Below, one piece after another: positions 1-43,827 of a DNA stretch of 43,827 bases. Source of the DNA: Bacteroidota bacterium (GTDB lineage: Bacteria; Bacteroidota; Bacteroidia; Cytophagales; UBA9547); the NCBI GenBank assembly GCA_004293915.1, contig RDZG01000094.1, positions 1 to 43,827 of the forward strand, written 5' to 3'. A program made the translations under genes and the position numbers. Position 1 is the first letter of the stretch. Each line of letters opens with the position of its first letter. The notes beneath the pieces were generated by a model. It worked only from the letters and a program-made list of their open reading frames with translations. It ran no database searches and was not told the DNA's origin.

Positions 1-34
1 ATTCGGTCAATTTGTAAGTCTCTATTGTTGCCAT
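1..34 (-). CDS. possible start of a gene running off the left edge
   Basis: An ATG on the minus strand at 34 opens a frame that stays open to the window edge and reads MATIETYKLTE. Eleven codons cannot identify a family. The region just upstream (35-60) is A/T-rich with a TATATA stretch but has no clear TAnnTTTG box. I list it only because the next stop to its right belongs to the LytTR fragment at 104, which leaves room for a gene start here. It may be chance. Confidence 0.25.
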   Translation of the reverse strand, partial: MATIETYKLTE

Positions 35-103
35 TTTTATATATACTTTAATCCGTTTTTTACTCTTCAAAACGGTCAACGTATTTCAGGCACCGACAAA
101 TGG

Positions 104-262
104 TTATCTGCCATTCCTACTTTTAAACTCTTTTAAAAAAGTTTTATCAATTGAGATTTCTTGGTTTTCTATAAAAACAGTGAGATTCCGAACGGCTTGA
201 ATTTTGCTAAAAGGAAGGATAAAACTTCGGAGTACACGAACATTTCCACCCATTTGTCGCAT
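104..262 (-). pseudogene. duplicated fragment of a LytTR response-regulator C-terminus
   Basis: The minus strand reads an uninterrupted 52-codon frame whose middle, RSFILPFSKIQAVRNLT followed by FIENQEI, is nearly the same as the C-terminal DNA-binding half of the LytTR regulator at 4549-5238. Bases 155-238 align without gaps to 4597-4680 with 78 of 84 identical by my count. Identity breaks off upstream of the RSFIL stretch. The receiver domain and the first half of the LytTR fold are absent, so it cannot be a working regulator. It looks like the remnant of a recent partial duplication or of a decayed paralogue. The stop codon is at 104-106. Confidence 0.7.
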
Positions 263-370
263 AATTTATATCCTTCTTCTCAATAAATTCATGATTAACT
301 AAGAATTTATCACTTTTGAAATATTAATAAAATTCAAAGAAAATATTAATCGGATTATAAAACTAAAACT

Positions 371-1476
371 ATGCGAAATCAGGTTGTCAAATATTCAAAT
401 CTTATTTATATAGTAGCAAGTTTAAGTGTCTTAAAACTACATGCTCAAGATACTAAAATTAGGTTTTATGCACATACAGGAGCATTTTACAATCATCAAC
501 AAGACACAAGCAAACTAGCATTTAATGTTGGTGGATTAGATTTGTTACTCACATCGCAAGTAACAGATAGATTATCTATTTTAAGTGAAACTTTTATTGG
601 TGCAAAAAGCACTGGTGTAAATTTTTTGAATTACAATATCCAACGATTATTTGTGAATTATAATGTCCATGATTATTTGAAATGCTTAACCCTTATGGAT
701 ATTGGAATTCTACTTACAACTATGGCTTTGTGTTGATGCCAACGATTGAAAAACCAACTATAGTACAAGATAGAGATCAAGCAGGACAATTAAACACTTT
801 GAGTGTAGGTTTACAATTAGATGCAGATAATATTGGAAGTAAAAAATTTGGGTACAAGCTTTTTATTAATAATGGCAATTCGGGTACTGACATCACATCT
901 TATAGATTAGGAAAATCTATTACTGCACAAATAAAATTTGAACCCTTAGAAAATTTAAAACTATATGTAACAGGAGCAACCGATGTGATACAAACAAAAC
1001 TTTTTGCAAGTACTTTAAATATCCAACCTTCTAATTTGCCATCAATAAACTTTAATTATCCAGAAATAAATCAAAATATAGCCAGTATTGGAGTTGCTTA
1101 CTTTAATCCTGACAAAAAGCTGGAATTTGCAACAGAATACTTTTATATCAATAACAGCGAAACAAATTTAAGCTATCATACCCATGCAGGATATGCATAT
1201 GTAGGCTATAAGCTACACAAAAAATTTGTGCCTTACAGTACTTTTAATATAAATTATACAGATAATGTAATTAGCAATTTTGCCCTTTCAAATAAAAGCT
1301 ATCTAGGAATTGGAGCACGATTTTTATTCAATTCACTTGCTGTTCTTAAGCTTGAATATAGATATGGTAATATAGAAACTTCTAATCTAAATTCTTTTAC
1401 AGGCGATATAAGATATATTTCGAAATATACTTATGTTGAAAATAAAGTTTCATTACAATTTGCAGTAGCCTTCTAA
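371..1476 (+). pseudogene. outer-membrane beta-barrel (porin-like), frameshifted
   Basis: Two overlapping frames together encode one porin-like barrel of about 365 residues. The first (371-736) starts MRNQVVKYSN with a signal peptide ending near HAQD and carries beta-strands up to VHDYLK. The second (in frame from about 682 to 1476) continues with NPYGYWNSTYNYG and PTIEKPTIVQ and runs to a C-terminal aromatic strand ending in F. In related barrels, a V-G-(K/R)-x-x-T-P-(I/F)-GYWN stretch joins these two halves. Here the VGK part is missing, so a short out-of-frame deletion near 675-690 is likely. A sequencing error is the alternative. The gene precedes a PBP-like gene (13-bp gap) and a HAMP-GAF sensor. 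Family role (outer-membrane channel) is from homology; the substrate is unknown. Confidence 0.7.
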
Positions 1477-1489
1477 AATTCACTAGCTC

Positions 1490-1993
1490 ATGTTACCTTT
1501 TATTAATTTCAGGTCTAAATTTTATATTTTTTTTAAAAAATCAACATTCCTTTTATTGGTTTTAGGAATGATTAATGGTCTGCTTGCTTTCAAGAATAAA
1601 CCCCAAGGCGGAACATTGGCTATTATTGTTAATAAAGAAAATAAAATCTCAGAGATGACCGAAGGACAGATTAAGCTCATTTGGTTGAAACGAATAAAAA
1701 AAAGATGGGCAGAAATCAATAAAGCTATACGACCTGCCGACCGCAAAAAGAAATGCACAGAAAAAGAAGCATTTTATGATAAAATTCTGAGTATGCAACC
1801 TGACGAAGTAGAATTATATTTTGCAAAAATACAATTCGAGAATGCCGAAAAACCACAAGAAAAACTAAATAGCGACCAAGAAATGATACAATATATCAGT
1901 GAAGAAATTGGCGGAATAGGATATGTAAATTTGAATTCAATTTCTGATAAAGATAAAGAAAATATAAAAATAGTTTTCACAATCGCTATGTGA
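1490..1993 (+). CDS. small exported PBP-like (PstS-type fold) protein
   Basis: 167 residues. A basic N-terminus and hydrophobic segment (about 19-34) form a signal peptide or anchor. The mature part resembles the short phosphate-ABC-transporter-substrate-binding-like proteins: an IIVNKEN strand, a TEGQIKLIWL helix (the usual 'l..iFlGk...W' position), then R-P-A-D-R and a C-terminal GGIGYVN motif. It is much shorter than true PstS and no ABC permease or ATPase is nearby, so uptake is unlikely. Genes of this type often lie beside a porin-like barrel and a membrane sensor, as here, which suggests a ligand-binding or sensing role. That role is an inference. Confidence 0.6.
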   Translation: MLPFINFRSKFYIFFKKSTFLLLVLGMINGLLAFKNKPQGGTLAIIVNKENKISEMTEGQIKLIWLKRIKKRWAEINKAIRPADRKKKCTEKEAFYDKILSMQPDEVELYFAKIQFENAEKPQEKLNSDQEMIQYISEEIGGIGYVNLNSISDKDKENIKIVFTIAM

Positions 1994-2149
1994 AAACCCA
2001 ATAATTCTATCTCAATAGAATCATTTCTAAGACTCAAACCTGATTAGAAATTTGAAAATTAACAATAAGCAGATTGCAATACAGGCTGATTAGTTTGCCT
2101 ATAATTCTTTATGTAAAAATAGATTTAGCACATTAAAAAATGTTTCAGA

Positions 2150-3766
2150 ATGAGAAATGCATTTTTCAAAAATTTTAAAATATCACATAAAATAGCCTTT
2201 GGATATGGCTTTACTATATTAATGGTGGTAGTAGCAGGTATAACAAGTGTTTCTACAGTTCTTAGACTTGTTAATCTTGACCATAAAATATCTGAAAGCT
2301 ACTTGCCCTCTGTTGAAACATTAAAGGTATTAGAAAACACCATCATAACTTCTTCTAAATATACCGAAAATTGGATTTATTTACCTAGCGTTGAAGACAA
2401 GGCTAAGCTAAAAGCCATACAAGAAAAAGATTATTTTAATATCAAGTTGAAATTTAACGAACAATTAGATTTATGGGAAAATGCAAATGAAATCAAAAAT
2501 GGACTAGACTTGCTCAATAATATTGATATTTTAGTAGAAAATCAGCTAAGAATAATGAATCTACTAATTATAGATGATGATTATGTAAATGACAAAAAAG
2601 TAGAAGAAGCCATTAAGATTTTAGAAACTCAAGTAATAGTTTATAGAAAGAAAACTACGGCTGAAATTGATTACTTATTAAGATTAAAAAACAAACAATT
2701 ACAAAAAGCAAAATTAGAAAAGGAATCTATGGCAAGTTTTCTAATTTACATGATGGTGATGATAAGCATATTTACTGTTTTAGTTGGTATCTATGCTTCC
2801 ATACTTACTACAAAAAGTATCGTTCTGCCTATAAAATTGCTTAAAGAAAACATATTGGAACTTAGCAAAGGCAATACCACTATTTCTCCAATTCTCGCCA
2901 ATGACGAAATAGGAGAAATGGCAAATGCTTTATTTATTTTAACCAACAATTTAAAAAATGTACGAGATTTTGCCAAAGAGGTAGGAAAGGGGAATTTCGA
3001 AACCACCATAAGTGTTTTTAATAACGAAGGCGAATTAGGCACTTCATTAGCAGAAATGAGAAAAGGGCTACAAAATGTGGCTTTTGAAGACAAAAAAAGA
3101 AACTGGGTAAATCAAAATCTAGCTAAAGCAAGTGAAATTCTAAGAAATGTAAATATTTCATCAAACGAACTGTATTTTAATATTCTTAAATTTATAATCA
3201 AGGCTTTAGATGCCAATCAAGGAGGTTTTTATATTGCAAAAGATAATGAAGAGACAGGCAAAACAACTCTGCATTTAGAAGCTTGTTTTGCTTATGAAAG
3301 AAAAAAATATGTGGATCATTCAATTGAAGTAAATAAAAAAAGTTATGAATCAGATGGATTAATCGGGCAAGTGTTTTTGGAAAAAGATACTTATATATTG
3401 ACTGATATTCCAGAAAATTATCTCAAAATAACCAGTGGTTTGGGAGAATCTACCCCAAAATTTGTAGTAATTGTACCTATTAAAATTCATGATGATATAT
3501 ATGGCATTTTGGAAATAGCCAGTTTTAATCATATTCCGCAGTATCAAATTGAGTATTTGGAAAAGATATCTGAGTCTATAGCCTCGACTATTTCTAATAT
3601 GCATACCACAGAACGTACTGCTATATTATTATCTCAATCTCAACTACAAGCAGAGCAAATGAGGGCAACAGAAGAAGAACTGAGGCAAAACCTAGAAGAA
3701 TTACATGCCACTCAAGAACAAATTATAAGACAAAGTAAAAATAACTCGCCACGCAAAAAAATGTAA
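2150..3766 (+). CDS. membrane sensor: 4-helix periplasmic domain, HAMP, GAF, coiled coil
   Basis: 538 residues. TM1 spans about 15-37 and TM2 about 195-219. The segment between is a helical periplasmic sensor of the four-helix-bundle type. HAMP follows TM2 (about 215-270, with P-I-K-L-L and N-D-E-I-G-E), then a second HAMP-like stretch (271-315), a GAF domain (about 335-485) and a terminal coiled coil rich in EELRQNLEELHATQEQ. In relatives this coiled coil normally leads into PAS or other output modules. Here the protein stops after a short basic tail, NNSPRKKM. No kinase, cyclase or MCP signalling tip is present. It is probably either a truncated sensor or one that acts through a partner. 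It lies in the same direction as the barrel and PBP-like genes. Confidence 0.7.
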   Translation: MRNAFFKNFKISHKIAFGYGFTILMVVVAGITSVSTVLRLVNLDHKISESYLPSVETLKVLENTIITSSKYTENWIYLPSVEDKAKLKAIQEKDYFNIKLKFNEQLDLWENANEIKNGLDLLNNIDILVENQLRIMNLLIIDDDYVNDKKVEEAIKILETQVIVYRKKTTAEIDYLLRLKNKQLQKAKLEKESMASFLIYMMVMISIFTVLVGIYASILTTKSIVLPIKLLKENILELSKGNTTISPILANDEIGEMANALFILTNNLKNVRDFAKEVGKGNFETTISVFNNEGELGTSLAEMRKGLQNVAFEDKKRNWVNQNLAKASEILRNVNISSNELYFNILKFIIKALDANQGGFYIAKDNEETGKTTLHLEACFAYERKKYVDHSIEVNKKSYESDGLIGQVFLEKDTYILTDIPENYLKITSGLGESTPKFVVIVPIKIHDDIYGILEIASFNHIPQYQIEYLEKISESIASTISNMHTTERTAILLSQSQLQAEQMRATEEELRQNLEELHATQEQIIRQSKNNSPRKKM

Positions 3767-3825
3767 TCATGCGATTGGCTTTAGATTTATTTGTTATCCT
3801 ATTAGTTGAAATACAATTTTTTATA

Positions 3826-4221
3826 TTACATAAGTGATACCAAATCTGAATACTTTAAGAATTTGGCATCCATACTTGCCAAACTATATTTTTCATAAAT
3901 AGCTGTTGAAATAATCAACCTATCGAAAGGATCTCTATGGTCATCAAATAAAGGCAATTCTTGATAAGTTTGCAAATGCGAATTTTCTACTGCAATGATT
4001 TGAATACCAATGTTTTCTACTTCTGAAATAAATTCTTGGATTGAAATGTTAAATATTGGCAATTTTCCAAGTTTAAGTTTAATAGCAATTTCGATAAAGC
4101 TATATTGGCTTACAAATAATTGATTGCTTGTATCTTCTAAAATTATTCTATGTTTTCGATTAAGTTTTTGGTTGTCTTCTAGCAACCAAATAAGAATATG
4201 AGTATCAAGCAAAACATTCAT
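3826..4221 (-). CDS. PIN-domain ribonuclease toxin (VapC type)
   Basis: 131 residues, the usual PIN length. The acidic active-site set is visible: D6 in LLDTHILIW, E44 in FIEIAIKLK, D97 and D100 in HRDPFDRLI, and D118 near the end (ASMDAKF). Members of this family cleave RNA in a Mg2+-dependent way and are held inactive by the co-encoded antitoxin. Its start is 2 bp downstream of the antitoxin stop, the standard antitoxin-toxin order. The HRDPFDRLI form is typical of the PIN subgroup paired with small DUF2281-like antitoxins. The RNA target cannot be read from the sequence. Confidence 0.88.
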   Translation of the reverse strand: MNVLLDTHILIWLLEDNQKLNRKHRIILEDTSNQLFVSQYSFIEIAIKLKLGKLPIFNISIQEFISEVENIGIQIIAVENSHLQTYQELPLFDDHRDPFDRLIISTAIYEKYSLASMDAKFLKYSDLVSLM

Positions 4222-4223
4222 AA

Positions 4224-4430
4224 CTACATATATTCCTTTAAATCGTCCAAAGGATCATCAAAATTGTCAGATGCAGATATTTTACCTTTTAAAATACCAA
4301 ATTTTCTTTTCTTTATATCTTCATTTTCAGATTCAAAAAGTATAACAACCTTTGGTTTTGCTTTGAAATCAGGTTTTTTTGAAATAAATATTTTCCCTTC
4401 TTGGTAAGTACCTGATATGGCAATCTTCAT
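4224..4430 (-). CDS. antitoxin of the PIN toxin (DUF2281-like)
   Basis: 68 residues. The C-terminal part, FGILKGKISASDNFDDPL followed by DDLKEYM, is the hallmark of short antitoxins that precede PIN toxins, where this tail wraps the toxin. The N-terminal half (KPKVVILFESE) would be the DNA-binding or dimer part. It is the first gene of the pair, with only 2 bp to vapC. A TATCTTTG -7 box lies 22 bp upstream of the start. Autoregulation is usual in such pairs but is not shown by the sequence. Confidence 0.8.
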   Translation of the reverse strand: MKIAISGTYQEGKIFISKKPDFKAKPKVVILFESENEDIKKRKFGILKGKISASDNFDDPLDDLKEYM

Positions 4431-4451
4431 ACTTTGTTAATTTTAGTAAAA

Positions 4452-4459
4452 CAAAGATA
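4452..4459 (-). promoter_or_regulatory. -7 box (TAnnTTTG) of the toxin-antitoxin pair
   Basis: The minus strand reads TATCTTTG, an exact match to the Bacteroidota -7 consensus, 22 bp before the antitoxin ATG. No clear -33 TTG is found at the expected 19-21 bp spacing. Confidence 0.5.
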
Positions 4460-4548
4460 ATAATTTTTATTGAAAATATTTTTTAAAATAACTTTTTAAC
4501 AGCTGAAAATCATGGATTAATATTTGGTAAAAATAAAGATTTTTAAAC

Positions 4549-5238
4549 TTATTTGTACCTACTATTAAACTCATCTACATAGGTTCTGCCAATGGGGATT
4601 TCTTGGTTTTCAATAAAAATAGTGAGATTCCGAACGGCTTGAATTTTGCTAAAAGGTAGAATAAAACTTCGGTGTACGCGTATAAAATCATTGGAAGGGA
4701 GTTTTTCAACCATGTCTTTCATAGTCATTCTAGTGATAATCGTTTTGCGGTCTTTGATATGAATTTTTAAATAATCGGCCAAGCCTTCTATATAAAGTAT
4801 GTCTGCTAAAGCAATTTTTATCAAGCTAAAATCGGCTCGAATAAATATGTATTTCTCCGCAGTTTGGTCTTTCTTTTGAATGAAATCATAAAACTCTTTG
4901 GCTTTTTGAGTAGCTTGTTCAAACCGCTTTTGGCTTATGGGTTTAAGTAAATAATCAATCGCATTTAGTTCATAGCTTTTTGCTGCATATTCGCTAAAAG
5001 CAGTACTAAAAATCACCATTGTATTTTGTTCTAGTGCTTCTACTAATTTTATTCCTGTCATCGAAGGCATGTGTATATCTACAAAAATCAAATCAGCAGG
5101 AAATTTCCGCAGGTGCTTTAAAGCCTCCGTTGGCTGTGTAAACGTTTTTTCTAATTGTATGAAATCAGTCTTATCACACAAAGCTTGAATCACCTTGAGT
5201 GCCAAAGGCTCATCGTCTATCGCTATCGCTTTTATCAT
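4549..5238 (-). CDS. LytTR-family response regulator
   Basis: 229 residues. The N-terminal receiver domain (1-120) shows D8/D9, phospho-acceptor D54 in IFVDIHMPS, T79 and K99 in LLKP. The C-terminal LytTR DNA-binding domain (about 128-229) carries the VHRSFILPFSKI core. The start overlaps the stop of the kinase gene by 4 bases, so the two are translationally coupled. It should be phosphorylated by the adjacent LytS-like kinase and control transcription. Targets are unknown; the adjacent genes give no clear regulon. A 93% identical copy of part of the LytTR region lies at 155-238. Confidence 0.92.
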   Translation of the reverse strand: MIKAIAIDDEPLALKVIQALCDKTDFIQLEKTFTQPTEALKHLRKFPADLIFVDIHMPSMTGIKLVEALEQNTMVIFSTAFSEYAAKSYELNAIDYLLKPISQKRFEQATQKAKEFYDFIQKKDQTAEKYIFIRADFSLIKIALADILYIEGLADYLKIHIKDRKTIITRMTMKDMVEKLPSNDFIRVHRSFILPFSKIQAVRNLTIFIENQEIPIGRTYVDEFNSRYK

Positions 5239-6260
5239 TGAAGATTTATATGCAGTGAAACTCGAAAACTTTGTACAGTATCTTTTATAGTTAGCATGTG
5301 CTTAGTCGGATAAATCAATTGCAAGCGATGCTTGGTGTTTTCTATGCCTAATCCACTACGTTCAGAAGTTTCTTTTTGGGTTTGAACTTTATTATTTATC
5401 ACCTTCAAATGAAACTCAGCTTCTTTTACTTCAATCAAAATGTAAATATTACTATCTTCTTCAGAATTCACACCATGTTTAAAACTATTTTCAATAAAAG
5501 GAATCAATAGCATGGGAGCAATTTTAAGCCCCGAAAAATTTCCTTCCGTTTTATATTCCAGTTTTATTTTGTCGTCCAACCTCATTTTTTGCAGCTCAAT
5601 AAAATTGTCTACATAAGCAATTTCATCTTCTAAATCTACAACATCATTTTGAGTTTCACTCATAGTATACCGCATCATTTCCGATAATTTAGCTACCATT
5701 TCGGCTGTTTGAGGCGATTTTTCTATAGCAGTAGCATATATACTATTTAGTGTATTGAACAAAAAATGTGGATTAATTTGCGATTTGAGCGATGCAATCT
5801 GTGCCGATAGTTTTTCTTGCTCTATCTGTTTCATTTTAGTAAGTAAAGCTAAACAATAAGCAGCAACAAATGAAATAAGCAACATCAAAATATTATTTGC
5901 AGCAGCAATTGGTTTAATACTATGGATTATAGGGTTGATTTTTTCCAATTTTTCAGGATTAAAATCAAAATAGTAGAAAACTAAATTGGTAAAAAACAAT
6001 ACACAAACGATACTCCCTAAAAACAGCAAAATGTATTTCAAATACTTTTTTGTAAATAAAAATATAGGAATAAGAAAAAAGTAATTGATATAAAAAATTA
6101 GTATAAATCCTACTCCCGAAACTATTAAAGGGATAAATTTCAATTCTTTACTATCCAAAACCAAAGATTGTAAAACCTGATAGGTAGATAAAAAAGGCAC
6201 CAACATTAATAACATCCATGCTAATACGTGTACAGAAATAATGATGAGTTTATTTTTCAT
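5235..6260 (-). CDS. LytS/YehU-type sensor histidine kinase
   Basis: 341 residues. Four hydrophobic segments (about 5-25, 43-68, 74-97, 118-140) form the membrane part, with no recognisable extra sensor domain. A short linker leads to the His_kinase motif NPHFLFNTLNS, with H165 as the predicted phosphorylation site. The N-box is PFIENSFKHG (N258) and the glycine box is GLGIENT (303-309). This is the standard Bacteroidota partner of a LytTR regulator and is joined to it by a 4-base overlap. The signal is unknown. Confidence 0.92.
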   Translation of the reverse strand: MKNKLIIISVHVLAWMLLMLVPFLSTYQVLQSLVLDSKELKFIPLIVSGVGFILIFYINYFFLIPIFLFTKKYLKYILLFLGSIVCVLFFTNLVFYYFDFNPEKLEKINPIIHSIKPIAAANNILMLLISFVAAYCLALLTKMKQIEQEKLSAQIASLKSQINPHFLFNTLNSIYATAIEKSPQTAEMVAKLSEMMRYTMSETQNDVVDLEDEIAYVDNFIELQKMRLDDKIKLEYKTEGNFSGLKIAPMLLIPFIENSFKHGVNSEEDSNIYILIEVKEAEFHLKVINNKVQTQKETSERSGLGIENTKHRLQLIYPTKHMLTIKDTVQSFRVSLHINLQ

Positions 6261-6366
6261 TTAAAATGATTTATGATTACAAATGAAACAAATTGTGGTT
6301 TATAAAAATAAAAAATGCGAAAAAGGAGGTTTGTTTGTAGATGAAATACTTAATTTTCAAAATAAT

Positions 6367-7473
6367 TTAACAAAAAAAGGCTTTTATAGAATCGCAAATA
6401 TATCCTAATTGGTCTTTTTCCAAATCTGGATGCATAGGAAGCGAAAGCACACTTTGGCATAATTTTTCGCTTTCAGCCAAATCTTTTGAAAAATTATACT
6501 TTTCAAATGCAGGTTGAAGATGCAATGCAAAAGGATAATAAACCATAGTTGGAATATTTTTTGTTTTCAAAAAAGCAGCTAATTCATCTCTTCTTTCGGT
6601 TTTTAAAGTAAATTGATGAAATACGTGTGTGCTATTTTTTGCTAAAAATGGTAAAGTAATTCCCGAAATTGATTGTAAATTTTGAAAATAAAAAGCTGCA
6701 TGTTCTGCTCTTTTATTATTAAATTTTTCAAGATATTTTAATTTCACATTCAAAATAGTATCTAGCCGAGAATTAATACCAACCAATTCGTGCTTGTATT
6801 TTATTTTTTGTCCATGATTTGCAAGCATTTTTAGTTTTTGAGCCAAAACTTCATCATGTGTAAAAACGGCACCACCATCGCCATAACAACCTAAATTTTT
6901 TGAGGGGAAAAATGAGGTAGTACCTATATGCCCGATTGTACCCAGTTTTTTTCGCATAGCATCAGGAAAAACAAATTCTGCACCTAAAGATTGTGCATTA
7001 TCTTCAATTATAAATAAATTATATTTTTGAGCTATTTTAATAATTTTGAGCATATCGCATGCTTGCCCAAATAAATGAACGGGAATTATAGCTTTCGTTT
7101 TTTCTGTAATTAATGCTTCTATTTTTGAACAATCTATGTTAAAAGTATCTGTTTCAACATCGGCAAAAACAGGAATAAATCCCAAAAAGGCTACCACTTC
7201 TGCTGCTGCTATATAACTAAATGAGGGAATAATTATTTCGGATTTTGGAGGCAAATCCAAAACCATCAAAGCCAATTGCAGTGCATCTGTGCCGTTTGCG
7301 CAAGGAACAAGATAGGGAACCTGTAAGAAATTTCGTAAATTTTCAGCAAAATAATGAACTTCAAACCCATTAATAAAATCGCTTTTTAATAATACTTTTT
7401 CAATAGCAAAATTAATTTCGGGCTTCAAATTTTGGTACTGAATTTTTAAATCTACCATTTCAATGGCTCTCAT
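6367..7473 (-). CDS. DegT/DnrJ/EryC1/StrS PLP aminotransferase
   Basis: 368 residues from the chosen start MRAIEMVDLK. An upstream extension to 7560 is possible, but relatives begin at the 'MVDL..Qy..l' stretch and the extra 29 residues look like leader. It transfers an amino group to keto-sugars of surface polysaccharide precursors. Visible features are GTDAL (61-65) for PLP phosphate, EDNAQSLGA (D158 region), the Schiff-base lysine K192 in SFFPSKNLG, and GDGG after it. It has no neighbouring sugar-nucleotide genes in the window, so the exact substrate is open. It is transcribed divergently from pfkA. Confidence 0.88.
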   Translation of the reverse strand: MRAIEMVDLKIQYQNLKPEINFAIEKVLLKSDFINGFEVHYFAENLRNFLQVPYLVPCANGTDALQLALMVLDLPPKSEIIIPSFSYIAAAEVVAFLGFIPVFADVETDTFNIDCSKIEALITEKTKAIIPVHLFGQACDMLKIIKIAQKYNLFIIEDNAQSLGAEFVFPDAMRKKLGTIGHIGTTSFFPSKNLGCYGDGGAVFTHDEVLAQKLKMLANHGQKIKYKHELVGINSRLDTILNVKLKYLEKFNNKRAEHAAFYFQNLQSISGITLPFLAKNSTHVFHQFTLKTERRDELAAFLKTKNIPTMVYYPFALHLQPAFEKYNFSKDLAESEKLCQSVLSLPMHPDLEKDQLGYICDSIKAFFC

Positions 7474-7618
7474 AGATTCTTTTTTATATAAATTATTGCA
7501 ATTTGAGTCAAAATATTTTGATTTGAATATGTTTTTTATAATAATTGCTACTGATAACAAAAGTATTTAAGAAATCTAATTATATTTAATATATATTACA
7601 ATAAAATAACGCTATATC

Positions 7619-8653
7619 ATGCCTGTAAAGAAAAACGAATCAAAATTTAAGAAAGTAGCAGTTTTAACCTCAGGCGGAGATGCTCCAGGTATGAATGCTG
7701 CGGTAAGAGCTGTAGTAAGAGGTGCTGTTTATTATGGCATTGATGTTTGCGGAATCATCCGTGGATACGATGGATTAATAAAAGGAGATATTATCGACAT
7801 GGATGGATATTCGGTTAGTAATATTATTCAACGTGGCGGAACTATCTTAAAATCTGCACGTTCAGATGAATTTAGAACAAAAGAAGGCAGAGCCAAAGCG
7901 TATGAAAATATTAAAAAATTTAATATTGATGGTATAGTTGCTATTGGTGGAAATGGAACTTTTACAGGTGCAAAAATTTTTCACGAAGAATTTAAAGTTC
8001 CTACTGTAGGTGTGCCAGGTACTATAGATAATGATTTGTATGGCACAGATTTTACGGTTGGATACGACACAGCTGTAAACACCGCACTCAATGGAATCGA
8101 TAAAATTAGAGACACTGCCGATGCGCATGATCGTATATTTTTTGTGGAGGTAATGGGCAGAGACTCAGGATATATTGCAATACGTTCGGCAATTGGCGGT
8201 GGTGCAGAATTGGCTATGATTCCAGAAACAAAAACTTCGACAACGTATGTAATCAATAAATTGAAAGAAGTTTCGAGCCATAGCAAATCATCACACATTA
8301 TTGTAGTTGCCGAAGGCGATGAAGAAGGAAATGCACAAGAAATTGCCAATCGTGTAAAACGTGCAGTTCCGCATTTGGATATTAAAGTTACTAATTTGGG
8401 GCATATTCAGCGTGGAGGTTCGCCAACAGCTGCCGACCGTGTATTGGCTAGTAGATTAGGACTTGGAGCTTTAGAAGGTTTATTGGAAGGCAGATCAGAT
8501 GTAATGGCTGGTGTAATCAATCGCAGTCTAGTTTATACCTCTTTTGATGATGCCATTAACAAAAAGAAATCATACAATAAAGAATTAGTTCGTATGATTG
8601 AAATCTTAAGCGGAAGAAGCTATAAATTTAGAGTTTCTGATAGTAGAAAATAA
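7619..8653 (+). CDS. pfkA: ATP-dependent 6-phosphofructokinase
   Basis: 344 residues, slightly longer than the E. coli enzyme because of a 10-residue N-terminal extension. It phosphorylates fructose 6-phosphate, the committed step of glycolysis, in the cytoplasm. Visible are TSGGDAPGMNAAVRA (18-32), GGNGTFTGA (110-118), PGTIDND with catalytic D137, VEVMGRDSGY, and GHIQRGGSPTAADR. The glycine after N112 marks the ATP-using class, since PPi-dependent forms have Asp there. The residue corresponding to E. coli D103 is Asn (N112), a substitution worth noting. It lies alone between two short intergenic regions. Confidence 0.95.
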   Translation: MPVKKNESKFKKVAVLTSGGDAPGMNAAVRAVVRGAVYYGIDVCGIIRGYDGLIKGDIIDMDGYSVSNIIQRGGTILKSARSDEFRTKEGRAKAYENIKKFNIDGIVAIGGNGTFTGAKIFHEEFKVPTVGVPGTIDNDLYGTDFTVGYDTAVNTALNGIDKIRDTADAHDRIFFVEVMGRDSGYIAIRSAIGGGAELAMIPETKTSTTYVINKLKEVSSHSKSSHIIVVAEGDEEGNAQEIANRVKRAVPHLDIKVTNLGHIQRGGSPTAADRVLASRLGLGALEGLLEGRSDVMAGVINRSLVYTSFDDAINKKKSYNKELVRMIEILSGRSYKFRVSDSRK

Positions 8654-8724
8654 AAAAATAATTAAATTATCTTGAATTTCTAATTGTATAATTAATAGTA
8701 AATTATAGTTTTTATTTTAAGAAT

Positions 8725-9024
8725 ATGCTAAAAGCTACCGATTATAAAATTATTCGAAATTATTTTAAAACTCAGCCAGTATTAAAAGCATATCTTTTTG
8801 GGTCTTACGTACGCAATCAAGCTCAGTCAGAAAGTGATATTGATTTGTTGGTTGATTTAGATTATTCTCAAATAATTGGTTTGCATTTTATTCAAATGAA
8901 ATTTGATTTGGAAAAACTTTTAAATAAGCATGTTGATTTGGTATCGAGCAATGGAATGTCAAAATATATTCAACCAATTATAGATAAAGAAAAAATTGAA
9001 ATTTATGCAAAGCAAGTTAGGTGA
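8725..9024 (+). CDS. MNT-type nucleotidyltransferase (antitoxin of HepT/MNT pair)
   Basis: 99 residues with the minimal nucleotidyltransferase signature: LFGSYVRNQAQSESDIDLLV (G-S-x-x-R then D-x-D), plus a third acidic residue later in HVDLV. MNT antitoxins of this kind AMPylate the HepT RNase to inactivate it. It overlaps the hepT reading frame by 20 bases, the typical arrangement. It looks intact. Confidence 0.88.
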   Translation: MLKATDYKIIRNYFKTQPVLKAYLFGSYVRNQAQSESDIDLLVDLDYSQIIGLHFIQMKFDLEKLLNKHVDLVSSNGMSKYIQPIIDKEKIEIYAKQVR

Positions 9025-9351
9025 CAAAGCTAGATTGCTACATATTTTAGATGCTATATCCGAAATTGAACAATATTTGATTAATACGAATTTTGAAATC
9101 TTTATACAAAATTCTATGATGCGTTTTGCTTGCATTAAGCAAATGGAAATTATTGGAGAAGCATGTAATCATTTATCCGAAAATATAACTTCAAAATTTG
9201 CAAAATAGAATGGGCACAAATAGTTGGAATGCGAAATGTTTTTGTTCACGAATATTTTGGAATTGATGCTAGATTAGTTTGGCAAATCATAATAAACGAT
9301 ATACCTAACTTAAAAATCAAGATTAAGGAAATTATTAAAATCATTAATTGA
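9005..9351 (+). pseudogene. HepT-like (DUF86) toxin, frameshifted before its RX4-6H motif
   Basis: The chosen start is the ATG at 9005 (MQSKLGDKARLLHIL); a TTG at 8996 is also in frame. The first part runs to a stop at 9206-9208 just after SENITSKFAK. Adding one A to the A-run before that stop (near 9199-9204) restores the frame, which reads IEWAQIVGMRNVFVHEYFGI and ends at 9349-9351. The restored part contains RNVFVH, the RX4H catalytic motif of HepT RNases. As written, the toxin lacks its active site. A single-base deletion in a homopolymer, real or from sequencing, is the simplest explanation. Confidence 0.8.
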
Positions 9352-9369
9352 TAATTATAAAAAAATACC

Positions 9370-9888
9370 ATGAAAAAATCATTTATCATAGTTTTTGCTT
9401 CGGTTTCTAGTTTGTTTGCTCAAACCACATTTACGTTAAAAAGTAAAGATTTAGAAGGGCAATTTACAAATACTGGCGTTTTTAATGGTTTTGGCTGTAC
9501 TGGCGAAAATAAATCACCTAGTTTGAATTGGGTGAATGCCCCAGCTGGAACAAAAAGTTTTGCCGTTACCATGTTTGACCCCGATGCTCCGACAGGTAGC
9601 GGATGGTGGCATTGGTTGGTTTTTGATATACCTTCAACCATTTCTGGATTTAATGCTGCACTTTCTGCCGATATGTTTGTGCAAAGCAAAACTGATTTTG
9701 GAGGAAACGGTTATGGCGGACCATGCCCACCACAAGGCGACAAACCACACACTTATATTATAACTGTTTTTGCTTTAAAAACAGAAAAATTAGGACTTGA
9801 TAAAAATGCAACTCCTGCAGTTGTAGGCTATTATTTAGGACAAAATATGATAGCAAAAGCCTCTATAGTAGCTTATCATAAAAGATAA
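9370..9888 (+). CDS. YbhB/YbcL-family PEBP (Raf-kinase-inhibitor-like) protein, exported
   Basis: 172 residues with an N-terminal signal peptide (MKKSFIIVFASVSSLFAQ). PEBP signatures are present: SPSLNWVNAPAGTKSFAV, FDPDAP followed by WWHWLVFDIP, and a GYGGPCPP / HTYIITVFAL block. These form the anion-binding pocket of the fold. The bacterial role is poorly defined. The length matches secreted members. The gene sits 18 bp after the broken hepT and tail-to-tail with the lipoprotein gene at 9939. Confidence 0.88.
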   Translation: MKKSFIIVFASVSSLFAQTTFTLKSKDLEGQFTNTGVFNGFGCTGENKSPSLNWVNAPAGTKSFAVTMFDPDAPTGSGWWHWLVFDIPSTISGFNAALSADMFVQSKTDFGGNGYGGPCPPQGDKPHTYIITVFALKTEKLGLDKNATPAVVGYYLGQNMIAKASIVAYHKR

Positions 9889-9938
9889 ACTTGAGTGCGA
9901 TTAATGTTATCCAAAACTAAATCATACCAATTAATTCG

Positions 9939-11177
9939 TCAATTCGTCAATTCTCCATTATCATTAACTTTTAATAAAGCAATCAAACTTGAAGTACCGC
10001 TAGAACGAGTTGATTTTATCGACATACTTGCCAAAATAACATATCCTTTATCAGAAGTTTCTTTTATACTCACAGCCTTGTCAGTATCTAATCCTCCAAA
10101 TGTTTTTTGCCAAACAACTGAACCATCTTTTTTTATTTTTACAATATAAATATCAATTCCACCACCATTACCTTTGGCATCAACAGTTGTGGCTTTTGAG
10201 CCTACCAAAACATAGCCCGAACCATCCGAAAGTTCTATCACAGAACTGCCTGTAGCATTGCTTCCATCCCCGTATTGTTTTAAAGGCAATGTAATTTGAG
10301 ATGCATTAAAAGGACTACTATATTTTATTTCCATCAAATAAGCAGCTGAGAAATTGGTTGATTCATTGATACTTGAACCAATAAAAATATAACTGTCCGA
10401 AAATTGTGATTTCACAATTTGAGTTGCATTAATAGTTGGCTTTGCATTTAACTCACTTTCGCCTTGAGCCAATCTACCTATCAGCGATAAGCTACTATCT
10501 ACCCTCACATATTGTATTCCTTGGTCGTTTCCATTTCCTGATGTGCCAACCCAAGAGAACAAGTTCTCGCTTTCATATATCACACTATTAGCCAAAGTAT
10601 TCAAATTATCGATGTTGTAAGTTGCAGGATTTGCCGAAAAACCACGTGGAATACCATCAAAATTTGTCATCAACAAAAATGCTCCTTTGGTAGTGTTTGT
10701 TACATCTATGCCACCAACAAGCAGATATTTGTTGTTTTTTGTATCTATAGCAACATCTATTCCAAAAACATTCTTAGGTCTAAAATATTTTTTAGTCCAC
10801 AAAGTATCTCCCTTGCTATCCATTTTTACTAAATACGCTCCCGTAAGAGTAGCAGAAGCATAAGTGCCTACTGCAATAAAACCACCTTCAGGTATAACTT
10901 TTATAGCTTTCCCAGAATCAATACCAATGCCACCATATCTTTTTTCCCAAATTTTATTTCCAGCAAAATCGGTTTTGGCAATATACATATCCGCATTGCT
11001 TGTTCCAATAATTACAAATCCATCAGATAAAACCTGAATTTGACTTGCAAAGCTATCTTCGTCACTTGCTCCAAAATATTTAATAAACCCTTTTTCATAA
11101 TTTGGTTTCACATTTAGCCCATTGCACGACCACAAGCCTACAATAAAAACCACGATTATGTATTTAGCAACCTTCAT
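9939..11177 (-). CDS. predicted lipoprotein with propeller-like repeats
   Basis: 412 residues. A hydrophobic N-terminus ends in a lipobox, LWSC, with C18 as the lipidation site. The body has recurring units of the form 'DGFVIIGTSN.D.YIAKTDFAGNKIW' and 'GYVLVGSKA...DIYIVKIKKDGSVVW', which alternate a glycine-rich G-(T/S) turn and a K-x-D-x-x-G-x-x-x-W turn. This pattern fits a beta-propeller of the kind seen in many secreted Bacteroidota proteins. It is the last gene of the five-gene operon, 12 bp after the barrel gene. It is likely held at the outer membrane and may bind ligand or partner. The function is not known. Confidence 0.7.
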   Translation of the reverse strand: MKVAKYIIVVFIVGLWSCNGLNVKPNYEKGFIKYFGASDEDSFASQIQVLSDGFVIIGTSNADMYIAKTDFAGNKIWEKRYGGIGIDSGKAIKVIPEGGFIAVGTYASATLTGAYLVKMDSKGDTLWTKKYFRPKNVFGIDVAIDTKNNKYLLVGGIDVTNTTKGAFLLMTNFDGIPRGFSANPATYNIDNLNTLANSVIYESENLFSWVGTSGNGNDQGIQYVRVDSSLSLIGRLAQGESELNAKPTINATQIVKSQFSDSYIFIGSSINESTNFSAAYLMEIKYSSPFNASQITLPLKQYGDGSNATGSSVIELSDGSGYVLVGSKATTVDAKGNGGGIDIYIVKIKKDGSVVWQKTFGGLDTDKAVSIKETSDKGYVILASMSIKSTRSSGTSSLIALLKVNDNGELTN

Positions 11178-11189
11178 TTTAAAAATTTA

Positions 11190-12284
11190 TTATTCTGAAA
11201 CTATTTTTTTTCTTACTTTCTTTACTTTATAAAAAGAGTAAATATATCCTGTATTTATAAATACACTGTTTATGGCAAAATCATCTTCAATATAACCATA
11301 AGATGTTAATCTAGAATTTACAGTTTCGTATCTTCCAGCCTGTTTTACCAAATTTGATAAGCCATATTGATATCTTGCATCGATAAACAAATGTCCATAT
11401 CCAATTTTAAACATTAAACCAGCACCAACTAAGGCAAAAGTATTTATAGCATTTCTACTTGATTTTACATCTACAGCAGGTCCAGAGTATTCTACTGTTG
11501 CGTTTTCATCATCTTTTATGCGATTCAGACTTTGTGAGGAAGAAAGATTTAAGTTTATACCTCCTCCAACACGAATATATGGTTTCAATTTCCCATCTCC
11601 AATAATATACTTTAAAGACAAAGGCACTTCCAACAAAGTTTGAGATTCTAGAACTGTTATTTTGCTATTAGAAAAAGCTGCTTTTTCTGCCTTTAGTGCT
11701 CTAGTAACTAATTGAACTTCAGTAGTTAAAAATAATTTCTTTTTAAGATTAAAATCAGCAACTCCACCTAAATTGATTGAAAATCCAGTCGAATTTTTTG
11801 TTGTGTTGTTACCATCGCTATTACCAACATTATAATCCCAAACATTTCGAGCTCTAGAAGCATTTACTCCAATCGAAAGCCCAGCAGAAATCCAAGGTAT
11901 TACATTAAATGATTCGTAAAGTTTGATATATTCAATTGGATCTAAAAGTTTGTTTGGTTTATAATCTGGTTCAAAAACCAATAAATCATTCATCCATTTT
12001 TCAGCATTTTTTTGATCATCTAAATACAAAAAAGACAAAATCATCAAACGATATGCTTGCATTTGTTCTATTTTTGAAAATTCTGTTGAACTTACGCAGT
12101 TTTCGATTTTAGATTTAATCAATTCAATATTGCCTTTTTCATAAGCTTTTTGGGCTTCTTTAAGCGATTGACTACACGATGATGGTGTGTTTTGAGCAAC
12201 AATTTGCCCAAAACAGACAAAACTCATAAAAACGACAATCGTATTTTTAAGACGTTTTTTTTGTAATATATTTTTTATAAACAT
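11190..12284 (-). CDS. outer-membrane beta-barrel protein with N-terminal helical domain (PorT-like)
   Basis: 364 residues. A signal peptide ending near GQIVAQ is followed by a TPR-like helical stretch (about 35-125, with AQKAYEKGNIELI and AYRLMILSFLYLDD). A beta-barrel follows, with alternating strands such as AGLSIGVNASR, LFLTTEVQLVTR, YIRVGGGINLNL and HLFIDARYQYGL. A similar helical-plus-barrel layout occurs in Bacteroidota operons coding for envelope sensors. It lies 13 bp after the STAND gene and 12 bp before the lipoprotein gene, so it is almost surely co-transcribed with both. Confidence 0.75.
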   Translation of the reverse strand: MFIKNILQKKRLKNTIVVFMSFVCFGQIVAQNTPSSCSQSLKEAQKAYEKGNIELIKSKIENCVSSTEFSKIEQMQAYRLMILSFLYLDDQKNAEKWMNDLLVFEPDYKPNKLLDPIEYIKLYESFNVIPWISAGLSIGVNASRARNVWDYNVGNSDGNNTTKNSTGFSINLGGVADFNLKKKLFLTTEVQLVTRALKAEKAAFSNSKITVLESQTLLEVPLSLKYIIGDGKLKPYIRVGGGINLNLSSSQSLNRIKDDENATVEYSGPAVDVKSSRNAINTFALVGAGLMFKIGYGHLFIDARYQYGLSNLVKQAGRYETVNSRLTSYGYIEDDFAINSVFINTGYIYSFYKVKKVRKKIVSE

Positions 12285-12297
12285 TTATAAAAATAAT

Positions 12298-15200
12298 TTA
12301 TTCGATTTGTTTATTTTTTCCTTCTGGCAAACCAACACAAGTTTGTTCATATTTTATATCTTTTGCTACAAATAATTTCCACTCATCGGTAGTCATATTT
12401 CGTTTCAAAACTGGGCAAACTTTTGAAGCCATTTCTTCCATATCTGTTGGATATCTTCGAATTAGATTATCAACTGATCCAGTAATAATTTCTTTACCAT
12501 CAGGGCTAAATGCCACAGACCACACCCACGAATTATGATCACGAAGTGTAATTGGTTGCTCATTTAAGAAATCAATATTCCAAAGTTTCACCGAACCATC
12601 AAAACTTGCCGAAGCCAACACTTTGCTTGTGGGATCAAATTTAAGGTCATTAATCCTTGCTCTATGCCCAGATGGATTAGCAAATGGTGCATTTTTATTT
12701 GTATCCCAAATTTTAATATTTCCATTTTCGTCTCCAATGGCTAAATACAAACCATCTGGACTATAAGCCAGCGAATGAATTTTTTTCATGTTTTTGATTT
12801 TTAAATCCAAAACAGCAGTGCTTCCTCCAGCGGTTGGCCACAAAAATACTTTACCAAAATCATCACCACCAGCCACAAACGAACCATCTGGACTAATTGC
12901 AATGGTACGAACCCTATTTGGTGTTTTAGCTACTAAATAATATTTATTTGTTTCTAGATTTCTCAAATAAATTGAACTATCCTCCCCTACTGTTACTAAA
13001 TTTACATTATCAGGAGTAAAATCAAACGACCATATTTTGCCTTTATGTCCAAATAATTTTACAGGTTTTGCGTTCGGATTTTTCAAATCAAATACTTGAA
13101 TAAACGACTCTTCTCCCGCTACTGCCATCCATTTATCGTTTTTACTAATTTTTAAAATTCGATTAATAAATGGATTGGTATAAAATTTAACATTAGTATA
13201 TTTTTCGCCTTGTTTAACCCATTTTAAGATTTTTCCATCGCTACCGGTTGTATACATTTCGTTTCCACTAGAAGTATAGGCAACCGAACGTACGGCATCT
13301 GTATGTCCTTTTAAACTATTATGTTCATCGTGAAACAAATGTTTATTGGCATAATATAAAGCATCATAAATATCATGATTATGCGGATTTCCACCAAAGA
13401 ATTTATTAAACTGAAAAGCTTGTTGAGCAACCAATGCACGCGTTGTTGTATCATACACTTGTAAAGATTTCACTGCCATAGCTTGTGCAATAGACAACAA
13501 ACGTTGTTTTTGAGCATCGGAAGCACTAAGTTCTGCAAGTTTTGTTTGCTCCATTGCTTTTTGCTCACTAGCTAATGCCAACAAACGTTGCTCTTGTGCA
13601 ATTTTTGATTGCTGTTTAGCTAATTGTTCGCTTCGTAAGGCTATAGCTTTTTGTTTATTTGCCTCTTCAGCAGATAAACGAGCCAATTCGGCTTGTTTAT
13701 GTGCTTCTTCAGCCGATGCAGTTGCTTCTTTTTCTTTAATCTGAGCCAATTGTTGGGCTTTTATTGCATCCTTTTCTTTTTGCAATGCAATTGTACGTTG
13801 CTTATTTGCCTCTGATTTTTGAATTTCGGCTAATTGCGTTTGTCTATCCGCTTCCAGTTTTTGGATATATGAAAACACTAATGCCACTAAAGCAAAAATA
13901 GCAATAGCAGACATAAATATAGCAATTCGTCTCGATTGACGAAGTCGCTTTTTCTGCATTTCTTCTTTTACACGCTGTTCTGTTTCAAAGGCTTTTTTGC
14001 TTGTTTCCAAAAACACCATCGTACGCTCATAAGCAGGATTATAACGCTGTCCCCAAACCAAAGTTGGGTTGTTTTTTTCTTGCCAATTCAATGCTAATTG
14101 TAAATCAGGCGGTCTCCACATCCCTGATTTTCCAGTTTGGTATTTTGCAGAAGCATCAGAAAGTCGCAAATACATTTCAACAGACTGTCCTTCTTCATCA
14201 ACCCAGTTTTTCAATCTTACCCAAATTCGCATCAAAGACTCATGAGAAATATCGATAATAGAAGCTGCATTTAATTTTGTACCAAAAGGAGGCATTAATA
14301 AAGAGCGACCTTGTTTTCGAAAAACTTCAACAATTTTTATAACCTCATCTTCAGTACAATCAGCAATTTGAGCCATTGTATTTACACGAGTTGGTCTGCG
14401 AATACCATCGTTGTCGCCAGTTTTTTCTGTCAAACATTTGAACATTGCTGCACAAATTTCTTTCTGGCGTGTATCTAATTCATCATAAGCTTCATTTGCG
14501 TGTTGTGATAATGCTCCCGACATTGTGCCAATTGCTTCATAATGTTGCAAATCATTGGGTTCGTCATCGTCATGATTTTCTACCCAATAATCAAAAGTAC
14601 GCATCAAAGAATGGGCAAGAATGGGCAATTGGTCTGGATTATCTCCTAAATCGCTCAAAACTTGTTGCAATAATCGTGATGAAATTTTAGAACCTGCAAC
14701 CGAAATTGGACCCACAATTGCCGCACGTTTTTGTTCGCGAGTCATTTGTGGAATCAAATAATTACTCTGATTGATTAATTTAGTTAATTGTGGATATTGA
14801 GCACAATCACCAATAAAATCAGAACGCATAGTTATGGCTACATAGATTGGCGTATCGATGCTTTCAATTGTTTCTACCAATAAATTTACAAACGCCAACG
14901 ATTCACTCAATCCTGAACTTTCTTCCGTTTTTTTGAAACGAAATAACTCTTCAAACTGATCTACAATCAATAATATATTTTTATTTTCTGCCTCTGTATA
15001 TCTACTTACAGCTTCTTTCAAGCCCAATGAACTGCTTCGCAAAAGCGTAGAAATCATTGTTTTTTTAATTATTTTATCATTTTGCTGATATGTGGCATAA
15101 TCTTTATCTTTTTTCAATATTGATTCAGCAAGGTTATCAATGGGTCCACCGCCAGGTCGAGTTACAATAACATCCCAATTGGTACCGATTTTTGTTAAAA

Positions 15201-15450
15201 ATCCACCATATAATATAGGTATTACACCACAATAAATAAAAGAAGATTTACCAGAACCCGAAGAACCAATAATGGCACAAAATTTATTATCGGATAGTTT
15301 TCTTAATACCTCATCGCTTTGTCCTTCTCGTCCAAAAAACAAATGACTTTCGTCCATACCAAATGGTCGAAGCCCGGGAAATGGATTTTTATATTTTTTG
15401 GTTACAACTGTTGTAGTTAAAACGGTTGCGTCATTTTTTACTTCTTCCAT
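12298..15450 (-). CDS. nSTAND1-type NTPase - TM - coiled coil - WD40 protein
   Basis: 1050 residues. N-terminal STAND NTPase: the entry motif NPFPGLRPF with FFGRE, Walker A GSSGSGKS (62-69), Walker B ILLIVDQFEELF (159-170), and downstream winged-helix and arm regions with SHESLMRIW (402-410). A single hydrophobic segment (about 509-529) follows basic residues (KKRLRQSRR). An Ala/Glu/Lys/Gln-rich coiled coil spans about 530-660. Seven WD40-like repeats occupy about 712-1010, for example GHTDAVRSVAY, GHKGKIWSFDF and DHNSWVWSVAFSPDG, enough for one complete propeller. STAND proteins are NTP-driven switches that oligomerise on signal. It follows the TIR gene by 3 bp. Positive residues before the TM segment suggest N-inside topology. 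Confidence 0.9.
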   Translation of the reverse strand: MEEVKNDATVLTTTVVTKKYKNPFPGLRPFGMDESHLFFGREGQSDEVLRKLSDNKFCAIIGSSGSGKSSFIYCGVIPILYGGFLTKIGTNWDVIVTRPGGGPIDNLAESILKKDKDYATYQQNDKIIKKTMISTLLRSSSLGLKEAVSRYTEAENKNILLIVDQFEELFRFKKTEESSGLSESLAFVNLLVETIESIDTPIYVAITMRSDFIGDCAQYPQLTKLINQSNYLIPQMTREQKRAAIVGPISVAGSKISSRLLQQVLSDLGDNPDQLPILAHSLMRTFDYWVENHDDDEPNDLQHYEAIGTMSGALSQHANEAYDELDTRQKEICAAMFKCLTEKTGDNDGIRRPTRVNTMAQIADCTEDEVIKIVEVFRKQGRSLLMPPFGTKLNAASIIDISHESLMRIWVRLKNWVDEEGQSVEMYLRLSDASAKYQTGKSGMWRPPDLQLALNWQEKNNPTLVWGQRYNPAYERTMVFLETSKKAFETEQRVKEEMQKKRLRQSRRIAIFMSAIAIFALVALVFSYIQKLEADRQTQLAEIQKSEANKQRTIALQKEKDAIKAQQLAQIKEKEATASAEEAHKQAELARLSAEEANKQKAIALRSEQLAKQQSKIAQEQRLLALASEQKAMEQTKLAELSASDAQKQRLLSIAQAMAVKSLQVYDTTTRALVAQQAFQFNKFFGGNPHNHDIYDALYYANKHLFHDEHNSLKGHTDAVRSVAYTSSGNEMYTTGSDGKILKWVKQGEKYTNVKFYTNPFINRILKISKNDKWMAVAGEESFIQVFDLKNPNAKPVKLFGHKGKIWSFDFTPDNVNLVTVGEDSSIYLRNLETNKYYLVAKTPNRVRTIAISPDGSFVAGGDDFGKVFLWPTAGGSTAVLDLKIKNMKKIHSLAYSPDGLYLAIGDENGNIKIWDTNKNAPFANPSGHRARINDLKFDPTSKVLASASFDGSVKLWNIDFLNEQPITLRDHNSWVWSVAFSPDGKEIITGSVDNLIRRYPTDMEEMASKVCPVLKRNMTTDEWKLFVAKDIKYEQTCVGLPEGKNKQIE

Positions 15451-15453
15451 AAT

Positions 15454-16914
15454 TTATTTTTTTAAGAAGTTTAATAATTCATTTTGTTCTCCTTCGTTGT
15501 GTTGAAAAACAGAAACTTCAAATTTTTGTACTGAATTTAATCTTGTTTTAGCATTTTTGCCAACTATCATTGCTTTTCCAATTTCAGCTTTTGTTCTACC
15601 TAAGCCTGGTGCCTTTAATAAATCTAAAAACTTCATTTGAACCCACAAATCATTTACCGAATTTAGATAAATAAACCCGAAATCGCAAATTTTAAGATTT
15701 TCTAGATGTGTTTCTCTCAACTCCATCAAATTTCCATCAAAACGTGGACAAATAACATCATAATTCTGATATTTTAAAAAATCAGTTATTTGTTTGGCTT
15801 CATACTCATCTATTTTGTCATAAATAAGATATACTATTTTAGATGAGTCTGTTTTTTTATTTTTTATAGATTTAATTGTTTTCTCAAATCCTAAAAGAAA
15901 CTGCAAAACCATAGTTTTAAAGCCTTCTATTGGCGATTGGATAATCTCTGAATCTTCTGTAGATTCAATATCCCTTCTGATATTATCTAAAAATATTTTC
16001 TGTTTATCGTCAGAAAATTCAGCATCAGGCGAAATCCAAATCAATCGATTAAAAAACGAATCCGAATCAGTAATCACACTTGACCAAACATTTTTATGTT
16101 CAGATGCTAATTGATTTTGGAATTCTAATACCGAAATTTCCGTTCCGGGTATTAAATCTCCGTGATAATCTCCAATTAAATGTATCGAAAGCGAACATTC
16201 TTCTAAATCTTTTTTAATGGCAACTTCCAAACCAGTTTTTGTGGCAGGCAAAACTCTATCAGGCAAAACACGAAATCCATGTCTAATTAATTCGCGTTTT
16301 ATATTATCTCTGTGCATTTGCAAATCGGATCCAACTTCTGCAAGATAAACCGTTTTTGCTTTTGTATTTTTAGAAACTGATATATCTAATTGTTTGCTAT
16401 TTTTAATTGCAGTTGCAATATCGTAAGCCAAATCTACCAATTTTAACCAGAATTTGCGTTGAGCATCTGTACTAAAAAAATCCTCAAATTCTTTTACATC
16501 ACCCGAAAAAGGATCTACATCATATAAATTATAACTAAGCAAACTCAAAATTTTATCTGGCTGCTCTGTTGGCAAAACTGGAAATTTAATTACTTTAAAA
16601 AAATGATTTGCAAATCGGCTTGGGTCGTTTGATATATAGTCTTCGATTTCTTCCAAACAAGCGGTGCTTTTTACATACTCAGGCGATAAGATAGAAACAA
16701 ATACAGCTGATTTTATCAACTCAGATTTAACAGGTTTTTCATTGTTTCCATAAGCTAAAATAATAGGTTTTTCGCCTAAAATTTGCTCAATTATAACATC
16801 TAAAAATTTTCTAAAACTATCCACCCAACCTATTTCAGAATTTGCAACAGGCGAATTATCTGCCTTAGCAAAGCTGATGTATAAATCGTAAGGGTATTTA
16901 TTTTGATTTGACAT
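15454..16914 (-). CDS. protein with three TIR-like domains
   Basis: 486 residues with no signal peptide or TM segment, so probably cytoplasmic. Domain 1 (about 7-130) is TIR-like: YDLYISFAKAD, then SAVFVSILSPEYVKSTACLEE, in which E89 sits at the usual catalytic-Glu spacing from C86. Domain 2 (about 185-290) starts KTVYLAEVGSD and has RDNIKRELIRHGFRVLPD and SLSIHLIGDYHGD, resembling TIR-like or DUF4062-like modules. Domain 3 (about 357-455) starts KIVYLIYDKID and has DFLKYQNYDVICP and ICDFGFIYLNS. TIR domains either act as NAD+ hydrolases or cyclases or serve as adaptors. It is encoded between the NTT-like transporter and the STAND NTPase, with gaps of 18 and 3 bp. Catalysis is unproven. Confidence 0.75.
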   Translation of the reverse strand: MSNQNKYPYDLYISFAKADNSPVANSEIGWVDSFRKFLDVIIEQILGEKPIILAYGNNEKPVKSELIKSAVFVSILSPEYVKSTACLEEIEDYISNDPSRFANHFFKVIKFPVLPTEQPDKILSLLSYNLYDVDPFSGDVKEFEDFFSTDAQRKFWLKLVDLAYDIATAIKNSKQLDISVSKNTKAKTVYLAEVGSDLQMHRDNIKRELIRHGFRVLPDRVLPATKTGLEVAIKKDLEECSLSIHLIGDYHGDLIPGTEISVLEFQNQLASEHKNVWSSVITDSDSFFNRLIWISPDAEFSDDKQKIFLDNIRRDIESTEDSEIIQSPIEGFKTMVLQFLLGFEKTIKSIKNKKTDSSKIVYLIYDKIDEYEAKQITDFLKYQNYDVICPRFDGNLMELRETHLENLKICDFGFIYLNSVNDLWVQMKFLDLLKAPGLGRTKAEIGKAMIVGKNAKTRLNSVQKFEVSVFQHNEGEQNELLNFLKK

Positions 16915-16932
16915 AATATGTTAAAAATACAA

Positions 16933-19900
16933 TTATTTAGCTTCTACTGAAAAACGTGTAGTTATTTTATTTTTTTTACTAACAACTTCTATAAGTTCTT
17001 TTGCTATTTCAAAATTATCGTAAATCTGTTCGTAAAACTGATCTTTGTCTATTTTAAACAAAAAACAATCTTCTTCAGCCAAAACCGAAAACTGATTTTT
17101 ATCTTCTTCAAGTATAAGCGTTTCTCCTATTAATTCATGGTTTGCAATATCATCAATTTTTTCGTTATTAATATTAATCTTACTTGCTGCACCAACCACT
17201 AAAATATATAATGGCGAATCACCATTTGCATCGGAATGTAAAATAATTTCGCCTTTTTTGAATCGTACAACAGAAATTAGTTCAATAAATTCTACTAAAA
17301 TCACACCTGTTACATTCTCAAATGCTTCTAATGATTTGAGATAAAATATTTTTTGAATTCTTCTATTATAGTGATGTTCTTTTGGATGATCAATGGATGG
17401 TAATAATAAATAATCAAGTTCATCTTTTATCAATTCAGTAAGTCTGCCAGAATTTTTATGATAACTAGCCGGATTTTTTGAGTAAATAGCCCAAGCAGCA
17501 ACTTCTCTAATTAACGGATCTGGATTAAATAAATTTGCAGTTAAATCATCACACATAGGTGCTTCTTCCAGATGTCCATAAGCATGCAATGCACAAGCTT
17601 TTGTCCATTTATTTATACTGTTATAATCGCGATTTATAATTTGTTTTAAAACTTCTACTTTATCTAATTTCTGTCTAGGGAAAAAGCTTTGCAAACGCTC
17701 ATTTCGTTCGGCTTGCGTAATATCTTCAAAAAGCGGAAACAAAATAGGTTTCAAATCTTCAGCCAAAAACACATCAAGTAATTCGATTGCATAAACAACT
17801 CCTTCGTTTCCAGATTCAATATTTTCTTTTACTAATTTTATGGCTTGAGGATCATAAATCAAAGCCAAAAGCATATAAATATTTTCGAAATTAAATTCAA
17901 TTTCTTCTTCTAAAGCTATTTTCAAAGGTTTAGCAAACTCATTTTCTGGTATTTCCGTTTGAGCCGCTACTATCCAAGCCGAATTTCCAATATCGGTTTC
18001 AATAGCCGATTTTATTCTGGTTATTTGGTCGTTTTGAGGCTTAAATCCACAATTTGTTAAACACAACAATACATTATTAACAATTTTTTTGTTTGGTAAA
18101 TCTATTTTGTTCCATAACAAAGAAATCACTCTATCACCACCAATTCTGCCATATATTTGAACAATTTTTTCTTGTATTTGCTCAACTTGACCTGTTTTGT
18201 AAAATGCTGCTTCTAGTGCTGGCAAAACTTTTTCGCCAAACGAAATAAGTACCGATGCAGCAGTATTTGTAAAGGTATAAGAACCTAAATATTCTATCAA
18301 AACTGCCCACGTTTCTGGCTTATTTATTTTTGCACATGTCAAAATTGCTTCTTGTCTTACTCTTACTTCGGAATCACGCAAAAGCAACATGATTTGAGGT
18401 AAATACACATCGTTATCAGTTTTCCCAAGCAGATAGCATGCCATTAATCGATCTTCAACTCTTCGAGATTTTACTAAACTATAGGTATAATTTGGTACAA
18501 TTTCTACTGAATCTGTTTCTTTAAGCGAAATGAGTGCTTTTTCTGCGAGTTGTTTTGTAAGAGAATCTGAATGCGTATTTTTTATATTTTTTATCTGGTC
18601 AATGGCTTCAATTGTGTTATTAACTTGGATTCGTTGAATAGCATAGTCCCTAATTTCAGGATTAGAATCGTCATTTATTAATTCTATAAATTTTTGTTTT
18701 GCTAATAATGGTTCTAATTTTTCCATTAATTTCAAGGTATATAAACGAGTAGAACTGCTAGATTTATCAAGTTCTTTTTTCAATACATCTGTAACTTCAT
18801 AATCTTTTGATGTCAAAAACTCATCATTTCCTTTCGAAGCAATTAATGTATTTGTCAAAACTTTTCTATATTCAAAAAACAAACTTATCACTATAAAAAA
18901 GTAAGCCAAACAAATCCCAACTAAGAAATATGAATAAAATATCAAATCAAAAAATTTCATAAACCCAAGTGTCGTCAATAAAATACCAGCCGTAAATGCC
19001 GAAAACTCTTTAAAAAATCCTTCAACTTTGGTTTGAATATCATATCTTGTATTACTACTTAATGGGATAAACAAGGCTTTAACAATTGGATCTTCAAAAG
19101 CTTCCTTAAGCGATTGTAAAAACATTTTGCTCATTGCCAAAAACAAAAAGAATAATATAAAACTACCAGCTTCAGCTGTATATCCAAAAATAGTGCCGAT
19201 TATTGAGGCTAAAAGCGCAAAAACCCCCAAAATAGATGGAATTAAAATTAATGAAACTTTTGGTCCATAGTTTTTGATAGCCCAATCTGCAACGAAAGTT
19301 TGCATCAAAAAGCTAACAACTGTTACTAACCCTCCAAAAACACCCAAAAAACGAGCTAAATCATTGATGTCAGTATATTTTTGGGTTGTTACATTCAAAA
19401 AAGAAAATTCCAAAAATATAGTTGCAACCACAGATGCCAAAAACAACATACAAACCATGCGTATGTATGGTGTTTTAATCATTTCTGTAACACTAGCTTT
19501 TTCTGATTTTACTGCTCTAATTGATGCATTGTTCCCTTTGTTATGATAAGCTTTAACAAACCAAAGCATAAAAACGAAAGCTAAAATGCCACTTAAAAAG
19601 CTAGTAATAAAAAATTTATAAATATCTTGTACATAATCAGAAACAAAAAACACCACGAAAAACGAAATAGCAGTTGCAATCATTTGTCCTTGATCAACAG
19701 TGTTTGTCATGTGTTTTTCTCGTTTTAGCGAAAATGAACGAGAAACTGTGCCATAAAAACAAAGTATAAAAAGTGAGTTTATGGGTCCTAAAAACAAATA
19801 AGACAAAAACTTAAAATAATAAATATTGTAAAATTCAAGTCCAATAAACATAATTGCTGCAACCAATGAAATAAGCAAAAAACAAATCATTGCAAGGGTG

Positions 19901-20142
19901 GTAAACTTTATTTTTCGTTGAAAATAGCCGAATATATAGGTAAAAGTCATACCTGTTATGCCAGAAAAAATAGGTAGAATTGTTAAAAATTCTTTCCCAA
20001 ATGTATCTAGAAAAATAGAACTTGCAGCCACATCATAGCTAACTATAAAAACTCCAATACAAAACGAGTTTGCAAGTAAAAGCAACACTGGGCTTTGCTC
20101 AGATGAATCTATATCTAGAAGTTTTTGTACAAAATTTGCCAT
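16933..20142 (-). CDS. NTT (ATP/ADP translocase)-like membrane protein with HEAT repeats and cNMP-binding-like domain
   Basis: 1069 residues. The first 430 or so form about 12 TM segments and resemble the nucleotide-transporter (NTT/Tlc) or MFS fold, with a conserved-looking block FLGPINSLFILCFYGTVSRS. A middle region (about 440-820) is HEAT-like, for example DDSNPEIRDYAIQRI and RDSEVRVRQEAILTCAKI. The C-terminus (about 940-1050) is a cyclic-nucleotide-binding-type beta-roll (FKKGEIILHSDANGDSPLYI, then IGETLILEED). The phosphate cassette keeps the GE but has KNQFSV where CAP has ERSAWV, so the phosphate-contacting Arg is missing. First gene of the five-gene operon. True transport activity is uncertain; it could be a regulatory membrane protein. 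Confidence 0.8.
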   Translation of the reverse strand: MANFVQKLLDIDSSEQSPVLLLLANSFCIGVFIVSYDVAASSIFLDTFGKEFLTILPIFSGITGMTFTYIFGYFQRKIKFTTLAMICFLLISLVAAIMFIGLEFYNIYYFKFLSYLFLGPINSLFILCFYGTVSRSFSLKREKHMTNTVDQGQMIATAISFFVVFFVSDYVQDIYKFFITSFLSGILAFVFMLWFVKAYHNKGNNASIRAVKSEKASVTEMIKTPYIRMVCMLFLASVVATIFLEFSFLNVTTQKYTDINDLARFLGVFGGLVTVVSFLMQTFVADWAIKNYGPKVSLILIPSILGVFALLASIIGTIFGYTAEAGSFILFFLFLAMSKMFLQSLKEAFEDPIVKALFIPLSSNTRYDIQTKVEGFFKEFSAFTAGILLTTLGFMKFFDLIFYSYFLVGICLAYFFIVISLFFEYRKVLTNTLIASKGNDEFLTSKDYEVTDVLKKELDKSSSSTRLYTLKLMEKLEPLLAKQKFIELINDDSNPEIRDYAIQRIQVNNTIEAIDQIKNIKNTHSDSLTKQLAEKALISLKETDSVEIVPNYTYSLVKSRRVEDRLMACYLLGKTDNDVYLPQIMLLLRDSEVRVRQEAILTCAKINKPETWAVLIEYLGSYTFTNTAASVLISFGEKVLPALEAAFYKTGQVEQIQEKIVQIYGRIGGDRVISLLWNKIDLPNKKIVNNVLLCLTNCGFKPQNDQITRIKSAIETDIGNSAWIVAAQTEIPENEFAKPLKIALEEEIEFNFENIYMLLALIYDPQAIKLVKENIESGNEGVVYAIELLDVFLAEDLKPILFPLFEDITQAERNERLQSFFPRQKLDKVEVLKQIINRDYNSINKWTKACALHAYGHLEEAPMCDDLTANLFNPDPLIREVAAWAIYSKNPASYHKNSGRLTELIKDELDYLLLPSIDHPKEHHYNRRIQKIFYLKSLEAFENVTGVILVEFIELISVVRFKKGEIILHSDANGDSPLYILVVGAASKININNEKIDDIANHELIGETLILEEDKNQFSVLAEEDCFLFKIDKDQFYEQIYDNFEIAKELIEVVSKKNKITTRFSVEAK

Positions 20143-20361
20143 TTACTTATAAGTATGGATTTCATAAATTGTCCGACAAATTAATACATTTTATCGACTA
20201 ATTCTAAAAATATTACACTATTTTTATAGTTGTTTTTAGTTTTTTAGTTTTTTACTAAAAGCTAAAAAGTATTTCACATTTTAAAAAATGTTGATAAGTA
20301 TGTTTATAAAATTAATTTAGAATCAAAAAAAGACAAGTTAAATTAGCAAAAAAAATACAAA

Positions 20362-20820
20362 ATGGCAAGAAATAACTGTCTCAATATCAGTCGTTTATCT
20401 AAATATAATTTTAATTTCATATCAATTGAAGAAATAATTATTTTAGAATACTTACTATCTTATTATCAAAAAAACAATTTAGAGATTGTTGTATTAAATC
20501 GAATTGAAACAGAAACAGGAATAATCAGGAATAAAATAAATAAAGCTATTGAAGAACTAGCTGCAAAGGGCTATATCAGTACAAAAAAACAAAAAATTAA
20601 AACTTCGTTCTCTATTGATTTGGATAAAATTGTTGAAACCCTACCAAAATTAATCAGAAAAGAAAGTAAATTATCTTACCAATATTTTCTGTATATTCAA
20701 AATCCTGGTGCATTTAATAAAAGAAAGCAAAAAAATATTACAGCTAAAAAAGAAGTAAAAGTTGCAAAATCCAAACAAAAAGAAAATCTAGTTGAGGCAA
20801 AACAAATGAGTTTGTTCTAG
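20362..20820 (+). CDS. small winged-helix-like protein ending in a clamp-binding-type motif
   Basis: 152 residues, family not recognised. Residues about 20-95 look like a winged helix: an IEEIIILEYLLSYY helix, LNRIETETGIIRNKINKAIE as a recognition-helix unit, then ELAAKGYISTKKQ as the wing. A lysine-rich linker follows, and the last five residues are QMSLF, matching the QxxLF-type peptide by which proteins bind the DNA sliding clamp (DnaN). It is transcribed divergently from the five-gene operon (219-bp gap) and abuts the tail of the rhodanese-thioredoxin gene with no gap. It could be a repressor of the operon, or a replication- or repair-linked DNA-binding protein. Both ideas are inferences. 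Confidence 0.6.
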   Translation: MARNNCLNISRLSKYNFNFISIEEIIILEYLLSYYQKNNLEIVVLNRIETETGIIRNKINKAIEELAAKGYISTKKQKIKTSFSIDLDKIVETLPKLIRKESKLSYQYFLYIQNPGAFNKRKQKNITAKKEVKVAKSKQKENLVEAKQMSLF

Positions 20821-21513
20821 TTACTTTCCATAAATTTTATTGACTAATTCAGCTTTTTCAACAAAACCAACATTAGACCAATACTCTTTTTGTTCTTTAA
20901 AAATCACAATCGAAGGAAATTTATCTACCCCTAATTTTGTACATAAATCTTTTTCTATATCTACATCAATTCTAACAACTTTTACATTTGTTGAATTTTC
21001 TTTTTCTATTTGATCAATTATAGGTGTCAAACGTTTACAAGGTGGACACCATTTTGCTGTAAAAATAGTCAAAACTGGCAAGTCGGATTTTATCAAATTC
21101 ATAAACTCAACATTTGTCATTCCTTTGTATGAACTCTCTGTTCCAACTGGTTTTTTTTTCGACAACCAATCTCTATAACCTCCTTGCAAATCATAAATTG
21201 TTGCAAATCCATTTTTCGATAATTCCTTTGCTGCCAAAGCACTTCTTCCACCAGAAAAACAATAAATTAAAACTGGTTTTGTTTTATCCAAATATTGAAT
21301 ATTTTCTTTAAATTCTTCTGAATTAAAATCAACATTCATTGCATTTTCGATAGCACCATTTCTAAATTCGTCCAATGTACGGACATCTAAAATTTGAGCA
21401 GTTGGCAAATCTTTTATCTTTTTCTCAAACTGTTTGGGTTGTAATAACTCTATTTTTTGAGAAAAAGTTTCTAAACAAAAGCCTATCAAAACGAATAAAA
21501 CAAATCTTTTCAT
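20821..21513 (-). CDS. exported rhodanese-thioredoxin fusion
   Basis: 230 residues. The signal peptide ends near TFSQK. The rhodanese domain (about 25-120) has ILDVRTLDEF and the active-site loop IYCFSGGRS (C85). The thioredoxin domain (about 130-230) has AKWCPPCKRL (C156 and C159) and the cis-Pro in KFPSIVIF. It is probably periplasmic and involved in disulphide or sulphane-sulphur handling. It follows the coiled-coil gene at 21528 by 14 bp and is likely in one transcript with it. Both active cysteine sites look intact. Confidence 0.9.
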   Translation of the reverse strand: MKRFVLFVLIGFCLETFSQKIELLQPKQFEKKIKDLPTAQILDVRTLDEFRNGAIENAMNVDFNSEEFKENIQYLDKTKPVLIYCFSGGRSALAAKELSKNGFATIYDLQGGYRDWLSKKKPVGTESSYKGMTNVEFMNLIKSDLPVLTIFTAKWCPPCKRLTPIIDQIEKENSTNVKVVRIDVDIEKDLCTKLGVDKFPSIVIFKEQKEYWSNVGFVEKAELVNKIYGK

Positions 21514-21527
21514 TTGAGTTTATAAAA

Positions 21528-22220
21528 TTATTCTACTTTTGATATTTTAGAACGTACAACTTCCACAGAACGTTTCATTTTTTCTACATTTTCTGTAGTT
21601 ATTGCTTGGTTTGCAATGTTAGCAAGACTATCTGATTTTAGTTGAAGATACATTTGCTCTCCTTCTTTAATCTTTTTTTCAAATTTTATTTTTTCGTTTC
21701 TATTTTCTACAATACTATTACGAATATCTTGCCCTTTATCAATCATTTTTTCTTGCTCTCGCACCGAATTTGAAAGTACTTTTTCTGCATCTTTTATTTG
21801 CTCATTAATGTCTGCAATATATTGCTCGAAACCAAAATCATGTAATATTTTTTTAGCTTCCGCAAATGGTTTTGGAGTAGCTTGTGAACTCAAATATTGT
21901 GAACCGTCATCTAGAGTAAACCATACCTTCACGCCTTGTCTTGTAGTTTCTACTTTAGAAATCAATCGCATAGGAACGGTTGAAACTGTTGGCAAAAATG
22001 CCTTTTCGATAGTGTATATTTTATTTTTGTATTTATAACTCCCCCACTCTTTCAGTTTTTTCTCCCAAGCATCTTTAATATTGTCTTCATCTAATTCTAG
22101 ATTAGTCGAAACACCTATTCTACGAATTTCATCAATTTTTTCTTCAGTTTCATTTACTAAAACTTTTTGTCCAAAACTAAATCCAATCGAAATTATTGTT
22201 ATAAATATTACTTTTTTCAT
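21528..22220 (-). CDS. exported coiled-coil protein of unknown function
   Basis: 230 residues. There is a clear signal peptide (KKVIFITIISIGFSFG). The first half after it is mixed alpha/beta, with AWEKKLKEWGSYKYKNKIY and a VKVWFTLDDGSQYLSS strand pair. Residues about 135-230 are a charged helical coiled coil (INEQIKDAEKVLSNSVREQE and following). I do not recognise the family. It lies 36 bp downstream of carA and 14 bp upstream of the rhodanese-thioredoxin gene, all on the minus strand, so these three may be co-transcribed. Confidence 0.7.
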   Translation of the reverse strand: MKKVIFITIISIGFSFGQKVLVNETEEKIDEIRRIGVSTNLELDEDNIKDAWEKKLKEWGSYKYKNKIYTIEKAFLPTVSTVPMRLISKVETTRQGVKVWFTLDDGSQYLSSQATPKPFAEAKKILHDFGFEQYIADINEQIKDAEKVLSNSVREQEKMIDKGQDIRNSIVENRNEKIKFEKKIKEGEQMYLQLKSDSLANIANQAITTENVEKMKRSVEVVRSKISKVE

Positions 22221-22256
22221 TTTTAAAATTAGATGTATAAAGCGAATATATTGAAT

Positions 22257-23354
22257 TTATTGCATTATTTTGATAAAATCGTCAAATAAATACCTCGAAT
22301 CATGCGGTCCGGGACCAGCCTCTGGATGATGTTGTACCGAAAATGCTTTTTTATTTTTTATTCTAATACCTTCAATGGTATCATCATTCAAATTTATATG
22401 AGTAACTTCTACATTTGGATTCTTTTCAATATCCTCTTTTATCACAGAAAAACCATGATTTTGTGATGTAATCTCAGACTTTCCTGTAATTAAATTTTTA
22501 ACAGGTTGATTTAATCCTCTATGTCCGTTATGCATTTTATATGTTCCGATTCCACTTGCTAATGCCAAAATCTGGTGTCCTAAACAAATTCCAAATAACG
22601 GCTTATTTTCAGCTAAAATTTCTTTTACTGTATTTATAGCATAAGTCATAACAGCTGGGTCGCCAGGTCCATTTGAAATAAAATAGCCATTCGGACTCCA
22701 ATTTTTCATTTCAGAATAAGTGGTTTTAGCTGGAAATACTTTACAATATATGCCTCTCGAAGTCATATTATCTAAAATGCTTTTTTTAATTCCTAAATCA
22801 AGAACAGCAACCTTATATTTACTTGATTCGTTTCCATAATAATAAACTTTATCTGTGCTAACTCTGGAAGATAATTCAAGTCCATTCATCGAAGGAACTT
22901 TTTTTAGCTCAGCTTTAAGTTTTTCTACATCTAAAATTTCGGAAGAAATAATGCCGTTCATTGCACCTTTATCTCGAATTAATCTTACTAATCTTCTTGT
23001 GTCAATATTTTCAATTCCAACCACATTGTGTTTTTCAAAGTAGGTTTGCAGCGATAAATCAGACACTTTTCGCGAATAAATATCTGAAAACATATTACAA
23101 ACTAAGCCACTAAATTGTACTTTTCGTGATTCATCTTCTTTTTCAATTGTGCCATAATTACCAATATGTGTTGTGGTATTAATAATAATTTGCCCAGTAT
23201 ACGATGGGTCTGTGTAGATTTCTTGATAACCAGTCATACCTGTATTAAAGCACATTTCGCCAGTAGTTGTACCTTTTACTCCACAACGAAAACCTTCAAA
23301 AACAGAACCTTCTTCGAGTACTAAATATGCTTTTTCTTTATTTATGTATTTCAT
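22257..23354 (-). CDS. carA: carbamoyl-phosphate synthase small (glutaminase) subunit
   Basis: 365 residues, normal length. It hydrolyses glutamine and passes ammonia to CarB for carbamoyl phosphate, used in pyrimidine and arginine synthesis. The N-terminal domain begins YLVLEEGSVFEG and carries FNTGMTGYQE. The C-terminal class I amidotransferase domain shows ISNGPGDP, nucleophile C257 in FGICLGHQ, and H343/E345 in QHHPEAGPGP. carB is not in the window. A TAATTTTG -7 box lies about 43 bp before the start. Confidence 0.96.
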   Translation of the reverse strand: MKYINKEKAYLVLEEGSVFEGFRCGVKGTTTGEMCFNTGMTGYQEIYTDPSYTGQIIINTTTHIGNYGTIEKEDESRKVQFSGLVCNMFSDIYSRKVSDLSLQTYFEKHNVVGIENIDTRRLVRLIRDKGAMNGIISSEILDVEKLKAELKKVPSMNGLELSSRVSTDKVYYYGNESSKYKVAVLDLGIKKSILDNMTSRGIYCKVFPAKTTYSEMKNWSPNGYFISNGPGDPAVMTYAINTVKEILAENKPLFGICLGHQILALASGIGTYKMHNGHRGLNQPVKNLITGKSEITSQNHGFSVIKEDIEKNPNVEVTHINLNDDTIEGIRIKNKKAFSVQHHPEAGPGPHDSRYLFDDFIKIMQ

Positions 23355-23396
23355 TTACTAAAATAACTTTTAAAAGTGGTATATGATTTGGTTTTG

Positions 23397-23404
23397 CAAA
23401 ATTA
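23397..23404 (-). promoter_or_regulatory. -7 box (TAnnTTTG) of carA
   Basis: The minus strand reads TAATTTTG, an exact match to the consensus, about 43 bp before the carA ATG. No convincing -33 element is found. It lies between the ribosomal-operon terminator and carA, so carA has its own promoter. Confidence 0.5.
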
Positions 23405-23451
23405 CAAAATGAAAAATAATTTCTATATTAAATTTAGAATTCATTTTTCAT

Positions 23452-23484
23452 AAAAAAAGGAATTGATTACTCAATTCCTTTTTT
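23452..23484 (-). terminator. Rho-independent terminator of the ribosomal-protein operon
   Basis: A perfect 14-bp inverted repeat (AAAAAAGGAATTGA and its complement) around a 4-base TTAC loop gives a hairpin ending in a T-run on the minus strand. It lies 24 bp past the rplQ stop and before the carA promoter. The A/T flanks make it usable in either direction. Confidence 0.9.
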
Positions 23485-23508
23485 GTATAATGAAATAAAT
23501 ATTTCATA

Positions 23509-23988
23509 TTATTCTTTAACTTCAGTTGCTTCAGTAGAATTGGCATCTGCTGCATCCGATTTTTTAGTTGCAGGTTTACGACTTCTTCTTGTTTTGGCTT
23601 TAGTTTCTTCTGATTTATTAGAATATAATAAATTAAAATCTACCAATTCCATAATACACATATCAGCGTTATCACCCAAACGATTTCCTGTACGTATAAT
23701 ACGCGTGTATCCACCCTGACGTGTAGAAATTTTTTCTGCAACTATTCCGTAAAGTTCTTTTACAGATTCTTTGTTTTGTAAATAAGAAAAAACTGTTCTG
23801 CGAGAAGGAGTTGTATCATCTTTTGATTTTGTCAAAAGCGGTTCAACATATTTTTTTAATTCTTTTGCTTTAGCAACAGTAGTTTCTATTCTTTTTTTAA
23901 GAATCAATGAACTAGCCATATTCATCAACAACGCTTGACGATGTTGAGATGTTCTACCTAAATGATTATCCGTTTTACCGTGTCTCAT
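23509..23988 (-). CDS. rplQ: 50S ribosomal protein L17
   Basis: 159 residues. The core (1-125) carries [20 protein letters not shown] and LMNMASSLI, standard for L17, near the peptide exit tunnel. Residues about 126-159 are an extension rich in Lys, Arg, Thr and Ala ([15 protein letters not shown]) ending acidic, beyond the usual core of about 120 residues. Such tails are common in Bacteroidota ribosomal proteins. It is the last gene of the operon, 2 bp after rpoA, and is followed by a strong terminator. Confidence 0.96.
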
Positions 23989-23990
23989 GA

Positions 23991-24983
23991 TTAATCTTCG
24001 TCTAATTTATATTTCACAACATCCATACCAAAACGGAGATTTTTATCAGATATTAACTGCTCCAATTCTGCCAAAGATTTTTTACCAAAATTTCTAAATT
24101 TCATCATATCAGATACATCAAGTGATGCTAAATCTCCTAATGTTTTGATATCAGCAGCTTTCAAGCAATTGTATGCTCTAACTGATAAATCAAGATCTGC
24201 TAATGACGTTTTGAGGAGTTTACGCATGTGTAAGAACTCTTCGTCTACTGTTTCTACTTCTTCTGCTTTCACACTTTCAAATGTCATTGTCTTGTCAGAG
24301 AACAACATAAAATGTTGAATAAGAATATATGCAGCACCTTTTAGAGCATCTTCAGGATGAATTGAACCATCCGTTTCGATTTCTAAAATTAATTTTTCGT
24401 AATCTGTTTTTTGCTCTACACGAGTATTTTCAATTGAATATTTTACGTTTTTTATAGGCGTAAAAATCGAATCAACTGCAATTAATCCTAATGATTGTTC
24501 GCCAAGTTTATGTTCATCAGATGAAACATAACCTCTACCTTTTTCAACCGTAAGTTCGATATCAAACTTAGTGTTGGGTGCAAAATGGCAAATTTCAAAA
24601 TCAGGGTTCAATATTTGAAAACAAGAAGTACCATCCTGCAACATTCCTGCAGTAAAAACTTCTTTTCCTTTCAATGATAAATGGATTCTATTATCCAACA
24701 TCACATCAGGAGTTTTTTTGAATCTAACTTTTTTAAGATTCAATATAATTTCACTTACATCTTCTTTTACACCATCAAGTGTAGAAAATTCATGTAATAC
24801 ACCTTGAATTTTAATTGTTGTAATGGCATAACCCTCAAGAGAAGAAAGCAAAATTCTTCTAAGTGCATTACCAATAGTAACCCCAAAACCTCTTTCTAAA
24901 GGCTTAAATTCGAAGAAACCTTTAAAGTCGTCTGCTTTTTCCATTACGACTTTGTCGGGCATTTGAAACGCTAATATAGACAT
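23991..24983 (-). CDS. rpoA: RNA polymerase alpha subunit
   Basis: 330 residues, the usual length. The alpha-NTD (about 1-230) dimerises and nucleates core assembly: [19 protein letters not shown] and [16 protein letters not shown]. The alpha-CTD (about 255-325) has the helix-hairpin-helix DNA-binding module [20 protein letters not shown] and [13 protein letters not shown]. Its position between rpsD and rplQ is the conserved alpha-operon order. Confidence 0.98.
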
Positions 24984-25006
24984 AGTATGTGGTATTAAAT
25001 CAAGGT

Positions 25007-25612
25007 TTATTTAGAGTATAATTCGACAATTAACTGTTCGTTAATGTTTTCTGGAATAGATGGTCTATCAGGATAATTGATAAGTTTACCAATCATCATT
25101 TTAGTATCCCACTCCAACCAATTGAATCTTTTTGAACTACGAGTTGAAAGTGATACAGTAATAGCTTCTAAAGATTTAGATTTTTCGCGAACTGCAATGC
25201 TATCGCCAGGTTTAAGCTGTGCCGAAGGAATATTTAAAACTTCGCCATTAACTAAAATATGTTTATGAGCAACGATTTGACGTGCAGCTCTGCGTGTAGG
25301 AGCAATTCCTAAACGATAAACTGTATTATCTAAACGAGACTCTAAGAATTTTAACAAGTTTTCACCTGTAATACCTTCTTTTCGAGCAGCTAATTCAAAC
25401 GTTTTAGCAAATTGTCTTTCCAATAAACCATAAGTATATTTAGCTTTTTGTTTTTCAGCTAATTGAACTGCATACTCAGATTTTTTTCCTCTTTTACCTT
25501 TACCATGTTGTCCTGGAGCATAGTTTTTCTTTTGAAGAGCTTTGCTGTGACCCATAATTGGTTCACCAAATTTTCTTGAAATTCTAGTTTTGGGACCTGT
25601 ATATCTTGCCAT
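25007..25612 (-). CDS. rpsD: 30S ribosomal protein S4
   Basis: 201 residues. It begins [19 protein letters not shown] and has the S4 RNA-binding domain ([20 protein letters not shown] then [17 protein letters not shown]). It is a primary 16S rRNA binder. It lies between rpsK (29 bp) and rpoA (23 bp). The N-terminal zinc-type cysteines of some S4 proteins are absent. Confidence 0.97.
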
Positions 25613-25641
25613 TTCTTGACTAAATTATTGCGATTTAATTA

Positions 25642-26034
25642 CTAAACTCTTCTTTTCTTCGGTGGACGACATCCATTGTGAGGAATAGGAGTAATATCTT
25701 TAATTGTTGTTACCTCTATACCTGTATTTTGTATCGTTCTGATTGCTGACTCTCTGCCAGAACCTGGACCTTTTACAAAAACTTCAGCTTTGCGCATTCC
25801 TAACTCAAACGCTACTTGAGCACAACTTGATGCTGCCAACTGAGCTGCATAAGGTGTATTTTTTTTAGAACCTTTGAATCCCATTTTACCAGCAGAACCC
25901 CAAGATATTACTTGTCCATTGGTGTTTGTGATAGAAATTATAATATTATTGAAAGAAGCTTGAATATGAACCTGACCTACTGGTTCAACAACTACTACTC
26001 TTTTTTTCGATTTATCTTTTTTCTTCTGAGCCAT
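25642..26034 (-). CDS. rpsK: 30S ribosomal protein S11
   Basis: 130 residues. A basic N-terminus (KKKDKSKKR) is followed by the S11 core: [48 protein letters not shown], and the invariant end [16 protein letters not shown]. It forms part of the 30S platform. Neighbours are rpsM (15 bp upstream) and rpsD (29 bp downstream). Confidence 0.97.
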
Positions 26035-26049
26035 ATCTCTTTTTAATTA

Positions 26050-26427
26050 CTATTTAGTAGCTTTTTTCTTGTTAGCAACTGTTTTTCTCTTACCTTTTCT
26101 TGTACGAGAGTTATTTTTAGTACGCTGACCACGAACAGGAAGACCTTTTCTATGTCTTAATCCACGATAGCTACCAATATCCATAAGTCTTTTTATAGAG
26201 AGTTGAACTTCAGATTTTAAAACACCTTCGGTTTTATGTTCTGTAGAGATAATGTTACGAATTGCATTCGCCTCATCTTCAGTCCATTCTTTAACTTTTT
26301 TCAAAAGGCTAACTCCAGCCTTTGCTAAAATATCTTTGGATGCACTTCTACCTATACCATATATGTAGGTTAAAGAAATTTCTCCTCTTTTGTTATCGGG
26401 TATGTCTACACCAGCTATCCTTGCCAT
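26050..26427 (-). CDS. rpsM: 30S ribosomal protein S13
   Basis: 125 residues. It begins [19 protein letters not shown], has the helix-two-turn-helix [14 protein letters not shown], and ends in the basic tail [20 protein letters not shown] that contacts tRNA and the 30S head. It is 11 bp after rpmJ. Confidence 0.97.
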
Positions 26428-26438
26428 AAATCAGATTA

Positions 26439-26555
26439 TTAACCTTGTCTTTGTTTGTATCTTGGATTCTTTTTGTTTATCACAAATAATTTTCCCTTTC
26501 TGCGGATAATTTTACAATCCACACTTCTTTTTTTAATTGACGCTTTTACTTTCAT
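26439..26555 (-). CDS. rpmJ: 50S ribosomal protein L36
   Basis: 38 residues read directly from the minus strand: it begins [19 protein letters not shown] and ends [10 protein letters not shown]. Of the four zinc ligands in the E. coli protein (C11, C14, C27, H32), only C14 is kept; the others are S11, N27 and R32. This is therefore the zinc-free (C-minus) form. It starts 2 bp after the infA stop. Confidence 0.95.
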
Positions 26556-26557
26556 AA

Positions 26558-26776
26558 CTATTTATATCTTAAAGTTATCCTGCCTTTTGATAAATCATAA
26601 GGCGACATTTCTACTTTTACTTTATCACCAGGTAAAATTTTAATATAATGCATTCGCATTTTACCTGAAATATGACAAATAACCTCATGACCATTTTGTA
26701 ATTCAACCTTAAACATTGCATTTGACAATGCTTCAGTTATTAATCCATCCTGTTCAATAGAGCCTTGTTTAGCCAT
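26558..26776 (-). CDS. infA: translation initiation factor IF-1
   Basis: 72 residues, the standard length. The OB-fold sequence includes [38 protein letters not shown], and the C-terminal [15 protein letters not shown]. It binds the ribosomal A site during initiation. Its ATG directly follows the map stop with no spacer. Confidence 0.97.
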
Positions 26777-27568
26777 TTATAATTTTTGTTCTTCTTTTAT
26801 ATATTTGAAAGTTGTCAAAATTTCAGGCTGACTATCTGTTACCAGAACCGTATGCTCAAAATGAGCAGAAGGTTTACCATCATCCGTATTTATCGTCCAA
26901 CCATCATTTTCTTGATAAACATCTTTTTTACCTACATTAATCATTGGTTCTATTGCTAAAACCATTCCTTTAATTAATTTAAGCCCTTTTCCTCTTTTTC
27001 CAAAATTAGGAACCTCAGGTTCTTCATGTAGATTTTTTCCAACTCCATGTCCTACCAAATCTCTAACCACAGAATATCCCAAGTTTTCAACGTAAGACTG
27101 AATTGCAAAAGCAATATCACCAATACGAAGACCTTGTTTTGTGTTTTCTATACCTTTATACAAAGAATCATGTGTTGCTTTTAGCAAGTTTTTCTTCTCT
27201 GTTGTGATATTTCCAACACTATAAGTATAAGCTGAATCTGCATGAAAGCCATTAAGCAATACACCACAATCAATTGATACAATATCCCCATTTCTCAATT
27301 CATATTTTCCAGGCAAACCATGTACTACTGTTTGATTTACAGATATACAAAGTGTTGAAGGAAACCCTCTATAATTCAGAAATGATGGAACAGCTTTATG
27401 ATCTTTAATAAAATCGTGAGCTATTTTATCCAACTTTAATGTAGATATACCCTCTTTGATTTCATTAGAAATTAAACCATGTACTTGCCCAAGTATTTCA
27501 GCACTTTGGCGTATCAATTCAATATCCTCTCCCGACTTATAAACTATTTTGGATCGTTCCCAAAACAT
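26777..27568 (-). CDS. map: type I methionine aminopeptidase
   Basis: 263 residues from the ATG at 27568, one base after the secY stop. A TTG at 27592, inside secY, is a less likely start. It removes the N-terminal Met from new proteins. M24 metal ligands are in IVSIDCGVLLNGFHADSA (the two Asp), GHGVGKNLHEEPEVPNFG (His and the LHEEP stretch) and the final Glu residues in AIEPMI and AHFEHTVLV. It belongs to the spc operon next to secY, as usual. Confidence 0.95.
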   Translation of the reverse strand: MFWERSKIVYKSGEDIELIRQSAEILGQVHGLISNEIKEGISTLKLDKIAHDFIKDHKAVPSFLNYRGFPSTLCISVNQTVVHGLPGKYELRNGDIVSIDCGVLLNGFHADSAYTYSVGNITTEKKNLLKATHDSLYKGIENTKQGLRIGDIAFAIQSYVENLGYSVVRDLVGHGVGKNLHEEPEVPNFGKRGKGLKLIKGMVLAIEPMINVGKKDVYQENDGWTINTDDGKPSAHFEHTVLVTDSQPEILTTFKYIKEEQKL

Positions 27569-27569
27569 A

Positions 27570-28886
27570 CTAAAATGACTCAACTGGTTCAACTCTACCT
27601 TTAACTCTACCAGATTTCATTAAACCATCGTAACGTTTCATTAATAAATAGCTTTCTATTTGTTGTAAAGTATCCAATACAACACCTACCATAATTAATA
27701 AAGATGTACCACCATAAAATTGAGCAAACTCTCTACTCAATCCAAATAAGCTAGCAATTGCTGGCAAAACAGCTATTGAAACTAAAAACAATGCACCAGG
27801 TAAGGTAATTCTTGAAATAACATTATCAATAAAATCAGATGTTGGTTTTCCAGGTTTAACACCTGGTATAAAACCATTGTTTCTTTTTACATCATCCGAC
27901 ATTTGTTCAGGATTTACAGCTATAGCTGTATAGAAAAACGTGAATAATATAATCAAAATACCAAATACTACATTATATTGCCAAGAAGTATAATTCGAGA
28001 AAGTAGAGCCAATAGCATTAGCCAAATCATTTTGATCTGCCCAAATTGAAGCTATCATAGCAGGTAAAAACATTAAAGATTGAGCAAAAATAATTGGCAT
28101 TACACCAGAAGTATTTAATTTCAAAGGAATATATTGACGCTGTCCGCCAACTGTCTGTCCACCAACAACTTGCTTAGCATATTGTACAGGTATTTTTCGT
28201 GTTGCTTGTGTTAGCATAATTACAGCCATAACTACAAAAAACAAAGCAATTAATTCAACTAAGAAGAATAAAGCACCACTCATTCCTTTCGACATTCCTT
28301 CTGCAATTAATGCACCCGGAAATCTAGAAATAATACCTACCATAATTAACATTGAAATACCATTGCCAATACCTCTATCAGTAATTCTTTCTCCTAACCA
28401 CATACAAAACATGGTTCCACTAATTAAAATCAAAATAGCAGAAGCTTTAAACAATACAGGATCTATTAGAATTGCATCTTGTGGAATTGTTGCAGATACA
28501 TAACCAATAGATTGGAAAAATGTAACTACAATAGTTAAAAGGCGAGTAATTTGATTAATTTTTTTGCGTCCAGATTCGCCTTCTTTCTGCATTTTTTGAA
28601 AATACGGAACAGCAATTGTTAATAATTGTAAAACAATGGATGCTGAAATATAAGGCATAATGCCTAATGCAAAGATAGATGCATTGCTAAATGCTCCACC
28701 TAAAAAAGTATCTAACAAACCTAATATACCACCAGTATTTTTAGTTAATTTTGTTGAATCAAGTCCAGGTAAAACTACATAGGAACCTAATCTGAAAATC
28801 AACAGAAATCCTAGCGTAGCAACAATACGATTCCTCAACTCCTCGATTGAAAAAATATTAGTAATAGTGTTGATTATTCGTTTCAT
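27570..28886 (-). CDS. secY: protein translocase subunit SecY
   Basis: 438 residues with ten predicted TM segments. It is the channel of the Sec translocon in the inner membrane. Visible are the N-terminal ELRNRIVATLGFLLIFRLG, the plug region after LGGAFSNASIFALGIMPYIS, the GNGISM loop, the PVQYAKQVVGGQTVGGQ cytoplasmic loop and NPEQMSDDVKRNNGFIPGVK. It is preceded by rplO (6 bp) and followed by map (1 bp). Confidence 0.97.
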   Translation of the reverse strand: MKRIINTITNIFSIEELRNRIVATLGFLLIFRLGSYVVLPGLDSTKLTKNTGGILGLLDTFLGGAFSNASIFALGIMPYISASIVLQLLTIAVPYFQKMQKEGESGRKKINQITRLLTIVVTFFQSIGYVSATIPQDAILIDPVLFKASAILILISGTMFCMWLGERITDRGIGNGISMLIMVGIISRFPGALIAEGMSKGMSGALFFLVELIALFFVVMAVIMLTQATRKIPVQYAKQVVGGQTVGGQRQYIPLKLNTSGVMPIIFAQSLMFLPAMIASIWADQNDLANAIGSTFSNYTSWQYNVVFGILIILFTFFYTAIAVNPEQMSDDVKRNNGFIPGVKPGKPTSDFIDNVISRITLPGALFLVSIAVLPAIASLFGLSREFAQFYGGTSLLIMVGVVLDTLQQIESYLLMKRYDGLMKSGRVKGRVEPVESF

Positions 28887-28892
28887 CGTTTG

Positions 28893-29339
28893 TTAAACTA
28901 TCTCGGTTGTACCTCCCAATTTTGTTATTGTATCAATTGCAGATTTTGAAAATGCACTAAGTTTTACATTAACTTTAGATTTTAATTCTCCTCTACCTAA
29001 TACTTTTACTGTATCATTTTTAGATACTAAACCATTTGTATATAATACTTCAAATGTAATATCTGTAATTTTTTTATCTTCAACTAATTTTTGAATGATA
29101 TCCAAATTTATAGCTTTAAAATACACTTTATTTAAGCTAGTGAAGCCAAATTTAGGTATTCTACGTTGCAAAGGCATCTGTCCACCTTCAAAACCCATTT
29201 TGGTTTTGTAACCAGTTCTAGACTGTGCACCTTTATGACCTTTAGTAGAAGTACCACCTCTACCAGAACCAGTACCTCTACCAATTCTTTTTGAAACTTT
29301 TACTGAACCTTTTGCAGGTTTTAAATTACTTAATTTCAT
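28893..29339 (-). CDS. rplO: 50S ribosomal protein L15
   Basis: 148 residues. It has the glycine/arginine-rich N-terminal extension GRGTGSGRGGTSTKGHKG, the EGGQMPLQRRIPKFGF motif and the C-terminal globular part with VKVLGRGELKSKVNVKLSAF. It assembles late near the L15/L18e core of the 50S. It is 7 bp after rpmD. Confidence 0.97.
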   Translation of the reverse strand: MKLSNLKPAKGSVKVSKRIGRGTGSGRGGTSTKGHKGAQSRTGYKTKMGFEGGQMPLQRRIPKFGFTSLNKVYFKAINLDIIQKLVEDKKITDITFEVLYTNGLVSKNDTVKVLGRGELKSKVNVKLSAFSKSAIDTITKLGGTTEIV

Positions 29340-29346
29340 CTATCTA

Positions 29347-29520
29347 TTACTTTACAGATATCAAATGACTAACTTTTTTTACCATACCCAAAATCTGCGG
29401 TGTGGCTTCTACTTCTACTTTACTATGTAATCTACCTAGACCTAAAGCAACTAATGTTCTTTTTTGATCTATTGAACGATCTATAGTACCTCTTACTTGT
29501 GTTATGCTTATCTTCGCCAT
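29347..29520 (-). CDS. rpmD: 50S ribosomal protein L30
   Basis: 57 residues read directly from the minus strand: it begins MAKISITQVRGTIDRS and includes KRTLVALGLGRLHSKVEV and PQILGMVKKVSHLI. This matches short bacterial L30. It fits exactly between rpsE (2 bp) and rplO (7 bp), the conserved spc-operon slot. Confidence 0.96.
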   Translation of the reverse strand: MAKISITQVRGTIDRSIDQKRTLVALGLGRLHSKVEVEATPQILGMVKKVSHLISVK

Positions 29521-29522
29521 AA

Positions 29523-30044
29523 TTACTGACCGTTAAATACTTTTTTCATAGAAATACCTCTGTGTTTTGCTACTGTAAAAGGGTCTCTCATGCTTGAAAG
29601 CGCATCGAAAGTAGCTTTTACAACATTATGTGGGTTTGAAGAACCTTTAGATTTCGCTAAAACGTCTTTAACACCTGCACTTTCCAAAACAGCACGCATT
29701 GCACCACCTGCGATAACACCAGTTCCTGGTGCAGCTGGTTTTAATAACACAAATCCTCCACTATATTTTCCAATACTATCATGCGGAACTGTGCCTTTGA
29801 ATACTGGAACTTTTATTAAATTTTTCTTTGCATCATCTATACCTTTAGTGATAGCATCTGTAACTTCATTGGCTTTGCCAAGTCCGTATCCCACAACACC
29901 ATGACCATCGCCAACTACTATAATAGCAGAAAAGCTAAATCTTCTACCACCTTTTACAACTTTTGCTACCCTATTTACGGCTACAACTCTATCTTTGAGT
30001 TCTATTTCAGCAGCTTTTACTTTTGTTATATTTCCTTGTGACAT
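29523..30044 (-). CDS. rpsE: 30S ribosomal protein S5
   Basis: 173 residues. The dsRNA-binding-like N-terminal domain has [20 protein letters not shown] and [20 protein letters not shown]. The C-terminal domain has [20 protein letters not shown]. It contributes to decoding accuracy at the back of the 30S. It is 3 bp after rplR. Confidence 0.97.
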
Positions 30045-30047
30045 ATC

Positions 30048-30398
30048 TTAAAATTTTAAGCCTCCTTCTCTTGCTCCTTCTGCTAAAGCTTTCACTCTAC
30101 CATGATATAAATAACCTGCACGATCAAAAACCACATCTGAAATACCTTTTGATATTGCAACTTCTGCTATTTTTTTACCAACTTCCTTAGAAATTTCAAC
30201 TTTAGTTCCTTTTACTTTTTTTAAATCTGTAGTAGAAGAACTTGCAAGTGTTACTCCATTTGCATCATCAATGAGTTGAGCATAGATTTTAGTGTTACTT
30301 CTAAAAACCGCTAAGCGAGGTTTAGTACTAACGCCAGAAATTTTACCTCTGATTTTGCTGCGTATTTTTAATCTTCTTAATTCTTTGATAGCTGTCAT
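30048..30398 (-). CDS. rplR: 50S ribosomal protein L18
   Basis: 116 residues with the 5S-rRNA-binding L18 fold: [38 protein letters not shown], and the C-terminal [20 protein letters not shown]. It is 8 bp after rplF and 3 bp before rpsE. Confidence 0.97.
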
Positions 30399-30406
30399 AA
30401 TCTTAC

Positions 30407-30964
30407 TTATTTTTTAGCTGAGGTTTTACCAGCTTTTCTTCTAATTGTTTCACCAACAAAACGAACTCCTTTACCTTTATAAGGCTCAACTTTACGGAAA
30501 GATTTCAGTTTTGCTGAAATTTGACCTATTAATTGTTTATCGATTCCTTCTAAAATAATAGTTGGATTTTTACCTTTTTCAGTAACTGTTGCAACTTTAA
30601 TTTCGTTAGGTATAGCAAAGAATATTGCATGAGAATATCCTAAACTTAACTCCAATAAATTACCTTGATTAGCAGCTTTGAAACCTACCCCTACTAATTC
30701 AAGTTCTTGTTTATAGCCTGTGCTTACGCCAGTAACCATATTATTTATCAATGATCTATACAGACCATGTAATGCTTTGTGTCTTTTTTGTTCTGTTGGT
30801 CTATCAACTAAAACAGTATTGCCTTCTAACTTAACTTCGATATCAGCATCCACTTTTTGAGTTAAAGTACCTTTAGGACCTTTTACAGTAACTACATTAC
30901 TTTTATCAAGTGAAACTTCAACTTTTTCAGGAAGAGAGATTATTTTTTTACCTATTCTTGACAT
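30407..30964 (-). CDS. rplF: 50S ribosomal protein L6
   Basis: 185 residues from the start [17 protein letters not shown]. An in-frame extension to 31009 overlaps rpsH and is not needed. Two L6 repeats are visible, the second with the conserved [20 protein letters not shown] near the C-terminus. It lies near the factor-binding site of the 50S. It starts 10 bp after the rpsH stop. Confidence 0.96.
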
Positions 30965-30974
30965 TTTATAACAA

Positions 30975-31370
30975 TTAATAAACGTAACATAATACTTCAC
31001 CACCAACATTCAATGTACGAGCTTCTTTGTCAGTCATTACACCTTTAGAAGTAGACATAATTGCTATGCCTAAACCATTTAAAACGCGTGGTAATTTTTC
31101 AAAATGAACATATTTACGCAAACCTGGTTTGCTAATGCGTTCAATTTTAGTGATAGAGTTCTTTTTATTGAACCCATTATATTTAAGAGCTATTTTAATT
31201 GTAGGATGCTTATTATCAGCATCTTCAAACTTATAGTTTAAAATATAACCTTTATCAAAAAGAACTTTAGTAATTTCTTTTTTCAAACTAGAAGAAGGAA
31301 CTTCTAATACACGATGACTAGCCATCGATGCGTTGCGTATTCTAGTTAAGAAATCTCCAATTGAATCCAA
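30975..31370 (-). CDS. rpsH: 30S ribosomal protein S8, apparent TTG start
   Basis: 131 residues. The conserved S8 N-terminus (D[12 protein letters not shown]) begins immediately after a TTG at 31368-31370. The frame upstream is closed by a stop three codons earlier, and the next ATG is 15 codons inside the conserved region, so TTG must be the start unless an ATC codon two before it is used. An AGGG lies a few bases upstream. The C-terminus has the S8 signature [13 protein letters not shown]-like [21 protein letters not shown]8 organises the 16S central domain. Confidence 0.9.
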
Positions 31371-31390
31371 GATACCCTAAATATTTTAAT

Positions 31391-31660
31391 TTACCAACTT
31401 GCTTTTACTAAACCTGGAATTTTTCCTGCAGAAGCTAATTCTCTAAACTGATTTCTACAAATACCGAACTTGCCCATATATCCTTTCGGACGACCTGTAA
31501 GTTTACATCTATTGTGTAAACGTACTGGAGAAGCATTTTTTGGCAATTTATCTAAACCTAAATAATCACCTGCTGCTTTAAGCGCTTTACGTTTTGTTGC
31601 ATATCGAGCAACTGTTGCTTCGCGTTTTAATTGTCTCGCTTTAACCGATTCTTTTGCCAT
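31391..31660 (-). CDS. rpsN: 30S ribosomal protein S14
   Basis: 89 residues, the long zinc-free form, with [19 protein letters not shown] and the conserved C-terminal [20 protein letters not shown] then FRELA. The two CxxC knuckles of the short zinc form are absent. It lies between rplE (2 bp) and rpsH (20 bp), the widest gap in this part of the operon. Confidence 0.96.
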
Positions 31661-31662
31661 AA

Positions 31663-32196
31663 TTATTTTTTCTGATTAGCAAATGGAAAACCAAATAATT
31701 TTAATAACTCTAAACCTTCTTCAAAAGTGATATCCATACCAGATATTTTTTGTATTTTATCAATACTGATTTCAGGAAATATAATTTGTTCTTTAACTCC
31801 TAATGTATAGTTACCTCTACCATCAAAACCTTTATCATTAACTCCTTTAAAATCTCTTACACGTGGTAATGCGATAGTAGTTAATCTATCCATAAACTCA
31901 TACATACGATCACCTCTTAAGGTAACTTTTGCACCGATAGGCAAATCTTCTCTCAATTTAAAATTTGAGATTGCTTTTTTAGATTTAGTGGCAACTGCCT
32001 TTTGACCAGTGATTTGTGTTAATTCGTCAACACCAATATCTACTAATTTTTTATCTGCTACTGCTGCACCGATACCTTTGTTCAAAACAATTTTTGAAAC
32101 TTTAGGTATTTGCATTACACTTTTATAACCATACTTTTTTTGCAAAGCAGGTACAATTTCTTTTGAATATAACTCTTTAAATCTTGCCGTTGCCAT
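31663..32196 (-). CDS. rplE: 50S ribosomal protein L5
   Basis: 177 residues. Conserved blocks are [57 protein letters not shown] and the C-terminal [17 protein letters not shown]. It binds 5S rRNA and the central protuberance. It is 6 bp after rplX. Confidence 0.97.
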
Positions 32197-32202
32197 ATCT
32201 TA

Positions 32203-32517
32203 TTAAATTACTTTACCAGTTTTGGTACTAATTCTTTCTGTTTTACCACTTTTATTAACCGCTCTTCCAACTCTAGTTACAGAACCGTTTGCGTCTAATA
32301 ACATTACATTACTAATATCAATTGGTAAAGATTTTTTTTCTATCGAACCATTTGGGTTTGAAGAAGTAGGTTTTAGATGTTTGCTAACTACATGTACACC
32401 TTCTACTAAAACTTTACCTTCTGAAGGAAAAACAGAAACTACATTTGCAATTTTCCCTCTACTGTTACCAGCTATAACTTTAACTTTATCGCCTTTTTTA
32501 ATATTCAACTTTGGCAT
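32203..32517 (-). CDS. rplX: 50S ribosomal protein L24
   Basis: 104 residues. The N-terminal KOW motif is in KKGDKVKVIAGNSRGKIANV, followed by the VEGVHVVSKHLKP stretch. It is an early assembly protein near the exit tunnel. It is 11 bp after rplN. Confidence 0.97.
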   Translation of the reverse strand: MPKLNIKKGDKVKVIAGNSRGKIANVVSVFPSEGKVLVEGVHVVSKHLKPTSSNPNGSIEKKSLPIDISNVMLLDANGSVTRVGRAVNKSGKTERISTKTGKVI

Positions 32518-32528
32518 AATCTTATATT

Positions 32529-32897
32529 TTAAAGCACTTCTGGTGCCAATGATACAATTTTCATAAACTGCTTTTCTCTTAACTCACGAGCTACAGGACC
32601 AAAAATCCTTGTACCTCTTGGTTCGTCAGATGCATTCAAAAGCACAGCTGCATTATCTGCAAAGCGGATATATGAACCATCTTTTCTTTTAATTTCTTTT
32701 TTAGTACGTACGATAACCGCCTTAGAAACTGTACCTTTTTTCATGCTACTCGATGATAAAGAAGACTTAACTGTAACTACAATTTTATCTCCAATCGATG
32801 CATATCTTTTTTTAGTACCGCCTAGTACGCGAATACATAAAACTTCTTTAGCACCGCTATTATCTGCAACAGACAGTCTTGATTCTTGTTGTATCAT
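32529..32897 (-). CDS. rplN: 50S ribosomal protein L14
   Basis: 122 residues, exactly the family length. It begins [20 protein letters not shown], with [19 protein letters not shown] and the C-terminal [20 protein letters not shown]. It lies at the subunit interface. It is 2 bp after rpsQ. Confidence 0.98.
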
Positions 32898-32899
32898 TG

Positions 32900-33157
32900 T
32901 TATTTAGCTTTTTCTACAATTTGTAATAATCTCCAACGTTTGGTTTTGCTCAATGGACGAGTTTCCATAATGGAAACTGTATCACCAATACCACATTCAT
33001 TATTTTCATCGTGAGCTACGAATCTTTTTGACTTTTTGATAAATTTACCATACTTGCCATGTTTCATTTTACGCTCAATAGTTACAACAACAGATTTATC
33101 CATTTTATTGCTAACTACTTTACCAGTTTTAACTTTTCTAAGGTTTCTCTCTTCCAT
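32900..33157 (-). CDS. rpsQ: 30S ribosomal protein S17
   Basis: 85 residues. It has the OB-fold signature [39 protein letters not shown] and [20 protein letters not shown]. It is a primary 16S binder. It is 4 bp after rpmC and 2 bp before rplN. Confidence 0.97.
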
Positions 33158-33161
33158 GATC

Positions 33162-33353
33162 TTATATTTTTGTTCTTTTTGTCATTTCAGTACTCAATTG
33201 AGCAACTAATCTGCGTGAAGAACGAATTTTCATCGGATTTTCTATTGGTGAAATTGCATGTGCAAATTTTAATCTGCTAAGCATTTCTGTTTCTACTCTA
33301 TATTTTTGACCTAAATCTTCATTAGACATAGATGCAATTTCTTTATAGTTCAT
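33162..33353 (-). CDS. rpmC: 50S ribosomal protein L29
   Basis: 63 residues, all-helical. The pattern is [39 protein letters not shown] then LVAQLSTEM, matching L29. It lies at the exit tunnel where SRP and trigger factor dock. It is 7 bp after rplP. Confidence 0.95.
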
Positions 33354-33360
33354 ATCTGGT

Positions 33361-33774
33361 CTATAAATCGTATTTACTAATAAATTTAACTTTCAAAGGC
33401 AATTTTTGTGCTGCTAAACGCAATGCACTATCAGCTAACTCTTGTGTTACACCACCAGCTTCAAACAAGATAGTACCTGGTTTTACAGGAGCAACCCAAT
33501 ATTCTGGAGCACCTTTACCTTTACCCATACGAACCTCAGCAGGTTTTTTGGTCATTGGTTTGTCGGGAAACACACGAATCCATGTAGAACCTTCACGTTT
33601 CATTCCTCTAGACAAAGCCACACGAGCAGCTTCCAATTGTCTTGAAGTTATAAACCCTGGTACTAAACATTTTAAAGCATATTCACCAAAAGCAATTGAA
33701 GCACCTCTAGTAGCAATACCTTTAATGCGACCTTTTTGCTGTTTTCTGTATGTTGTTTTTTTAGGCTGTAACAT
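33361..33774 (-). CDS. rplP: 50S ribosomal protein L16
   Basis: 137 residues. Conserved stretches are [59 protein letters not shown] and [13 protein letters not shown]. It contacts A-site tRNA. It is 10 bp after rpsC. Confidence 0.97.
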
Positions 33775-33784
33775 GACTAATTAC

Positions 33785-34576
33785 TTATCTTTTTGGTTTT
33801 CTATCTCCTTTTGATTTTCTATCTCCACCTTTATCATCTTTTCTGTCGGTTCTACCGTCAGGTCTAGAATCTCTTCTGTTATTTGGTTGTCCACCATCGT
33901 TATTGTTTGCAGTTGGAGTATTCAAACCAACATTTGGCGAAAGATCTCTTTTTCCAAACACTTCTCCCTTAAATATCCAAACTTTGATTCCAATTTTGCC
34001 ATACACAGTGTTAGCTTCGCTGATTGCATAATCAATATCTGCACGTAATGTATGAAGTGGAACTCTTCCTTCTCTGTATGATTCAGAACGTGCCATCTCG
34101 GCACCACCTAAACGACCAGAAACTTTAATTTTTATTCCTTGACCACCAACTCTCATTGTTGCAGAAATAGCTTGTTTCATCGCTCTTTTGTATGAAACAC
34201 GACCTTGAATTTGCTGAGCAATCGACTCGCCAACTAATTTAGCATCTAGCTCAGGTCTTTTTACTTCAAAGATGTTAATTTGAACATCTTTATCTGTAAT
34301 TTTCTTTAACTCTTCTTTAACTTTATCAACTTCGCCACCACCTTTACCGATTACTACACCAGGTTTAGCAGTATTGATAGTCAAAATGATTCTTTTGATT
34401 GTTCTTTCAATGATAATTTTAGCTATACCAGCTTTAGGAATACGTGCATGCACATAACCTCTAATTTTTTCATCTTCAATTAGTTTTTCAGCAAAATTTT
34501 TGCCACCATACCAATTCGAATCCCAACCTTTAATTACTCCTAAGCGAATGCCAACCGGATTTGTTTTTTGTCCCAT
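33785..34576 (-). CDS. rpsC: 30S ribosomal protein S3 with a charged C-terminal tail
   Basis: 263 residues. The N-terminal part begins [20 protein letters not shown]. The KH domain has [13 protein letters not shown] (74-86), and the C-terminal domain has [20 protein letters not shown]. Residues 211-263 extend past the usual core: an Asn/Gly-rich linker, then a highly charged Lys/Arg/Asp tail ([20 protein letters not shown]). Similar tails are common in Bacteroidota S3. It forms part of the mRNA entry tunnel. It is 8 bp after rplV. Confidence 0.97.
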
Positions 34577-34584
34577 TGTATATA

Positions 34585-34968
34585 TTAATTTACTGAAACG
34601 CTATTTTCTACTTCTGCAACTGCTTCTAATTTGCTATCTATTACTAGTGTAACATGATTAGAACGTTTTCTAACTCTATATCCTCTACCTTGAGGTGCCG
34701 GTCTCATTCTTTTGAGCATTCTACCACCATCAACAAATAATGTTTTTACATACAAATCGGCATCTTCAACACGCACATCTGGATTGGCTTGTTGCCAGTT
34801 TGATGTTGCAGAAAGAAGAAGTTTATGCAGATATGAAGCACCAACTTTAGACTGAAATTTCAGTACAGCCAAAGATTGATTCACACTTTTACCTCTTACT
34901 AAATCGGCTACTAACCTCATTTTTTGAGGCGATGTAGGTATATTTTTTAAAACAGCTCTTGCTTCCAT
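34585..34968 (-). CDS. rplV: 50S ribosomal protein L22
   Basis: 127 residues. It has the L22 core with [20 protein letters not shown] and the C-terminal hairpin block [19 protein letters not shown] that lines the exit tunnel near the macrolide site. It is 8 bp after rpsS and 8 bp before rpsC. Confidence 0.97.
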
Positions 34969-34976
34969 TATTTCAA

Positions 34977-35243
34977 CTATTTTTTCTTAGCAGCGTGACC
35001 TCTAAAGTTACGAGTCGGAGAAAATTCTCCTAATTTGTGTCCAACCATATTTTCTGTACAGAACACAGGTATAAATTTATTTCCATTGTGAACGGCAAAC
35101 GTATGACCAACAAAGTCTGGTGAAATCATAGACCTACGAGACCATGTTTTTACTACAGTTTTTTTACCTGACTGGTTTAATTTATCTACCTTATTAGATA
35201 ATCTAAAATCTATATAAGGGCCTTTTTTTAGTGAACGTGACAT
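34977..35243 (-). CDS. rpsS: 30S ribosomal protein S19
   Basis: 88 residues. It begins [19 protein letters not shown] and has [20 protein letters not shown] and [15 protein letters not shown]. It sits in the 30S head with S13. Its A of ATG is shared with the last base of the rplB stop (TAATG), indicating translational coupling. Confidence 0.98.
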
Positions 35244-36067
35244 TATTTAGATCTTCTACTTATAATTAGTCCTGCTGAATATTTATTTCTATTTCGAGTT
35301 TTCTTGCCTTTAGCATATAAACCATTTCTTGAACGTGGATGACCTCCAGATGCTCTACCTTCGCCACCACCCATTGGATGATCTACAGGATTCATAACAA
35401 CACCTCTATTTCTTGGTCTGATACCTAACCAACGGTTACGTCCAGCTTTACCAACACTCAAATTAATATGATCATCGTTTGATAATACTCCAACTGTAGC
35501 CATACAGTTTGATAGAATCATTCTCATTTCACCTGATGGAAGTTTTACCGTAGCATATTTTCCATCACGAGCCAAAAGTTGTGCCGAAACACCAGCACTT
35601 CTTACAAGTGCACCACCTTGACCAGGTTTTAACTCAATATTATGTATTTGAGAACCCAATGGTATTTCAGATAAAGTAAGTGCATTTCCTATTTCTGGGG
35701 GAACGCCTTTTCCTGAAACTACAGTTTGTCCAACTACTAAGCCTTTAGGAGCTAAAATATATCTTTTTTCGCCATCAGCATAATATAACAAAGCTATACG
35801 AGCTGTACGATTTGGATCATATTCAATTGTTTTTACAACAGCAGGAACTGATTCCTTATCTCTGCTAAAATCAATTAAACGATATTGTTTTTTATGACCA
35901 CCACCAATGTAGCGCATAGTCATGTGACCTTCACTGTTTCTACCTCCTGATTTAGAGATAGGTTTAACAAGAGATTTCTCTGGTTTTGATGCAGTTATCT
36001 CATCAAAAGTTGGAGCAATTCTGTGTCTTTGTCCGGGTGTTATAGGTCTTAATTTCTTGATTGACAT
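35243..36067 (-). CDS. rplB: 50S ribosomal protein L2
   Basis: 274 residues. It has [39 protein letters not shown], and the peptidyl-transferase-proximal block [19 protein letters not shown] containing the conserved His. It is essential for subunit joining. It is 8 bp after rplW and overlaps rpsS by 1 base. Confidence 0.98.
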
Positions 36068-36075
36068 ATCCTTAG

Positions 36076-36363
36076 TTATATACCTGAGTAGAAATCTATC
36101 ACTTCGCCTTTTGCAACTGTTACAAAAGCTTTCTTGATTTGTTTCGATCTACCTTGTGTGAAACCTTTTTTTGTAAACTTACTTTTAGATTTAGAAGCTG
36201 TAATTAATGTATTTACTGATTCAACATTAACACTATACTTTTTTTCTATTACTTTTTTAATCTCAACTTTGTTTGCAGTTTTTTCAACCACAAAACCATA
36301 AACACCTTTATCTGTAAGTGCGTTTACTTTTTCAGTTACGATTGGTTTTATTAAAATATCCAT
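36076..36363 (-). CDS. rplW: 50S ribosomal protein L23
   Basis: 95 residues. It begins [15 protein letters not shown] and has [20 protein letters not shown] and [10 protein letters not shown]. It forms the exit-tunnel docking site for trigger factor and SRP. It is 3 bp after rplD. Confidence 0.96.
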
Positions 36364-36366
36364 TTC

Positions 36367-36987
36367 TTATCTTTCGTTTAAAGCTGCAACAGCTGATACA
36401 GATAATAATACAATTTCAGCATTTACCAAATCGTATGTATTTACAGAATTTGTATTTACAACTTTTGTATTTGGTATATTTCTACCTGATAATACTACAT
36501 TTGGATTTAAGCCATCCAATACAAGTATAGATTTTTTGTTTGTAAGTGAAAACGAATCCAAAAACTTAATAAACTGTTTAGTTTTAGGAGCTTCGTATGT
36601 AAAATCTTCTACAACTTTCACTAAATTTTCTTTAACTTTAGAAGAAAATACTGACTTACGAGCCAATGATTTTACTTTTTTGTTAAGAGAAAAAGAATAA
36701 TCTCTAGGTTGTGGACCAAAAGTACGAGCGCCACCAACATAAATGTTAGCTTTACGACTACCATGACGAGCACCACCAGTACCTTTTTGTTTCAACATTT
36801 TGCGTGTCGAATAATTAACTTCCCAACGCTCTTTGGTTTTGTGTGTACCTTGACGTTGATTAGCCAAATATTGTTTTACGTCCAAATAAACGGTATGCTC
36901 ATTTGGTTCTATGCCAAATACATCATCAGAAAGTGTAACTTTCTTTCCTGTATCTTTTCCTTCTATGTTATAAACGCTCAGTTGCAT
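36367..36987 (-). CDS. rplD: 50S ribosomal protein L4
   Basis: 206 residues. It has the L4 extended-loop region QRQGTHKTKERWEVNYSTRK and KQKGTGGARHGSRKANIYVG that reaches the exit tunnel, followed by FGPQPRDYSFSLNKKVKSLA. The normal role includes autoregulation of the S10 operon in some bacteria; no such leader is evident here. It is 1 bp after rplC. Confidence 0.97.
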   Translation of the reverse strand: MQLSVYNIEGKDTGKKVTLSDDVFGIEPNEHTVYLDVKQYLANQRQGTHKTKERWEVNYSTRKMLKQKGTGGARHGSRKANIYVGGARTFGPQPRDYSFSLNKKVKSLARKSVFSSKVKENLVKVVEDFTYEAPKTKQFIKFLDSFSLTNKKSILVLDGLNPNVVLSGRNIPNTKVVNTNSVNTYDLVNAEIVLLSVSAVAALNER

Positions 36988-36988
36988 A

Positions 36989-37609
36989 CTATTTCTCTAA
37001 ATATACGATTGAATTATTAGCTCCTGGAATTGAACCGCTCACTAAAACAATATTTTTATCTTCAAAAATCTTAACGATTTTTAAGTTTTGAATTTTTACT
37101 CTATCAGAACCCATTCTGCCACCCATACGCATACCTGGAAGTACACGAGAAGGAAAAGAACAAGCACCAATCGAACCCGGATGACGAGCTCTGTTATGTT
37201 GACCATGTGTTTGACCACCTACGCCACCAAAATTATATCTTTTAACAACTCCTTGAAATCCTTTACCTTTTGAAGTTCCAATAGCATCACAAAAATCACC
37301 TTCTGCAAAAACATCTGAAAGTTTCAATTCTTGACCTACTTTATAATCTCCCTCGGCATCTCTAAACTCTGTAATTGTAGAAGCTTGTGAACCAGATTTT
37401 TTCAAATGACCTTTAACAGCAGCCGAAACATTTTTCTGTTTCGCAACACCGAAGCCTACTTGAATAGCACTGTATCCATCAGTTTGAGCAGTTTTAATTT
37501 GTGTTACCACACAATTTCCTGTCTCTACAACTGTACATGCAATAGACTTAGCATCTTCTGCATTGTAAAAAGTTGTCATTCCTATTTTTTTACCTATAAT
37601 ACCAGACAT
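36989..37609 (-). CDS. rplC: 50S ribosomal protein L3
   Basis: 206 residues. It begins MSGIIGKKIGMTTFY and has KGKGFQGVVKRYNFGGVGGQ and the signature THGQHNRARHPGSIGACSFP, whose loop nears the peptidyl-transferase centre. It is the first gene of the operon in this window: rpsJ, which normally precedes rplC in the S10 operon, is absent upstream. A good promoter lies about 41-70 bp upstream. Confidence 0.97.
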   Translation of the reverse strand: MSGIIGKKIGMTTFYNAEDAKSIACTVVETGNCVVTQIKTAQTDGYSAIQVGFGVAKQKNVSAAVKGHLKKSGSQASTITEFRDAEGDYKVGQELKLSDVFAEGDFCDAIGTSKGKGFQGVVKRYNFGGVGGQTHGQHNRARHPGSIGACSFPSRVLPGMRMGGRMGSDRVKIQNLKIVKIFEDKNIVLVSGSIPGANNSIVYLEK

Positions 37610-37649
37610 AAATTTTGCGTTTTTTAACGCGGTTTCTGAAAACGGAGTG

Positions 37650-37679
37650 CAAAGGTAAGAACATTTTTGATATTCACAA
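37650..37679 (-). promoter_or_regulatory. promoter of the ribosomal-protein operon (TTG-N19-TAnnTTTG)
   Basis: The minus strand has a -33-type TTG at 37677-37679, a 19-bp spacer, and an exact -7 box TACCTTTG at 37650-37657. This is the classic Bacteroidota primary-sigma layout. Transcription would start near 37643, giving a leader of about 35 bases before rplC. Confidence 0.7.
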
Positions 37680-37907
37680 TATCAAACTCAAATCTTTTTA
37701 AAATATTTTTACTTTCTATGATTTAATCAAATTTTTACCCTCTTGAAACTACCATGTTTTTAATTAAATCATGTTTAAAATGTCTTTTTAGCATAAAATT
37801 AAATACTATAAATATTTGATTTATTAAAAATAAAAATTTAGTTCATCGAATTAAACAATGTATTTATTATATGACAAAATAAAACTGGTTTTATTGAGGA
37901 AATAAAA

Positions 37908-37963
37908 TATTTTCGTTTAAAATACTAATAAAAAGAGATTTGAAAATATTTTTAACGAAAATA
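37908..37963. repeat. 17-bp imperfect inverted repeat
   Basis: Arms 37908-37924 (TATTTTCGTTTAAAATA) and 37947-37963 (TATTTTTAACGAAAATA) are complementary at 16 of 17 positions around a 22-base loop. No T-run follows and it lies about 250-300 bp from both flanking genes, so it is not an obvious terminator. It could be an operator or a structured leader element. A/T bias makes chance possible. Confidence 0.4.
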
Positions 37964-38094
37964 AAAAAAGCTAAATGTCTGTTTATAAACCAATTAATTT
38001 TTTAGGTTTGCAAACACGTTACTCCAATTAAAAAAAAATTTAAACAATTAAGCAATATTTAAGTAATATATTAGATTTTGAAATAATAAAAATA

Positions 38095-38102
38095 TATTTT
38101 TG
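38095..38102 (+). promoter_or_regulatory. -7 box (TAnnTTTG) of the gene at 38131
   Basis: TATTTTTG matches the consensus, 28 bp before the ATG. No TTG lies at the ideal 19-21 bp distance; a TTTTG occurs nearer, at about 14 bp. Confidence 0.4.
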
Positions 38103-38130
38103 AAGAAATAAACAATAACAAACCCTTGCT

Positions 38131-39573
38131 ATGTCTAAATTAAAGAATATCATAAGACAATTGACCGAAAAGGATTTCCAAAACATTTATGACATGTTGA
38201 TGGATAGCAATGCAGATAAATCAGCTGCTTTGTTGAAATTTTTTAAGGAAAGACAACTTTCTGATAATAAAATAATGTCGGAATTGGATGTTAATCCAAA
38301 TGCATATTACACACTTCGCTCGAGGCTGAATGAAAAAATTGAAGAATATTTTGTGCAAGCAATGGAAAGTCCAAAAGCTGATATTCTCAAAAAAGTTTCG
38401 AATGTAAACGACATCATATATACAAAGAAAAAAACAATAGTAGTAGCAACACTCAAAAAACTAGAAAAAGAACTTGTTGATTATGATTTAACAAGTGAAT
38501 TGATTAGTATTTATAAGAATTTAAAGAAATTCCATATCAATTCGCCTGAACATTATCATTATTCGCAGTTATATAATAAACATATTGCTTATACATTGGC
38601 TATTGATAAAGCAGAAGATTTGCTTGGCGATTATTTTAAAAAATATGGACACTATTATTTATCAAATGAAGAAACTACTAAAACAGAGTTAGGAATGTTG
38701 GTAAAAGAAATCGAAAACGTTTCGAGACTTTATCAATCGCATCGACTTTTTGTATATAAAAACGCATTGGGTATTTTTCATAATTTGTTTATAGATTCGA
38801 AATATATTCCAGAAGATTCGGAAAGTATTGAAGATAGTTTTGAAAAAATTGACAGGATTTTTAGTACTTATTCATCCGATGTACATTATCATCATTTAAA
38901 AATTGTGTTTGACTTTTTGAAATTTCATTTTTACAAACGCGAAAACGATATTAAAAAAAGCGATACCTATTTTTATGATATGAACGAAAATGCAAGTATT
39001 TTCTTATCAAATTATAGCTTTTATACATTCCCCGCATTTTTCTTGTCGGGCAAAATGGAAAAATCTAAGCAATTGGGAACTACAAGCGAATTGGTTGAAG
39101 AAAATGCAGTGATATTTTCGGATTATGAACCCGATCCATTAGATATTCCAAAATATGTAATGTATTATACCTATGTGGCAATGGGTTATTTTTATGCTGG
39201 TAAATATGATATGGCAGCAAAAAAACTAAATGTATTACTAAACGAAATTACATTTAAAAAATACCAAGAAACGCAAGTAGAAATCAAAACATTGTTGGCT
39301 TTGCAATATTGTTTGATGAAAGATGATGATTTGTTTAATCAATTGATGAGTAGTATTCAACGTCAAATTAGGATGTTGGGCAAGAAAAAACTAGATCATA
39401 TTGTGGCGATGAGCAAAGCCATGAAAGCTGCTTTGTCGAACAACACTGTAAAAATGAGAGCCGCAAAAATAAAAATGCAGTTTAACCGTATCAATTTAGA
39501 TAAAATACCATATTTCACTACGGTTAGATATATTACTTTTAACGAAAAATTGATTAAAGAAATGTCTGAATAA
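38131..39573 (+). CDS. helical (TPR-like) protein of unknown function
   Basis: 480 residues, soluble, no signal peptide. I do not recognise the family. The sequence is almost entirely helical, with TPR- or SOCS-like paired helices (for example YYTYVAMGYFYAGKYDMAAK and TLLALQYCLMKDDDLFNQL) and a Lys-rich end. The N-terminal part (ALLKFFKERQLSDNKIMSEL, then NAYYTLRSRLNEKIEEYFVQ) resembles an alpha-helical adaptor. It has its own -7 box and a strong terminator, so it is a single-gene unit. It could be a scaffold or regulator. Confidence 0.6.
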   Translation: MSKLKNIIRQLTEKDFQNIYDMLMDSNADKSAALLKFFKERQLSDNKIMSELDVNPNAYYTLRSRLNEKIEEYFVQAMESPKADILKKVSNVNDIIYTKKKTIVVATLKKLEKELVDYDLTSELISIYKNLKKFHINSPEHYHYSQLYNKHIAYTLAIDKAEDLLGDYFKKYGHYYLSNEETTKTELGMLVKEIENVSRLYQSHRLFVYKNALGIFHNLFIDSKYIPEDSESIEDSFEKIDRIFSTYSSDVHYHHLKIVFDFLKFHFYKRENDIKKSDTYFYDMNENASIFLSNYSFYTFPAFFLSGKMEKSKQLGTTSELVEENAVIFSDYEPDPLDIPKYVMYYTYVAMGYFYAGKYDMAAKKLNVLLNEITFKKYQETQVEIKTLLALQYCLMKDDDLFNQLMSSIQRQIRMLGKKKLDHIVAMSKAMKAALSNNTVKMRAAKIKMQFNRINLDKIPYFTTVRYITFNEKLIKEMSE

Positions 39574-39608
39574 TATATTTTTACATTCCTTTTTTATTGC
39601 TAAAATAT

Positions 39609-39641
39609 AAATGCTAGTTTTGAAACAGAACTAGCATTTTT
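39609..39641 (+). terminator. Rho-independent terminator
   Basis: AAATGCTAGTT at 39609-39619 pairs with AACTAGCATTT at 39629-39639 around a 9-base loop and is followed by further T residues. It lies 35 bp after the stop of the gene at 38131 and separates it from the peptidase gene. Confidence 0.85.
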
Positions 39642-39676
39642 GATTTCTAAAATCTTATACACAAAAAAAATACTCC

Positions 39677-42610
39677 ATGAAAACTTCAAAAACCCTTTTC
39701 ACGATATTATTAATTAGCATTTCTGTATTTATAAATGCGCAAAATTATCAAGTTCAAAAACAAAGCGAAGGAGGTTATGCTTACGAAACGGTGAGCAACG
39801 ACCCAACCAATACACGTATATATACATTAGCAAATGGACTAAAAGTTTATTTGTCGGTTTATAAAAATACACCTCGCATTCAAACCTATATTGCTGTAAA
39901 AGCAGGAAGCAAAAACGACCCAGCTAACACCACAGGTTTGGCACATTATTTGGAACACATGGTTTTTAAAGGCACTTCAAAACTAGGTTCAGCAAATTGG
40001 AGCAAAGAAAAACCACTTTTAGATGCCATAGAAGCTCAATATGAAAGCTATCGCCAACTAAAAGATACTTCTGAAAGAAGAAAAATGTACCAAAAAATTG
40101 ATAGCCTTTCTGGCGAAGCAGCCAAGTTTGCGATTGCAAACGAATACGACAAAGCTGCTAGTGTAATTGGTGCAAAAGGAACAAATGCTTACACTTGGGT
40201 AGAGCAAACGGTTTATGTAAACGATATTCCAAGCAATGAAATTGAACGTTGGGTAAAATTAGAAGCCGAGCGATTTGGAGAACTCACCCCTCGCTTATTC
40301 CATACCGAACTTGAGGCTGTATATGAAGAAAAAAACAGAAGTTTGGATAATGATTTTAGCAAAGTATTAGAACAAAGTTTTGGAGCCATGTTTCCAAACC
40401 ACCAATACGGTTCGCAAACAACTATTGGCACAGTTGAACATTTAAAAAATCCATCTATTACAGAAATTAAGAAATATTTTTATACACATTATGTACCAAA
40501 CAATATGGCAATTTGCATGAGTGGCGACCTCGACCCAACAGCAACGGTACGTTTGATAGACCAATATTGGGGAAATAAACAAGCCAAAACAGTACCCGTT
40601 TTTACTCCTTTTCAAGAAAAAGAAATCACAAATCCGATAGAAAAAACGGTTTATGGTCCATCGCAAGAAATGCTATTTATGAGCTATCGTTTTCCAGGAG
40701 CAGCATCGAAAGATGCCATGATTATGGAAATGTTTAGCCGTGTATTATCCAATGGAAAAGCAGGATTGATGGATGTGAATTTGGCACAAAAGCAAAAAGT
40801 TTTAGGTGTGAATGCTTTTCCATATCGCATGAAAGATTATTCAGGCGTTTTTGTTTCGGTTTATCCTCGCCAAGGACAAAGTTTGGAAGAAACCAAAAAG
40901 TTGGTTTTGGCACAAATAGACAGTATAAAACAAGGGAAATTTAAAGAATCGCTTTTGAAAACGATTATTAACAACGAAAAAATAAGCATGATGAAATCGC
41001 TTGAGAGCAACGATGCTAGAGCAGATTATATGGTTGATGCTTTTGTAAAAGACATTTCGTGGACAGATTATATGGCTGGACTAGACGAAATGGCTCGATT
41101 GACTAAAAATGATATTGTAGCATTTGCAAACCGCTATTTTTCAACCAATTATGTAGCTATTTACAAAAAAACAGGACAAGACTCAACGATTCAAAAAGTA
41201 CCAAAACCAAAAATCACCCCTGTACCAGTAAACCGAGAATCGCAATCTGATTTTATCAAAAAATTTGCAACTGAAACACCTATAAATCTTCAACCCGTGT
41301 TTTTGGATTTTGAACGTGATTTAGAAACTTGGAATATCAAACCAAAAATGGATGTTTGGTACAAAAAAAATACAGAAAACAAACTTTTTGAATTGCATTA
41401 TCGCTTTCCATTTGGTAAAAATCAGTTTTCGAAAATGGCTTTGGCAATGGAATATCTAAATTATTTGGGAACAGATAAAATGAGTTTGGCTCAACTAAAG
41501 ACCAAATTTTATGAATTAGGTTGCGATTATTCGCTTAGTGTTTCCGAAAATCAGATGCAAATTATAATCACAGGATTAGAAGAAAACAGAGCCGAAGCTG
41601 TGAAATTGGTAGAAAATTTAATTACTAATCCTAAAGCAGATAAAGAAGCTTTAAAAAATTTGGTTGATGGGATTTTAAAAGCCAGAAAAGATGCAAAACT
41701 CGACAAAGCAACTATACTACGCTCAGGATTAGGTAATTATGCAAAATTTGGACCTTTAAATCCATACACAAACATTATTTCAGAAATAAACTTAAAAGCA
41801 ACTCAGCCGCTAGAATTACTAAATTTAATCAAAAGTTTAGCGGCTTACGAACATAATATTTGGTATTACGGACCAGAAGAATTGCAAAAAGTGGTAGCAG
41901 ATATTTCGATAATGCACAAATCGCCAGATGTTTTGAAAATGGCACCTGCCAAAAAAGTGTATAAAGAACTTGAATTTAACGAAAATGAAGTATTGTTTGT
42001 GCATTATGATATGGTACAAGCCGAAAATATATTTTTATCTAAATCAACAAAGTACAATAAAGAAATAAATGCCGTTGTGGGATTATATAACGAATATTTT
42101 GGCGGAAGCATGAACTCCATTGTGTTTCAAGAAATCAGAGAAAGCAAGGCTTTGGCTTATGGTTGTGGCTCTACATATAAAATAACAGATAACTTAGACT
42201 ACTCAAATTATAATTCGTCATACATTGGTACTCAGGTAGATAAACTTACAGATGCTTTGCCGGCTATGAAAGCATTGTTAGATAGTTTACCAAAATCAGA
42301 TATTGCATTTGCCAATGCTAAAGAATCAAAATTAAACGAATTTAGGTCGGATAGAATTACCAAAATGGGAGTTTTATATAGTTATGAATATATTAAAAAA
42401 ATGCAATTAAATAAAGATCAAAGACCCGAAAATTTTGCAAAATCACAATACATGACTTTTCAAGATATAGATGTGTTTCATAAAAATTATGTTAAAAATC
42501 AGAAAATGAAACTGTTAGTGATTGGACATAAAGATAAAGTAGATTTTAAAACTTTAGAAAAATTTGGAAAAATCACAAAACTTGAATTAAATGACCTGTT
42601 TGGCTATTAA
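39677..42610 (+). CDS. M16-family zinc metallopeptidase, exported
   Basis: 977 residues. The signal peptide ends near FINAQ. The inverted zinc motif HYLEH (90-94) lies in GLAHYLEHMVFKGTSKLG. The third ligand is probably a Glu in ELEAVYEEKNRSLDN (about 211-218). Compared with short M16 enzymes, about 40-50 extra residues, rich in Lys, Glu and Tyr (about 110-165), separate these two parts. A second, inactive M16 half follows, with FGGSMNSIVFQEIRESKALA in the region that closes the chamber. Such periplasmic enzymes degrade peptides. It is transcribed alone, ahead of plsY. Confidence 0.92.
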   Translation: MKTSKTLFTILLISISVFINAQNYQVQKQSEGGYAYETVSNDPTNTRIYTLANGLKVYLSVYKNTPRIQTYIAVKAGSKNDPANTTGLAHYLEHMVFKGTSKLGSANWSKEKPLLDAIEAQYESYRQLKDTSERRKMYQKIDSLSGEAAKFAIANEYDKAASVIGAKGTNAYTWVEQTVYVNDIPSNEIERWVKLEAERFGELTPRLFHTELEAVYEEKNRSLDNDFSKVLEQSFGAMFPNHQYGSQTTIGTVEHLKNPSITEIKKYFYTHYVPNNMAICMSGDLDPTATVRLIDQYWGNKQAKTVPVFTPFQEKEITNPIEKTVYGPSQEMLFMSYRFPGAASKDAMIMEMFSRVLSNGKAGLMDVNLAQKQKVLGVNAFPYRMKDYSGVFVSVYPRQGQSLEETKKLVLAQIDSIKQGKFKESLLKTIINNEKISMMKSLESNDARADYMVDAFVKDISWTDYMAGLDEMARLTKNDIVAFANRYFSTNYVAIYKKTGQDSTIQKVPKPKITPVPVNRESQSDFIKKFATETPINLQPVFLDFERDLETWNIKPKMDVWYKKNTENKLFELHYRFPFGKNQFSKMALAMEYLNYLGTDKMSLAQLKTKFYELGCDYSLSVSENQMQIIITGLEENRAEAVKLVENLITNPKADKEALKNLVDGILKARKDAKLDKATILRSGLGNYAKFGPLNPYTNIISEINLKATQPLELLNLIKSLAAYEHNIWYYGPEELQKVVADISIMHKSPDVLKMAPAKKVYKELEFNENEVLFVHYDMVQAENIFLSKSTKYNKEINAVVGLYNEYFGGSMNSIVFQEIRESKALAYGCGSTYKITDNLDYSNYNSSYIGTQVDKLTDALPAMKALLDSLPKSDIAFANAKESKLNEFRSDRITKMGVLYSYEYIKKMQLNKDQRPENFAKSQYMTFQDIDVFHKNYVKNQKMKLLVIGHKDKVDFKTLEKFGKITKLELNDLFGY

Positions 42611-42680
42611 ATCAAAAACTTAATTTGTATTTTTCGTATAAAAAATCAAAGATTTGCAAATAATATTTAATCAATAAAAA

Positions 42681-43355
42681 TTGGAAGCACAATTTATAAT
42701 ACTTCGTATTTTACTTTATTTAGGACTGTCTATTTTGGCTTATTTGATAGGCTCAATTCCAACCGCAGTTTGGTATGGAAAAGCTTTTCACAATATGGAT
42801 GTGCGAGAATTTGGAAGTAAAAATGCAGGTGCAACAAATACTTTTCGGGTTTTGGGTTCGAAAGCAGGCACAATTGTTTTTTTGATTGATGTTTTTAAAG
42901 GTTGGACTGCCACAACATTAGCCAATATTCTATATTTAGATGATGTAATTTGGGATTATCATGTGGCAGAATTTAAAATTTTGTTTGGTACTTTGGCAGT
43001 AGTTGGACATATATATCCTATTTTAAGTGGATTTAGAGGCGGAAAAGGAGTAGCAACATCGCTTGGTTTGGGTTTGTGTATGTCGCCAGCTTTGGCTTTG
43101 GTTTGTTTATTATTATTTTTTGTGATTCTTATCCTTTCAAACTATGTTTCGCTTGGTTCAATTATTGCAACTTTGGCATTTCCTTTGTTGATGTTTACCC
43201 GAGAATTCAAACCCGATGATAGTTTGCTGATAGGATTTGGATTTTTTGCTTTTGCTTTGGTTTTATATACACACCGAAAAAATATAAACAGATTACTCAA
43301 CGGAACCGAAAACAAAATTTACCTTATCCCAAGAAATGAAAAAGATAATCAATAG
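42681..43355 (+). CDS. plsY: glycerol-3-phosphate acyltransferase PlsY, TTG start
   Basis: 224 residues. A TTG at 42681 is the only sensible start: a stop codon lies two codons upstream and the first in-frame ATG is inside the conserved region. It transfers acyl from acyl-phosphate to glycerol-3-phosphate, the first step of phospholipid synthesis, in the inner membrane. Motifs are YLIGSIPTAVWYGK, REFGSKNAGATNTFRVLG, and SGFRGGKGVATSLG, with about five TM segments. It overlaps ridA by 20 bases. Confidence 0.93.
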   Translation: MEAQFIILRILLYLGLSILAYLIGSIPTAVWYGKAFHNMDVREFGSKNAGATNTFRVLGSKAGTIVFLIDVFKGWTATTLANILYLDDVIWDYHVAEFKILFGTLAVVGHIYPILSGFRGGKGVATSLGLGLCMSPALALVCLLLFFVILILSNYVSLGSIIATLAFPLLMFTREFKPDDSLLIGFGFFAFALVLYTHRKNINRLLNGTENKIYLIPRNEKDNQ

Positions 43356-43713
43356 TGCCGATGCACCTGCACCAATAGGTCCATATAGCCAAGCTGTACA
43401 AACAGGAAGTATGCTTTTTGTATCTGGACAGGTTTGTTTTGACCCAAAAACTGGAGATTTAGTAAATCAAGATATTGTTTTAGAAACACACCAAGTGATG
43501 AAAAACATAGGTGCGATTTTGAAAGCTGCAGGAATGAATTATTCTAATATTGTAAAAACGAGCATTTTTGTAAAAGATTTGAATAATTTTTCGACAATAA
43601 ATACTACGTATGCCACTTATTTTAGCGAAAATCCGCCAGCAAGAGAAACAGTAGAAGTTGCACGATTGCCACGAGATGTAAATGTTGAAATAAGCTGTAT
43701 TGCAGTTGGATAG
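43336..43713 (+). CDS. ridA: RidA family (YjgF/YER057c) enamine/imine deaminase
   Basis: 125 residues, standard length. It has PAPIGPYSQAVQTGSMLFVS at the N-terminus, VKTSIFVKDLNNFSTIN, and the C-terminal NPPARETVEVARLPRDVNVE with the substrate-binding Arg. It hydrolyses reactive enamine/imine intermediates such as those from threonine dehydratase. Its ATG lies within the end of plsY (20-base overlap), so the two are co-transcribed. Confidence 0.93.
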   Translation: MKKIINSADAPAPIGPYSQAVQTGSMLFVSGQVCFDPKTGDLVNQDIVLETHQVMKNIGAILKAAGMNYSNIVKTSIFVKDLNNFSTINTTYATYFSENPPARETVEVARLPRDVNVEISCIAVG

Positions 43714-43764
43714 GATTTAAAAAAATTACTTATATTAAACCGAAAATAATATATTACATTTTTG

Positions 43765-43772
43765 TATATTTG
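43765..43772 (+). promoter_or_regulatory. -7 box (TAnnTTTG) of the right-edge gene
   Basis: TATATTTG is an exact consensus match 16 bp before the ATG at 43789. No clear -33 TTG precedes it at 19-21 bp. Confidence 0.5.
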
Positions 43773-43788
43773 CATAAACTAAAATTCT

Positions 43789-43827
43789 ATGCAAAAAATA
43801 TCATTTCCTGAAAATAGTACGGCTCAA
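43789..43827 (+). CDS. start of a gene running off the right edge
   Basis: An ATG preceded by a good -7 box opens a frame of 13 codons to the end of the window, reading MQKISFPENSTAQ. This is too short to name a family. Confidence 0.5.
   Translation, partial: MQKISFPENSTAQ

Follow-up and report, generated by a model that had tools for sequence, protein, structure and literature searches.

A conserved six-gene set of the Cytophagales that apparently couples intracellular nucleotide-type sensors to a giant surface protein

The window analyzed here, the whole of a 43,827-nucleotide stretch from a genome of the order Cytophagales (GCA_004293915.1, contig RDZG01000094.1), carries an operon of five minus-strand open reading frames (ORFs). 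They encode an NTT-HEAT-cNBD membrane protein, a triple TIR-superfamily protein, a STAND-WD40 protein, an outer-membrane barrel protein, and a lipoprotein. Together with a sixth gene, unlinked in this genome, these genes form a conserved set, present in many related bacteria, by which intracellular nucleotide-type sensors appear to be coupled to a giant surface protein. We see roughly an even chance that the six proteins make up one trans-envelope machine controlling this giant, which would be exported by the type IX secretion system (T9SS) and serve as an adhesin or contact sensor. It has the look of a machine for surface control, not of a defence against viruses.

The five genes are separated by gaps of only 18, 3, 13, and 12 bp (Table 1). 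Both coordinates and gaps were verified against a preliminary description of this DNA, whose label for each of the five proteins was borne out by the analyses below. All the genes that it listed are present; what it lacked was the sixth partner, which is encoded outside the window and is a giant surface protein of the T9SS type.

Table 1. Coordinates of the operon genes and of their domains in the window
Feature	Position	Strand	Basis
NTT-HEAT-cNBD protein, 1069 aa	16933..20142	-	Pfam and NTT family profile
NTT membrane domain, about residues 1-430	18853..20142	-	profile positions 115-426 against 9j3j chain 155-489
Best HEAT_2 stretch, residues 558-621	18280..18471	-	Pfam
Cyclic-nucleotide-binding domain (cNBD), residues 959-1040	17023..17268	-	PF00027, E 2.8e-9
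Triple TIR-superfamily protein, 486 aa, predicted catalytically dead	15454..16914	-	model, structural matches, active-site residues
TIR domain 1, residues 6-174	16393..16899	-	Z about 13 to MyD88 and SPARTA TIR domains
Domain 2, DUF4062/DNPH1-like, residues 185-342, Gln266 at the catalytic Glu position	15889..16362	-	Z 13.8 to DNPH1
Domain 3, TIR/deoxyribosyltransferase-like, residues 356-486	15457..15849	-	Z about 12 to 7o62 and SARM1 TIR
nSTAND1 NTPase-TM-coil-WD40 protein, 1050 aa	12298..15450	-	Pfam; no variation at the Walker A and B residues across 14 aligned rows
nSTAND1 NTPase domain, residues 23-440, predicted cytoplasmic	14131..15384	-	PF20703, E 2.9e-92
Single predicted transmembrane helix, residues 509-527	13870..13926	-	hydropathy peak, 37/37 STAND homologues
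Long helical coil, about residues 530-655, putatively spanning the periplasm	13486..13863	-	alignment by eye
WD40 propeller, about residues 713-1001, predicted periplasmic	12448..13314	-	PF00400, E 1e-43
Outer-membrane protein: signal helix, helical (TPR-like) domain, 8-stranded OmpA/Ail-type barrel	11190..12284	-	PF13568 (OMP_b-brl_2), E 3.5e-15
Lipoprotein, predicted beta-propeller	9939..11177	-	Cys18 in 12/12 aligned members; SBBP/LipL53 model, E 8e-7

The order NTT-TIR-STAND-barrel-lipoprotein was found in 27 genomes from 11 families, out of 45 match-bearing genomes whose gene order was compared. This conservation rules out chance adjacency, and its persistence in distant lineages supports the earlier proposal that the five genes act as a unit. 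Co-occurrence, which the preliminary description had put forward as a check, was scored in 390 genomes, a sample of the order, counting an NTT match as strong at a best E <= 1e-85 and a giant module as full at E <= 1e-90; giant-module matches were present in 151 genomes overall, and 72 were left once the weaker, mostly partial ones had been dropped. Strong NTT matches occurred in 72 genomes, TIR matches in 61, and full giant modules in 72, with NTT and giant together in 67, TIR and giant in 58, and NTT and TIR in 59. All three coincided in 57 genomes from 12 families. By genus, the giant was also present in 37 of the 39 genera with a strong NTT match. Fisher tests on these co-occurrences take no account of kinship among the genomes and were not relied on as proof. 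The best 2 to 4 candidates per genome were scored, and numbers of places per genome are accordingly lower bounds.

Some lineages unlink parts of the system but keep them. In G332 and G370, the NTT gene lies apart from a TIR-STAND-barrel-lipoprotein-giant run, yet is retained; in G490 and G523, TIR alone is found elsewhere in the genome, with the rest retained. Such co-retention after unlinking, like the order shared by 11 families, contradicts a reading of the genes as mere neighbours without joint function, to which we attach next to no probability. A TIR match was absent from 14 of the 72 giant-bearing genomes, and TIR is missing from the additional copies of the operon in G023, G167, and G224. 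When the NTT cut-off was relaxed to E <= 1e-30, 132 genomes had an NTT match and 64 of these had no giant module, so that NTT-HEAT proteins as a broader family must also serve other purposes. In three families, the NTT and TIR genes are separated by HAMP-SpoIIE phosphatase genes, which point to signalling. Inheritance of the system mostly tracks taxonomy, family by family.

The sixth partner comprises giant proteins with open frames of about 1,500-6,800 aa, which differ in their N-terminal parts and share a C-terminal module of ~740 aa ending in a T9SS sorting domain. The giant gene usually comes next after the lipoprotein gene, where most five-gene loci have a long ORF, and of 105 giant modules, at least 51, from 42 genomes, are found no more than 40 kb downstream of an NTT or TIR match among those listed, and in the same orientation. 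In the genome studied here, the giant is encoded on a separate contig, C96, with 41% identity over the full length. Por_Secre_tail (PF18962) scored above its cut-off in all four giants scanned, and TIGR04183 in three of them; the C-terminus of the C96 giant aligns with those of this scanned set, which consists of four other giants. The giants thus carry the C-terminal domain of type A T9SS substrates, and SprA is present in this genome. For substrates with a type A sorting domain, PorV is normally the general shuttle, and their fate is static anchoring or release (PMC12618676); export of the giant thus needs no dedicated machine. A link to the cellulose locus CHU_1276-1280 of C. hutchinsonii, compared by description only, was dropped, CHU_1279 being named a cellulose-binding protein. 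For the presumed C. hutchinsonii copy of the operon, the tags CHU_0998-1003, a guess based on its position, turned up in no open-access paper.

Searched as a single sequence, the membrane part of the NTT-HEAT-cNBD protein gave only a weak MFS_1 match. Among 15 members of the family, TLC (PF03219) matched one, HEAT_2 all 15, and cNMP_binding 12; in the window protein, the latter two models passed their Pfam cut-offs. A family profile, however, matched two solved structures of plastid-type ADP,ATP carriers (E 1.7e-19 for 9j3j and 9.6e-18), and on this ground the designation NTT-like holds. The protein therefore has the NTT-with-HEAT-and-cNBD architecture, nucleotide transport being a putative function. 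The cNBD profile matched PKG chains and the cNMP-binding part of PycTIR.

The model of the TIR protein (mean pLDDT 74, pTM 0.43) contains three domains, which in VIA-align comparisons resembled TIR, DNPH1, and deoxyribosyltransferase chains with Z of 12-14. Foldseek with the whole model returned weak, mixed matches (best E 9.6e-5), and the domain assignment comes from VIA-align. TIR_2 and DUF4062 fell below cut-off in the window protein; the copy in a congener, G005, passes DUF4062 (28.6 vs 24.7 bits), which together with the three modeled domains upholds the label triple TIR-like. For the active sites, 57 TIR rows were reduced to 44 by identity over the last 300 residues. At the catalytic Glu site of domain 2, Gln is found in 39 of these 44 divergent proteins, Glu in three, and a gap in two. 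The corresponding positions in domains 1 and 3 were placed by the WCxxE motif, which we take to mark them: the domain 3 site is Lys in 41 of 44 (Lys428 in the window protein), and the domain 1 column is mixed, with Glu in 10 of 44, the window protein among them. With the catalytic Glu mostly exchanged in domains 2 and 3 and variable in domain 1, NAD cleavage by this protein is unlikely.

These residues bear directly on the NAD-acting or immune role at which the preliminary description had hinted. In other systems, TIR/DUF4062 and STAND modules serve immunity. Proteins with DUF4062 act as NADases (PMC13174449), and a Glu persists in the minorities given above for domains 1 and 2; the operon might then act in antiphage defence or abortive infection, the TIR protein destroying NAD after STAND sensing, as in Swarozyc, Avs, and other TIR-STAND systems. 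We consider this improbable. Gln and Lys predominate at the sites of domains 2 and 3, whereas stand-alone DUF4062 proteins of the order keep the catalytic Glu in five of five cases. PADLOC-DB, in a 2023 release covering systems known by then, yielded no system match for the window proteins; the cNMP-binding part drew cross-hits, and P-loop matches were marginal. The scanned flanks in the window hold housekeeping genes (among them carA-type, SecY, ribosomal L2, PFK, and PEBP) rather than a defence island. Because of the active-site changes, these flanks, the mostly family-wise descent, and the outer-membrane and secreted partners, defence was rejected as the main reading, and the hint of an NAD-acting or immune role was not supported.

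The STAND protein combines an nSTAND1 NTPase bearing Walker motifs with C-terminal WD40 repeats. Walker A was present in 37 of 37 homologues, and the exact motif DQFEELFR in 32. One predicted transmembrane helix separates NTPase and WD40 in all 37. The side facing the NTPase carries more positive charge in 36 of them, and the two sides are equal in the remaining one; from hydropathy, the WD40 propeller is predicted to be periplasmic. A 38th row, L015 (950 aa), was a false match to an ABC-type protein and was left out.

The model of the barrel protein (pLDDT 70) shows helical hairpins followed by eight strands, and Foldseek suggests an OmpA/Ail type. In the lipoprotein, the invariant Cys18 agrees with its label, and the match to the SBBP/LipL53 beta-propeller model lies below cut-off. 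Crude counts of lipobox (33/40) and barrel signal (29/43) included wrong-start ORFs and were not used as evidence.

With these surface proteins the locus might instead serve nucleotide or NAD uptake or salvage, the NTT importing nucleotides that they bind or help to release. NTT homology speaks for it, as does the transport of NAD by some NTTs noted by Major et al. 2017 (PMC5381601). The conserved six include no nucleotidase or SusC/D gene, the modeled barrel is of the small eight-strand type, and STAND and TIR would be left unexplained; we give uptake only a slim chance. Somewhat better placed, though still unlikely, is an apparatus dedicated to assembly, anchoring, or retention of the giant without sensing, in which the STAND ATPase would power placement through barrel and lipoprotein. 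The downstream position of the giant modules, the outer-membrane type of both proteins, and the kept NTPase motifs fit this idea. It leaves the cNBD, the triple pseudo-TIR, the NTT domain, and the SpoIIE phosphatases of some operons without a role, and PorV already serves type A substrates.

In the surface-control machine that we favor, the giant would stand on the outside of the cell, where two partners would hold or sense it: the beta-propeller lipoprotein and the small barrel, whose helical domain would lie in the periplasm. STAND would cross the inner membrane once, with its NTPase in the cytoplasm and its coil and WD40 propeller spanning the periplasm to reach the outer-membrane parts. 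The triple pseudo-TIR protein may be its cytoplasmic partner, either a scaffold or a non-catalytic nucleotide/NAD sensor, and the NTT-HEAT-cNBD protein a nucleotide-responsive input working with STAND. Ligand- and ATP-dependent switching of the NTPase would set the state of the giant, or contact made by the giant would be signalled inward. More tentatively, and at somewhat less than even probability, we propose an undescribed envelope-spanning machine in which dead immune enzymes (the three pseudo-TIRs), an NTT carrier turned receptor, and a cyclic-nucleotide domain read nucleotides or NAD, a membrane-crossing STAND ATPase switches the giant, and immune-type modules are re-used for adhesion, gliding, or cell contact. 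Bacterial STAND and TIR proteins have mostly been studied as parts of phage defence. Their tie to a T9SS giant suggests a second use, ATPase-driven surface signalling across two membranes, and the NTT-HEAT-cNBD fusions gain partners, along with gliding laboratory organisms in which their role can be tested.

No description of such a system was found in the open-access PMC papers searched, which bears out the earlier remark that this is not a known defence system. LapD/LapA provides inner-membrane, cyclic-nucleotide-based control of a giant adhesin, and its likeness to the proposed machine is one of outline, a functional analogy only; we know of no protein family shared between the two. Pycsar resembles the set in the cNMP-binding part of PycTIR; here, TIR and cNBD are in separate proteins, the catalytic Glu is not kept, and no cyclase was found among the scanned window neighbours. 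Domain 2 of the TIR protein belongs to DUF4062, the family of the TIR-like NADases Swarozyc and TEP1/NWD1, and the TEP1/NWD1 plan of DUF4062, NACHT ATPase, and WD40 (PMC13174449) is here split over two genes; unlike in those proteins, Glu is mostly Gln, STAND is predicted to span the membrane, and the partners are outer-membrane and secreted. The T9SS adhesins SprB and RemA, with their PorV or PorP/SprF shuttles (PMC12618676), share with our set a large surface protein and a T9SS sorting domain. The giant's sorting domain is type A, whereas that of SprB is type B; the barrel protein, an OMP_b-brl_2 member with eight modeled strands, does not qualify as a PorP/SprF shuttle, and STAND, TIR, and NTT have no counterpart there. 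A counterpart at the level of a single protein is found in the NTT-HEAT-cNBD fusions, which Major et al. 2017 (PMC5381601), in its passages on them, describes as widespread in bacteria and of unknown role. Their three-part architecture is identical to that of the window protein; those passages handle the fusions singly and mention no operon that combines them with TIR, STAND, barrel, lipoprotein, or giant.

The preliminary description's five minus-strand reading frames were confirmed at the positions tabulated below, with gaps of 18, 3, 13 and 12 bp. A Pfam scan assigned HEAT_2 and cNMP_binding to the first product (the NTT protein), nSTAND1 (E 2.9e-92) and WD40 to the third (STAND), and OMP_b-brl_2 to the fourth (barrel). 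The second (TIR) gave TIR_2 and DUF4062, both below threshold. The fifth, a lipoprotein whose Cys18 is unchanged in 12 of 12 aligned members, had no match in that scan and matched an SBBP beta-propeller lipoprotein model sub-threshold. For the membrane part of the NTT protein, a single-sequence scan returned weak MFS_1 only, and PF03219 (TLC) was found in one of 15 family members. With a profile built from 15 N-terminal parts, the PDB sequences that reached E <= 1e-5 were two ADP,ATP carriers (9j3j, E 1.7e-19; 9j3n, E 9.6e-18), which bears out the NTT-like label. The passages of Major et al. 2017 (PMC5381601) used here describe NTT-HEAT-cNBD fusions as a known class of unknown function and NAD as carried by some NTTs.

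Coordinates of the operon genes and related features (G, genomes, with G000 that of the window; L, extracted loci)
Feature	Location	Strand	Genome
NTT-HEAT-cNBD gene	window 16933-20142	minus	G000
TIR gene	window 15454-16914	minus	G000
STAND-WD40 gene	window 12298-15450	minus	G000
Barrel gene	window 11190-12284	minus	G000
Lipoprotein gene	window 9939-11177	minus	G000
LytTR response regulator adjoining His_kinase gene	window 4549-6260		G000
Second giant, contig C52	L076:393-9269		G000
HAMP-SpoIIE gene	L158:10728-12761
HAMP-SpoIIE gene	L149:6236-8188
HAMP-SpoIIE gene	L049:4420-6465
Solitary TIR gene	L164:14728-16209		G490
Solitary TIR gene	L166:3016-4455		G523
Variant operon	L175:1221-16513		G517
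MscS-type channel gene	L141:17015-17911		G511
TIR-STAND locus	L057:7139-15175		G182

Loci were laid out from 45 genomes selected by NTT or TIR hits. The order NTT-TIR-STAND-barrel-lipoprotein on one strand was found in 27 of them, from 11 families, as anticipated if the five stay together in distant lineages. This count tolerates one additional gene between NTT and TIR (G167, G265, G279, G292, G264), a STAND split into two ORFs (G302) and a TIR interrupted by a stop (G264). The remaining 18 comprised contig-end fragments or loci divided between contigs (G003, G205, G232, G441, G338), loci lacking a lipoprotein match (G260, G344), NTT-TIR pairs with no STAND within the stretch seen (G276, G295), separation of TIR (G490, G523) or NTT (G332, G370) from the remaining genes, which stay clustered, NTT and TIR each solitary (G271), a variant operon (G547) and three more remotely related loci (G150, G181, G251). 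The genomes with a separate TIR each have a single NTT operon. The variant operon (L175 in G517, L176 in G547) encodes an 840-aa NTT-profile match without Pfam domains, a protein of ~1063 aa and TIR-STAND-barrel-lipoprotein. Three genomes (G023, G167, G224) carry an additional operon copy without TIR (L044, L045, L048), which retains NTT, STAND, barrel, lipoprotein and giant, the sixth partner treated below. In three genomes of family f2 (L059, L060, L061), a paralogous TIR protein of ~533 aa adjoins two STAND-related proteins of ~1,350 aa.

Across the order, sampled as 390 genomes, 61 had a TIR match. Among the matches listed, NTT was present in 59 of the 61, and TIR lay <=2.6 kb downstream of NTT on the same strand in at least 46. 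A tree built from 37 STAND rows kept families f1, f82, f85, f78 and f81 each to one side of a branch. Family f2 required three changes, attributable to second copies and to G487 and G505 grouping with f74/f80, indicating that paralogy or transfer took place there.

Downstream of the lipoprotein gene, related loci contain a very long ORF, the giant. Complete giants span 2,141 to 5,125 aa in eight loci and 1,525-1,530 aa in L138 and L140; the longest open frame is 6,775 aa. Their N-terminal parts are dissimilar, and a ~740-aa C-terminal module is common to different lineages. Por_Secre_tail, the T9SS sorting domain, exceeded the Pfam cut-off in all four giants scanned, Ig_7 in two, and Big_5, fn3 and PKD_4 in one each. 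Scores for Reelin-type and Omp28 domains fell under their cut-offs. The window has no giant after the lipoprotein gene, where an opposite-strand PEBP gene lies instead. Its genome encodes the T9SS protein SprA and, on contig C96, a giant orthologue of 2,215 aa (41% identity over query residues 5-2212); homologues of the five operon genes are absent from the 19.9 kb examined there. A second, more distant giant of 2,958 aa on C52 has the same C-terminal module.

We scored presence at E <= 1e-85 for NTT, 1e-10 for TIR and 1e-90 for the full giant module. Among the 390 genomes, 72 had NTT, 61 TIR and 72 the giant module, with overlaps of 67 (NTT and giant), 58 (TIR and giant), 59 (NTT and TIR) and 57 (all three, spanning 12 families). 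Counted per genus (n=129), the figures were NTT 39, giant 39, both 37, TIR 30 and all three 29. At these cut-offs, NTT occurred without giant in G251, G297, G344, G391 and G413, and giant without NTT in G314, G407, G423, G481 and G547; TIR was missing from 14 giant-bearing genomes. At a loose NTT cut-off of 1e-30, 64 of 132 NTT genomes lacked the giant module, so it is a single NTT branch with which the giant is associated. Of 105 giant modules, at least 51 (from 42 genomes) shared the strand of a listed NTT or TIR and lay <=40 kb downstream of it; the other 54, including that of the window's genome, are partly on separate contigs.

The TIR protein model (six sequences; mean pLDDT 74, pTM 0.43) has three alpha/beta domains. 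VIA-align related domain 1 (residues 6-174) to the TIR domains of MyD88 and SPARTA (Z about 13), domain 2 (185-342) to DNPH1 (Z 13.8) and domain 3 (356-486) to deoxyribosyltransferase and SARM1 TIR (Z about 12). According to the consulted part of a 2026 preprint (PMC13174449), DUF4062 is TIR-like, acts as an NADase and has a catalytic Glu. We read this residue as DUF4062 profile position 78, which is Glu in 5/5 stand-alone DUF4062 proteins of the order and Gln in 8/8 rows of the operon TIR family or its paralogues. The corresponding domain 2 column, read across 44 distinct TIR proteins, holds Gln in 39, Glu in three and a gap in two. For domains 1 and 3, we take the WCxxE motif to fix the catalytic positions. 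Domain 3 has Trp in 44/44 and, four residues further, Lys in 41/44; the domain 1 column is Glu in 10/44, including the window, and otherwise Leu, Asp, Asn, Arg and others. Judged by these residues, the protein is probably not an NADase, and the preliminary description's hint of action on NAD is not supported. A Glu-to-Gln swap fits binding without cleavage, and the protein may be a non-cleaving sensor or scaffold. Outside the order, a TrkA-N protein and a GH18 protein accompany TIR-STAND in G182. Because a WCxxE-like motif is retained in the first TIR domain there, this relative may be active and perhaps immune.

In 37/37 genuine STAND homologues, one strong hydrophobic helix separates NTPase from WD40, and its NTPase flank carries more positive charge in 36, with both flanks equal in one. 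The NTPase is accordingly predicted to lie in the cytoplasm, and the coil and WD40 in the periplasm, which the coil, at ~125 residues, could bridge. In the barrel model (pLDDT 70), which is closest to Ail and OmpA, a signal helix and helical hairpins (36-121) accompany eight strands. An unbroken chain can therefore be drawn, in which putative contacts would run from the STAND NTPase through coil and WD40 to outer-membrane partners and the surface.

A HAMP-SpoIIE (PP2C-type) phosphatase gene lies between NTT and TIR in three families (f78, f79 and f26), the last, beyond the order, reading NTT-SpoIIE-TIR-STAND up to a contig end (G205). The ~1063-aa protein of the variant operon L175 is Reg_prop-SpoIIE. 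Together with the cNBD, these phosphatases favor a signalling role over plain export. Close to the window operon lies a LytTR regulator gene, and in G511 an MscS-type channel gene is upstream of NTT.

Among the genes scanned in the flanks are those for PFK, PEBP, a thioredoxin/rhodanese protein, one subunit of carbamoyl-phosphate synthase, SecY and ribosomal protein L2. The 2023 PADLOC set found no defence system: all that it returned was a cross-match of the cNBD with PycTIR-type effectors, and P-loop matches of marginal score. The scanned flanks, whose comparison with defence islands the preliminary description proposed, do not mark such an island.

On comparative sequence evidence, the six-part unit is established as real. 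Type A T9SS substrates, as covered in the consulted part of PMC12618676, use a general PorV shuttle, followed by static anchoring or release. Since PorV serves such substrates, dedicated partners need another explanation; most simply, they would control or read out the giant. Trans-envelope control is the best of several models, and nucleotide sensing is the boldest possible reading. We found no description of the six-part set in the open-access PMC literature searched. All parts fall in known families, and the combination matches no known system in PADLOC. Other STAND/TIR conflict systems, as far as the consulted parts of PMC7159879 and PMC10907252 describe them, have partners unlike those of the six-part set.
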